Source: Gautieria morchelliformis
Lineage: Eukaryota; Basidiomycota; Agaricomycetes; Gomphales; Gomphaceae
Direction of reading: 5' to 3'
Assembly (NCBI GenBank): GCA_015179125.1
Contig: WHVA01000506.1
Location: 1 to 64,000, forward strand
Length of the DNA stretch: 64,000 nucleotides
Shown: positions 1-64,000 of the stretch, one piece after another
How positions within the stretch are numbered: the stretch's first letter is position 1
Layout of the letters: each line of letters starts with the position of its first letter
The notes under the pieces: model-generated
What the model was told of the DNA's origin: nothing
What the model saw: the letters and a program-made list of their open reading frames with translations, nothing else
Databases searched by the model: none
Translations under genes and position numbers: made by a program

Positions 1-1002
1 GTTTCGGTGCGGCGGCGGGATGAGTCAATGTCCATAGGTGTCGCATTACTGGGTGGTGCTGTGACAACAGGAGCCGTAGCAGGAGTGTGGAGTGGACGGG
101 CAGGAGGAGGGCGATTAGGGACATGAGGTGTCTGTGCCTTCCTGACCTCTAACAGACGGCGATGAGCGGTCAATCTGACAGGCTGCTTCCTTCAGGCTTT
201 GAGGTTGATGGAAGAAAGGGCTGGGCGTGGATCTTATCAAGGATACCTGCTGGAAGCCACGAGCATAGGCATCCTTGGGTGCCTCATCATTAAAGCCTGT
301 CCTGCCTGCCAGGATCTCAAATTGAGCCGTGTATTCATCTGCCGACATTCCTGACGCCATCCTAAGGTCATGCCAGTTTAGTGCGAGCTGTTCTGGCATG
401 ACCTGGTCACCAAAGGCCTCCTCCACACGTTTAATGAACCCCTCCAGAGTGGAATAGAGGAGGTGCCATCAATGACAGCCTGTGTCTCGTTGTGTGCCCA
501 TATCTCCGCAGAGCCTCCTGTCATGAAGGAAAGAGCATATAGGATCTTTGTGCGCTCATCTAGGAAGGATGCCGGCTGGACAGCGATGGACAATCTGATA
601 GACCTGATAAACCCTTCAGTCTCTGCACGGTCTCCCATTGAACTTCTCCGGTCCGCTGCTTTGATAGAGCGAGTAGATGGAGGGACACTGTGAGGTACTG
701 AGGGCGCAAGGGCTTGAGCAGCAGCAACAGCAGCGTTGGCGGTAGCATTGGCTAAGTGTCGTGAACGTTAACAATCTGACTGTGCAGTTCCTGATTCTGC
801 AGTTGAAGTTGCTGCAGCTGCTGTGCTTGGCTGGAAAGGAGCCTCGAAGAAATGGCCCATGGTCACCCAGGGAGTCCCAGTATGTGTCTGGGAGTTGGTC
901 TGCCATAGGCTGAGATGAAGGCTGGTTAAGAAAAGTGTGTGGGGTCGTCCTATGAGCTTGAATCTTCTGTGAGGGCAACACTAATGACAAAGCCACAACC
1001 AA
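1..1002 (-). mobile_element. Ty3/gypsy-type gag relic, cut by the window edge
   Basis: Reverse-strand translations between about 115 and 900 resemble the retrotransposon gag (capsid) domain of Ty3/gypsy elements, with stretches such as EYTAQFEILAGRTGF and LNWHDLRMASGM. The likely gag start lies near 890, so the leader or LTR would lie to the right, toward 1,000-1,200. The element is broken and incomplete here, and its remainder would lie left of the window. The family call rests on the gag motif only. Copy age cannot be judged without a second copy. Confidence 0.6.
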
Positions 1003-1203
1003 AGATACTCAAGGAGATAAGAGCCGATACTAGGACAATGACCAACTGTGTAGTGGTATCCTCAGTTTATAACTCTACCAACGATAGATACATGGGGACT
1101 TGCCTGTGTAGTGGGTATCCTCAGAGATCAAGCTGAGGAAACGCCACCACACGGGCTACAGTCTTATAGCGCTGGCAAGGCTTACATAATAGGGGAGACG
1201 GAA

Positions 1204-1318
1204 ACTTGTAGAAGGTTACGGAAGGTGACGGAATGTGACATGTGACGGAAGGTTATGGAAACTGACGGAAGGTAATGGAAACTCATGGAAGGAAATAGAA
1301 ACTTGTGGAAGGAAATGC
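1204..1318. repeat. Degenerate short tandem repeat (GGAAGGTNAYGGAA-like)
   Basis: About nine imperfect copies of a 10-14 base unit built on tggaaggtaa/tgacggaagg run head to tail just before the left arm of the large palindrome. No coding potential is seen. The stretch 1003-1203 before it shows no gene and may be the leader or LTR edge of the gag relic. Confidence 0.6.
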
Positions 1319-1814
1319 GTGAACCCTGACAGGTCGGGGGATGTCGCATATCTCCAAGGTAAATGGGAAGGGTGGAAGAGAGCCATGACTTGGAGTCTTG
1401 GGACGATCACTTGCTTGGACGACCTTGGGCGATCAAATCATCCGACCCAATGGACCGACACACTTTCTAATTCCTCATCAGCAATTTTTAATTATTCATC
1501 CTCACTGTCTGGACTCATCGACCTGAGTGCTGAATTACAGTCGCCTTTATTAATTGCACTCGAATACATGTTCTCACACAACTGTATTATGATATCAGTT
1601 CTCAGTAACCCAAACCCTTACCAAGTCAGCGAGACTTTTGTCGAGACTGATTCATCTGCCGAGGATCTCAGTAGACTGTGTAAATTCTAGCTCTTGTGCC
1701 TGGGGCTCACTTGCTTCGATATCCTCTGGAACTTGTGCTTTCGGCGCACCCGATATAATGAACCGGTCAATGATGAGTACATTGCCGGCACTAACACTTC
1801 AGACATGCATCCCC

Positions 1815-2000
1815 GCACTCGCATTCTTGCATTGGCACTCCCACTCCAACTCCCGGGACCCCCGGACTCACAGTGCCGCACTCACCCTCACCCTCACACT
1901 CCCGCGCTCGCTCTCCGGACTCGGACTCGGACTCCCGCACTCGTATTCCCGCACTCATATTCCCGAGCTCCCTTCAGACCCACACTCGCACTCGAACTTG
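1815..2000. repeat. Simple repeat rich in CACTCG/CCCGCACTC units, left palindrome arm
   Basis: Runs of CACTC, ACTCGC and CCCGCACTCGTATT-like units make a low-complexity stretch that is open in several frames. The translated ORFs (Ser/Pro/His/Thr-rich) are products of the repeat and are not genes. Its partner lies at about 3105-3300. Confidence 0.7.
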
Positions 2001-2346
2001 GTTGCATCGGTAGGGAATGCATTGTGGGTCGAGTTCGACGTGGGAGCAAGTGGGGGATCATCGACTGAAGTGGCAGTTTTTCTTGTACAGTTGATGCGGT
2101 AGACGATCAGGAATAGGTAAACGGCAATTTACCTTCACTTCTTGTGTATACAAATAAAATGTATTTCACTTTGTGTACATTGAAATTTTTGTACCTTGAT
2201 ACAAGTCCTAATCCAAGCCTAGGATCAGTACCTCAGCTTTTGATTATGTTGAAAATTTAAGGGGCATCTGGCAAGTGCAAAAAGGAGCGTCTCAGCGGCG
2301 TTGGCTTGAAAAGCGCTGGTATACAGTGCCTATTGTTTCTACAGTG

Positions 2347-2890
2347 CTTGCTGACGATGCAATAATGTAATGCTACCTATGTCTGGTAGTCTATTTGCAA
2401 CCCCTCTAAATCATCCCAGTCCATTTGTTGCACATCACACTCGCTAGATATCTGAGCCTGACAAAGGTCAACAAAGGTCGGCTTCCCATTGCAAATGAAA
2501 ATATTGTGCAATACAATATCGCCATGTCCTGCTGAGTGTGATGCTTTCATAGCATCCCAGGTGGAGGGTCTGAAAGCACAACTTATGAGTGACTGCCAAT
2601 GCTAATTCACCCACAGTGCAGTGCAAAACTGTTCTGGTTCCAACTTTGTACCATGTACATAGGACATCAGCAGCAAGTTGGCGACATATTCATCATTATG
2701 AATGTGAAACAAGCATTCGAATTGACCGTGGAAGGTAGGGAGAGGGTTTTGGGGGTACACTGTAGAAACAATAGGCACTGTATACCAGCGCTTTTCAAGC
2801 CAACGCCGCTGAGACGCTCCTTTTTGCACTTGCCAGATGCCCCTTAAATTTTCAACATAATCAAAAGCTGAGGTACTGATCCTAGGCTTG
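2347..2890 (-). pseudogene. Protein-kinase-like gene relic inside the palindrome
   Basis: On the reverse strand a frame reads through ISTSAFDYVENLRGIWQVQK, then LLMSYVHGTKLE (hinge-like), then HGDIVLHNIFICNGK and PTFVDLCQA. The HGD...N pair matches the catalytic loop of kinase-like phosphotransferases, and FVDL sits where the metal-binding D-[FL]-x motif is expected. It ends with DWDDLEGLQIDYQT and a stop near 2380. One in-frame TAG lies between the hinge and catalytic-loop parts (around 2603), and no convincing intron removes it. The N-lobe is incomplete and upstream coding is lost or spliced. The 5' part lies in the right palindrome arm, so it is present twice in the window. I call it a decayed fungal kinase-like gene; an undetected intron is the alternative. 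Confidence 0.6.
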
Positions 2891-3104
2891 GATTAGGACT
2901 TGTATCAAGGTACAAAAATTTCAATGTACACAAAGTGAAATACATTTTATTTGTATACACAAGAAGTGAAGGTAAATTGCCGTTTACCTATTCCTGATCG
3001 TCTACCGCATCAACTGTACAAGAAAAACTGCCACTTCAGTCGATGATCCCCCACTTGCTCCCACGTCGAACTCGACCCACAATGCATTCCCTACCGATGC
3101 AACC

Positions 3105-3300
3105 AAGTTCGAGTGCGAGTGTGGGTCTGAAGGGAGCTCGGGAATATGAGTGCGGGAATACGAGTGCGGGAATACGAGTGCGGGAGTCCGAGTCCGAGTC
3201 CGGAGAGCGAGCGCGGGAGTGTGAGGGTGAGGGTGAGTGCGGCACTGTGAGTCCGGGGGTCCCGGGAGTTGGAGTGGGAGTGCCAATGCAAGAATGCGAG
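3105..3300. repeat. Simple repeat GAGTGCGGGAATAC/GAGTCC, right palindrome arm
   Basis: This is the reverse-complement partner of the stretch at about 1815-2000. It has one additional GAGTGCGGGAATAC-type unit, so the two arms have drifted in copy number since they were formed. Confidence 0.7.
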
Positions 3301-3787
3301 TGCGGGGATGCATGTCTGAAGTGTTAGTGCCGGCAATGTACTCATCATTGACCGGTTCATTATATCGGGTGCGCCGAAAGCACAAGTTCCAGAGGATATC
3401 GAAGCAAGTGAGCCCCAGGCACAAGAGCTAGAATTTACACAGTCTACTGAGATCCTCGGCAGATGAATCAGTCTCGACAAAAGTCTCGCTGACTTGGTAA
3501 GGGTTTGGGTTACTGAGAACTGATATCATAATACAGTTGTGTGAGAACATGTATTCGAGTGCAATTAATAAAGGCGACTGTAATTCAGCACTCAGGTCGA
3601 TGAGTCCAGACAGTGAGGATGAATAATTAAAAATTGCTGATGAGGAATTAGAAAGTGTGTCGGTCCATTGGGTCGGATGAATTTGATCGTCCAAGGTCAT
3701 CCAAGCAAGTTGATCGTCCCAAGACTCCAAGTCATGGCTCTCTTCCACCCTTCCCATTTACCTTGGAGATATGCGACATCCCCGACC

Positions 3788-4135
3788 ACAGGAAATGATT
3801 TGACACAGCAATGAGGCTGTAAATGTGGTATGTGAAGGAGAACATAGCTGGCGGGGTTGGGAATGGGAAGCCCGCATATGGCAACTGTCCTGAGACAGTC
3901 TGCTCAGCAAACAGTGAGTCGAGGCCATTGGAAACCGAAATCAAATCGTACGTTGAAACTGCGATAGCAGGGAATGCAACCGCCTGATTTAAAATAGCAT
4001 GAGCCTCTAGCAAAAGGGGGATTGCGAGAAGACTTGCGTAGTCACCAGGCCAGACGAGTCTGTCACGTTTTGCGCCATCGACGACGGCGCTGGAACCCTT
4101 CGTAATTGTAGTATTGAGGTAGGTCAGTGATCCGA
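3788..4135 (-). pseudogene. Six-hairpin glycosidase (GH78 alpha-L-rhamnosidase-like) fragment
   Basis: The reverse-strand frame reads TYLNTTITKGSSAVVDGAKR, DRLVWPGDY, LLLEAHAILNQAV, QLPYAGFPFPTPPAMF and SFTYHIYSLIAVSNHFLW. DGAKRDRLVWPGD is a hallmark of fungal GH78-like (alpha/alpha)6-barrel enzymes and includes acidic residues used in catalysis. The coding stops exactly where the palindrome begins (about 3787), so the C-terminal half of the enzyme is lost. Upstream on the same strand (4140-4500) I could not recognise the expected N-terminal domains. It is a truncated host gene, probably broken by the rearrangement that made the palindrome. Confidence 0.65.
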
Positions 4136-4797
4136 GTCAATCTGATCGTGAAACTGCGAGTTGGAAGTGCGTTATGAGTTATGAGGAATCTGAATCCAAC
4201 CAACTGGAGTAGGCAATTGAACATCGTATGAGAGCTAGACCTTGAACCGGGGAACCATCACCTTGATAGAATTTCCCAGGAACTGAGTCGAAGTGCCTCT
4301 CAGCATCCAGATCTCTATTGGCGCTACTAGGGCTTCCAGCATCCGGGGAGTCGCTTGCACAGCTTAGTGCAGCTTGCACCCGCTTCCGGTGACATTGACG
4401 TTGAACTCGTCCGAGTTCCGTGGTACAAGAAGGTATGCAGAGGAACGGTTCCTTGTCCGCCATGGGTGATGGTCCTGGTGTGGGACTAGAACACACTCAT
4501 CTCTTACAAATTTTATTTCGAGCTCCGGAGTAACCCCAGTTGGACTAGAAAAAAAAAGCTCATGTCATTTCGACTTCCGCAGGCTTATATAAGCGTGTTC
4601 TTTCCCCGCATCCTCACCTTTTCCGCCATGATTCACTCTCACAGTCTCTGCATGCGTGAACCTACTGCATCCACTCACCATTGCCTCTTTGTTGTCAGAA
4701 TGCCTCCCAGACTTTCTTTCATCTCGATCCTCAATTGCCGACACGATCTCCATTTTTCGCCACACTCGATTTGCTCTCGATATATTCCTTGCTCGTA
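4136..4797. other. No recognised gene; TATA-like box at about 4584-4592
   Basis: Short overlapping ORFs occur on both strands without family motifs. A TATATAAG-type box at about 4584-4592 is followed by a pyrimidine-rich stretch and an ATG at 4628. This suggests the former promoter of the plus-strand relic that follows, but the N-terminal coding between 4628 and 4800 is not recognisable. Confidence 0.35.
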
Positions 4798-5310
4798 CGA
4801 TTTACCCTAGATTTCCATCCTACGAAGCGCTGGATACGGCAACTTGATCAAGCTTTCCAACGCGTACATCTCCATGTCCTATGGCCTGATGATGAGTGCT
4901 GTCATTGCCGTCATCGTACAGTGGTTCTTCTGTTACCGAATCTGTTCATTGAGCAAATCCTGGTTGCTCGCTAGCCTCATTGCAGCGGTGCGTATATGCT
5001 TCTCGTCAACTCACATTGTTCTAAGACATGTCCAGATTTCTCTGATGCAGGGTGTCGCCTTGCTCATTATTGGCATTCGGGTTTGTAGTTTTTTGGCATT
5101 TGGCATTTGTCCTATTTAACTCACTCGTGTCGACAGGGCCATATTGTTGGGAATTTCTCTGTGGCCTGCGCTCACATTGATCTGGTAGCACTATATGTAC
5201 GTGTCCCAGCAGTCGTCACTGAATTGTCACTCAAGTTACCTTGTATGCAGATTTGGCTTATCATTCTATCCCATCCATAGATCGTTTATTCCAGTGGGTG
5301 CAGATGTTAA
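4798..5310 (+). pseudogene. DUF6534-like multi-pass membrane protein relic
   Basis: The frame from about 4844 reads hydrophobic segments such as MSYGLMMSAVIAVIVQWFFC followed by YRICSLSKSWLLASLIAA. VQWFFCYRI is typical of the agaricomycete DUF6534/DUF6533 membrane family. Small GT-AG introns can be placed after SLIAA (about 4988), after LLIIGIR and after GHIVGNFSVACAHIDLVALY, with reading resumed as IWLIILSHP and then a stop. The N-terminal transmembrane segments and the C-terminal third are missing, so it is a fragment of a host gene. A related fragment lies at 24842-25060, and both are followed by the same diverged repeat. Confidence 0.5.
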
Positions 5311-5580
5311 GAAGTAACATCGTATCGCTTGTCCATCTGCGTATTCATTTCGAGGAACGAGTACTGTTGGGGAGTGGGAGTGGCGACCTTGGCGGGTCTG
5401 CTGCAGTGGGTTCAAGTTCGTACCATTTCTTACAGCATGATTTGACCGTAATATTTCATTAGGAGGCCGAATTTCTGAAGAGATCAAGTCAGCCCATCTC
5501 CACTGCCTACTTGCTTCGATTCCCGGCACGTTTGACAATGATGCTTGACTCTGCACGCTCGACTTTGGACACCCGATTAT

Positions 5581-5800
5581 TGCCGTCTAACTATGATTTT
5601 TCTCTCTATTCTGTACTCGATGTTTGCGCCTATGCTTTGCTATGCGATAGCCCGCCCTGTATTTATGACCTGAAATAAAGTTCATTTGTGGCTATATACA
5701 AGTCCCAAAAGCACTTGAATACCACACAAAGACCGCTGCCGGCAAGCCACAAAATGCGCTAAAATGTTCATGATCACTACTGAATTTCAGCCCGTGCCAA
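5581..5800. repeat. Diverged dispersed repeat, copy 1 of 2
   Basis: The stretch around 5690-5790 (tatataca..cccaaaagcac, aaaatg.ccatgatcact) matches 25898-25990 at perhaps 75% by eye. Weaker similarity extends upstream through tttgc..tgcga..gccctgtatt. In both places it follows a DUF6534-like relic, so it may be the 3' end and downstream region of one ancestral gene duplicated about 20 kb apart. A shared small transposon is the alternative. Confidence 0.5.
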
Positions 5801-5988
5801 TCAGAGGAAAAAAACTTAAGGTAGCCGGTTCCAAGCTCCTTTTGAACTTCTTAGCAGTCCCTTATGAACTGATTCTCCAGGCGCCAATTGTACTGATTTT
5901 CAGGGGGTACTCTTCCTGCAGTGCAAGCTCGTGTTTTTATATCCTTACTTTGGATCCGCGTTTCACTAGAATAGGTCATCCGGTCAGC

Positions 5989-6721
5989 ATGTCCCAACTC
6001 GTCCCTCCCTTCACTCTCGAGACGGCACAGAGTGAGTTAGCATCTCAAATTTCATGCTCGTTTATGTTATTGGCCTTGTAGAGAAGGTCAAGACTGCCCA
6101 AGCCCTTTGGAACACAAGGACTCCTGAAAAGGTGCGCGGCGTGCTGCTTTGACCTGATCTGAAGTGCTCAACGAGTGCAGGTTGTCCTTGCGTATACAGA
6201 GGACACCGTGTGGCGCAACAGGGACCACTTCTTGCGTGGCCATGAACAAGTTAAACAGTTTTTGATCAAAAAGTGGCAGAAGGAAACGCGTTATAAGTGT
6301 GTTTTCAACAATGAATTGTAGACACGCCTAATGCAATGGCCATGTTCTTCGACTCAGGCTTCGCAAAGAGCTCTTCGCATTTATGGACAACAAGATCGCT
6401 GTTCAGTTCTGGTGGGTGTGCTCGTCTGAGTAGCGGCAGCGAATATAGGTTTCTTACTGTACTGACAAGGTATGAGTATTACGATGAAACCAGAAAGGCA
6501 TGGTATCGCTGCTACGGGCTTGGTATGTTTGATTTGCGCGACTCTACAAGGCGCTAACTATGGCTTAATTAGAGGACTGGACATTCCATTCCGACGGCCG
6601 TATGAGGAAGCGGCAGATGAGCGGGAACGAGATAGAGGTTACTGAGGAGAATCGGTGGTTTAAGGATGACTTTACTATGGAGGATATCGACAACGTCCCC
6701 ATTGGCGAAGAGCACTGGTAA
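5989..6721 (+). CDS. DUF1348 / NTF2-like small protein, 154 aa
   Basis: Six exons (5989-6031, 6082-6131, 6181-6296, 6358-6411, 6470-6522, 6573-6721) join in frame to 465 nt, all with GT-AG introns of 49-61 bp. The protein has the DUF1348 signature of the NTF2-like fold: FTLETA near the N-terminus, AQALWNTRTPEKVVLAYTED, WRNRDHFLRGHEQVKQFL, KKWQKETRYKLRKELFAF, KIAVQFWYEYYD and WTFHSDGRMRKRQMSGNEI. The length is normal for this family of about 150 aa and it has no signal peptide. Bacterial relatives are called nuclear transport factor 2 family or DUF1348, with no established reaction. The conical NTF2 fold usually binds small hydrophobic ligands. It lies 140 bp before the TTC1-like gene on the same strand. 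The start is the first ATG giving the conserved N-terminus. The model looks intact. Confidence 0.9.
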
Positions 6722-6861
6722 AGGGCGTCCAACCCTACATATGATACAACTTGTACGAAACACTGTATTAGTAGTAAGTAGTGGTTGCCGAGCAAATCTA
6801 GCTTCGGCAAAGAACGAGAAACGCGTCACACGTTGACTTTTCATAGCCACTGTCCATAAGT

Positions 6862-7953
6862 ATGTCTCTTGCGTCCGACCACCCACAAGACGACCTTGAG
6901 TCGTTTGAAGAAGGCAGTTCATCTGGAGGAACCGATGGATATATGACGCCCCATGAGTATGCTGTAGATGAACACGAGGCATCATCAGATGAGGATACGC
7001 GAGTATGTATTCACCATGTTATTGAGAGCTCTGTTGAGCACTTTATAACTGATTGGGCTAGGAAGCTTTGCGTGAGGCAGATGAACTGAAAGCCGAGGGA
7101 ACAGAATCGTTCCGCGGTGGCATGTGGGCTCAGGCTTTGCAGTCATATAGAAGGGGTTTAGCAAGGCTCCCACAGAGGAAAATATCACCTCCCGTTAACG
7201 ACCGCAAGGGAAAGGGCGTTGATCTCGAGGAAGGTCCTGGAGATAGCGATGATGTGGGACACAAGGACCAGCCTGAAGCTGAACCACTCTCAGAGCTGGA
7301 GCAAGACTGCGCAAAGGCAAGGTCAGTTTTAAACGGGAATATAGCGGCATGTCATGTCAAGCTGGTCAGTGTAGCTTTTTACCCCGAATGTGCGACCTGA
7401 GAGTTTAATTCTCCCAACTTAGGGTGAACACAAGGAAGCGGTGGAGGCGTGCAGTCAAGGTTCGTAAATGTTAAGTACAGGTGTGCACCAGATCGTTCAC
7501 CTGATACATTTCTCACAGCCCTTTTGGATGATCCACACTACACCAAGGTTCTTCACCGGCGCGCGACTTCGAATGATTTGCTTGGGACGTGGTCTTCCTT
7601 GGCTTCCGCAGAAGAAGGTTTGTGGATTTTCTAGAAGTATGGAATATGCTCATGAAACCCTTTCAGACTACAAAGAACTTTTAAAAGTTCTCCCAGCGAC
7701 ATCCCCGCTTGTGCCTCAGATTAGACAAGCTCTGCAGCGTGTCACACCGCGGCGTGAAGCCGCACAAAAGGCAGAAATGGGGGAAATGATGGACAAACTC
7801 AAGGGTCTTGGGAATGGTGTACTAGGTCAGAGCCTTCAGCCTTGCTGCGATGCTCGATACTATTGGCCAACAGGAAACTTTGGCCTTTCAACCGACAATT
7901 TCAAGTTTGAGCCAAACGGACAGGGCGGATACTCTATGAGTTTCGTTCGATAA
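6862..7953 (+). CDS. TTC1: TTC1-type tetratricopeptide repeat protein, 272 aa
   Basis: Six exons (6862-7002, 7062-7364, 7423-7459, 7519-7617, 7667-7825, 7874-7953) sum to 819 nt in one frame. An acidic Ser-rich N-terminus of about 47 aa is followed by TPR segments: EADELKAEGTESFRGGMWAQ, then NGNIAACHVKLGEHKEAVEA, then YTKVLHRRATSNDLLGTW. The C-terminal signature is MDKLKGLGNGVLGNFGLSTD plus NFKFEPNGQGGYSMSF, which is diagnostic of tetratricopeptide repeat protein 1. TTC1 proteins are cytosolic adaptors that bind chaperones (Hsp70/Hsp90 C-termini) and, in animals, G-alpha and Ras. The role in fungi is inferred. An insert rich in Glu/Asp/Lys lies between TPR helices (about residues 85-130). Nothing looks broken. 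Confidence 0.9.
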
Positions 7954-8730
7954 TGAAACTCTTTCTTCCACTTAGGCCATATGCAGTCAACGCTGTTACT
8001 ACTCATGTCTGAACGTCATCCAATAAGTACAGACCAATTAGGACCCAAGTCGCATAGCTTCACAGCCGCCGAGTCCACTAAGATTTGGAAACAGAAAGGC
8101 TCAGGCCGAGCTGGCTGTGGCGCCCGGTGTATCGCCTTCATGGTGACACTGCTGGATTGTTAAGGGGAAGCACATCAAAGCAATCCGGGCTGCGTGAATG
8201 TCATGACGCGGGTGGCGTCGGAAAGTCAGGAGCCTGCCTGCATGCCACTAAGGGGGAAATATGCTGATTTGTATCTTGTCCTTTTGGCAACGATGCATCC
8301 TTTCACCTGACCGGAAACCAGCACTTTCAGGCCGTGATGGTGGTCCTCGGCCTCGCCATGAGTCGGAGGACAGTTCTGAGCGAGGGAGGCGGGGGTGTAA
8401 CACCATCAGGATGGAGTGATATCTTATTCACCCTAGCAACTCGTTTATGGAGCGTTGGGCTTGTGGTACGCTCGGGCGTGTCTCCGTTGATAAATACTTG
8501 ATTATGGTTGCTGCTTATGTCATCATCCACCTGTCCCCAATCGATACTTAGGGCTTAGATAGACCTGTGCTTGTTTTCTCGCTTTCGGGCTGTCCTTGCA
8601 GCGGTCCACGGTCTCTCTAATTCGTGCGGCTTTGCTCGTCTTCTCGTTTGCGTGTCCCCTCTTTTATCACTCCTCTAATCAAGCGCAGGTCGCCTTGCTC
8701 TGCCAACGTATCTACCGCAAATCCGGAATA
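7954..8730. other. Intergenic; no gene recognised
   Basis: Short ORFs on both strands show no conserved motif. The last 150 bases are pyrimidine-rich and probably include the promoter and 5' UTR of the next gene. Confidence 0.5.
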
Positions 8731-10149
8731 ATGATTCAGCTCCCGCATTCGCCTGTCCCATGTATCTCCGTATCGTTCGCTCCCACTGAGCCCTTGAAAC
8801 TCCTCAAGCACAAATCGTCCTTTGAGGGTCATCTTCCTGCGGAACCGGACTCCCCCAGGCCACAACATCTGGTGCCTCCCCCAATCATGTCCCCGAACCA
8901 GTTTCTTGGATCTCAACGTCAAAGTCGGCTCTCACCTTTGAGCCCTCCCCATCCCAGCGGTGGCAAGGGCTTGGAGAGAGCTCGATTCGAGGCATTGCTC
9001 CAGGCTTCCAAGGAAAGAAGTGCAATGGTCGGTGCCAAGAAGCCCGTCGAGCTCCGCAAGGAAATCGCCGTAAAGACCCAGAGGGTCAAGCAGCGTTAGT
9101 ACACTCCGTTTGCTCGGTATACACACGTATCTCATTGTCGTGTTTCGCGATTAGTCGTACGTCGGGTTCAGTTCCTGAACAAGCTTGCTGCACCCCCCTC
9201 CCCTTCGGCAACTGACTTACCCGCGACTCCACCCGACTCGCCTGCCATTTTTCACTTCACTCTTCCCTCTCCCGGTCTGGAATCGCCTCTGGAGCTTTTC
9301 GAAAATTTGCTGGATCACCCAGAGCTTTACGAAAACACCACGAGGGTCGAGCAGGTTGACTTTAGGCTTTCACAGCACAAGCTGGAGGATGGTTATTATC
9401 ATCATCATTCTGCTGCTTCCACAAATAATTGTGCTAGCTTGTTACCCTCGCTGGATCAAATTTCGCAGAGAATGAACAAGGTTCCTGTATCTGTTGGCAC
9501 TTATCCATCGCCGCCCCCTGAACAAGGACCCAAAGGAAATAGCCGCTTACCGCCTTTTCTACGAAGTCGCACCCCCTCTCCCACTCCCGAAGCGACACAC
9601 CCCCTCGATGATCAAACTCCCAAACGCGCTCGTCCTGTACCGGCCCGTCTCGCCTTGCGCACTATGACCCCGCCTGCATGTGTTGTAATACGACCGCCCA
9701 CTCCCATGGGTGCTGCCTTTCCCCAGTTCCCACTATCGCCCACGTCGCCGCGAAGGATCAACTTACAGATCACGACAACTATCTGCCCCCCTTCGCGATG
9801 CAGGTCTTCTCCGACTGAGTTCACTGAGGTGAACATTGCTCAGTTCGGCTCGGAGCAATCTGGGATCGTCAGCAAACCCACCATGCTCACTACTACTACT
9901 GCAGTTGACAAGCACATTCCAGCTCGACGGGCGCAGGTGACGAAGGTCATGTTTAATAAACTGAGTAGGCGAAACCCCGACCTTCTGAATGCTGCGGCAT
10001 GCGGCATCAGGGCTCAGGACGACATGTCACTACTAGGAGCTGAAGAGATTGAAGATAAGACGAGGCGGCGTATTAGTGCACCTGCTGAAATGACTATGGC
10101 GCAGAAGGGCACTCGTCACCCAGTTCTTGACAAGCCTGGAGGATTTTGA
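8731..10149 (+). CDS. Unknown Ser/Pro-rich, largely disordered protein, 452 aa
   Basis: Two exons (8731-9094 and 9155-10149) join across a 60-bp GT-AG intron and keep frame to a stop at 10147-10149. The start ATG at 8731 gives MIQLPHSPVPCISVSFAPTE; the in-frame codons upstream look like UTR. The protein is rich in Pro, Ser, Thr and Arg with few hydrophobic runs. A more ordered stretch follows the intron (RRVQFLNKLAAPPSPSATDL, then LESPLELFENLLDHPELYEN), and the C-terminal end is basic and helical (TKVMFNKLSRRNPDLLNAAA). Several S/T-P sites could be phosphorylated. No signal peptide or membrane segment is seen and I do not recognise the family. Conserved neighbours on both sides suggest a real host gene. 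Confidence 0.7.
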
Positions 10150-10855
10150 TCAATCTCCACTCGGCACGACAGTCATGTAGGGGGGCGGGGGGGTACGATA
10201 GTGGGGACTGGTTACCTTCTATCCATCTTTCGGTCTGGCGTTACGGCGCTGTTCGTTGGTCCATACATTGTCATTTTCAACATAACAATCACCCATTTGG
10301 TCTGGATATATCATTTCTGACTCTTGCAATTCTGAGCGGGGTGCGTGTTTTGCTGTTTGACTTGCACTTTAGCTACGTTGTTGATATCGATCGATCTTGC
10401 AGGCTGCGCCTCTTTGCCGGAACATCTCACCCACTATCCGACAGCGAGTTTTGTACATTCGCATTCTTTTCTGTAGGTCGCACCATCGATGCTCTGTCAT
10501 GGATCTAATTGTCGGGCTGAGCCCTGGAAAGAGATCGAGGTTCGGAGAGAGGGGACGTGAGAGTCTGGATTCTATTCCTCGACCTCTAATAGTCTTTTGC
10601 ACACCCTGATTCTGGGAGTCAGAATGTATTCAGTATATGGACCAACACTCTTTTTGGTAGTCACTGATTCTGGGCGTCAGGGGACAAACACTCTTTTTGG
10701 TACTGGTAGTTCCTGAGGATAATGAAAACGCCTATTAGAACAGCGCCGGCTGAGATGGCCGGTTGCTCGGACCCCGTACTCTAGTTGGCCTCCTGCGCTA
10801 TTGCCTCACTACTACACACTTCCGCTCTTTTAGATATTTCCTGGACCAAGGTCTC
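10150..10855. other. Intergenic with two short direct repeats
   Basis: No gene is recognised. The motif ctgattctggg.gtcag followed by acactctttttggta occurs twice, at about 10608-10657 and 10664-10705. The second copy is shorter between the two motif parts. It may be a promoter-proximal repeat of the following gene. Confidence 0.5.
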
Positions 10856-13800
10856 ATGGCCACCGCCGTCGCTCGTTCACGTTCACCTGGTTCCCAGCGA
10901 CCTCCCCGCAAGAAACACTCTTTCTTGAGCTTGCATACGCATAGGGACAAGTCTGTCGATGCACGGTTTGAGCAGATATCCTCACCACCTCGTCAACCAG
11001 GATACTTTGACCTTTACCCAGCCCGCGCAGAGCCCAAGTCCAAGCGCGATGGTACCAAGGCAAAGGGGCGGGAGGGCGAGGTCATTGCATTCCCCTCTGT
11101 GAGCGACAGAATGGAGGACTTGCATCTGACCCCGCAAGCACCTCGTCATAGGCTGCGCTCGAACACGTCCCCTTCACATGACCCACAACTACCCCCTCTG
11201 CGGTTATCTGGTTCCTCTGCGTTCTCTCATAGTCCCCCCGCGACGCCTACCTTGACCTCTCCTCCGGACGACCTCAACCTGGCTACCGCGAATCCACTCA
11301 GATACCTTATGTCTGCACCCGTGGTCGAGACCACCGCTATGGATGCCTTCGTGGACGGCATGAATGGAGGCGAGGAGGATGTGTTTGCAAGCATTGACGC
11401 GTTGCGCGGGGGCCGCAGAAGGAAGAAGAGTACGAGCAGTGCAAACGGTTTCCACCATCCCCTTTATCATCCCCCACTACCCACCCCACCTCCTGGCATC
11501 AAGCTGGGAGGGCCTGTTATTCGCACTTCTGGCGATTCAGATGCCGATGATGACAGTGATGGTGCCGATGACACCGTACGCCTTCCTCCCAGACCACATT
11601 CGGGATCTACCCGACCACCCTCTACAAACAACAACACGCCGTCCCGGACGTCTAGGAACAGAAGGCCGCAGCAGCAACTACCATCGCCGCCGGCGTCTGT
11701 TTCGCCCCCAAGCCGCCAACCTAATTCAACTAAAGGTCACTTTTCACCGTCCCCTGCGGGAGAGATCATGGATACGAATGCTTCCATCGACGAGATTGTT
11801 CGGAGATTCGTTTCGGTCAACGATACTCCACCAAAACAGGTCGTCCCCAGCATCAGCGATATCATTCGTACACATACCCCAGAGCAGTCTTACAAGCGGC
11901 ATAAACCAAGTCTTTCCATCACAACTCCGTCTTCCCCTTCCCCAATACCAGAGGATCACCGTCGGCGATCACAGGATGACCGCAGTGACATATTAGCACG
12001 GTCGTCCATAGACTCGATTGCTGAGGAAGTACAGAGAAGTCTTCGAATAGCTCGCGAACACCCCGCGACGGCATTGCATCATGCGCGATCATTTCCCCAT
12101 GTCCCTGCGACTGATCAACACGCGTCTTCCTCCAACTCTCAAGGTTCCACAGGTATACGTTCGCGCCGGTCAGAAGGGGGATATCGCACTCCCTCGATTT
12201 CTTCCTTCACGACGTCTGCTCACACTGCACCAGCAACCTCCTACGCACCTGTGGGCCCCGGTCCCTTAAACCTCAAATCTGACCCAAAGCAGGCTCTCGC
12301 GACTTTTTTGCGATCATCTAGATTAACCAAGCTGATTAAGTTAAAGCGCCCTCCTAATCAACGGCTGCAAGTTAGTTTCTCTGATCTCGGCAGCTCAAGT
12401 GGAAGACCTGTTGTGGTATTTCTTGGCTTGGGGTGTGTACGGTACATCATGGGGCTGTATGATGAAATGGCGGAGGCTTTGGGACTGAGGTTGATCACGA
12501 TCGATCGGTGAGTTTCAGGCTCATCATTCCGCTCAAATGCATGACAGGTCTGTTGTCACAGATGGGGTCTTGGGAGAACAGATAACCCAAGCAAAAATAC
12601 ACCAAGAGGAGTCATGGAGTGGGCAAGCGTGGTGGAAGAAGTACTCGACCACCTGAAAATTAAACGGTGTAGCATTATGGCTCACAGTGCGGGCGCCCCT
12701 TATGCGATGGCCTTCGCGAACCGGAACGCCGAACGCGTACAAGGTGACCTCTGCCTGCTTGCACCTTGGGTCGGAGCCGGAGAAGGAGGCACGTTATCTC
12801 CCGAAGACGTTCGTGTACTTCTGACGAGCCGTTATATTCGCAGCTTCTGGCTACAAATGGTTGAAATATGTACCCACAGGCATCATTAAGACAGCACAAG
12901 CCGCGGAGTGGAGGGTGCAGGCCTGGATGTTGGGTAAACCACCTACCATTACCTACACTGGTATTGGGTACAACCTCAGCTCTCCCGTCTCATGTTCTCC
13001 GATGGATGGTAACACCGGAACTCCCAACCTAGAAGCTTCGCCGCATTTGAAAGAATTAAAGGAAGCTGAGCCAGGCTTAAACTCGTTCAGCGACTACGAT
13101 GACCTGGCTGATTTTCAAGGTAATTACGCCAGTCGGAGCACCGTCCATATCAACGAGGGCGACTCAGCAGTGAACACGCCACCTCCCGTACCTGCGATCC
13201 CCAGAAACCGCGCTAGATCAAAGTCGAATCGTTTCTTCGGAGGACTATGGAAGAGCAACGATGTTTCGAATCCCTCGCCAACTTCAGCAAGGGGTTCGCC
13301 AAGGCTCAAAGCCCTTAAATCCATGAGCTCTCTCAGGGGCTCGGCAGCGTCAAGGGCATCGTCGAGGACTCAACAACCGCAGACGGCGTCGCGTGCGAGT
13401 ACTGGCGGTACCTTCGAGAGCGAATGGACTCGTCTGCCACTACCTGCGAGCTCGCCTTCATCTGTGTCCTCCGTACAGCCTGCCAGTGAAGGAACGCGAG
13501 GCAATGCTCGTACTAGACGCTCTATTTCGCTCACTTCCTCAGTTACATCGCAGTACAGTCGCTCGGCCCCTTTTCAATCCAAGGGGCACCACCTGTCATC
13601 CCCACCAACAAATTCTGCGTTTGAGACCTCCGCCGGCCCAAATATAAACGCTGCGTTAGGAAATGCCCTCCTTGCGGCCTCCCATGCTGAATCATCTAGG
13701 GGAGCACATGCGGATTTGCTACAAATTTTGAATCTTAACCAGAAGCCTTGGGGTTTTTCCTACGGAGAGTTCCCACATGCCGTCAGGGTGTGGTATGGCG

Positions 13801-13970
13801 ACAAAGACGAAAAGATTGCCGACGGCGCGGTGAAGTGGATGGAAAAGACCATGCGCCCTGGAACGTGCGAAATACGCATGATTAAGGGCGCCGGCCATGG
13901 CCTTCTGTACAACGGCGGGGTGGTAGTGGAGGCCCTCGAGTTCTTGAAAGAGACTTGGTATCGGAAGTAA
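10856..13970 (+). CDS. Large alpha/beta-hydrolase fold protein with disordered N-terminus, 1001 aa
   Basis: Three exons (10856-12507, 12562-12788, 12844-13970) give 3006 nt in frame. Residues 1-520 are Ser/Pro-rich and disordered. The hydrolase begins near 535: VVFLGLGCVRYIMGLYDEMA, then RWGLGRTDNPS and the nucleophile elbow SIMAHSAGAPYAM (Ser near residue 593; the canonical first Gly is Ala). LLAPWV and GYKWLKYVPTGIIKTAQAAE follow. A low-complexity insert of about 240 aa (about 680-920) splits the fold. It then resumes with VRVWYGDKDEKIADGA (likely acid) and IKGAGHGLLYNGG (likely His). A Ser-Asp-His triad is therefore visible, and the substrate is unknown. The second intron is best read as GC-AG. 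A start at 10763 is also open, but the MATAVARSR start is preferred. Probably cytosolic: no signal peptide. Confidence 0.8.
12789..12843 (+). other. Probable GC-AG intron (55 bp)
   Basis: The hydrolase frame must shift by one base between GAGEGG and GYKWLKYVP. No GT donor near there gives an intron of ordinary size in the right phase, the only GT option being 31 bp. A donor at ag|gcacgt with the acceptor at cgcag gives 55 bp, normal for this window, and restores the frame as GEGASGYKWLKYVP. Confidence 0.65.
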
Positions 13971-14474
13971 ACGTCAAGTTTGGGTTCCCGGTTCAACATT
14001 GGCAGCTCATGCAGTTGACAATCATATCTTGCGAACTTATTCCCCTAAGCTATGCCGCCTTAGATTGGACGGGATGGTCAGTTGCCGGTCCTTGTTTGTT
14101 TTGTCATTGCCTTCTCGCTTCGCTTCTCTCCCCTTCTGTCTAACACTTCCTTGCTCTGCTCCCTGTGCCTTATCCCATTCTGTTTCTTGACAAGTTTTTT
14201 TTCCAATCTTCCCATTCTGGTATTTTGCATGGTTGTACTATTCCACTCATTTCTGGCTCATACCATTAAAAGTATACCTGACACATTTCTGCAATATTAT
14301 ATCTGTTTCTACGACTAGTATACTTATATATTTGTAAGTATCGTGAACATCTTATTCTTACCACCGCATGAACAACTTGTGAGGTCACGTCCAAAGGTGC
14401 CAAGATAATCGATCAGCATTGATGTAATCAACGACCGCGTTACATAGAAGTTAGGTATGGTAATAATCAAACGT
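13971..14474. other. Intergenic region between convergent genes
   Basis: This AT-rich, pyrimidine-rich stretch contains the 3' ends of the hydrolase gene and of LYS1. No coding motif is seen. Confidence 0.6.
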
Positions 14475-15741
<1,267 letters not shown>

Positions 15742-15893
15742 ATGTAAAGGTCACAATACTTGTAAGTAAGAGAAGAGAAGAAAGAAACGACTCTTACTAG
15801 AAATTTTTAGACGCCAAGTCAAAAGGATAGAGCGTACAAAACCATGGGGGGAAGGAAGGTGTTTATATTGGTTTATAATGTGCTATATATCAT

Positions 15894-15966
15894 AGCAACT
15901 TGGCGCAGTAGGAAGCGCGCGGGGCCCATAACCCCGAAGTCCCAGGATCGAAACCTGGAGTTGCTA
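15894..15966 (+). tRNA. Initiator tRNA-Met (CAT anticodon)
   Basis: A 7-bp acceptor stem AGCAACT/AGTTGCT with discriminator A, a D arm starting TGGCGCAG, and an anticodon arm CGGGG-CCCATAA-CCCCG carry anticodon CAT. The T arm is CCAGG-ATCGAAA-CCTGG. The T-loop ATCGAAA in place of TTCRANY, and the run of G-C pairs below the anticodon loop, are initiator hallmarks shared with yeast tRNAi-Met. It has no intron. It lies 152 bp upstream of the LYS1 start, on the other strand. Confidence 0.93.
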
Positions 15967-16277
15967 CTTATTTTGCGCCCCTGGACTTGTTGCTTACATA
16001 ACTAGCATTCGGTGCCTTCGATGCAAGATTTACCGCAGGCCTTACAGAGTAACATCGGCTCACTTTTCTTTCATGTCCATTTTTGACGAATCTATTAAAT
16101 TCAATTCGAGGAAAGTAATAGTAATTATATCCACGGGATAGACTACCAATACAGCCGGATATATGCTTGCAAGCTTTAGGGCGAGTGATGTAATAAGTAC
16201 CATGCGAATATCAAGAAACAAGGAGTGCATTCAGGATCCAGTAGGCAGAAAATAAAAACGTCCAAAAAGCTGTCACC
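15967..16277. other. Intergenic, nothing recognised
   Basis: This AT-rich region lies between the tRNA and the end of the large membrane-protein gene. A short T-rich run after the tRNA (ttattttgc) may be the RNA polymerase III stop, though no clean TTTT run is adjacent. Confidence 0.4.
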
Positions 16278-19200
16278 TCAGGAACTGAACAACCCTTCAC
16301 TGGCCAGATCATTTACTACCTTCTGGACAGTGGTGGTGTTCGTTGGCCCTGCTGTTAGCGAGGTAGCATTGGACCAAATCTGCTCGAAGAAGGCATTCGA
16401 TGACGATCCTTCACGAACGGTTTGCGAACTAAACGTGCTTGGTGACCAGACGATAGTCGCTGAAGTTGACTGCTGCAGCGCCCAGCGCCTATATGCTTGA
16501 GCTTCAGACGAACCAAAGAAGAGTGAACCCGAAGGTGTGGAGAAACTGGACACAAATGACGATAAATCAGGCAGAAAGACGTCTCCGAAAATAGCCACCT
16601 CCACGATCGGGAGGGACGTAGCGTTGAGTATGCCAGGCTTGGTGGGTGGAGAGGTGGGGGAGGACAACACAAATCTGGCTGCCTCCGCCGCAAGGGCGGT
16701 GGTTGGGAAGGATCGGAGCCACCCCAATGCAATGTGATTCAAATGCGACAGCGTCCCGAACCCACGAGGATTAACCCCAAATGCCGTCAAATCAGTGGTA
16801 TTTGGAGCGGGTAGGGCACTGAGTAGTTCTCCGACGTGGAGGACCACACGCGACGCGGCGTCAGATGTAAGCACGGACGCCTGCTGGGCGACGCCGCTCC
16901 GCGAATCGCTGAAGGGAAGTCGGGTCCGTAGCACATCCAATACACCGTATACCGGATGATTACTGAAGCAACTCGAGTCAAAAGTCGAAGACGTAGAGTT
17001 CAGTGCAGCCAGGCCGAAGGCCTGGGTTTCCACAGCGTTGATTCGCTGTAACTGGGAAGGGCTGAGACCAGGGTAACATCCAATAGCAGGGGGGAATGAG
17101 AGTGTCCTGTTGATGGCGTCGGTGAGCAGGGAGCTAATGGCTTGTCCTCCTGGAGATGCTGTGGCGTCAAATGGGAGTAGAACCGGGGACGATTTGAATG
17201 CTGTCAAGAAGGTAGGCAGGTCGGACAGACTGAGCGACAGCACCGATCGCCAATATGTACTCAATGCCGCTTGCTGTTGTGTTGAAGACGCTACGAGAGA
17301 CCTCGTTAGTCTCAATGTCGGATGTGAGATGGATGATTCACATACCACTTGCAAAAGAGTACATCCGATCCAATGAGCCCTCTGCAGCGCTGTTAAGCCT
17401 TGAAACTTGCAGTGACGAGGGGGACGCATCGACGTCAAAGGTTAAGGAAGGTGCAGATACCGTCTGATTCGCAAAATTGTAGGTATAACCCGACGACGAC
17501 ACAGTGAATTTGCCAGTCGGATCCGATTCAATGCCGTCCGTATTATGTAATGATCCAAAGGGCAAACTTGTCACAGCTGACTGCAAAGACCGAGTAGCAT
17601 CACCGTCGCCTGTCTGGAAAAGGGTCCAGAGCAAAGCAGCTTGGGCCCACTGTGTACGATTCGGCGACCGACTCGCGTCCAGGACTGACCCAACGTCCAC
17701 GAAGTTCGCCTGTGTTACGCAATTTGGTGTGATAGGCGTCCCCTGCGATGCATACAGGACAAGGGCCAACCCTGCACTTGTGATGTTGGCCGCGAACAGC
17801 TGAGACGTCGGAGCAACTAGACTATTCAATGCCTGAGCCAAAGGAGCGGCACAAGTACCCGATATTGACGAGGGACATGTGCACGTGGCGTCTGTGTATA
17901 TGTCAAGTAAATTCAAGAGTGCTGGGATGGTACTTTCCTTCACGCACCTAGGTTACATTTAACACCCGTCTGGTTACCACTACAGGGCGAGGATCCGGAT
18001 CCGCTGTTATGCTTGTGGCCTAACGATCCCAATGCAGCGCCAAGGATAACTGCCAAAATCACTATGCCTATCAATGAGAAGAAAAGCCATTTTCTGGCCT
18101 TGGTCCTGAGCAAGGGTCGGAAATGTCTTGTAATACTGTGAGCGAATTCAGCTTCTGGGACACGGCTCAAAACCCTTGTACCATAATCGGAGGCCTTATT
18201 GCGCTTTGAAGCACCCTGTGAACGGCTTGCCTTCCTCTTGGCTACTTTGAGGGAGTCGGCTCCGAACATGTCAACCTTGGCAAATGAATTCATGTAAGAC
18301 AGCGCAGGGGTATCAGATTCGCCATCTGTAAGTCCAGGCGCCCATTTCTCCTGGGTTATATCTCTCCAACCCTGAGGTTCCCCTTGTTGCGCTCCGGTCA
18401 GGGCAACCTTGCTTTTCTGGTATTGCCCTAGCTGGAGAATTGGCGAAGAACCACCCGTGTTGTTTTTCTGGAAAGAAAACTGGATCTCGCCAGCGCTTGG
18501 CGACGGAGGGGAAGGAGGGGAAGGGGGCGGTAATGGAGGGAGAGGCTTTCTCTTCAACCAAGCCCATCGAGACGAGCCTGTAGAGTGATTCGACCGATGC
18601 GAAGCTTTGGTAACTTTGGAAGCGACTGTGGACGCCTTGGACCTGGTGGTAATGAATGAAATAACGGACTTGACAGAGCCTGGCTTCGAGGGTCGGAACT
18701 TAGGAGTGCCGGTGGAGTGTTCACCAGCCGGCGCTGCGTTCTGGGTTGCATCCCAGAAAGCGGATCCATATCCTGCCACCTCCTCATGTGGGAGATACGT
18801 GCGAAGCTTTTCATGATGTACATCTTCGCTGACATTAAAGCTCTTTGCCGACTCTGGAATGTCCGTACGATGGGAAGGCGGGGAGTCAATGGAAGGAGGA
18901 TGTCTGGGCGATGGCGGGGTAGACAATTCGGGCTGAAAGCCTGAAATGGATGCTCCCGCATTGAGATGCTGGGGATTCTGGGCTGCCTCTTGGGCTGCAC
19001 GGCGATCCGTAGATTTAGAACGAACGACTACGGCAGTGGCCATTCCAACCACTGTGGGCCTTGATACATCACCGGCCCTTATAATCAATGGGGCAGCCGT
19101 GTCCATCACTCTGCTCGCAGTCTGGACTTCGCCGTCCAGGTTGGACTCGTCCTCATCGAATAGACTGTCCGACGATAAAAAGTTTGATTCATAGGATTCC

Positions 19201-21286
19201 CGAGAATGGGCCTGTGAAAAGGACGATCGTTGGATGGATAATGCGGCCCTTTCAGCTGAAACAGACCGGGACCCAAGTGTCGGAGAAGAAGTGAGGGAGT
19301 CTCGCTGGGTGCGGGTGGAACTCGTATGCGACAAAGCAGACAGAACATGTGACTTTCTGGGACTAAGTGCAGAGGACTCGGCGTGCATAGGCAGTTCGCT
19401 CTTCACCCCGGTTGATTCTCGATCCTGCTTGTTGGAATCCATGGGTGAGGAAGAGGAGCCCGAAGAGACGGGTGCATCTTGCACTGCGGGGGTGGCCGGT
19501 GTTTGATCCATCTGTGTCACTGATTTTATGAAACCCTGCCGAGGATAGTGATGCTGTCGAACTCTCGGTGGTCCTAATCGTGGCAACAGCGCGTTTGGTC
19601 CTCGTGTAGCGGCTGTCGCTGTTGCGGACGACGGCCCAATAGGTAAACGGGACGCGATCGATGGACTAGTCGGCGCCCTCCGCCAGACAGGAAAATGGAT
19701 CGCCTGTGCTTGAGCAAAGCCGTGCGAAGCCTGGGGTGAGGCACCATCGGCGAAGCTCTCCGCCGACATTGGCGTACTGGGGACAAGCGGATGTGGACTG
19801 GCGTGGCCCCTGAGAACATACGCGGGTGCTGCAAGTGACTGGGAGTTGGGCGAAACAGGCAGAGGCGACACCGGCAAAGATGATGTTTCGTCAACGTAGA
19901 CCTTGTCCCCGCCCTTGGGAAAGACGGACGATGCGAGGCCGCTCCGCACTCGGAAATCAGATGGCTGGTAGTCCGTGCCTGGAATCCCCGCGGATACAGG
20001 CTCGAGTGACCGTGACCCCGATGGCGAAGCGAGCGCTAAATTGGAGTCAGGCACAAGGCACATCTCACTCCCTCTAATGTGCCTGCCTAAACCGTAATCA
20101 TCTGAAAGCGCGGACTGTGGGGAGTCGGGAAGCTGCAGCAACCGAGCGGAGCGAGGGGACGACGTGACTACCATGTCGGTGAATATTCTGAAGGAACACA
20201 AAACTTGCTGGGCCATATCTCACCTGGGTGTCTTAACATCTCGGTGATGAAGTCTGTGGAGAGCAACTGCTCTTCGCTTATGTCCATTCCCATGTCTGTG
20301 ACCCCAGCTTGGCGAGCTATATGCGAGTAGCTAGCCGAATCTCGGGCAGAGTCACGCTTGGTGGGAAGCGCAGGTAATGGGGAGCGTGGAGGCTGAGCCG
20401 CAAAGGTCCGTGGCGACTGAGCGGTCGGGGATTGGCTGCGGGTGTATTTCGTCTCTTCTTGTTGCGTTGCAAACGATGAGCCATTTCTGGACGAAGACGG
20501 GGGCCGGGAGGGCATTTCGTCCGTAACGTAGGCAGGGAGGGGCGGCTGAAGCGGCGAAGACCGGCCGCTGCTAGAAAGGCTGCCGTAATGTGTCGGGGTT
20601 GCAGTCATCGGCGTCACCGGCCGTGATGCGCCAGCACCCTGGTTTGAATCCTTGTATACTGCATACTGGGAATATCGAGCAGGCACGGACACCTTCGATT
20701 GCTCATAGCCGTGTTTCAAATCCTCGAGACTTGTGGACCCTTGGGGCTCACTGCGCCCCGGAACATCTGGGAGATGATCCTGCTGAGCGGCGAACTGAGA
20801 CTGAGGGGCCGGTGAACGAGATCCGGAGAACAAACTCTTGAGCGACTTGGGGCTTCCCAACAGAGACAGTCCGCCTGCGCGCGGTGGGTCCTGTAATGGC
20901 AAAAACCCCGAGTGTGGACTTTGAGACCGAGGGGTTGTGGGCGTGGTGGAAAAATGCAGCGACTTGGCGGTCAGGGGCGACGCGGGAATAGGTGGGAGGG
21001 CGGACGGGGGGACAGGAAACTCGCTGCAATGCAGGGAAGTGAGGTCCGAACGGGACGTCAAATCTGACTTGGATGATTCGAGGCTAATCCTGGTATTTGG
21101 TGTTGAAGACGAAGAAGGAGGCGGTTTGGGTGATTTTGTTTTACGAGACAATGAAGACGAAGAGATGGCTAAGGGAGACGGTGGTGCCTTTCGTGTGGGC
21201 TGGTATGCGCCTGGCACAGAGGGTAATGCTCTGCGCGGGGGCGACAGATGGTCGCCAGTACCAGAGGCATCGGGAGGCGACGACAT
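16278..21286 (-). CDS. Large single-pass membrane protein of unknown function, 1613 aa
   Basis: Four reverse-strand exons (20224-21286, 17948-20167, 17346-17891, 16278-17290) sum to 4842 nt in frame, with introns of 55-56 bp. Residues 1-1045 are Ser/Pro-rich and disordered, with many S/T-P sites. A basic stretch (RTKARKW) precedes one transmembrane helix at about 1048-1070 (WLFFSLIGIVILAVILGAAL). Then follows a short Cys pair (SPCSG, VKCNLDATCTC) and a Ser/Thr/Asn-rich domain of about 520 aa with many N-x-S/T sites. It has repeated helical patterns (QWAQAALLWTLF, LNHIALGWLRSF). This topology implies a cytosolic N-terminus and a glycosylated outer domain, with no N-terminal signal peptide. I do not recognise the outer domain; a wall or surface sensor, or a glycosidase-like fold, would fit. 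Confidence 0.8.
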
Positions 21287-22322
21287 CAGACGATGCTGAT
21301 AGCGGTCCTATATCCTGACACCCTAGGAGCGGAATTCCAGAACCGAATGCATCCAGGGAGCAAGTAATTGGAATAATGGTGACCAGCGAGGCAGAGATAA
21401 TAGAGCAGGTATTGGAAAACGGTGAGCTGCGACAAAACACCATGGGAAATTGCTTACGGAGTATTGTGAAATACGACCACGGTTGCTACAAGCTCCCATT
21501 CAAGCGAATTGAAGCGAGGTACGCAGAGGTTAGGCCTCTGTATGCGTTCTCTGATAACTTAGAAGTCCAACGAGAAAGATGAGCACGCGAATGGGCTTGA
21601 CGTTACGATCAACGAAATATAAAGTTTTAAGATATGAAATGCGCGTGACAACGAGGTGAGACCGACGAACCTATCGCCTGATGCACTGGCAACGATGCAG
21701 AGAGCCCTTGCGCGAAAGGAGTGACAGCAGGGAAAAGTTATATAAAAAAAAGATAGAACAGCAGAGAGTGAAGGTAACTAGGGAAAAGTTGCAGTAGCAT
21801 GAGAGGTTCACATAAGCGCCACGTTAGGGTCCGCTGTCGCTTATTTTTGGGGAGTAACCGCGTGGGAGGCGTGGTACATACGTCATATCACACAACAACA
21901 CATCAAGTTGCATGCGGTCATGACAGAAAGATAGATGGTATTTACGAGCCTACTCCATTGTATACGCTGCGGAACCTGACTGTGAGAGGCATGTGAGATG
22001 TAGGGACGCCAAATCGTCACAAGTATAAGGAAAGGAGGAAAGGAAGAGGAAGAATGAGGAAGAGAAAGGGAGGAAGAGGAACGGCAAGTAACTCCTGGGG
22101 GCTTAGAGGCAGTATGGTCATGTGAGCGTAATAAGGGAAGGCGTAGGTAGTACCGAGTTAATGTGTAAGATGAAGTTCGCGCACGGCAATGAGAAGCTTT
22201 GTTCGTGAAACGGTCGTCATAATATGTGTGGAAGGGTGGGTAGGTAGTGATTAGGGGCAGCCCCACACGCAGGCGACTGGTAGCCCCGATGGAGAATATG
22301 GATGTGCACGGTACGACAAGCG
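21287..22322. other. Intergenic, no gene recognised
   Basis: This stretch holds the promoter side of the membrane-protein gene (upstream of 21286 on its strand) and the 3' side of the Rac gene. A purine-rich tract (aggaaaggaggaaaggaaga) lies at about 22025-22085. ORFs here are short and have no motifs. Confidence 0.5.
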
Positions 22323-23319
<997 letters not shown>

Positions 23320-23912
23320 AGTGCTTCCTAGTACCCTTCGCTGATACAGAGAGTGGAACTAGGTGTTGTGAGAAGGTTGAGCCTATACCAGGATCGATGT
23401 GGAGATGGTTTCGAGGAGGATATAGTGCAGTGTTGTGGGCGTGTGTGAGAGCAAGCCCATGAAGTTTGAGCGTAGAACGTATAGGAGACGGGAAGTTAAG
23501 GCAGGGCATGGCAGTCAGCGAGCAGCGTCCTTGGAAGACGACAACAACATCGAACGCACCTTTATTGTGCTTTAAGCAAAGACGGCGGGTGCGAAAAAGT
23601 AACAGAATACTAGTACGGGGACAAAAGACCTTGTTGGTTTGGAGATACAGGACTGGACCCAGCAGTTCTCACGCCTGCCGCCGTACCGTTCTCTATTTGG
23701 CCGTACAGGACCGCGGTTCAAAAGCCTTACCCTGCTTGGAAACTGATGCTTGCTGGGGCTTCCAGATTATTTGGAAATTGTTAACTTCGATCTCGGTGCG
23801 GTGCGATGGGCACGCTGATTGTTGTTCTATAACGCTTCTGCATGCATTCTGGCAGTACTAATGTGATCTTACTGATCTTGCTTATATTTGGACCTCTGTC
23901 TCCTAACCCATC
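23320..23912. other. Upstream region of the Rac gene; no gene recognised
   Basis: Presumed promoter and 5' UTR of the reverse-strand Rac gene. The ORFs here are short and lack motifs. Confidence 0.45.
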
Positions 23913-24256
23913 ATGCCGGGCATCAAAACCTATGGATGGGGTCCGACAGTAGATCTCAGGTCGTCACGGTCGACTCTGAATTCCTACGCCGATACGTTCG
24001 TCGTACACGTCCGACATGAGGGTTCTGTCACCGTGGAAGCGCGATAAGTATCGATTAACAGCAACCTAAATGGGCAATTGAAATACTCGACGCATTGTCA
24101 CTCCCACAAAATCTACGCACACCCAAGACGCCTACGAAGGTGGGCTTGCAGGTACGAGCTCCTCAATCGTGCTCAGATCTATACGACGTACAAGCCAATT
24201 CTTTTCACATCGCCACACGAACATTGACACCCCTGACGCTGGGAGGTATATAAAGC
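23913..24256 (+). CDS. Possible small unrecognised gene, about 100 aa
   Basis: The ATG at 23913 opens MPGIKTYGWGPTVDLRSSRS and runs to a stop just before a cttaac/cag-like acceptor. From about 24064 another frame runs open for 64 codons to a TAA near 24256 (QPKWAIEILDALSLPQNLRT, then KVGLQVRAPQSCSDLYDVQA). A GT donor at gtcgtac|... after TFV and the acceptor attaacag would join them with a 60-bp intron. The evidence is only open frame and plausible splice sites, with no family recognised. It could equally be chance. Confidence 0.2.
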
Positions 24257-24841
24257 TAACGTACCCTCAAGAGATCTAGTCTTCTTCGGGCCACCAGCTT
24301 ACATCGTCGTACTGCCAAACACCTGGATTATGCAGCCAGCACCCTCACACGTCTTTGTCATGCGCAACATGTTTCGTTTCCTTGATATGAAATCTCCAGT
24401 CGCGCCCCGCACAAGGAGCCACCCCCCCATGCATCTACGCAACTGAACGACATCCGCAGCCGGTTGCCCCGACCCTCCATCGTCTGCACCAGCTGCGGAC
24501 CGCTCCAACCTACGTCCTGCCATCGCCGGTAAGTACAAGATATCGACCGTCCTAACCCGTTACCTCCTGCACCATCTCTATTAGACGTTGACCGCCCCAA
24601 TACATCACTTCCTGCATCATTCGCACCAGGTGTTTCCCACACACCACAGCCCCACGCACCATCGTCTGCTTCAGTAAGCGCCGCACAGAAGGCACGTCGT
24701 GCCATTCTCGATTCGATCGGGACGCCGGATCTGATCGACTGACTGACTGTGTCTGCACGCACAGTGATAATCCTGTTCGCCTCATTGTTCCACAAATTGA
24801 CGTTCAATGCGGGGACGTTCTAGCCCGCGTTATATTACCAG

Positions 24842-25060
24842 GTGCGCCTTACCTATTTGTGTACATATGTACGTCCTACGATGCACTTACGCATGGCGCG
24901 CAGACCGCACTGGGTGTTGGCCAGTGTGCTGATGCTGCCGTACGCGCTCGGCGGGGCGCTGAGCCCTCTGCTCATTGCCCTATTCAATGATTATTTCTCG
25001 CGAGAGACCCTTACGGCTGTCTGTTACAAATATGTCACCGTGGCAGGGCTTGCCGCGTGC
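24842..25060 (+). pseudogene. Second DUF6534-like membrane protein fragment
   Basis: The frame reads MARRPHWVLASVLMLPYALG then GALSPLLIALFNDYFSRE. It resembles in pattern the SKSWLLASLIAA..LMQGVALLIIGIRG segment of the relic at 4798-5310. The rest of the seven-helix protein is not recognisable. About 850 bp downstream it is followed by the dispersed repeat that also follows the first relic. It is likely a decayed duplicate. Confidence 0.35.
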
Positions 25061-26243
25061 CCTCCGGCCACCCCACGTTTTGTCACACCGTCATTGATTC
25101 TAATCCTACTTCCTCCCTCTCCTTAGGAATGCTCACATTACTGGATGTGACGTCGAGTATTACCGAGAGGAGACATACCCTATGATTGGTGGGGGTTCGG
25201 AATCGGGATGTTATTCCACGCACCGCTCGCGGCGCTCACGAATGGCATGTCAAGATCGATCGCGCACGACAAGTGCCTTTTTCTTGGTGAGGTTTATCGG
25301 TGCTACCCCGGCTTGGTGGGTGCCTGTGCCGGGTCCGAGCCGGGGGGTTTTTCGCTAATTACCTGCTGCAGCCCGTCGCGGGCGCGGTATTCCAGAGCAG
25401 GCTCGCGCAGGCGATGTCGTCGAATGCGCCACCCGCTATATCAGGGGCATCGCTAGACTTGGGGCAGCTCCTGCGGACAAACGTCCTTCGCGGGGTGTCG
25501 TCGGCTATACCGTTGTGTACCCGTATCACCATGGTAATATTTTATGCCATGGGCCGCGAGCATGCTGGCACGACGTCTAGTCTATATGGATGGTGTGCGT
25601 CTGTGATATCGGTGCGGCGTGCCTGGTATGCTGCCTGTATTACATGGTCGTTATTAACGGGGCGTGATTCAGGTATCGTTCGCCATTCGCAGCGTATCCA
25701 TTGAAAAGGACGAAACGCACCCGGCAAAACAGCGTTCCCGGAGCCTTCCCTTGCTATTTCCATTACGCACAGCTCCGTCCCCCTACCCGACCCAATGCCG
25801 ACTTTGCCGACTTGCTCTTGATACCGGGCTTTATATTCCCTCCTGTGCTTTGCACTGCGACCGCCTGTATTCATGGTATAAAGTAAAATCCATTTAATGC
25901 CTATATACAGGACCCAAAAGCACCAGTATGCCGCGCTAAGACCACCCCCCGCATGCCTCAAAAAGCGCAAAAATGTCCATGATCACTGCGCGATTCGACA
26001 AAGTGTGGGGCAATGGCACAGATGGAAACAATGTAGGAAGTGGGCATACGCAAGATCACGCGTCAACGCGTAAGGGGGAAAGGGGGTAGTGTCCGAATCA
26101 TAACCACTATGAGTCTAAAAATCGAACAACGAGACAATGTAAAACATAGACCGTATCTGAAAACACTGTACAGGGAGCGTAGCTCCCCTACAACATGCAC
26201 AGAGAAGGTATGAGAACTACTGAGACTATGCAATAAGCTTGTC
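25061..26243. other. Gene-poor stretch, no gene recognised; ends with the dispersed repeat
   Basis: ORFs on both strands (for example 25300-25704 forward and 25542-25970 reverse) overlap one another and have no motif. They appear to be decayed remains downstream of the DUF6534-like fragment. Confidence 0.4.
25790..25995. repeat. Diverged dispersed repeat, copy 2 of 2
   Basis: It matches 5581-5800; the best-conserved part is cctatatacaggacccaaaa through gcaaaaatgtccatgatcac. Both copies are in the same orientation and both follow DUF6534-like remains. Confidence 0.5.
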
Positions 26244-27732
26244 TCAAGGACCAATTCCATTGTCCATGAGTGCTAGAAAGCATAAAAATGCCACGACTGT
26301 GCGTGGTGGCCAGCATCCTTTGGCTTCATCGGCAGTGTTTGAGCCTTTGATTAACTGACAACGGTGAGGTTGTCCAGGTACATGGTCTTTCCAATTATAG
26401 CGCCCTGTCAAATCCCAGCGTGATGTGTCCCAGCCCTTGGGCTTATCCCACAGCATGCCATAGTGGTTTATGGAGTCTGATAACACAATGTACGGACACC
26501 CGGTCTTGAAGATATATCTGCCAGGTTTGAATGAGTATAATGAACTGTTGGCTTTTCAGTCTGATGATTCAAAACCCACTTTCGAATTTGGGGAAGCATT
26601 TTCCTCATTTCTGGCATAGTGCCGTCAAGTAACTCGGGTCGATTAGATGTCCTGCACAGCTCTGCACATTTAGTCCATTCAGCTTCCCTTAAAGTCTTGA
26701 TTTTCTGAAACCAGCATTGGCAAATGTGAGGATTTTGAAGTGACATGCTAACCTTATATTCATAACTAACTAGCACAACATGGTTTGACCAATTATTGTA
26801 ATCACTCAGGATTAAGACATGATCCACAGCATCTAAAGTGTTCCCCATGAGTATGGTGTCAATGACAAGCGTCAGTGTTGGGTTTACCTGCGCTGCCCTG
26901 TGGTCTATATTGTGCCCTGACCCGAATAATCCTGCGTTCTATCACGGGAGTGTCGTTTTTGATGTACCATGCCATCAGATATTTGTTCATTATTCGGGCA
27001 ACGGGGTCCAGTATGTTCAACATGAACACATCCCTGAGGCCAGAACAAAGTGTGTAAGAGCAAGTTTTATTCAAGCATAGAGACTGCATACGTGACATCT
27101 CCTTCAAGTACAACCCATCTCTCCACCGGATCATCGTAGAAGAATGTGTCCACCTTGTTGATAGCATCAAAGAAAGCCTGACGTGCACGTTCATAGAATT
27201 GGTTTGTTGAGAAATATTGCAGCATAATAGGGTCGTCCCTGAATTTGGCATTGCTCTGGCTGCTTGGCTTGGATGCGTTCGAGTTTACACGTGTAAGGGG
27301 TGCTGGAAGATCCGCGTCCAAAATCTCCGTGGCAGTTTTCAACGAGTCAAGGTATGGGAGTTTCTTTGAGACAAGCGCAGCACTGGTTGCTAATTGGTCA
27401 ATTTGGTCAATACAGTCAACCAATTGGCCGCCAGCTATTTCCTCTCCTGACTTGGAGGTAAACAAACGAAGAAAAACCTCTCTCCGCCGGACACCAGCTT
27501 CATCGTTAAAATTGTCCAGAAAGTTTTTTGCCTTCTTGGCATCATTATCAAAGAACCGTCGCAGCTTAGCCAGTAGTTCATTGAAGCTATCTGGAGAGCT
27601 ACCGGGCCCGGGTGGTCGTAGGCTTAGATCGCTAATGCGATCGACAAGGTTGCCTGGATCTGCAGTGGGAACACGGCGAGAAGTATTGGGTCCGCTTGGA
27701 CCAGTGCTGCTGCCAGGTTGTCTGCGAGACAT
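26244..27732 (-). CDS. Lineage-specific protein, 421 aa, with a possible PD-(D/E)XK-like core
   Basis: Five reverse-strand exons (27092-27732, 26888-27033, 26753-26832, 26580-26704, 26244-26517) sum to 1266 nt in frame, with introns of 48-62 bp. The N-terminal 60 aa are disordered. A helical region follows (LLAKLRRFFDNDAKKAKNFL), then INKVDTFFYDDPVERWVVLE and DVFMLNILDPVARIMNKYLM. VDHVLIL..SNHVVLVSYEYK has the spacing of a D...ExK nuclease-like motif, which is my inference only. The C-terminal part (YIFKTGCPYIVLSDSINHYG, ending LCFLALMDNGIGP) resembles the segment that precedes kinase domains in fungal multi-domain proteins. No kinase follows before the stop. A TATA-like run lies upstream. 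It looks intact as modelled, with function unknown. Confidence 0.6.
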
Positions 27733-27756
27733 GGCTTGAGTGCCAATGGTCTGGCC

Positions 27757-27782
27757 AGCCTTATACTTATATATATATATGG
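27757..27782 (-). promoter_or_regulatory. TATA-like promoter element of the 421-aa gene
   Basis: On the reverse strand a (TA)n run followed by tataagtataaggc sits about 30-50 bases before the ATG at 27732. This is a usual place for a core promoter TATA element with a short leader. Confidence 0.4.
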
Positions 27783-30221
27783 GCTGTATTGATGTAACTT
27801 ATCGCGGTACCATCCATGGCTTGATCGATGGAAACTTGATCTTGTAGGTCCCAATTTGTACTCGTCCCAATCCGTCCTCTCGAGGAGCTTGCCGAGTCCT
27901 ATCTGCGAACTTTGACTTGCATCGCGCGTGTCCTCCCCACAGAATGCCGTGTACCTTACAAGCACATCCCCAGCCCTGCTCGCGTACATCCGTTATCTTC
28001 CATTACTGGCCAATACGGCTCTTATAACCGCATCCTTGGACTACCTTTATGCCCATCTTTCCCATCCATCAATGGTCAAAGTGTTCTAGTATGCCAAGCG
28101 CTTTGAAATTGCTGGACACATTGCTTTTAAAGGAGCAACAGGGGGAGATTACGAGCCTTCTGGTTGAACCCGTGCGCACAGCAACCGCTGTGGGCAACCG
28201 TTGCGTTCGCTGTTTGTCGCGTCCGACGCTGAGGAAAATAAGTAGATTTTTGGGGCCTCCATAGAGGTACGTTCATCCAGCGTCAGGATGCACATCAGCT
28301 GCTGACTTGCGGAAGGCGTGATCAAAAATTTGTCCCCAACGGCACAAGCGATGGTTTTACTCGGGCAACAAGCGCGTTTCGTCATCAGAGGCATCACGCA
28401 AAAAATGGTGGATGTTACGGAAGAACGATTCAAACGTCAATGGAACAATCTTCATATCATCGCCGAACTTTCAGTCGCCTGATGAACTATGGAGCATGTC
28501 GTCGAGCATCTCAATATTCTGGGGGACCACGAGGCTCCAGCATGCGAATGGTCAAATTGCCAATTCCATACATCCTCATTAAAAGTTATACAAACCCATG
28601 TTTCCACCCGTATTCCCAGTCCGGAACTGCCATCTCGACATCCATCACAACTCGAAAACATCACTCTTCCAATGACTATCCCCACCCATCTCCGAATCCG
28701 ACAGCACGCGCTCCGCCCCCACCACCAAACCCGCAAGTCACCTATCCAAGTCCAAGCGCTGACCCGCCATCGACGTCGCTACAGCGCTTCTAATCGTGCA
28801 AGTGGTATTTCGTGCCTCGTCTGCAGCCACTGACGCAGCCCCGCGCGCGGATGATGATCATTTTGGGTTCCTCGGTGTCGCTGAGGAGGATACTGAGGAG
28901 GAAAATGCGTAATGAGGAAAAAGACACAAAAGGACGCAAAAGGACACAAACGTGGTCGAAAGGCTTTCATCGGGGTCAGGAACTCGGAGGATGAGCCGCA
29001 AACCAGTGTACGTGGTAGCCATATTAGACTGGGACCCCGTCGCTGTCTCGACGCCGTTTGTCATCCGGGGAGTCTTCTGCCGCTGGAGAACCAGCAGCGG
29101 GATCCTACGCAGCAAGTGACTCGACAGCAGTCCATAGATGCATCCATCTAAAACGGGCGATATGTTTAGAATCGTGTCACCAACCATCTGGTGTTCGGGC
29201 ACCCGCTTGCGAGGCCTTTTCTTTCGATCTCAGTCTCCGGTTCACCTTCGGAGTCCTTGATCACGCCAAGATATTTGTACCTTACATGGCGCAACATCAT
29301 CCCAGTGAAGTGTTGCACCTGGCCTCTGCCATTGACCTTTGGTACGTATCTTCCATGCTCCTCCTGTTGGATGAGGCAGCGATCCAACTCATTTCTGATG
29401 ATTTCTGGCAGACCCAGCAGGCAATAAAGCTGAAACTATGAAATCCTACCTTATGAGCAAGGGGCTTTTGATTAATTGCTTTTCTATTGGATTTTTTTTT
29501 CTCCATCCGATTCCACTCCTGCGCCACCGATAATCCCAAAAATACGATGGCAATACGATGAAAATACCATTCAACATTCGCATCGAAGTAACCTATGAAT
29601 TCACTGGGAATCCAACGCAAGAATTCACACATTTCGACTCGATACAAATCCAAAATCAATCCAATGGAGTTGCAATGGAAATCCACATCGTTAATTATGT
29701 CAATCCAGTATAACCACGATTCAAGAATCGGCTCTATATCCAATCTATTCTAGGTCACTTTGGGGCACTTCCGAGGTACCTATATCAGTGAATCAATCGC
29801 CTGTGATCATTTTTAGATCATCAGGATCATTTTCGGGCTCGGGCAGTGCCAGGCACTCACCGTGTGCAATTCCCGCTAGGCTCCCGCGGCCTTGTGGCCC
29901 CGTACTCCAGCCCCTCGACCTCTTGACCCCCTGATACCACGCTTGCCTCCACCACAGCCATGAGATGCCGATAATGATGTGCGGGCCACACGTTCTCTGT
30001 TCATGTCAAAGGTTCAACATAAAAGTCACGGTTCAGTGGACATACTGTTCGGCGATCGCGGCCTTCTCAGACAGCATGCGAGGTCTACAAAAGCTCGTTG
30101 GCCACTATGTCTTCAGCAGCCGTTGCACGTACCTCTTGCCACGCCCTTGCGGTTCTTTTGTTTGAGTCACCCTGAGTGAGCCGTCACCATTGTATCATAC
30201 TCACCCTATTTCAAAAGGGGC
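27783..30221. other. Gene-poor stretch, no gene recognised
   Basis: Many short overlapping ORFs occur on both strands, none with a motif I can name. Basic or acidic ORFs near 28860-29150 (RKKTQKDAKGHKRGRK) and 29166-29443 look like decayed coding sequence but have no identifiable family. Confidence 0.4.
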
Positions 30222-32161
30222 TCACTCCTTATCCACGCAAGTTTTGCGTTTGGCCTGACCTTTACTAGGGCCAGGGAGTTCGTGCTGAAGGTCAGCGGCC
30301 GAAGCGCCGGCACTTGGGCTTGTTGCTCGACAGGTACTCCTCCCCGGGAGTGGCGTTTCTGGTTCATGCAGTGAGTGTGGTTCCTCGACATGATCCTGTC
30401 TAGAACTCTGATTATCCTCTGACGTGTGTCCCGCAGTTGCTTCTGTTTGGGCCTCGAGGGTATTTGGTGGTGGGATCTCATGATATTGCGCGGCTTGGGT
30501 AACCATGTAAGTGGTTCTCAAGTTGGAACCCGATGTTTCAGTTGGCAGTTTCTGCATTTGTCCGTCGGCGGGTCTGATCAGTGTTTCAGACCAACAGGAG
30601 TCAACTGGTAAATGACAGGTATGACTTACATTGCGTGTCCTGGGATTTCAGTTTCGTACTCAGGGATTTCTTCGATCTCAGTGCTGGGAGTGAATGCAAA
30701 CTGATGGATCTCATCAAAAGGATCTTGATGTTCAATGATATGGAGGTAAAGAAGTTGGCGATGTGCACCTAGCATATCACTCGGCTTCTTGAAGGTGATG
30801 TTTTGGGGCAAGCGGTTGGGGTGTACAAATTGATCAGGGGAACTCGCGACCTTGGTCCAGGGAATGGGTGGCACGGTGGGAGCACCCACGGCTGTGTGTG
30901 CAAAGCCTGCGTGACAAAGGCATGTCACTCACACGGCGCCCTTGGGGAGGTGATGATACTTACCCCAGGCATGTGCCAGGTACTCTGCCAAAAGCTGTGT
31001 GAACTGCGCATTGGAGAGCTCTTCAGTGTCTAGATCAGGCATGACTGGCATTCCGTTAGGTTGAACAGTGACACCATCAACGTAAGGTGTGGTGACCGCT
31101 GACAAGCTTGGTTAAATTGGAATCCAGGTACCCGCTGGGAAGCACTTACGACTCAGTACATGATGGGCCCAGTCGACAAAGGGGCAGCTCAAGTGAGTGT
31201 CATATTCACCATAATATGACTCGAGCTCTTCTGCTCCTGGTGGCCCGACGCAGCAGCTAGACCACATTGGTGCACAGTGATGGGCAGACAGTGGCCACAT
31301 ACCTGAAAATTTGGGTCACGTCACCTTGTCCCAGCATTGCCCCCTGTAAATGAAAAACGGCCTCCCCAATCTGATTTGGCTCTCGGCCGAGCAGATGTTG
31401 GAGAACCTTCTGAAGAGTGGCGGGCGCCAGCTGCTGATTGCTGTGAACAGGGATAAACCAAGATGTGCGTAGGATGAATATTATCACGAACCTGTCAATT
31501 TCTGCAGCAGATGCTTCACCGGAAACCTGGTTATTTTGCTGTTCGGCCTGACGGTACCATTCGGCTTGTTCTTCAGGGGTCTCTGCATCCCAGAGCTCGT
31601 TCAAGGCTTCATACCAAAAAGCGAGATTGTTCTGTGTTGGCAGCTCAAGGGCGCGCACTTTCGTGTTCATACGGTTCTTGAGTTCGCTGGAATGCGCCCG
31701 AGCGAAGACAGATTTGGCATGGGTCTTCTTGGTCAGTGGGGCAAACGAGATCAGCGATGGGGCGATTTTGGTATTCTTTGCACGGTGAGCCTTTGCATTG
31801 TTAAGGAACCACCGTGTAATCGCCTGTCTTGGCACAAACAAGTATTAGACAAATTGCTCGTCAAAGTGAGGAAGCAAAAGGAATTGACCTCTTGCAGTGC
31901 ACCAGCCGTGGCTGGACCCGTGCGAAGCGACAGGCCTTCTAGGGGATCGTGCGTGCGACCATCATCCTCGCGCTGTAAGCCAAGACCAAAGTGTTCAATA
32001 AATTCAGTTGCCTTGCGCTGAGAATATCCGGCTCGGGTTCCACGTTTCATGTCGAGGTTGAGGTACTCGGGCATTTGGCCTCGAAGCCATTCCACTGCAG
32101 GGCCACGAAGCAAAACGATTTCTTGTAGATTAAGGGTGGGAGATGGTGTCGATGGGGGCAT
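30222..32161 (-). CDS. Lineage-specific protein of the KDZ neighbourhood, 537 aa
   Basis: Seven reverse-strand exons (31889-32161, 31492-31823, 31303-31440, 31150-31256, 30964-31098, 30630-30906, 30222-30573) sum to 1614 nt in frame, with introns of 45-65 bp. The N-terminal segment (VEWLRGQMPEYLNLDMKRGT, then YSQRKATEFIEHFG) and the following ITRWFLNNAKAHRAK..KTHAKSVFARAH..ELWDAETPEEQAEWYRQAEQ resemble a protein group expanded in mushroom genomes, with a WF.N..R..K basic helix and a conserved D-A-E-T-P-E-E-Q-A-E-W motif. Residues 240-420 hold CPFVDWAHHVLS, FTQLLAEYLAHAWG and GAPTVPPIPWTKV. The tail is Ser/Glu/Pro-rich and ends in a basic KRKTC stretch. The function is unknown and DNA binding is only a guess. 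It looks intact. Confidence 0.7.
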
Positions 32162-32668
32162 GACTGCGTAGAGGTAGGTGTCTGGGGAGGGGTGATCAGT
32201 GGACTGGAAGACTGGAAGGTTGGGAGAAGTTTTGGGAGAGCGATAGAGGTGGATGTGCGTGTGATTGTGTGGAATTAACTGGCCAGGGCTGCAAGTGGTA
32301 TAGGAATTACATAACGGGTGGTGGAGTGTAAGGTCCACCCAAAAAAAAAAGGAAAATTTTCATGGTTCTCACTGCGCATTGATCCAGTACAATTGTCATT
32401 CTTCACTCTATAATTAATTGCAACAATGCAAAGTTTGGTTACGTACACAGACAGGATTTGCAGCCGAACAGAGTCGTCAGACCCTGGGGCGCCCACTGAT
32501 GGAAAGACAGCAGGAGTGGCATCTAATGAGATTTGCTTCCATCATTTTGTGTACTACATGAAATTGGCTATGTATACTCATTGTGACCAAGCTAATCATC
32601 AATCACAATGACGTCTGCTTGAGATCTGTCGCTGCACGGGGGAGAGGGAGCGGCAGTCTGAAACTCCA
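32162..32668. other. Presumed 5' region of the 537-aa gene and 3' region of the next gene
   Basis: A homopolymer of A (32339-32350) and AT-rich sequence lie here with no gene motif. An in-frame ORF extends upstream of 32161 but looks like leader sequence. Confidence 0.4.
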
Positions 32669-33835
32669 TCAGAAAGGACACGGGAGTCGATATTTGGCCA
32701 CACATACTCTCTTTGGTCGCTTGGACATGGGTCCATCGCTTGGGGGCCCAGGGGACAGGTGGCCTTTCCTTTTTGGCAGGTGCGTGTCAGAGTCCGGGTG
32801 GCCACCTGGCGAACTGTTAGAATTTCCTAAGGAGGGTGAGAGCGGGCGGGTGGATTTATCTCCCGAAGGTGAAGGGGAAGACGGCCAAGAGGAGCCACCA
32901 GAGTCCATTCGGCCAAGAGGAAACTTTGGGCCTGAGGGCTCACCAAAAAGAGGGCCGCCGTCGTGACGCATCTCTTTGAGAACGCATATCTGCTCTATGA
33001 GGCCTGGACATTCACCTGGGTGCAGTCCCACAGCCCGATAAAGGAGTATATCGCCTGGGAGCACAGGGCGGACTAGGGAAATAGTGTGCTCAGCCCAAGT
33101 GAGACTACACGGGTGATACGACTCCAGACGTGGTGTGGCCTCAAGGCAGCTCATTATCTGACCATGATCCCGCAGCACGAAGTGGCCACGGCGCGTGCCA
33201 CACATTCGAAGTCGAAGGGCTCCATGTGAGACTGGACGATGTATGAATCAAGAATGAGGAGGGCACAGGTGGAAACCATACCTGCAACCAAATAATAACA
33301 GTGATGGCGTGGGCTGTCATCGCAAGGGCTCCCTGGATTCTCTGATCGCGCCCCACTCTGGGCCCGATCGCCTGGGGGGTTTGGGCTGATGCGACAGTAG
33401 CTGGGGTTGAGGGCGAGTCATCCACCGCATCCTTACGGTTGCGGCGGATGGGCTGGATAGCACGCAAAATGGAGAGTTGCTCGAGGATGCCAGCAGCTTG
33501 AAGTTCTCGCTGTGGAATAGCCGGTGTGACCCACTGAAAGAAGGTACAGGTGTTGCACTGGCACAGGGGGTGTCAGTTCAACACTTCATGGAAATAGACA
33601 TGGGAACACGCACACGTTGCAGCCATCGCCCGACATTTTGGGGTTCCTGGTTCGTAATTCCAAAGCACAAGTCCAAATAGCAGGCATGGACATGAGCCTC
33701 TGGAGCGATGTTCGGTTTCGATGGGGCCACTTTATTGACAAGCTCCCGCAGGTAGGCAATGGTCTCTTGGCGGAAGGCCGCAGTGCCATTGGGGCGCCGT
33801 TTAGGGAGACTCTGTGGGGTGTTAGCCATAGCCAT
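32669..33835 (-). CDS. Lineage-specific protein, structure partly unresolved (at least 180 aa)
   Basis: Two reverse-strand exons are well supported. Exon 33614-33835 starts MAMANTPQSLPKRRPNGTAA and ends NVGRWLQRV-like. Exon 33282-33533 begins WVTPAIPQRELQAAGILEQL and ends AMTAHAITVIIWLQ. A further open region (33205-32669) reads GHFVLRDHGQIMSCLEATPR, SLVRPVLPGDILLYRAVGLH and a Ser/Pro tail with a basic KRPKRVC end. It joins the second exon in frame only if the splice is shifted by one base. The obvious GT-AG intron (33281 down to about 33232) gives an early stop after 24 residues. Either an unusual splice, an extra small exon or a one-base lesion is present. The family is unknown. It lies between two other lineage-specific genes. 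Confidence 0.4.
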
Positions 33836-34200
33836 GGCCTCAGTGTCGTGGATAACACAAAGGGCAGGGGCCACAAATTAAGGACATATATAGGTACGTA
33901 CGCATGGTTGTGGCACGGATTCTTTTCGAGCTGAGTGCACGGATTGGGGTAGGCCTGGGCGTATGTTTCCATTGTATCAGTTAGTGGACCGATTGCGTGA
34001 TTAAGGACATATTTATAGGTACGTACGCATGGCTGTGGCAAGACACCATGGAATCATTTCGAGCGGAGTGCCCGGATTGGTGGGCCCATTGTATCAGTTA
34101 GTGTTCCCATTGCGTGCCACTCCCTCCTGTAGACCCGTGAAGGTGCCCTTTCAACTTTAAAAGGCTCAAATCTCACAGGTTCAAGGTCCCAGCTGCGGGA

Positions 34201-34621
34201 ATGCCTCCCATTCCAAGGAGATTGCTGTTCAAGCCATCTCAACTCGTATGGCTGACGAGCCAGCGAGAGTCTTGGTATGACACACATCCAAACGAACCCC
34301 CTCAACCTCAATACATACATCACCTTACGCGCATGTACATGCTCTTTTTCAACATGGAGCGCCTCTCCAGGACTCAACAATATGTCCTTGAAAGCGTGAG
34401 TACACGCAGACACCCATCATGTGCGAATTTACTTACCCTCAGCCCAGATGATTGACCTCTGGTGGCACTTCTCTCCGCCTGGCCAGCCACCGTGCCCTCT
34501 CTTTGCAATTGATGAGCTGGAATTGATTGACTTGACACAAGATCTTCCAGAGGGCGGAGATCTGAATGAGCGCGTGGTCATTGACCTCACCGTGGAATCG
34601 GACCACGAGGACTCAGCGTAA
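34201..34621 (+). CDS. Small acidic-tailed protein with two SUMO-interaction-like motifs, 122 aa
   Basis: Two exons (34201-34395 and 34448-34621) join at a 52-bp intron with a consensus gtgagt donor. The acceptor at cagcccag is the one that keeps frame. The first half is basic and aromatic (MPPIPRRLLFKPSQLVWLTS, YIHHLTRMYMLFFNMERLS); the second half starts MIDLWWHFSPPGQPPCPLF. The tail has ELELIDLTQDLPEGGD and VVIDLTVESDHEDSA. Both I-D-L-T cores with hydrophobic residues before and acidic residues after match the SUMO-interaction consensus. The function is unknown; the motifs predict binding to sumoylated partners in the nucleus. It is divergent from the gene at 33835, with about 365 bp between starts. 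Confidence 0.55.
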
Positions 34622-34782
34622 ATTGTACAATTCTAGAAGTAGTCTCGCATGTCTCGCCTCTCATCATGCATCCATGCATGATAATAGTAGGCCACAGTGG
34701 CATGATATCACGTGACCCACTCTCACGAGACCCAGTCTTGCAATACTAAAAATGTATGCAAAGTAAGCTGTTGAAACCTAAA

Positions 34783-35979
34783 CTAGGCAGCCACGATACC
34801 TTGTACGTCCAGTCCCGCCGTCTTGCCAACAGAAGCGGCCTGCAGCCGGTCCAAGTAGGCTAGGCGTCCTCGGCAGCAGCGGTGATCTCGACTTCGTTCG
34901 CGTCCCCAGAAAGCATGGGCGCGACAATACTGAGCGCATAGTTGACCATGCTGGCATTTCCTCAGTTCACGGTCACGCATTCAATGGGATGGAGTCGTAC
35001 TTCTCAATTGCCAAGATCACCGATGAATATCCCGTTGTAGAATTAGGCCCGTAGATCATCATGAAGTTCGGATCTAGGAAGGGCCAGAGGATCAGGGAAG
35101 GATGGATGGAAACAGATGAGAGGTATTACAGCCATGTACAGCCATGTTGTTGTACGCGCAGGGCCTCCCCGCCGACTCCAACGATCGTTCAGCCATCAGA
35201 GGTCCCAATCCATTATTCGTCTGGAACCCCGTCGCCATGATAATCACATCTGCGGGGTACGTCGCCGTAGCCGTACGGATCCCTGTTGGCAGAATTTCGA
35301 CGATAGGTTCTTTAGTCAGATGGAGATTCGGAGCATGGAGCGACTTGAGATATGCTGAATCCGAGTCCACAACTTGCCGCTGGAATCAAAAAAAAGTCAC
35401 TCGTGATATATAGCCCATGCCGGTCGCTCTGCACACCTTGCATGCAATCTCCCGAACTAAAATATCATGATACTTCTTCGGCGCAACCCGAAGTATGAAC
35501 TCTTTGGACTGGTTCTCAGCGGCACGGCGCAGGCGCGCGCCGGTCGCGTCCCCGGGAACATCCTCCAGATTGTATTTCTCGACGACGCCGTCCAGATAGC
35601 GCCGGATCTCATCGTGAGGGGGTAATAACCGCGACCAGTTCACATTCGGCTCGAAGGAGTAAGAGTAGAAAACGGCAGGGACGTCGCTGCGATGATGATA
35701 AGAGTAGTTAGGATTATCTTCGCCGTTATCTTCGCTGCAGGAAGACTAGTGCCTACCAGGCGCAACCTAATCCCAAATCATTAATACGCACAAGCGCTCA
35801 TGTGTGCACTTACCTGGGTAACGATTGACGTACCACGTCCCCGAATGAGACACATTCCTTTCGTAGAAGTGGACGTCCGTGAACTGGTACTTCCGCTGCA
35901 GCTGCACACCCAAACACACACCCGACAAGCCCACGCCAATGCACAGAACCTCGGTATACTTCGCAGACATTCCTTTCAA
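34783..35979 (-). pseudogene. FAD-dependent Baeyer-Villiger-type monooxygenase, internally deleted
   Basis: The reverse strand starts with MSAKYTEVLCIGVGLSGVCL (FAD-binding G-x-G-x-x-G with the first Gly intact) and HSGTWYVNRYPG. A 10-nt microexon (35757-35766) then restores CACDVPA, followed by FYSYSFEPN from exon 3 (from 35686). The frame continues to RRYLDGVVEKYNLED and then jumps to family-C-terminal sequence (APKKYHDILVREIACK, SAYLKSLHAPNLHLT, EPIVEILPTGIRT, VIIMATGFQTNNGLGPL, PNFMMIYGPNSTTGYSSVIL). About 250 residues between, including the NADP-binding domain and the BVMO fingerprint, are missing. A stop follows DANEVEITAAAEDA near 34860. It is a decayed host gene. Confidence 0.75.
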
Positions 35980-36024
35980 CCCCTCCAGCTCCCGTGGAGT
36001 GTCTTACATAGGAGGCGAGGTGAC

Positions 36025-36340
36025 AAGGCGGGACAATCTCTTATCATCTGGAGACTCGCCTGATTATTACTTCGATGATCAGGGCGAACCGGAATCGGAG
36101 GGGCGGTAGTGTAAGCCTGGGACGAATATGGAGGATCGACTGGCTTGGGTCGAGATTCTACTGTAAAGGCATAACTAAGGATAAGGCGGGACAATCTCTT
36201 ATCATCTGGAGACTCGCCTGATTATTACTTCGATGATCAGGGCGAACCGGAATCGGAGGGGCGGTAGTGTAAGCCTGGGACGAATATGAAGGATCGACTG
36301 GCTTGGGTCGAGATTCTACTGTAAAGGCATAACTAAGGAT
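36025..36340. repeat. Tandem duplication, two 158-bp units
   Basis: 36025-36182 and 36183-36340 are identical except for about one base (ggaggatcg against gaaggatcg). The unit starts aaggcgggacaatctctt and ends gcataactaaggat. Such low divergence means the duplication is recent. It lies between the monooxygenase pseudogene and the KDZ gene. Confidence 0.9.
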
Positions 36341-36629
36341 CTGGACGATATTCTCAATGTACGTACCTCGACGAACTTTCACGAACATTGTTGTTATTCC
36401 CATTTCGAGACTTGTGAACGGAGTCGTGGGCTGAGGCGGGGAGAGCCGCGCCCGCGGAATCAAAGCATCTTCCCAAGTTGAGAACCACACACAGTCACCC
36501 CAAAACCACAGGCATCCGCCAGTTCCATCCAGGACCCATGAAGACTCCCCAAAGCTTTCCCGCTGCTCCACGTGGATCGACGTTGGCCGCGCCCGCAATT
36601 GCGAGGCCTCGTCCTCCCAGCCCCAGGGG

Positions 36630-39600
36630 ATGGAAAGCCGCATCAGATGGCATGCGGACCCTCACCAGTCCGTTGTCACTCATACGACCTTGCCCTTTGA
36701 TTCATCGACCCGCCCGTCCGTGAAGCAGTTTGCCGTCAACTCCAGTCGGCCTCCCAAACGCACCGAACGCCATACGGCCATTCCTGACACACACTCACCG
36801 CCAGTGGACATGCCTCGATACCAGGTAGGCGTGTGCTTTACCTCTACCACCCAAACCAAGCTTGACCATGGTGCCACCCCACTTCAGGGTGCCTCAGGAT
36901 TCATGCACTCTTTCATCCAAAGAATCCCTGAGCTGCTCGAAGGGATGTTCGAGCATGAGGTTCCCACTCCCCAATCCTTCGCATGCCGCTGTGGACAAGC
37001 AGGGCTTTTGCGATGCCTAGAATGTTGGAAATCCCCACGCTTCTGTGCGTCCTGCATAGTGGAAACCCACCGAAGTCTTCCCTTCCATCGCGTGCAGCGC
37101 TGGAACGGTGAGCGGTATGTTCCGACAGCTTTGGTTGACCTGGGGCTTGTCATTGGTTTAGGACATGAGCATGACAATGTCTGCCCCCAAATTCCACACC
37201 AGCATCCACCACGACAGTTTGACGTGGTCCATACCAATGGACACCATCGTGTCGCCTTGCAATTGTGCCACTGCCATGGTCACCCCAACCCTGTTCGTCA
37301 ACTCATGCGTATGGGGTTGTTTCCAGCGACAGTACAAGATCCTCAGTGCATCAGTTGTGCTTTCACTTTCGCCACCCTCACAGACTTTCACATTCAGAGT
37401 CTCACTTCCAAAAAATCTGCCTATGACTATTGTGATGCCCTATGTCGGCACACAGACAGAGCATTTTCTCATACCATCACCGTAAGGGCGCTGTACTTTC
37501 TCACAACCATTATAGGCTGACACTGTCCATTGGGCAGACCAAATATCAAGAGTTTCTGCGTGTTGTGCGCATGTGGCGTCATTTGGTAGCCTTGAAACGG
37601 AGTGGCCAGGTCCACGGCATAGACTCCATCCTCTCCCATCGCATGCCTGGGACACTGGCCGTCCGTTGCCCGGCATGTCCTGAGGACCACTTCAACATGC
37701 CTGACAGCTGGCGCAATACACCTGAGTCACGACGTTACATCCACCGACGGTGGCTATCTGTGGACGGCAACTTTTCCGCCCAGAAGAAAAAGAAACGAGA
37801 CGACCCCGGTGACATTGCACTGGGTGAGGGGCATGGGTACTGTGCGGAAACCTCAGCCTATCGCACATACCTCTCGGCAATTGGAGACTCCCCTGAGGTA
37901 AGTTGACCCCACAAAATGACCTTGATCAAGAGTCGACACTCGTGCAGAAATCAACGTGCGCACACCTCAAAGCAGTCAACATGCAGAATAAAGCTAAGTT
38001 TAAGAATGCTGAAATCACCGGGGTGGTTGCCGTCGTATGTGCCCGTCATGGAATCATACAACCTGGTGCCGTCGTTGACCTCCAAAAAGGCGAACGGTGT
38101 GACCCTCTCGTATTATACCTGTGTCCTTGTCCTGACACCTCGCCAATGTTTTAGTTACGCAAATGCTGATTATGCACTAGCCCAGGCCCTACGGGAATGC
38201 CACTCCCTGCAAGAAGTAGGCTTGACATACGATGTGGCATGCCAATACATGGTGCACCTCGTGACCCGATTTCAGCAACATTTTCCCCACATGGTACCGG
38301 TTGTCTCCCGAATGACTGCCCTCATACCGAAAATGCACCTTGCCGGCCATAAATTGGATTGCGGATATCGCTGGTCACTGAACTTCACGCCCAGCGTGGG
38401 GCGAACGTGTGGGGAACTTATTGAGACTGTGTGGAGTGAGCTCAACCAAGCCAACGGTAGTGTCAAGGAAATGAATCATGGGCACCGCCATGACACTTTG
38501 GATGATCTATACAGTGACTGGAACTGGAGCAAGGTTCAGAACATGAGTCAGTCACGAAGCCACTTCTATACTGTATATACGGATGACCATTGATTGCAGG
38601 CGACTCTCTCTATCACTCCCTAACTGACGCTCAACGCATGGCCAAGCAGGCCCAACTCACTTTTGAAAACATACCCATGGCCCCACACCTTCTCAAGGAG
38701 TGGGAAGCCATGAGTACTGAGCCATATAAGGAGGGAGGCGAATGGCGCAGTGTATATCGACCTCACTTTGCTAAAGGTCAGTAGTCATCTTGATGATGCA
38801 ACTTCTTGCAAACACTCCAATTGTGACCCCTTGCAGCGCCAAGCCAAGCGGCTATATTTCACGAGCTATCATTGAAAGAGCATGCCATGGAAAGGGCGGG
38901 CACTGCCATCAGTGGTGACGCCGTGTTCCTTAACACAGGACTGCAGATTCATGCCCACCAGTAAGTCAAGAAATCATGTGGTCATTGGTGACCTTCATGG
39001 ACTTGAAACACAGGCGGCATCTGAAAGAGCAATCTGCTTCCACCGCTGGAACAGACACTACTCACATGGATGCTGAGATTGCCAGATCAAGGCTAAAACT
39101 TCGCCGTGACATTGACAAGTGGCGCAAGTCCCAGGTCGGACACTTTCCAGCCCTCCAGTCGCTAATATCTGAAGCGCAGCATGTGGACCCAGAAGAAGAG
39201 CCCCTCTTTTTGCCATCACACTTCCCTACCGTTGCCCAACGCCAAAAGCTGGGTTTATATGACCTTGGGTTGAAAGAGATGGAACTTAGACGCGGGGAGG
39301 CTAACGATGCCCTAGACAGTGTTCGACTTTGCATCAAGCAACTCTCAGTCAACTTGGCTTTCAAGAAGAAAGAGATACGTGGCCAGCGAGACAATACACG
39401 TGCCCAGAGCATCTTGAAATCAGGCATCAGGGAAAGAGACAAGTATGTGCAGAAGTATCATGAGGCCCAGGCCGCCATGATTCGACTGGGAATGGCACCT
39501 GACAATGCCACGTACCGGCCTTTGCGTGACACCGACCTCTGGATAAAGGCATCGTGGAAGGGCATGCGCTCGGCGATGGCAGCCGTGAAGAATCATGGAT

Positions 39601-39701
39601 CTGGCGGACAGGGTTTGGTACTACACCTTCAGGTGCCAGCCGGACCGAATGGGAGAAAGATGGTGCGTGATTCTGATCTGACGGTTTGTGACATGCACTG
39701 A
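36630..39701 (+). mobile_element. KDZ-superfamily transposase gene, 913 aa, frame uninterrupted
   Basis: Seven exons (36630-37481, 37538-37897, 37948-38096, 38155-38546, 38600-38776, 38837-38960, 39014-39701) sum to 2742 nt with no break. The N-terminal part has a CxC2-type cysteine cluster (CRCGQAGLLRCLECW, FCASCIVETHRSLPFHRVQR) followed by paired His/Cys (LQLCHCHGH). The catalytic core shows WLSVDGNFSAQKKKK (first Asp), VGLTYDVACQYMVH (second Asp), an LIPKMHLAGHKLDCGYRW stretch and RTCGELIETVWSELNQ (Glu). The C-terminal 230 aa are charged and helical. KDZ elements are cut-and-paste DNA transposons expanded in basidiomycetes. All catalytic residues are present, so the enzyme could be active. 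Terminal inverted repeats were not found by eye. The start could instead be at the later Met MPRYQVGVCF (36810). Confidence 0.85.
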
Positions 39702-40779
39702 AGTACACCCCCCAGTTGATCGGGTGCAGTGGTTCCGAGCGCGGGCTCATAGGGATCGGTGGGGGAAGAGGTAGAGATCCTAGAAGAGGAAGTCCGTCGC
39801 ACATATAGGTCGTTTACGCGTATGTGTGAAGTTTGGAAGGCGCTGCAGCCGGGTGCGATCATTCCCATGCGGGGTGGGCCGCCGCGCGTATGCTCACCAA
39901 CAGGCTGACATGTATCAAGGTATGGCGGCCGAATGTCAGCAACGATTTGAGAATCAAAGGTGTTGTCCACTGCAGCAACGGGCCGTCCTAACATGCGGAA
40001 GGTTTGGTCTTGACAGGAGTTTTGCCCAGTTCAGTTGCGCGCGTTCATTCAAAAGAATTCGATTGAAACTATTCGATGGGATTTGGGAGGGTTATTGTTG
40101 CCTATTACTTATCCCGCATTACTTATCCCGCAGATACTAGGAATCCGGTTCAATCCAATGCTACCCGGGAGGATTAGGTAGGATGCGATGTTTGGAATTC
40201 TATATAATGCCATGGTATGAAACTGAGTCTGATAATTGGAAAATTATCAGACTTGTGTGCAGACGTTGTGAGAGAAGTGTTTTCAACCTAATGTGTGTTG
40301 CACTGAAGAGATTGACACGGGCCTGAGTAGATGGGTTGGGATTATCGACTGTGCAATTAGAGATTAATCACAATTGAGTTAGCATTCCGTGCACGAGTAT
40401 AATCGGAATGAAGCGAAATAATTAATCGGACGAGCCTTGATGTATAGGTAACAATTAATAGTTAAGAATTTAACAGGTGGACCCAGACGAAGCAGATTTC
40501 TCACAACAACCTCACCGTCCAAATGCCCAAAGGTACTAAGCTCCGGCCGTACGCGCGTTAATAGGAGCTTCAGTTTGAAAAGCCGAAGGAATAAAAACCA
40601 TACCAAGAGTGAGAAAGCGACCAAATGACAACACAACCGTTGCAAGGGAAACAGACCAACGACAAGCAGAGAAAAAGACACAGACATTCACGTTGGCATG
40701 CATGTGGACGCCCTTGGAACGCCCCGATCCAGGGAAATTGGGACTTCTGCCGAAGATGAAAAAAAGAGTAAATATCGCG
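39702..40779. other. Gene-poor region downstream of the KDZ gene
   Basis: No gene is recognised. A short direct repeat, attacttatcccgc, occurs twice at about 40105-40133. The AT-rich part (40140-40560) may include the element's right end, but no matching left terminus was identified. Confidence 0.4.
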
Positions 40780-41710
40780 AGTGGAAAAGGTGTTGGAAAT
40801 GCGCGATAACATGTCCATATCCACGGGGTGAAGGGCGGGAAAGAGTGTTAGTGTGTGTGCAGCAGGACGGCGCGAGTTGCTCGCTGATATTCCTTGCGGC
40901 GAGCAGCAACATGGGACAGACGGCGTCCTGTACGTAGCCCGTGGGTCCCACCGCTTCGTGTACCCCTGGATCTGCAACGCACATGTCTGGCTGATCAGAA
41001 CCTGCCATACCGTAGAGGTAAACGAGTATTTCTACTTGTGGCATCCAAATTTGGATGTGCAACCGGTTTCTACGTTCCGTTTTGTAAAAAGTCAACACTG
41101 GACAGTGCCTCGGGAAATATTCTCACCGTTGCTGTTCGTGGTATGCGACTGCAACGCCTTGTGCCCCGTTAAAGGCGTGTGTCCTCAAGGTTGGATATAG
41201 CGTTCACTAAGGCGATTCGAGCCAGCCCGATCTTCGATGTCGACGTAGCCAAACGGGTTCATGTTGATGTTGACATATTCGATGGATACGCCGTAGAAAG
41301 TTCCATTTGAGTTTGATTTGAGGACGCTACCAAACTTAGCCCGTTGACATCGTGAGGTGTAAGGAAACGGAATTGGTGCTAGATTCCAGGACAGTGTAAG
41401 CCTCTAGCGGGTTATAAGCAAGAGAAATTCGAAAAGAGAGAATTTAGTTCAAACGTTGGTTGGGAAAAGCTGGGGAAGGTTCACCCCTCTAGCGACACGG
41501 CTGTAGATCAAGCGCCATGTGCTCGATTTGCAGCTCCAAGCCTCCAAGGCATCACTAGCACACTAAACAGGCCTACCTACGCAATAATCAAATACTCGGA
41601 GAACTTGGTAAAGTCAACAAGCTTTCTCTTCTCCGGCGGAAGCACGACCTGATCTCCAGTGAGAATCGACCATTTGGGATCTGGCGGGTAACTAAAGTAT
41701 TTTAGGGAGG
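40780..41710 (-). pseudogene. VPS10/sortilin-type receptor pseudogene
   Basis: Reverse-strand fragments in several frames match consecutive VPS10-domain landmarks: PPEKRKLVDFTKFSEYLIIA, then SNGTFYGVSIEYVNINMNPF and GYVDIEDRAG, then the region corresponding to LRSRITHNDGG (ALQSHTTNSNGENIS), and IQGYTKRWDPRATYRTPS, which mirrors the HGYTERxDPRATYSxPSAVG motif. The order is collinear with VPS10 proteins, the sorting receptors of the trans-Golgi that carry vacuolar hydrolases. At least two frame changes and one stop separate the pieces, and both ends are missing. It is therefore a decayed extra copy of a host gene, since the working VPS10 must be elsewhere. Confidence 0.65.
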
Positions 41711-41789
41711 GAGTGGGGTATGTCGGGACGAACCGATGATGCATAACTAAATCTGACTCTGTCCTCTATGCCGACATGTAAATTCTCTT

Positions 41790-41996
41790 TTGTGCAGCTG
41801 CTCTGAATTTGACAAATTTAACATTGAGCGGCTCAGAAATTTTCAGCCATGCATTCAGATGTCTGGCCGGGATCCGACTCGAAGGAAGTGCACATGCGAA
41901 GAGCATTGCCGTGGTGGCAAATACATTGGGCTGTCTACTTGGTACAAGCACGCAAAATTTCGCAAGAAGGAAGCTGGCCGTTTGTACCTGGCATGA
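41790..41996 (+). pseudogene. Zinc-finger-like fragment resembling N-termini of Plavaka/CACTA-type transposase proteins
   Basis: The frame reads CTCEEHCRGGKYIGLSTWYK followed by HAKFRKKEAG. The C-x-C-x3-H-C-x-G-G...Y..H pattern resembles the short zinc-binding start of basidiomycete Plavaka-type transposase proteins. It ends after about 68 codons and no transposase core follows. Family assignment is tentative. Confidence 0.35.
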
Positions 41997-42394
41997 GCAC
42001 ATCCCAAGAACATCCCAGAAAACGGCACCGTATCCACAGCCCCCCCACATCGCATGGCGAGGGCAACCATGGCGTTGACGATCGCATAGTTGAGCAAGGT
42101 CCAGCGCAACTGCAAGGTAGTGGGTCACCTGTATACAGTCGACTCCCTCCTAACGCATACCAGGTATAACCCATACTCCCTGAAAGGCCATACGTTTTTG
42201 GATTTCCCGAGTTGGTTTGCGGGGATTTGGTGAGTATAACCCATAGGCCATACCCCATACATATTTTGCATTATTTACCCTAGGTATGGGTTATGATTAC
42301 TCCAGCTTCGACTGCGCAAAGGGCTAGGATGAGAGCTGTGGAGGTTGGGCTGAGGTGAGGTGAGCTCACCTGGTGCGCGGAGCAGGGTCGCCGC

Positions 42395-43489
42395 TCACCC
42401 GTAGCTGCGCCCTCCGCGGCGCCCATGCGACGCGCTGCCCAACCCGGGCACAGCTACGCGTGAGATTCGTTGAGCATGTCTCGACGCTATCTGCTCGAAG
42501 GCTCTTATGTATGCTTCATAAGCCAACGACCTCCATCTTCCAGCTAGGCGCACGATCTCCGGGCTTACCCCTTGCGCTAGGTAGAAGGACGCGCCGCCAA
42601 TCCGGAAAGAATGGCCGAATGTCGTCCCCCAACCCCAGGCACCTAAAATGTCGTTGACGCGGGATATGGCTCGCGTCTTGATCATTGGCCGGATGTTCCC
42701 TTTGGCGTCTCTCCAGGAAAAGAGTGGGTCGTTCGGTGCTGCTGGGACTATGGTGGCTAGGTTCCGTAGTGCTTGCAGCGGGCATAGTTCTCCTTGCGTG
42801 ACCATGAATATGGATTGAGTCTCGCCTGGGCGTGCTGTTTTAGCTGAGGGCAGGTCTAGTCGTGCGTAAGGCTTTCCGTCGTTGTCTCTGCTTAGCAGTG
42901 CGTCACTTCTTTTCAAATGCTTGTTGCCATCGAAGCTGCTGCGCGCTGACACGGACACTTCGCCGAACCGCATCATCCCCCAAAACGCGCAGGCTGCTAC
43001 TGCCCAGATGCATGCATCGAACGGGTTGTTGAGATCGAGTGTTATCTTCAGCGCCCTGAGCATGTGCGTGGTCACCGGCGGTCGCAGCGGTCTTCTGCGT
43101 GCTGCGCCACTCAGGTTTTCTATGCCTCTCAATGACCAGCCAATCCTTGTCAGCTTGTCGTCCGTTAGTGGAGGTGGCCAGCCTTGGGCTATGTGCCAGG
43201 CTCTCACTGCCGCCAGGTATTTCCGGGCCATGGAGACGGACACTGGCTCTAACAGGGTGCTCGCTGCGATGGCTGGGTCGAGGGACTCGGGGTCGGACAC
43301 CACCCAGAGTGCAAAGGAGTGCAGGAGTTCAAACGAGGCGGGAAGTCTTTCAGCTTCGGGTATCGAGAAAACGTCGCAGAAGATGTGGAATTTGCGTAAC
43401 CCGGCACCGTAACTCACTGTGTCGCGCAGCGAGGATCTGGAGGCTAGGCTTTCTATGTACTGTATGAATGCATTGTTTATGGTGGACAC
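42395..43489 (-). mobile_element. Tyrosine recombinase part of the DIRS-type element
   Basis: This is an open frame of 364 codons. The catalytic pattern of tyrosine recombinases is visible: the first Arg in AFWGMMRFGEVSV, then the H-x-x-R box in GHSFRIGGASFYLAQG, a following RLAGRWRS (H/W position) and the likely nucleophile Tyr in EAYIRAF. In DIRS elements this enzyme integrates a circular cDNA in place of an integrase. Confidence 0.8.
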
Positions 43490-43594
43490 AGGGGGCTCAT
43501 GGATGCCTTTCCATTGGAACAGGCGGTCCTCTGCTTTGCATCTCGGTTGCAGCGATGACGGCTGGAGCTGTAGCTTGACCCCGCTGCTGGTGCG

Positions 43595-45100
43595 TTAGCT
43601 TGACCCCGCTGCTGGTGCGTGTGGCCTGGGTTGGTGCCGGGTAGATGTCGAGGACTGCCACTGTGACAGTCGCCCTTTGAGGGAAGCTGGCAGCGGCATG
43701 CCAGAGTGGTCTCGTGAGTCCGGGAAGGCTGCGGTAAAGGCTGCGATGTCGCCTCTCGATAGGGGGTCGGTGATGTTCTTGGCAGAAGGTACGTAGCTTG
43801 CGGTCAGGCGGAGGGAGTGCGTGGTGAGCAGTCTGTATATCTGCTTGAGTACGATGTTCGTCTGCTTGTTCCGTGCTCTCCCTTTGTTTACCACTGCCAC
43901 GACGCTGGCGTTGTCTGATCTCACTAGCACCAGTTTGCCCTCCAGCCCTGCGGTGGCGCCACTTTGGATCGCTAGGGTCAGCCCAAGCAGGACTGCCACG
44001 GCTTCTCCCCAGGCTATGTCGAATTCCAGTTTGGGCCCAACTGTTGTACCTGCGGCCCAGCTCCACGCTGCCCATTTGTCGCCCACTACGATGCCGACGC
44101 CATATGACGAGCTGGCGTCTCCCCACCAGCCTATATCGACTGGCTCCTGCGCTGCTAGCAGGATCTCGTTGGGCGATGTCTGTATGATATATCGGATCCA
44201 TGTTAGGTCTGCTCACACGTCTGGGGGGGGGCCGAGCTGTGCTCGGCTGGATTTGAAGCCCTGGGCGAACCGCGCTATGGACCGAAGGAAGGGCCTTGTC
44301 AGACGGAAGATGCACGATGCATGTATGAGTTTTCCGTGAGCGCTGGCCGCGTCGTGCTCGGAGAACCTGCTGCTCTCGCCGAGCCACTCTTCTAGCAGCT
44401 CTAATGCGGCCTTGACCTTCTCCGGAGGCAGCACTGCTGTTCTTTTGGCCAGGTCCCATAGGAATCCTATGTATCTTTGTCTCGTCGCTAACGCTATTGT
44501 TTTTGCACAGCTCCATGGCACACCTACCTGTTCTGTCAGTTGTACGAAGTCCTCCTCTGTCCATGACTGATATGGCAGCCGGATGACCATGAAGTCGTCC
44601 ACCCATTTGCGGATGGGTCCAAAACCTGCTGCGAGGTGAATGTCGACGAGCATGTCTGCTACCATTCCGAACACCCCGGCGCTCAATGTCAGACCGAACA
44701 TTAGTGCCCTGTCGACGTAGACTTTGTTCTTCCAGTAAACGCACAGCGCATTCTGCTGCTCTGGTCTGACTGGTGTCATGCGGTATGCTGACGAGATGTC
44801 GAAGGTTGCGGCCATGCAGCCTTCGGGTAACCCGATGATCATGGCCGCTGTACTGTTGAACGTGCCCCATTCTGTCGGGAAGTCGTTGGAGTCTATTCCG
44901 GCGTTGATGGATGGGAAAGCGGGGTCGTTTCGGGGGAATGACAAGTCTTGTACCATCCTCAGGCTCTCCGAGTGTGGCTTGGGAATGAGTCCGAGCGGTG
45001 CGGAGCGGAATGGGCCAATTGTTGCCTCGAGGTCTTGCGGGTCGAATGCTGCAGAGTAGCGACCAACCTTCTGCTCTGCTATTATGTAGTTGTCTATCAT
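43595..45100 (-). mobile_element. Reverse transcriptase and RNase H parts of the DIRS-type element
   Basis: The RT region shows GLIPKPHSESLRMVQDLSFP, ATFDISSAYRMTPV (first catalytic Asp) and IRKWVDDFMVIR (the DD box). RNase H shows LVRSDNASVVAVVNKGRARN and YVPSAKNITDPLSRGD, typical of the DIRS/Ngaro RNase H. Confidence 0.8.
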
Positions 45101-45651
45101 ATCTGGGCTCAGGTGCGAGGATTTGTGGTTTTCGAAATAAGTATGTACGTTGGGGGGGGTCGCGTATTCCTACATCGAAGCCGTGGCGCAGGCCATCTAC
45201 AACGTGTCGCCATTTGTTCAGTAGGCCGTATTTACAGAGCAGTAACCCCACTCGATTTGGATCGAGTGGAGTTACCACGCCCCTAGGATCAGGCACGGGG
45301 CTGGCATGCGCCAGCTCCGTGCATGGGTTCTCCGCACAAGCTGCAACCATGCACGTTGCTGCAGGCGTCGCCGAAGGTGCATGACGATCCTTTGGCCCAG
45401 TTGAAGCAGTACTGTCTGCCACCCGGCGCGACGAGGGCATGTCTACTTCGTGCGTTGCTGGCGATAGCTGCAACTGGTTGCCCATGGTTGGTTGTGGCGG
45501 CTTTGCAGTCTGCTGGTAGGTGTCCGTTGGTTCCGCATCGAAAACAGCATGACCGGGTTTTCTTTCTTGCCGGTGGGGGGAAAATTCGCGCGGAAAGGAC
45601 CGTTTGCCAGCCAGTGACGCAGCCCTGGTCACGGGCTGCGCAGCGGCTGGC

Positions 45652-45976
45652 CTGGTGGCTATGATTGTCAGCGCTGTCACGTCTAGCGTGCTCAGGTCGT
45701 GTGTTGGGTGCAGGGCCGCTAGTTCACGTTGTTGAACGTCGTATTCCATTGCGGTCTCCCAGCCGTGGGACCTGCCTAGGTCCATCACCAGTTTGTGGTG
45801 CGAGGCTAGGGCGCTGGTGGCTATGATTGTCAGCGCTGTCACGTCTAGCGTGCTCAGGTCGTGTGTTGGGTGCAGGGCCGCTAGTTCACGTTGTTGAACG
45901 TCGTATTCCATTGCGGTCTCCCAGCCGTGGGACCTGCCTAGGTCCATCACCAGTTTGTGGTGCGAGGCTAGGGCGT
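45652..45976. repeat. Tandem direct repeat, two 162-bp units within the DIRS-type element
   Basis: The stretch beginning tggtggctatgattgtcagc occurs at about 45652 and again 162 bases later. The two copies are almost identical, so the duplication is recent. The period is a multiple of three. Confidence 0.85.
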
Positions 45977-46284
45977 TTGCTCTGGCTTCGCCGTGATAGA
46001 GCCCTGTTCGCTCCTCAGCTGCCTTTGCTGCGGCGTACCACTCCACGGTCGATATGGATTTTTCATTGCGGCGATCGAGGCCTCTGGCCGTGAGGCCTCC
46101 GTGGGCATTTATGACGAAGTCTTCCTCACCCTTGCTGGCTTTGATTCGTGCTGACAATGAGAGGGCGGTGTACAGTACGTAGCGGAAGGCTCTGAAGGCG
46201 TCGTCTGCCTTCTGTGGAATTGCTGCCAGACGATCATGTTAGCACACTGTGAGACGAGCGGTGCGCAGATGGGGTAGGGAGGGT

Positions 46285-46395
46285 GGGGGGGGGGGGGGGG
46301 GTTAAACGGCCTTTAGCCGGTGAGCGGTGTGCAGCCTTTAGCCGGCACGGCGTTGCGGCCTTTAGCCAGCAACTCTCAGTTGGCCTTTAGCCAGC
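46285..46395. repeat. Poly-G tract and four GGCCTTTAGCCRG repeats between gag and pol of the DIRS-type element
   Basis: A run of 17 G (46285-46301) is followed by GCCTTTAGCC at 46309, 46334, 46358 and 46383, a regular period of 24-25 bp. In the element's sense strand these read CTGGCTAAAGGC-like and lie just before the pol region. Confidence 0.85.
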
Positions 46396-46425
46396 GGTGA
46401 ATGTCACGCCAGCCTATCGCTCTGC

Positions 46426-47151
46426 TCACTGTGCGCAAGGGAGGCCTGATGCTCTCCTCTGATCTGTGGCTCGTGTTGAGGTGTGATTGTGGGCGGGCGG
46501 AGGGGAAGGGGGGGGGGGTTTGTGTGTGTGGTCTCGTAGAGTTGCGGTGGTGGGGCAGGTGATCGATGACTCACCAATGTCCAGTGTGTTTGCCTTGAAA
46601 CCCGGGATTAGGTCTGGGATCTGGGTTTTTTTGCTTTCGTCCTTGGCTGCTGCCAGTGCCCTTGCTCGTTCGATGGTTGCCTCGTCGGCGAACAAGGGAT
46701 CCTGACCGCCCGTTTGTATCTGCTGTTGGTCTGCTGTGGGTTGTGGTGGGATGGGCGGTGGGGCTGGCTGCTGCTGCTGCGGTTGCGGCTGAGGACGTTG
46801 ATGCTGTTGCTGCGGGGGCTGCTGTTGCTGCGGCTGCGGCTGCGGCTGCTGTTGCTGCTGGTGTTGATGGGCCGCTGCTACTTCGGCTCTAAGTCGTTGG
46901 ATTTCCTCTTCCTGCTCCTTCAGTCTTGTCGCCATCTCTTGGTTGGCCGGTGACGTGTCCTGCGGGAGGTTGGTGTCTGATGCGAGGGGGTCTCGGCTCC
47001 GGACCGTGGGCGGGTGCCTTGGTGGGAGATGGTCCGTTCGCTGGAGCGGTGGGCGCCTTCCTAGGGTGCCGCTGCTGTGGTCGGCGCGGTGGTCACCTTG
47101 CGTTTGGGACGGCGGGGGGGTGAGGTTCAATCCCAGGTGTTCGTGTGTCAT
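46426..47151 (-). mobile_element. Gag-like ORF of the DIRS-type element
   Basis: This 241-codon open frame has a Gln/Pro-rich centre with poly-Gln runs, a helical segment EMATRLKEQEEEIQRLRAEV (coiled coil) and a Pro/His-rich tail. The position upstream of pol fits the DIRS gag ORF. No zinc knuckle is seen. Confidence 0.55.
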
Positions 47152-47177
47152 CGTTGCTTGTATAGGGATAGCGAGGA

Positions 47178-47456
47178 GTAGAAAGACAGACGAGAGGTGT
47201 AAGGATTGGCTGACGGTGGGTGACTACGCAGCGGTTGCTCTCATCTTCGCTCGCTGTACGGTACATCATGCTCTAATTGTATTGCGCGACTGTCCATTAC
47301 TGTATTTGTGGCTAATTAAAGGGCGATATGCTATTCGAGTGTGTGGGGGTCGCTGAGTTAAGCGGGAAAAAAAAAAACTAGTTACTGGGGAAATTTATGT
47401 CTGGTGTGGGCGGGTGGGGTAGAAAGACAGACGAGAGGTGTAAGGATTGGCTGACG
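47178..47456. repeat. Direct repeat of about 39 bp, copies at 47178-47216 and 47418-47456
   Basis: Both copies start gtagaaagacagacgagagg and continue tgtaaggattggctgacgg. They lie at the upstream edge of the DIRS-type element, 240 bp apart, and may be the split direct repeats or inner repeats such elements use. A hairpin with an 8-9 bp GC-rich stem lies at about 47538-47560. Confidence 0.7.
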
Positions 47457-47879
47457 GCGGCTAGTGCGAGTGGGGGTAGTGGAAAGGAAAGTGGTGCGAC
47501 ACGTGAGGCGCCCGCGGCTGCGCTCAGCTGGACGCTGGGTGCCGGTGTTTGCCGGCACCTATCTCAACCCATTGTAGCACCAAAATAGGAAATCATATTA
47601 TGTAATCCATCCGAAACTGGCAAGGCCGGCATGGCTGCTAAGCTCAAATAAGATTCTTGGTCAGCAGCTGGACAGCTGATTCAGTACCTGACACATCACA
47701 TGCCACATGCTGGTATAGAATGAGTGTAAACTACATGAATAAATTATTTAATGAACCCAAATTTTGCGCGCTTATACCGGCGCCAATAAGCCATCTCTCG
47801 AGTACCCCATACTCCCTGAAAACGCATACCTTTGGGGCTATCCCGAGAGGTACGCGTTAGGAGGGAGTCGACTGTAGCA

Positions 47880-48190
47880 CCACTTACTAAGACAAGGTCT
47901 GGCTCAATGCACAAAACATCACAACCACTCGCCCAATGAAGCAGCTAGACCACAAGTGGCTAAGTCCCTACACGGTTAATAAGGTGGTCTCACGAAATGC
48001 CTATGGTCTAAATCTTCCTGCATCCTTTGGTCGCACACATCCAGTGTTCTCTGTCGTCCTGCTTCGGCCATATGAAGATGACCCAATTCTTGAACGTCAT
48101 GCCCCTCCACCACCCCCCCCTGTCATACGGGATGGAGCCGAAGAATATGGAGTTGAAAGGATTCTAGACAGCAGGATGTTCCGTGGAAGG
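47880..48190 (+). mobile_element. Ty3/gypsy chromovirus fragment (integrase C-terminus and chromodomain)
   Basis: The forward frame reads KQLDHKWLSPYTVNKVVSRN, then SFGRTHPVFSVVLLRPYEDD, then EEYGVERILDSRMFRGR. This is the end of a chromovirus integrase with the start of its chromodomain. Only this 0.3 kb piece is present and it ends abruptly on both sides. It adjoins the right end of the TA-flanked element. Confidence 0.7.
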
Positions 48191-48917
48191 TTTTTTTCCA
48201 TCGTTGTCGTTGTCGGGGTCGGCGCCGACAATAGGGACGCTAGCCCCAATGTTGCGCGCGCCGGCAGAAGCACCGTCGTGCGAAGTGATGATGGCCCAGC
48301 CACTGGGTCCGTGGCCGGGTCATGTCGTGGCCTTTTTGAGGCAACGTGGGCCAGGGTAACCTGGAGCTGGGCTGCGCTCAGCTGTTGCTCCAGTTCCTTG
48401 ATCTTGGCGTGCTCGGTTGTGAGCGCGTCGTCGCGGTCTTCGACCGCATGTTCCAACTCCTTGACCTCTTTTTTAAGGTCGTGGATGTCCCGGAGGGCTC
48501 TTCACGCACGATGCCCCTTGGGAGCCATCCCCAGGCTGCATCGATGGTGTCGCCGATGTCTTCGTCCCGCAATTTGACCTTGCGGGTGCCTGTCGCGGCC
48601 CTTAGGTGCGCGGCGTAGTCCGCGCACATTGCGCAATCGTCCGGGTGGATGATGGCGAGGGCGTCCTCCCATCCCACGATCATCCAGTGCTCCTGGTCTA
48701 CTGGAGCATGGAGAATATCCGTGGCCCCCTGTCTTGGGGCCGTTGCTCGCATTGTGGACGTTGATGGATCAACGTCCATCCCATCTTTGAGGGGCATCAT
48801 CTTCGTGGGGATGATGGTGGTTAGCTTCCAAGAAGCGATGCGCCCTTGGAAAGATCCGAGGTGAAAATTTAACCGCGCCGTGCCCGGCGTGTCACGTGGT
48901 CTGCACGTGACAGACAC
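48191..48917 (-). other. Relic ORF region with coiled coil, probably part of a retroelement
   Basis: Reverse-strand frames read HWMIVGWEDALAIIHPDDCA, KLRDEDIGDTIDAAWGWLPR, and a coiled coil AKIKELEQQLSAAQLQVTLA. This combination is common in mushroom genomes near Ty3-type elements, but I cannot name a family. It is broken. It lies between two Ty3/gypsy fragments, so it is best treated as element debris. Confidence 0.4.
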
Positions 48918-48929
48918 GTCTAGCGGCGT

Positions 48930-51900
48930 CTGGGGAGGTCGCGTGGCTTGCTCACCCCCTAAGCTCTAGATAGCTATCTAGGGCTTCAAGGTCCTTGCAG
49001 GACGACATGGGTTCCCATGTCATGTCGCCTAAGGTCCAACGGACCTGGAACTCCAGGTCCGTCGAGTTTATCCATCAATGTGCGATAATCTCGTCGACGA
49101 GCCACTCCTCGTCGTCATTCGCTCCGAAGTCATAAAATGACTTGGCCTCACGACGGGGGAACAATTCGCCGTTGTTGGCCTCATATCGCTGTACAAGGCT
49201 CGAATGGAAGACCGGTGAAATGCAACGGCTTTTCAGCTCGTCGAGAAGATCAAGGGTCACCGTCGAGGCGTCGTTGTGAGCCTCGACGACGCGGTATGGT
49301 CCGATGTACCGTGGGACTAGTTTTCTGGCTCTTCCTTTTGGGAGAGTTAGGTTTTGTGTTGAAAGGTAGACGTGGTCGTTGGCCGCGTACCTGTCGCTCG
49401 CCGTACGTTTCTTATTTGCATGAAACGTTTGCGTCACTCGATGCTCTATGATTGCATCATGTGCCGCCATCAGGTTCCATCTTGCCTGATGCATGAACCG
49501 GGCTACCCCCCTTGAACGGGGTGTCCACGGCCATGGGGAGGTCTATCTGCGGCATATAGCCGTGGTTCAGCTCGAAAGGTGCGAACCCTGTGGTCACGCT
49601 GACGTTGCTGTTGAGGGCGACCTCAACCATTGGGCATTTCAATGCCCAATCCTTCTGATCGTCTCTGACGACTGTGCGCAATATCTGGCTGATCGAGCGG
49701 TTTGCCCACTCGGTGGCTCCATCCGTTTGGGGATGGAAGGCAGTTGACATGAGGAGCTTAGTCCCCATGAGTCGCTGTAGTTCACGCCAGAAGATCGACA
49801 TGAACTTTGAGTCTCTGTCCAAGACGATGGAGTCGGGAACTCCGTGGAGTTGAACGACCTCCTTCAGAAACAGCCAGGCTACTCCCTTGGCTGACACGCT
49901 CGTCGTGGTTGGTACGAGGTGTACGAGCGACGTTAGTCGGTCGATGACTACCATCAGGTAGTCACAGTCGTTGGATTTGGGCAGGGACCCCATGAAGTCG
50001 ATGCCAATCGACTGCCACGGCCTATCCGGAATGGGTAGGCTGTGTAGTAGGCCTTTGGGCCATTGTGGTCTGGTTTTCGTCATCTGACATCTCGCGCATG
50101 ATGTGCAGAACACTTCTATGTCTGGGCTCATGCCCGGCCACCAATATGCTCTTCGAACATAGTTCGAAGTCTTCAGATGGCCGTAGTGGCCGACTATCTG
50201 ATGTGCCTGATCGATGATAATTTTGATCAGCTTCCTTCCCCCTTGAAGAACAGAGCGGGGGACGGCAATGACGTCTCTTTTGAGCTGGTTCGTAGTCCAT
50301 ATCAGCCTGTCCTGGATCCCAAATATCGGGTGCGCGTCTGGGTGTGCCATGATCTTTGTGAACATGGTGTCCCTGTGGTACGCATCTCGTAAGACCTTAG
50401 ACAGGTCTACGCCTTGCTCGACGACCCGGCACAGGGGCGCGCTGTCATTTCCTGTGGCGATGGCTCTGACGTCATTGTCGTCGCCGCATGATGTGGCGAC
50501 GTTCGCGGGCTCTGGTGAGCCCTCGTTTAATGCGGCGGATTCCGTTACTCTCGCCTCTGTCTTCTCAGCGAGGCGTTTAGAGCGTCTTGTTGCCGCTGTT
50601 CGCAGCTCGATATACTGGTCGGTGGGCAATAACTCACTGTCCGGGTCCAAATGCGCATCCACGTTCACGAAGACGTGGTCCGGGTGATTGTCATCACTCG
50701 TGTCGTTCTCGTAGTAGCGCGACAGGCAGTCCGCTACCTTGTTCTCGTTCTGCTGGCGCACATCGAAGACGGTTCGCAATGTACCGTTCTTCTTCGGCAC
50801 ACACAGCATGGGCACGGCCTGCTGCGCGACTGCCGGAATCCACCACTTCGCAGTGGTGTATTGTTCTATCTTAGCCGACAGTTCCTCTCAGAAGTGTTCG
50901 GGGAATTTCAGTAGTCGATACCGCATGTGCTTGTTGGGATTGATGAGGTTGATCTCATGGTTGATCTCCCGTAGTGGCGGGAGTTCTAGTGGAATTCCAC
51001 TGACTAAGTCAGTGATTCTTTCCATCCATTCCTCGCGGAGGCGAGGAAGGTCATCATCCATGAGGATGATGGTGGTGGTTGGCTTAGAAGCCATTAAGCG
51101 CTGTGTGCGTCTATTAGGTCCCACGGCGCGCAGAACCACTTTCCTCTTCCCCATCGCTTTCACCATTAAGTGAGAGCGCCTCCCCCTACGGTTGTAGGGT
51201 GAGTTCAAGGACGAGTCGTCCCGCAACTCGTCCTCCTGGCTTCAATGACCAGGTTAGGCTTCGGTGCCTGGGTGATCCTGCTCACCCGTGGCCCCTTGTC
51301 CTCGTTTGTCGATCCATCATCGTCAAACGATACCTTGCCCGTGGGGATCACTTCGTTCCCCTTGCGGATGGTCCCTGGGCTCGAGAAGTCCAGGGTTATG
51401 CTGAATCTCCTTAGGAACAGTGTCCCTAAGATAGCGTCATAATACTCGACGTTCGCTACGTCGAAATATTCGTTGTATGAATGTCTTCATCCCTGTAGCT
51501 CGCGTGAATTCGGGGGATAGCAGTACCCCTTCGCTGCCGCTATCTAGCAGGCAGTGGGCTTTTACGCCGTTTATTTCCCAGTACCCCGATAGGGTATGGT
51601 TCTCACTGTGTGGGCGCGTTGGCCGCGTCCTGTGTTTGCTTTGGTGGTGATACACCGGCTCGGCCGCCTTGTCTTGCATGACTGACGTGCATGCCGCCAT
51701 GACCTTTGTGGCGGTTTCGTCTTCCAGCGCGAATCTGATCGCGCTGGACCTGTAGGTTGTCTTCCACCTCCTTGTCCCATTCATAGTATTGGGACGGCTC
51801 TGGGTCCCACTCTTCGGCGGGCGCGTCTCCGTTATCCGGAGTGTCATTGGGTTGGGGATCACCCTCCCCCTATTCATCCTTCATCAATCTGTTGAAGAGA

Positions 51901-52522
51901 ATTTTGACCGAGATCCATCTCCGGATCCTCGGCCTCATCGTCGTGCCTCGGGGCTGCTGTCCTTATACCGGACCTAAGCCGGGGGCACTCCGCCTATTTG
52001 TGGCCAGGTTGGCCACATTCAAAGCACGTGGTGTTGCTTTGGCTGCCACTGGGCCGATCGTTAGGCCGGCCCAACGTTTTCATTGGTGGGGCAGGTCGTG
52101 AGGGCGACCCTGACGCTTGAGGCTGTTTAGCTTCAGGCGGGCGTCCAGCTTGTGCTGGGTGTGAGGGCGGTAGCCGTTGTCCTGTTCCGCTTCTTGAGAA
52201 CAGGCTGGGCCTAGTCAGGCCCGTTTGTGTCAACGGCTTGCTCCCTGTGAGCCGGGCAGCGCTTGCCGTTGCTGCTGCACTTTCTGCACGGCGCATCCCC
52301 ATGTTGTATCGGGATGCCTCCTCGATCATCTGGGCTGTCTCAAAGAGTTGCTCTATTGAGCTGCTCTCAGCATTATAGCCCTTTTTGAGGACTTCATTGC
52401 GCAGCGTTTCGTGCAGCGCCGACACGAACTGTCTCTGGAACGTGTAATCATCTGGCGGCTGTATCATACGTGCCGCGTATTTTGTGAGCTCGTTCAGCAT
52501 TTCCTGAATGGTTCTCATGCCC
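48930..52522 (-). mobile_element. Ty3/gypsy element relic, reverse orientation
   Basis: Parts in sense order are: gag with a CCHC knuckle (FECGQPGHK) at about 51994-52518, a protease region at about 51437-51877, a protease-RT linker at about 50888-51226, RT start motifs near 50800 (MLCVPKKNGTLRTVFDVRQQ), and integrase with H-H-C-C (CTSCARCQMTK), GIDFMGSLPKSNDCDYLMVV and AFHPQTDGATEWANRS at about 49457-50250. The integrase C-terminus (YIGPYRVVEAHNDASTVTLD) is at about 49075-49494. The element is broken with several breaks and part of pol is absent. The gag end is cut at 52522 by a forward LTR element. Confidence 0.85.
48966..49060. repeat. Three consecutive perfect hairpins at the 3' edge of the Ty3/gypsy relic
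   Basis: The palindrome CTAGATAGCTATCTAG (48966-48981), GACATGGG-TT-CCCATGTC (49004-49021) and GGACCTGG/CCAGGTCC (49041-49060) follow one another within 95 bases. They could be LTR or 3' processing structures of the element. Confidence 0.75.
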
Positions 52523-53796
52523 TGTTACGACCGTTCATTTCCGACTTCCGACCTTCAGTTCCACAACACTTTCCACCCCTCCGATATTTCCGACATTCCA
52601 CCCATTGTTCTATTCCCTTGTTCTTTCGACTCGTTTACTCGGACCCACCGGACCCGCTTCATCCTTCATCAAGGCCATATGTCCGGCCCTCCTTGTGTTT
52701 CGTTGTCAGATATGTTTCCCGACCCCTTGTTCTTTGCCATTGTTTTACCTTACCCTGAACCCCCCTTGTAGTCCCATTGTTCCCAATTAGTTAGTTCCCA
52801 CGCATTGTCTACTCGACTTCCGCTTCCCCCGGAATTTGCTTAGTACTACTGTCAGGGGACACCCTGTTTTCCATTTCCAGTTCCGACACCACACCCAGTT
52901 CCGACTCCATTTCCGACTCCGGTTCCGGTTCCGATTCCATCTCCGCCTCCGATTCCATCTCCGCCTCCGATTCCATCTCCGCCTCCGATTCCATCTCCGC
53001 CTCCGATTCCATCTCCGCCTCCGATTCCATCTCCGCCTCCGATTCCATCTCCGCCTCCGATTCCATCTCCGCCTCCGCTTTTGGAAATGATTCCGCTTCT
53101 GGGAGAACTTCCACCAGTTCTGTTCGCCTTGCCAGTTCCACTCCAATTTCCGACTTCCACTCTCGGAACAGTGTCGGAAATCAAGCGACTCGCGTAATAG
53201 GTGGCATCAAGGGTCGATCAAGGGTCAGGGTGGTCAGGGAGATGCAGGGTTGATGGCGGGTGCCAAGTGTTGTCCCTGGCTGCGCAGCATAGTATAATAC
53301 GGGCTCGCTGACATTGGGGGTCCTTAGACTTTTCTCTTTGGATTTCCCCTTGTCAGGTGAGAATCCCCTCTCTTGTATACTCTGTTCATTTATACATACT
53401 TTGGATTTCCCCTTGTCAGTTGTGTGGTAGTGTGATCTCCACAACCAGCCAGGGCTGCCCTTACAACTACCCCATTACCTGTTGTCTCAGCTCTTTGTAT
53501 AAAAGCCTGTCATGTATGTCTGTTATTCTGCAATCAGATAATCGCCTTCGATACTTGATTTCCTTCACTCCATCTCCTGTTCTTAGCACAGTGAGTCTAA
53601 CAAGACCTCAGTCTCTCCGCCTTCCGTCTTCCGCCTCAATTCTGCCTCAAGTTCCAACTAACCTTCAGTTCAGTACATTTCGCCTTCCGACCCATTTCCT
53701 AAATACCTAGGACGATAGTTCATCGGGGGCGCAACCTACAAGTTGAAGCCGCTGTCCTTTCCAGTTCCAACCTAGCGGAAATCTCGATACGTAACA
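52523..53796 (+). mobile_element. LTR of a retroelement (TG...CA ends), forward
   Basis: It starts TGTTACGACC at 52523 and ends GATACGTAACA at 53796. It is the long homologue of the solo LTR at 60272-60941, sharing the pyrimidine-rich start, a CTTTGTATAAAAGCC TATA region (about 53495) and the last 250 bases. It is longer because of an internal expansion of TTCCGACTCC-type repeats. The flanks (tgccc left, gtatt right) do not match, so it is not a solo LTR. It is the 5' LTR of an element continuing to about 54110. Confidence 0.8.
52933..53076. repeat. 18-bp minisatellite, eight copies, inside the LTR
   Basis: Eight exact copies of gattccatctccgcctcc run head to tail. Since 18 is a multiple of three they open ORFs in all frames (SEAEME, RRRRWN, GGGDGI repeats), which are not genes. 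Confidence 0.95.
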
Positions 53797-54110
53797 GTAT
53801 TATCTGATTCCCACCCGATAACTATCGCTATGCCTCCTCGTACCACAGCTACTTCAGCTCCAGGTTTTAATTTTGTTTGCTACTTTGTACTAATGGTGAG
53901 AACCCACTACAGGAGAATCTCCAGAAGAGGGTGTCATAGGATTGAAGAGGAAGGGCTTAGCTTCTTCTGACATTGGATCAGTGAGATCTGACGGTAGGCG
54001 TTCATTCTCGATGTCGGATTTCCTCCTGTGTAGCATAAGCCCCGAAATCTTTGATCCCTTCCGCACCGAGTGCCAATGCACCATAAGGCAACTTCGCCGA
54101 TCCTGACATG
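53797..54110 (+). mobile_element. Leader and first coding exon region of the LTR element
   Basis: After the LTR an ATG at about 53831 opens MPPRTTATSAPG, then an intron-like gttttaat...ctacag and ESPEEGVIGLKRKGLASSDI. This is the expected position of a gag start. The element does not continue recognisably beyond about 54110, so it is incomplete. Confidence 0.45.
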
Positions 54111-54750
54111 TTCTTGAGCTCGGAAACCGCAGGGGCGCACACGTATGCGGTGGGGTGAGGGGCGTGGAGGTGCTGGGGTGGGCGAGCTGGTATAGGGGGA
54201 CGGGGTGGTGGGGGAGCGGGCGGTGGCAGGTGCGGGTGCAGGTGCAGGTGCGGGTGCGGGTGCTGGTGCTGGTGCGGGTGCGGGTGCGGGTGTGGGTGCA
54301 GGTACGGGTGCAGGTATGGGTGCAGGTACGGGTGCAGGTGCGGGTGCGATTGCAGCACAGACGACACGGAGCTCATCGTGAGGAGACTGGGCATACGGTT
54401 AGCAGGGTGCGGGGGCGTCGACACACCTTGACACCCAGGGGACTCCACGCAGGGGACATGGGGGATACCGGCCCAAACGGCAGCCGGTAGAGGGACGGGA
54501 GCGCGGACGTAACACGACTGGGCTGGCGGCCCTCGAGGCGTGCGAGGGCGTCGCCGCGGTTGGTGTTGCGGTAGCACGTGGAGGCGCGGGACGTGGCGGT
54601 GGTCATCGCGAGGGTGTTGACGGTAGGAGTGATGGAGCCGCGGTCGGTTGGGGTGCGGGTGGACGACAGGAAGGAACTGCTCGTGCTTGTACGAGTAGAA
54701 GGGGGGCTTCAAGTCACAATGGTGGACTTGTAGTTGGGACGCGTGACAGC
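54111..54750 (-). pseudogene. Unrecognised relic with a GGTGCG/GGTGCA hexanucleotide array
   Basis: An array of about 20 six-base units (ggtgcg, ggtgca, ggtgct) lies at about 54235-54350 and yields Pro-His, Pro-Ala or Gly-Ala dipeptide ORFs depending on the frame. On the reverse strand, flanking sequence such as TTATSRASTCYRNTNRGDAL then ARLEGRQPSRV looks like real coding, possibly spliced at 54470. I do not recognise a family. Confidence 0.3.
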
Positions 54751-54970
54751 CCTTTCAGCGAGGATGTAAAGTAAGCATAAGTAGCAAACTCACCAATAAA
54801 AACGGGATAGTGGCCATTCGACACCTGAAAATTACACTTGAGTTGGGGTTCAGCATTGGGAGTAAGGGTGCAAATGCTGTCACACAATTCATGTCATAGA
54901 ATTCTTGGTCAGGGTGTGTGTTTCGGGAACTTCCGTTCTCCTTGTATGTACTACCCACACCATCGCTCAT

Positions 54971-56176
54971 ATGCCTCGCCCTGGCAACCCTAAACCTGTT
55001 CGTCACATGTACAGCAAGGATCTGCGGGATCGCGTTATACACCAAAAATTCAAGCTCAACAAGAAATCAACCGATATTGCAATTGACCTCGATATGTCAC
55101 TACGTGTAGTTCAACGCACAATCAAACTCTGGCGGGATGTTGGAGACGTCGCGGCAGAGCCAAAGCGGCTATCTCATGGGTCAAAAATGACCTCAGCTCA
55201 GAGTGAAGTAAGTAATTCATGTCTGTGTTTAACTGTAGCTTATTTTATTTTATAACAGTTTCTTCTTGCGCTTCTTGAACGCTCACCCGATCTTTACCTC
55301 GATGAGCTTGTCGAAGAGCTAGAGGTGCAGCATGGTATTTTAGTAAGTATATCAACTGTCTGGAGGACGCTTCGACATCTTGGCTTGCAAAGAAAGAAAG
55401 TGAGTCATTAAATCCTCGAAGAATGACAACCTTTATATTTGTCTCCAACCCAGCTTTCACGGGCAGCCGCAGAGCGCTGTGAAGCCTCGCGGACTGCTTT
55501 CCAGTTTCGTATTGGTAGTGAACCACCGGACCGTTTGTTTTTCACAGATGAAAGCGCAATTGACCTTCGCACAACGTATAGACTAATGGGATGGGCTTAC
55601 AAGGGATGTAGGCCTCAAGTGCGAGCACGTTTCCAAAGGGGCGAAAGGTAACGATTTGTGCACGGGCCTCCATTATTGTATCGCTAATATCCACTCAGAT
55701 TTTCAATCCTTCCGGCGCTCTCACAAGATGGAATCATCTATAGCCATATCAAATTAGGGGCATACGACGGTCCAGAGTTCCTTGGGTTTCTGAAGGGCCT
55801 TTTAGAGGTAATGAACCCTTACCCGGCACCAGAGAGCGTTCTTGTTATGGATAACTGCGCCATTCACCACATACCTGAGGTCTCACTCTTATGTGCCCAA
55901 AGGTTTTTACCATTATAAACTGTTTTCACTAGTGTCTAATCTTGCATTTGCAGAGGAATCAAACTGATGTATCTTCCGCCGTACTCGCCCGATCTCAACC
56001 TGATCGAAGAATCATTCTCCTTCATCAAAGCTCACCTCAGACGTCATGGTGCCGAGTTCTGTGCATGTGTTGCAAGTAAGGAGAGGGCTGAGCTATTCAT
56101 GTTTCTCTACGAGGCACTGGATCGGATTACACGCAGACATGCGCGAGGGTGGATGAAGGACTGTGGCTATCTATAG
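54971..56176 (+). mobile_element. Tc1/mariner-superfamily transposase gene, 332 aa, frame uninterrupted
   Basis: Five exons (54971-55207, 55259-55399, 55454-55647, 55699-55902, 55954-56176) sum to 999 nt. The N-terminal part has a helix-turn-helix (MYSKDLRDRVIHQKFKLNKK, then TDIAIDLDMSLRVVQRTIKL) and a second one (VSISTVWRTLRHLGLQRKK). The DDE core has FFTDESAIDLR (Asp 1), SVLVMDNCAIHH (Asp 2) and YLPPYSPDLNLIEESFSFIK (Glu), the IS630-Tc1 spacing. The model is intact. No terminal inverted repeats or TA duplication were found by eye around it, so it is either an orphan coding remnant, a domesticated copy, or an element whose ends I could not see. It is tail to tail with the FunK1 kinase gene. 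Confidence 0.85.
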
Positions 56177-56387
56177 TGCAGTTGTACTACTGTAATGTAA
56201 TTTTTTTGTTGTCAGAATGTTGAAAATTATCTGCAATGTGATGGATGATATTGGTAAACAACACTTAGTAGTGCAAAAAGTACTCATTGGCCAATTACGT
56301 GCGTCGAGTATCGTAGCATTGTGATAATTCCTACAGTGGCTACAGGATCTCATAATATTATATGCGTTACATGCGGTCTTTCCCAGC

Positions 56388-58251
56388 TCATCCTCTCTCT
56401 TCACCTGTCATTTCCCCCTCATTAACATAATCCCAACTCTCTGGCAGGTCTGAAAGAGATTCAAGCCCAATCGTTACATACTGCCTGTATGGCTTGGTGG
56501 CCTGTAAAGTGTACTCATCGGCGTTCACCTTAACGAAGTCTGGTGTCAGCCATTCCAGAGCAGTCTCCCGAGAAAGCGTTAACCATTGAATCAAGAGTTT
56601 GGAGAATGGCTTGAAGCCCGTGGAGAAGTTTTTCGCGGCATCCTGTTGCTTTAACCTATCAAGGAAACTTCCCCTAGCTTGTAACACAGGTAACTCGTCG
56701 GAGAGCATCGTTTGACGGTAATTCTGTTCTAGTCGCCCGAGTGCCCCCTTGGTCTCCAGAATCTCCAGAATCAACCAAAATAAAACCCATATAAATGACT
56801 CCAGGTCATCAATTACTTGGTGCACAACTTGCGTTCCAGAGTCCCAAGCAACAATCAGTGCCTGAGACATGAAAGGCAGCATACCCTAGAACCATGTAAA
56901 TCACAAGCCGCACACAGCAACTAAAGACCCACCGAGCGATGCTTTGCTAATTCCCGCTTCTGATCCATCCAACAAATCGCCTGGTCCCCATCGCATATGA
57001 ATCCCACACATCTAGTAACTTCTCGAGTCACGGCAAAACTGAAGCAAACATAAAAAAACGAATGGACTGATGTGAAAGACGGTACGTACTCTGCCACAGG
57101 CGGCCGCTCAGCTTCATCCATCAGCATGACGTTCCCGACGCTTACATCGCGGTGCAACCAGCCGTTCTTAAACAGCCCAAAATGCCCTGTCGATCACCAT
57201 TATAGGTAAATCATGTCCGATGCCCTCTTCGTTCACATACCCAACATGGCGTGCACTATGCAACGCACGAGCAATCGAGGACTTTGTGCAGCTCGCAGTG
57301 ACATCCCTCGGGTCTCAAAAACAGATCGCATATGTATTCGTTCGTCAGGCCTAACCCCGGCGTATGGCTCTGGCGCACACACGGGCCAATACGTTGCGTC
57401 ATCAGGTATGAGCTTATCCATTCCATCCTCGACAGGGTATGAGACAAGGATGTCTGGCAGTCCAAATCCGCCCGATAATGCTCCAAACATTGTGCCTTCT
57501 TCGTTATGGGTTTTCAATGGCCATGAATGTTTCAGAATGACAGTGTCCGGCAAGAGAAAAGATATGCCTCCCTTCAACCTCAAGGGTTCTCGACCGTCAG
57601 TCTCTTTTCCAGGCTGAGAACGCGGGGGTTGGTGACTTCGTAAGTTATACCGGTGAGTGGACGAAGGTTGAGCAGGAGAACCATCGGTGGCAGTTGCATC
57701 TTCAAACCCAATTGTTAACTACTGGCCCAGATCTCTAAACGTCAAAACGCACCCTTCTTGACCAAAATATACACACGCGTTGCTTGTCCGCGAACGCAAC
57801 ATCGGTCACAAAGTGTTTTCGAAATCTTGAATATACCCCTCTCGGGAATCGCAATGTCTGTGATGGTACGAGTAGTATCGATTCCAGCGTGGTTTGTGTC
57901 GGTCCAAGAATTAATCCCAACCACTCCACGGACAAATCCTTTAAAGCCTCCCTCCTTCGAGAGGTCAAGTTCCGGCGTAACAACCAGACCCATGCGAGAA
58001 TAAAATCCAAAGCGCACCCCCATCGTTGCGTTGTTGAAATGGATAACAGTGAAGTGTGTCCTCCAACTTCGCCGCAGCTTCATTGAAGCCACTGTGGACC
58101 AGTATCCAAGCTCTGGTCCGCAATGGTTTCAACACTTGTTATCAGTCCCTCCGGAACTGATGACAAGTGCCTTTCTTCCTGCAGTGGTCTGAGCTTTCCT
58201 GGGTACCACCGCCGGATTCCCTGGCGTGGATCGTTTCCCCCTGCGAGGCAT
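56388..58251 (-). CDS. FunK1-type fungal protein kinase, about 529 aa
   Basis: Reverse-strand exons 57753-58091, 57241-57699, 57090-57186, 56933-57011 and 56388-56885 join in frame. A first exon from the ATG at 58251 (MPRRGKRSTPGNPAVVPRKA) can be joined but its donor is uncertain. The N-terminal extension has VRFGFYSRMGLVVTPELDLS and TRVYILVKKG. The kinase shows VILKHSWPLKTHNEE (ATP-binding Lys; FunK1 usually has IKDSW), then GWLHRDVSVGNVML (catalytic HRD...N) and GFICDGDQAICW in place of the D-F-D motif. LPFMSQALI and HQVIDDLESFIWVLFWLI (the DDLES motif of FunK1) follow. Substrates are unknown; the family is expanded in multicellular mushroom fungi. No lesion is seen after exon 1. The altered DFD-equivalent should be noted. 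Confidence 0.75.
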
Positions 58252-58666
58252 GATGGGTAGGAACGGGGACGTGTACTGTTAATCAGCGATATCCGCTGTT
58301 TATCAGCGGCGGGTAGTACTCACCACTGGCCACATGTTGCGGGTCTGCCCTGTGTTGGTGTTTGAGGCCGTGAGGTACAGGTTGGCCGTGGACAGCATCA
58401 GTCAGCACGGCCAGGTAACCGGTGGTGGTGCACGCTGGTGGCCAGCGCTGTGCACCGGCGATTACCACCATTTAGCACCACGCGGCGCTAACCCCTGTGA
58501 ACCGTGGATAACTCCAAGCAGCGTTCCTGGTCATGTGACCAGTTTGCGTCCAACGTTGCTGCGCGCGCGCACCCACCTTCCCTCAACCCTCCTGCTGCCA
58601 TTTCTTCTGGCTCGACTGCTGGCAACCTCTGGCTCCCCTGCCCACTGTCTCTGTGCCTGATGGATC
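58252..58666. other. Upstream region of the FunK1 gene; no gene recognised
   Basis: Contains short inverted words (atcagcgatatccgctgtttatcagcgg) at about 58281-58308 and no coding motif. An ORF from 58504 runs into the minisatellite. Confidence 0.4.
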
Positions 58667-58850
58667 TGTCTGTCTGCTGCTGGATCTCTGTGTCTGCTGC
58701 TGGATATCTGTGTCTGCTGCTGGATCTCTGTGTCTGCTGCTGGATCTCTGTGTCTGCTGCTGGATCTCTGTGTCTGCTGCAGGATCTCTGGGTCTGCTGC
58801 AGGATCTCTGTGTCTGCTACTAGCTCTCTCTGTGTCTGGCTCTCTCTGTG
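58667..58850. repeat. 20-bp minisatellite, about eight copies
   Basis: The unit tgtctgctgctggatctctg repeats head to tail with a few substitutions (gctgcagg, ggatatctg). It then degrades into tctctctgtgtctggctctc. It leads directly into the exon-intron ladder. Confidence 0.9.
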
Positions 58851-58879
58851 TCTGTTACTGGGGCTCTCTGTCTCTCTAC

Positions 58880-59800
58880 AGCCCCCTCAGGTAAATATTG
58901 TTAATATTTTCGCTTTTTATCCTCTTTTGACTTCTTTTCAGCCTAGGCTGCTCCTCTCATTGCCTTCCACCTTTCTTGATGGTCATTACTGGCTCTGGTG
59001 TGGCTTTTTCCTGTAATATCTATCATTTATTCCAATAATTTTCTCTTTTTTATCCTCTTTTTGTCTTCTTTTCAGCCACCTCTCAATCTCACCTTGCCTG
59101 TCTGATATTGCTGCATCTGGTGTGTGTCTTGCTATCATGTTTTGATATTTATTAGAATCAGCTTCTCTCCATGGTATATATTGCTATTTGTTGCTATAAT
59201 TTTCGCTTTTTTAATCTCTTTTTGACTTCTTTTCAGCTTAGGTTGCTCCTCCCATTGCCTCCACCTTTCTTGGTCATCACTACTGCCTCCTGTGTGTTCT
59301 TTCCTTATCATATCTGTCATTTCTTCCACTAATTTTCGCTTTTTTATCCTCTTTTTGCCATATTTTCAGCCCAGGTTCCTCCTCTCAGTGCTCCCACCTT
59401 TCCTGTCTGCCATTGCTGCATCTGGTGTGTGTCCTGCTGTCATATTTGTGTTGTTTTGACATTTATTAGGATCAGCTTTTCTCCATGGTATTTCTTCCAA
59501 CATTTTCGCTTTTTTAACCACTTTTTGATTTCTTTTCAGCCTAAGCTGCTCCTCTTATTGCCTCCCACCTTTCTTGATCATTATCACTGCCTCTGGTCTG
59601 TGTTTTTTCTGTCATGTCTTGCAATAAAATTTCACTTTTTTCTTTTTTTTTTCTTTTTTTTTCTTTCTAGCGCAGGTTCAGAGCTCCCACCATTCCTGTG
59701 TGTCATGGCTGCAAGTGGTATGTTTCTTGCTCTCATATCTGCTTCTTTTTTGATATTTATTAGGATCAGTTTCTCTTTTTTTTAATTGTTATGTATTTGT
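58880..59800 (+). repeat. Ladder of six exon-like modules with splice-like borders (period about 295 bp, two modules per period)
   Basis: Six times an intron-like tract (attttcgcttttttatcctc..., then cttcttttcag) is followed by a GC-richer block of 44-56 nt and a donor-like G|GTGTGTG. Acceptors fall at about 58941, 59076, 59237, 59370, 59540 and 59672. Blocks 1, 3 and 5 start CCTAGGCTGCTCCTC (type A). Blocks 2, 4 and 6 are related to one another (ttgctgcatctg) and are followed by tttgatatttattaggatca (type B). The A-to-A and B-to-B spacing is 294-301 bp. A donor-like cctcag|gtaaatatt precedes the first. Similarity in the intron-like parts is as high as in the blocks, which fits segmental duplication. 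Confidence 0.75.
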
Positions 59801-59999
59801 TTTTATTTATTTTTTTATGTATATATATACTGTATATTTGTCAAAATAGATATCAAAAAATTTCTTTGACTTTGTTAAAAATTAATGACAACAGCCTCTG
59901 CTTGCAAAAGATAAGTCTATTGCTCAATTATCCATTGTAAACCCTCTGACATTTATTTATTTTCTCTGCACCTACAATAAGTTGACTTTTAGGTAGAGT
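59801..59999. other. AT-rich spacer
   Basis: A (TA)n-like stretch (atgtatatatatactgtata) and AT-rich sequence with a possible further acceptor (gacaacag, 59889-59896). No gene is seen. Confidence 0.4.
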
Positions 60000-60271
60000 T
60001 ATGCTACATATGGGGACATACTACAAACAAGGGACATGCTATGCACACTATACTTGGGTGACATGCTACACTCAGGGGACATGCTACACATGTGGGACAC
60101 ACTACAAACAAGAGACATGCTATGCATGGGGGATACGCTACACATGGGGACATGCTACACACAAGGGACATAACACATATGATATACTTGGGAGACACAC
60201 TACACATGGGGGACACTTTACACATGGGGAACATGCTACACTTGGGGGACATGCTATGCATCGTGACATGC
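60000..60271. repeat. Minisatellite GGGGACATGCTACACAT-like, left part
   Basis: About 14 variant copies of an 18-20 bp unit (ggacatgctacacatggg, ggacacactaca...) run together. The array continues at 60942-61030 beyond the solo LTR inserted in it. Confidence 0.85.
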
Positions 60272-60941
60272 TGTTACGTATCAAGATTTCCGCAAGTCGG
60301 AACTAGAAAGGACAACAGCTTCAACTTAAATGTTGCACCCCCAATGAACTATCGTCTTAAGTATTTCGGATCACGAGTCGGAAGTTGGAATGTATCAAAC
60401 TAAACAGAAGTCAGAACTTGAGTTGGAAACTGAGTCAGAAGGCGGAAGGTGGGAGGCGGAGAGACAGAGGTCTTGCAAAACTCGCTGTGCTAAGAACAGG
60501 AGATAGAGCGAAGGAAATCACGTATTGAAGGTGATTATCTGATTGCAGAATAACAAGCATACATGAGGGGCTTTTATACAAAGAGCTGAGACAACATGTA
60601 ATGGTGTAGTACTAAGCAGATTATGGAGGGAGCGGAAGTCGGATAGACATACGGGATAATTAACTAATTGGGAACAAGGGGACTACAAGGGGGGGTGCAG
60701 GGTAGGGTAGAACAATGGCTAAAGAACAAGGGGTCAGAAAGTATATCTGACATAAAGAAACAACGAGACTCCAAAGGGGCCGGACACATGTCTTGCTGTG
60801 CTGCAAGGTGAGTCCGGTGGGTCTGAGTAATAGAGTCGAAAGAACAAAGGAATAAAACAATGGGTGGAATGTCGGAATTATCGGAGGGTTGGAATGTGAG
60901 TGGAACTGAGTGTCGGAAGTCGGAAATGCATGATCATAACA
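60272..60941 (-). mobile_element. Solo LTR with 5-bp target duplication CATGC
   Basis: It reads TGTTACGTATC at the left and ends ...GATCATAACA at the right, with inverted TG/CA ends. Its reverse complement matches the LTR at 52523-53796 over start, TATA region and end. CATGC flanks it on both sides (60267-60271 and 60942-60946). No internal region is present. The minisatellite continues on both sides, which proves the insertion. The intact 5-bp duplication suggests moderate to young age. Confidence 0.92.
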
Positions 60942-61030
60942 CATGCTACGCACACTATACTTGCAGGACACACTACACACCGGGAACATGCCATACATAG
61001 GGACATGCTACCCATGTGGGGCACACAGAC
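60942..61030. repeat. Minisatellite GGGACATGCTAC-like, right part
   Basis: Continuation of the 60000-60271 array after the solo LTR, with about five more variant units. Confidence 0.75.
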
Positions 61031-61185
61031 ATGGGAGAAATGGGTGGAGACATTACCTACCCTGATGCATTACTTAGAGCTACTTTCAATTGTGATAAGA
61101 TGTGTTTTACTTATCCGAATAATTTTACTTTCCCAAGTTTTATTTACCCATGTGTTTGACCTAACCATGGGTATCCACCCTAGCA

Positions 61186-61520
61186 GTGGTCCCAGTGCTT
61201 TCACATCCAATGGGTCCCCAGCAGTCCCTACCCAGCGCTGTGCCACATCCTGGTGTGCAGCACAGGGCCATGGTAGGAATTGACTTGCGATATGCAGTAT
61301 TTTCACATGGACAGTTTTATGTTGCACTAATTGTAACAGAGTCCATGTTCTTTAGGGAAGGGAACACAACATCTAATATTGTATACAAACAGGTGCTGCT
61401 AAAGCCTGATTAAATATGTAGTTTCATTTCACCAAATAATTCTGTAATACTGTTGACTACCCCTGTGCAATGTTAACCTTACTTAACTAACCCGGTGCAA
61501 AGCACGGGTCTATTGGCTAG
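61186..61520 (+). mobile_element. Helitron 3' end (helicase C-terminus plus terminal hairpin)
   Basis: The frame ends VGIDLRYAVFSHGQFYVALI then EGNTTSNIVYKQVLL. This is the last part of a Pif1-type Helitron helicase, whose usual form is FSHGQLYVALSRV followed by NIVYKEVL. The AlaLeuIle in place of AlaLeuSerArg suggests decay. About 75 bases on, cccggtgc-aa-agcacggg forms the terminal hairpin (61491-61508), followed by tctattggCTAG ending at 61520 and a T. This is the CTRR end typical of fungal Helitrons. The 5' part of the element is not present in the window. Confidence 0.75.
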
Positions 61521-63004
61521 TCACATGTAAATTTGTAGGAAGCATTATGTAATAACAATCTCAGAAAGTTTTATTATTGAAGCTAGCTGAGAAACCCAGT
61601 TGTTGTGGTGGAAAAATTGGAGGGGGTCTATATTTATAAAATTGTGCAAAAAGGATGACATTGTGTCGGCTGCGTGAGACAGTCTCTGAGAGACTCGGGG
61701 AGATGTGCCTGAACAAACAGTATCCCCTTGATCGGACGGTCAGGTACTCGTCTATATTTGTAACATGGTCAAATCTATGAAATAAGGATGTTTTGTGTAT
61801 TTTAGGGAGTTTGCGTGGCAAAGTGAACCTAAGGCCACACCGGGTGAAGACGGTCGGTCAGTCTGCATGGGAGACACACTGCAAAATGGATTGGCCCTCA
61901 GAACGGTATCTACTTACAGGGCTTGTATTGCCTTGTTGCATTTGATGGCATAGCTCGTGAGAGCTTCGCTGGACGTAAAAAAGCCCTGAATGTGATGTGC
62001 GGTTAGTCAGGAGGTAAATTGTACATCCCAGAGTGTTCCCTACGTTATCATCATATATGAAAGTTTTCGATATTCCGCCATCTTCCAGGATTTCTGAATC
62101 GTCTTGACAGGAACAGAGTAACACGGTGCACCTAGAGTTGCACTCGCACACCCCCACAAATCCATCCCCCGAGCATGCCACTCCAGATACACTACCAATG
62201 TGACCTATATCAGACAAGCAAACATTTCATCGCTCAGTGCAGTTGGTATGATGAACGGCAATGGGGTTATTCAAGAACACATGTACTAAACACAGGTACT
62301 AATCACATCCATTTATTACAGTCAGACATGCGGTCACAATAAATTTTATTGCCTGTGGAGGTGAGTTTTGACAAGTACGGCAAGGAACAGCGATGGGTTT
62401 AAGTTGTGGACACGTTGAGGGTGTCAGCAGACGGTGGATCACTGTTTGGCTGCGAGAGTCTCAGCCGAGTCTCCGTGAGACAGTCTCGCGCAATGGACCC
62501 AATTCTCTGGCAAAAAGCACGATGCGTGTTGGAGTCCAGACTTGACTGCAAACGGCTGTAACACCCAGTAGTTCCCTTGTCGAAGGCAAGGGCTTCTAAC
62601 CCTGGGAGATACTATGCCTGAGTAGGAAATGGATCAGTGCAGGATATGGATAAAGTGTCTTAAAATATATACCTCAGCCATTTTGGGTCAGTTTTGTAGC
62701 TAGAGTTACAAGTTATACACAGTATTTTATCCATGCAAATTAATGAGTAACAGGAAGAAGAAGTCTAAGTGCTGGAAGCTGCCTAATGTGTTTCCAAGCA
62801 TTGTTAACACCCCCAGGGGCTCAAATGTGTGGGTTTAATTGCAAAATTTCACTCAGATTACACTATACTCTTATAATATGGATTTCCTCCCATGCTGGCA
62901 AAGCAAGGAGCTCTGGTTCTTTGTTTCTTCTGTCACGATCTCTTAGACAGCTTTTGTGTGACAACACGCTTTTGATCTCCGATTGAATCCAAACCTTTGA
63001 CATT
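61521..63004. other. Gene-poor stretch with one Cys-rich reverse ORF
   Basis: A reverse ORF (61858-62217, 119 codons) reads GVACSGDGFVGVCECNSRCT then VLLCSCQDDSEILEDGG. It has no signal peptide, family or splice support, so it is probably a relic. The rest is AT-rich. Two similar words, gtgagacagtctctgagaga (61675) and ccgtgagacagtctcgcg (62484), hint at a decayed repeat pair. Confidence 0.3.
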
Positions 63005-63295
63005 TTGCTCCACATGTCAGTCGCGGAATGCCCGAAGTCGCCTGTTAAACAGGTGACTTTGGAGAAGGAGGAGCGCATCCAAAAAGCCCTGGGGATGGTC
63101 AGGTCAGGTATCCAAGTCTCTTTGCATGGTGTTGCTCAAAAATGCAACATTGCATACTTGACCCTGCGAAATCGACTGCATGGATCGAAGCCTCACAAGC
63201 TGGCACACTCTGAACAGCAGCACCTCAGTCTGGAGCAGCAAAATGTCCTGATGGCATGGTGCAAGTACCAAGCTAACATGGCTATGTGTAAATAA
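63005..63295 (+). pseudogene. N-terminal HTH fragment of a pogo/Fot1-type transposase
   Basis: The frame reads EKEERIQKALGMVRSGIQVS then LHGVAQKCNIAYLTLRNRLH and a second segment beginning LAHSEQQHLSLEQQNVLMAW. The first is the psq-type helix-turn-helix and the second the start of the CENP-B-like DNA-binding domain. It stops after about 95 codons, with no DDE core. The likely start is MSVAECPKSP at 63014. It could be a truncated element or a short DNA-binding protein derived from one. Confidence 0.6.
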
Positions 63296-63299
63296 CCTG

Positions 63300-64000
63300 T
63301 GTATCTACATGTACAATAGTTATTACATAATCCCAGTGGGCCCCTTAGGGACCCACTGTATAGTTTATGCGTGGGAACCGGCCAGCGGTCCCCATCACAT
63401 CTTACTCTTACCTGTCACTACGTAGCATTCAGAATACCACTCTTTGGTCAAGTTCTGTAGTGCCCTTGTGATACAAGGTTCTAAGATCGACACCCTTTAC
63501 ACCTTTTTGAACTATCCTGCGGTTGATCGCCACGCGACCAACCGATAGTGGATTCGAAGCAATCTTGAAAAAGATCGCTGCGTCAACAACTAAACATCGT
63601 TGAGACCTCCAGTAGACCTTCTACTGTCGGCTGCGAGCATGATGATTCCATGCAGTTGAAGACGGACACGAGTGACGAGCTTGAGGTCCACGCCCCAGGC
63701 GCAGCCCAGTGACACGACGGCTGATGCTACCCTGGACCAAGAGTCCAGGACGATAGAAGATGGAGAGATCGTAGATCTCACTACCCTCGTTCCCCCAGTA
63801 GAAGACGAGGAAAACCCCGACCACATCTCGTCGAGCATGGCTGAGGAAGAGATGATGCCGGGCAACGAGCCGGCCCTGCCCCCCCATTCCTCTCTGCCCA
63901 GAGATAAAGGAAAGGGCAGAGAGGTCTTGCCGTCGTCAGACGGCGGGGCAACAACGTCGAGGCGGGCACAAAGCCACGACTCGAACTGACGCTCACGAAG
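63300..64000 (+). mobile_element. Start of a Ty3/gypsy-like element (leader and gag N-terminus), cut by the window edge
   Basis: After 63600 forward frames read a Thr/Ser/Glu-rich stretch with RTIEDGEIVDLTTLVPPVED and LPRDKGKGREVLPSSDGGAT, which resembles the disordered start of mushroom Ty3-type gag proteins. The preceding 300 bases contain no ORF and may be LTR or leader. It is incomplete and somewhat broken. Family assignment is tentative. Confidence 0.4.
63334..63358. repeat. Perfect hairpin CAGTGGG/CCCACTG
   Basis: 7-bp arms surround a loop that itself contains CCCCTTAGGG. It lies just before the presumed LTR or leader of the last retroelement. Confidence 0.7.

Follow-up and report, generated by a model that had tools for sequence, protein, structure and literature searches.

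Exon-like ladder of a non-autonomous Helitron in Gautieria morchelliformis and its homology to the RepHel leader

The ladder of exon-like modules found in Gautieria morchelliformis belongs to a non-autonomous Helitron and is homologous to the leader that directly precedes RepHel transposase frames in the same genome. It is probably what remains of a 5' RepHel leader with duplicated non-coding exons that underwent splicing, and the Helitron that carries it is a non-autonomous derivative formed by deletion. The sequence-only reading had proposed either a transcribed locus whose exons had multiplied by segmental duplication or a satellite with no more than the look of splicing. The multiplied modules and their variable number were recovered, and the locus itself turned out to be a transposon copy instead.

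We propose that transcription starts near the Helitron 5' end, that splicing would join a chain of short exons into a 5' UTR free of ATG and that translation would start at RepHel. Part of this chain may have been duplicated in tandem as a 296-bp unit with the putative exons X-Y-Z. Since whole exon-plus-intron units were duplicated and the exons would be non-coding, extra units would be tolerated and their number would drift, and this tolerance may be what allowed the amplification. The copy in the window would have lost the RepHel body and the 5' terminus, and its A/B ladder would be a related version that was amplified separately. The leader is likely to be spliced in autonomous copies. Introns in the leader are plausible because the RepHel genes of Pleurotus contain introns according to the RNA-seq results given in the available text of PMC4289320, which does not say whether these belong to the leader. 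The copy in the window is unlikely to be active.

The ladder and its Helitron copy in the window

The window is the whole stretch of 64,000 nucleotides that was analyzed. The six exon-like blocks of 44-56 nt, described earlier in the order A-B-A-B-A-B, were all located where they had been reported (Table 1), and they are separated by intron-like gaps of 78, 117, 78, 115 and 75 nt. The periodicity of about 295 bp corresponded to a 294-bp period over 58906-59597 in TRF. The 20-bp minisatellite upstream of the ladder was present, as was the donor-like site ahead of the first block, from whose GT at 58891 a tract of 51 nt leads to the first acceptor. The border motifs are less uniform than had been claimed. 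The acceptor cttcttttcag is exact at A1, B1 and A2, while A3 (..tttcttttcag), B2 (..ccatattttcag) and B3 (..ctttctag) deviate from it. The donor GTGTGTG or GTATGT is exact at B1, B2 and B3, while A1 has GTGTGGC, A2 GTGTGTT and A3 GTCTGTG. Two ATGs occur in the window ladder, in blocks A1 and B3.

The A and B blocks are related to each other (52-87% between consensus monomers), which suggests that the ladder is a monomer of about 148 bp arranged as a 294-bp higher-order unit. A pattern scan scored 4 in the ladder, compared with a mean of 0.12 and a maximum of 2 in 500 shuffles. The exon-like pattern appeared in 0.2-1.6% of single shuffled monomers and in 4/6 real monomers; as the six modules are mutual duplicates, this counts as approximately one unlikely event and not as six. 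The chain of intron signals in the ladder comprised 4 introns (shuffle mean 0.30, maximum 3, 300 shuffles) and that of the opposite strand 0; two of these four are ladder introns of the sequence-only reading and two use other ladder sites. The chain did not exceed that of shuffled sequences in either of two control stretches taken from the window.

The identity of the surrounding element as a Helitron is near certain. It displays a CTRR-type 3' end with a short upstream hairpin, the fold of which has -6.5 kcal/mol and a z of -2.0. Homology to the other copies begins at 58514, with T at 58513 and C at 58512 preceding it, and the 5' terminus of the relatives (TCTATAGTATAAAGTT.. or a close variant) is missing. 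The RepHel remnant matched the ends of RepHel frames as long as 1,659 aa at approximately 70%, for example the 1,643-aa frames of C529, C174, C208 and C251 (best 150 of 795 candidates), and it matched the PIF1-helicase ORF of locus L027 at 48% over 54 aa (E 2e-12). As this C-terminal remnant lies just inside the 3' end of the window copy, the element is an internal-deletion derivative that consists of the leader with its ladder, a filler with the 18-bp minisatellite, the RepHel tail and the 3' end. The segment 58514-58656 is promoter-like and may have served as a promoter; the best 40 of its 142 genomic candidates were scored. Among structured RNA families, only a tRNA reached the gathering threshold in the window.

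Table 1. Positions of the Helitron copy in the window and of the features within it
Feature	Position	Strand	Basis or remark
Non-autonomous Helitron copy, without 5' terminus	58514-61520	+	Homology of dispersed copies over 58514-61521; 3' hairpin and CTAG/T
Promoter-like segment with GTCAYGTGAC (E-box-like) palindrome	58514-58656	+	Own-genome search and sequence
20-bp minisatellite, CTGCTGGATCTCTGTGTCTG-like, 10.9 copies	58657-58873	+	TRF; would fall within the first exon
Donor-like site CTCAG/GTAAAT	58891-58896	+	Sequence; after the minisatellite
Block A1, 56 nt	58942-58997	+	Exon-like; acceptor AG in 8/25 and AC in 17/25 copies
Block B1, 44 nt	59076-59119	+	Exon-like
Block A2, 55 nt	59237-59291	+	Exon-like
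Block B2, 55 nt	59370-59424	+	Exon-like; homologous to putative exon X of the RepHel leader (blastn)
Block A3, 56 nt	59540-59595	+	Exon-like; T of donor GT gapped in 10/25 copies
Block B3, 47 nt	59671-59717	+	Exon-like; donor GTATGT
18-bp minisatellite, TGGGGGACATGCTACACA-like	60055-60256	+	TRF; in the filler replacing the RepHel ORF
RepHel C-terminus remnant, 47 aa searched, then stop	61270-61413	+	Protein match to RepHel frames
Helitron 3' terminus: hairpin CCCGGTGCAAAGCACGGG, then TCTATTGGCTAG	61491-61520	+	Host T at 61521

Dispersed copies and their RepHel relatives

The 921 bp of the ladder were searched in the 122-Mb genome and the best 40 of 264 candidates were scored, of which the 39 outside the window were 90-96% identical to it. 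The ladder is therefore dispersed, and a single-copy gene was ruled out. Twenty ladder places were retrieved with their flanks for mapping of homology and ends. The 3' terminus was detected at 222 genomic places with at most two mismatches and at 0 in the control. In all 18 copies whose 3' end was detected, CTAG is directly followed by a host T. The 5' flanks ended with A in 13 of the 21 detected ends and with the CTAG of another Helitron in the other eight, and the A/T insertion sites typical of Helitrons were thus found in these copies. These 21 ends were located with a pattern that itself starts with TC. The 3' end of this Helitron was located downstream in 18 of the 21 ladder copies retrieved, and at 19 of the 40 scored places among the 100 ends listed.

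Two of the eight CTAG flanks belonged to the family of the ladder Helitron and six apparently to a different one. In L011, L013, L014, L021, L023 and L025, the TC of the ladder Helitron stands right after a CTAG with another hairpin before it (..GCGCGGGTAYCCACCTAG), which seems to be the 3' terminus of another Helitron family. Such 3' ends of other Helitrons may therefore be favoured as landing sites. L012 (C238) and L016 (C1026) share identical flanks on both sides of the Helitron and hence represent one insertion, not two, either in a duplicated segment or in unmerged haplotypes of the assembly. Many of the retrieved ladder Helitrons carry, at the equivalent of 60113-60128, an insertion of a repeat of about 450 bp that also occurs in the window at 53025-53474; this is a separate small mobile repeat, and the Helitron of the window is without it.

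The RepHel-bearing relatives share both the 5' and the 3' terminus with the ladder Helitron and thereby represent an autonomous partner with Rep and helicase, with the domain test for PIF1 covering the ORF of a second Helitron family only. For Helitron_like_N (PF14214), the best 150 of 865 candidate genomic places were scored. Of these 150, 39 were followed on the same strand by one of the 3' ends (100 of the 222 listed) at no more than 6 kb, and in 34 of the 39 the distance was 2,808-2,818 bp; the reversed-strand control gave 0. Among the best 40 of 232 candidate leader copies, 26 were followed on the same strand by a RepHel domain at a distance of 1.67-2.75 kb.

The leader end could be paired by coordinates with a RepHel C-terminus in 23 copies. 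In four of them (C572, C837, C637 and C460), the RepHel frame has 1,635-1,659 aa and opens precisely at the position that corresponds to 9527 in L027. The other 19 have shorter frames and are thus broken or divergent. The copy of L027 seems to be broken too, since by coordinates the ORF behind its leader is out of frame with its own RepHel domain (C139:23735). An A/B ladder with RepHel within 8 kb downstream was detected at 3 of the 40 scored ladder places (C139, C352 and C859), and in C139 and C352 the 3' end of the ladder element itself lies between ladder and RepHel. Among these 40 best-scored places, no RepHel could be established as the immediate downstream neighbour of an A/B-type ladder. 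What links the ladder to the RepHel leader is homology: B2 with its surroundings matched the repeated block X of the leader at 73% over 123 bp (blastn, E 1.4e-9), and we consider this link strong.

The RepHel leader and its repeated units

The leader extends over about 2 kb from the Helitron 5' end to the RepHel frame. The one leader that was modelled is that of L027, where a Helitron in head-to-tail arrangement (7441-9901) shares the 5' end and continues with a leader that contains a ladder of 2.7 copies of a 296-bp repeat, followed by an ORF that is open stop-to-stop from 9527. Drawn by hand on splice-site grounds, the 296-bp unit comprises three exon-like blocks: X of 59 nt with donor GTGAGC, Y of 16-19 nt with donor GTATGT, and Z of 29, 34 and 28 nt with donors GTATGG, GTATGG and GTAGGT. 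The putative introns measure 50, 54, 55, 59, 78, 52, 54, 79, 51, 81, 61, 119 and 85 nt, so that 12 of the 13 fall within 50-85 nt; the donor drawn for the last of them is poor (GTTTTG). Unit 2 has CCTG in place of the Z acceptor CCAG, and 5 nt upstream it has CTCAG in place of CTCAT.

The 14 drawn exon-like blocks of L027 (490 nt) contain no ATG, compared with 10 ATGs in 800 nt of drawn introns (Fisher p 0.017), and the shuffle expectation for the blocks is 3.9 (P 0.015); the stretch 9008-9488, outside the drawn chain, contains ATGs at 9022 and 9041. The intron-signal chain of this leader reached 7, compared with a shuffle mean of 1.6 and a maximum of 5 (300 shuffles), and its antisense strand gave 0. 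Four of the seven introns in this automatic chain coincide with the 13 drawn by hand, so that the value gauges the density of signals and is no proof of the exact chain. The leader of L023 gave a chain of 3, which was reached by 1 of 300 shuffles. Donor, branch-like and acceptor signals thus exceed chance on one strand only in both the L027 leader and the ladder of the window.

At the end of the L027 leader, a putative intron was recognized (GTGAGT..CTGAC..TCTAAG, 9489-9549). Its predicted removal would join AAAAT to GGAGCCC and thereby create an ATG in the RepHel frame; in the unspliced sequence, a TGA follows the ATG immediately. As another in-frame ATG occurs about 20 codons downstream, the use of the splice-made ATG as the RepHel start is suggestive only. 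The donor-like site of the window occupies the same element position as CTCAG/GTATGT at L027 7718, and among 25 copies examined the site could be located in 20, of which 19 have CAG/GTAAAT.

The number of units varies, as had been suggested for the window modules. A profile search with the A/B ladder (25 sequences) recovered 23 six-module arrays, a single array of eight modules and two of ten; the eight-module array gave nine profile matches with one module split. The acceptor motif of X occurred 106 times in the genome and 0 times in the control. The 100 places listed formed 45 groups with at least three copies (21 groups), two (13) or one (11), these sizes being lower bounds because two mismatches were allowed and the places were taken as listed. 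Spacings of 291-298 bp accounted for 52 of the 55 measured. Among 32 displayed places, 28 had AG at the X acceptor and four did not.

A second Helitron family, distinct in its 5' end, was detected in L027 (2760-3805, minus strand). Here, a ladder of 154-bp exon-like repeats precedes an ORF of 868 aa, in which Pfam identified a PIF1 helicase and no Helitron_like_N domain. The second leader shares a stretch of 121 bp with the first one at 76%. Its intron-signal chain was 2, a value reached by 34 of 300 shuffles and hence not significant.

Border conservation and alternative readings

Comparison of the splice-like borders with other positions, which had been put forward as a test of the modules, gave a mixed result: divergent units keep their GT, and the excess of AG/GT conservation in young copies was not significant. 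In the alignment of 25 young ladder copies (five overlapping secondary alignments of long arrays were left out), the mean pairwise divergence of AG/GT borders was 0.019 compared with 0.044 for random columns (p = 0.11), and 11 of 121 shifted border placements were as low as the real ones. Within the ladder, variability was highest at donor positions +3 to +6 (0.079). Exon-like and other intron-like positions did not differ among these copies (0.043 and 0.042), and selection separating the two was accordingly rejected for them. Most of the 25 copies are presumably dead, and the border test has therefore little power either way. Among divergent ladders, 13 units from three ladders were aligned and four representatives were compared in six pairs. 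The donor GT was retained in all six pairs, and the exon bodies agreed at 24-37 of 59 positions. Cutting the units at their acceptors biases the AG score in the X and W rows, and a different AG was aligned in the F2 rows; the GT score is unaffected by the cut.

Two further traces of splicing were sought. Retro-copied spliced transcripts were rejected, as a junction-pattern search of the genome gave none above the control: spliced-junction copies of the ladder numbered 5 compared with 11 in the control, and two leader junctions gave 0 and 0. A conserved peptide from a putative spliced exon 1 was also rejected, because the frame and length contributed by the minisatellite differed among 20 copies (25 examined).

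These results bear on the reading of the ladder as a satellite that only looks spliced, that is, an ordinary tandem repeat within the Helitron, T-rich by chance and never spliced, for which rolling-circle replication and slippage could amplify any internal sequence. The lack of a significant excess of border conservation in young copies, the loss of the A1 acceptor in most of them, the lack of spliced genomic copies at the tested junctions and the presence of other minisatellites in the same element are all consistent with it. However, the position of the homologous blocks between the Helitron 5' end and RepHel is fixed, and divergent ladders still share their GT borders. Both the ladder and the L027 leader have more intron signals than shuffled sequences, with nothing antisense, and this was not so in the two control stretches. 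Moreover, the non-repeated parts of the leader are intron-like too, and the drawn blocks of L027 are free of ATG. We regard a satellite as rather unlikely. Improbable as well is the view that the leader is useful, engaging the spliceosome and gaining or losing exon-intron units to the benefit of, for example, nuclear export or escape from intron-sensitive RNA silencing; two families with different termini have amplified different leader units, which hints at some usefulness beyond tolerance.

Exons captured from an intron-rich host gene and then duplicated would also give such a ladder, and Helitrons are described as capturing gene fragments, including those of Pleurotus in the available text of PMC4289320. 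Such an origin is nevertheless very unlikely here: the 3' end of this Helitron follows most retrieved ladder copies, the leader of RepHel itself is a homologous ladder, a related ladder exists in the second Helitron family, and no separate donor locus was seen among the best 40 of 264 ladder candidates and the best 40 of 142 candidates of the promoter-like segment. It is hardly to be expected that the copy in the window is active as a non-coding RNA gene whose number of exons varies. The promoter-like palindrome, the donor after the minisatellite and the presence of AG and GT at all borders of this copy would fit such a gene. However, the copy is one of 40 scored near-identical repeats and lacks the 5' terminus, its would-be first exon is constant neither in length nor in frame across the 20 copies in which it was located, and the A1 acceptor is broken in 17/25. 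The relic of a duplicated, spliced RepHel leader remains the reading that we favour.

Tandem exon duplication in genes places units of exon and intron head to tail in variable number. Likewise, whole exon-plus-intron units appear to be duplicated in variable number here, but the putative exons are non-coding parts of a transposase leader and the array was spread to many loci by transposition. Introners and other transposon-made introns give rise to many intron-like sequences of one family per genome; in contrast, the putative introns described here are internal to the transposon and are not single introns inserted into host genes. HELPO1 and HELPO2 of Pleurotus ostreatus have an AT target, a 5' T[C/G], a CTRR-type 3' end, a subterminal hairpin and a RepHel ORF (PMC4289320). 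They resemble the present elements in the AT target, the type of 3' end, the RepHel ORF and the coexistence of autonomous and non-autonomous copies, and the 5' ends located here with a TC-led pattern would fit as well, but the available text of that source describes no ladder of duplicated leader exons (PMC4289320). In maize and bat Helitrons arranged head to tail, the CTAG of one element is followed by the TC of the next in a G/T junction, according to the part of PMC2267711 available. The same junction occurs in 8 of the 21 five-prime flanks here, with the difference from the arrangement given there that L027 joins a RepHel element to a ladder-bearing derivative and that in six of the eight the CTAG is apparently of a different family (PMC2267711). 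No description of leader exon arrays in Helitrons was found in the titles and abstract starts of the open-licence papers that a literature search listed.

If the leader ladder is spliced, it provides a natural series of one transposase gene with differing numbers of non-coding exons. Such a series would allow the effects of multi-intron leaders on transposon expression and silencing to be tested, as well as the origin and loss of tandem exon arrays. Fungal RepHel genes that are called intronless may have spliced leaders overlooked by ORF-based annotation, and such leaders would spread genome-wide as exon-like debris on non-autonomous copies.

Other repeats and a gene remnant were observed elsewhere in the window. 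TRF detected tandem duplications with units of 158 and 162 bp, two copies each, at 36025-36340 and 45652-45975, which are perfect or near-perfect and apparently very recent, and an 18-bp unit at 52930-53077 with 8.2 copies and 100% matches. The region 55401-57739 recurs in L022 at 95%. On the minus strand at 56388-57193, fragments of a fungal protein kinase (PF17667) were identified, one above and one below the curated cut-off.
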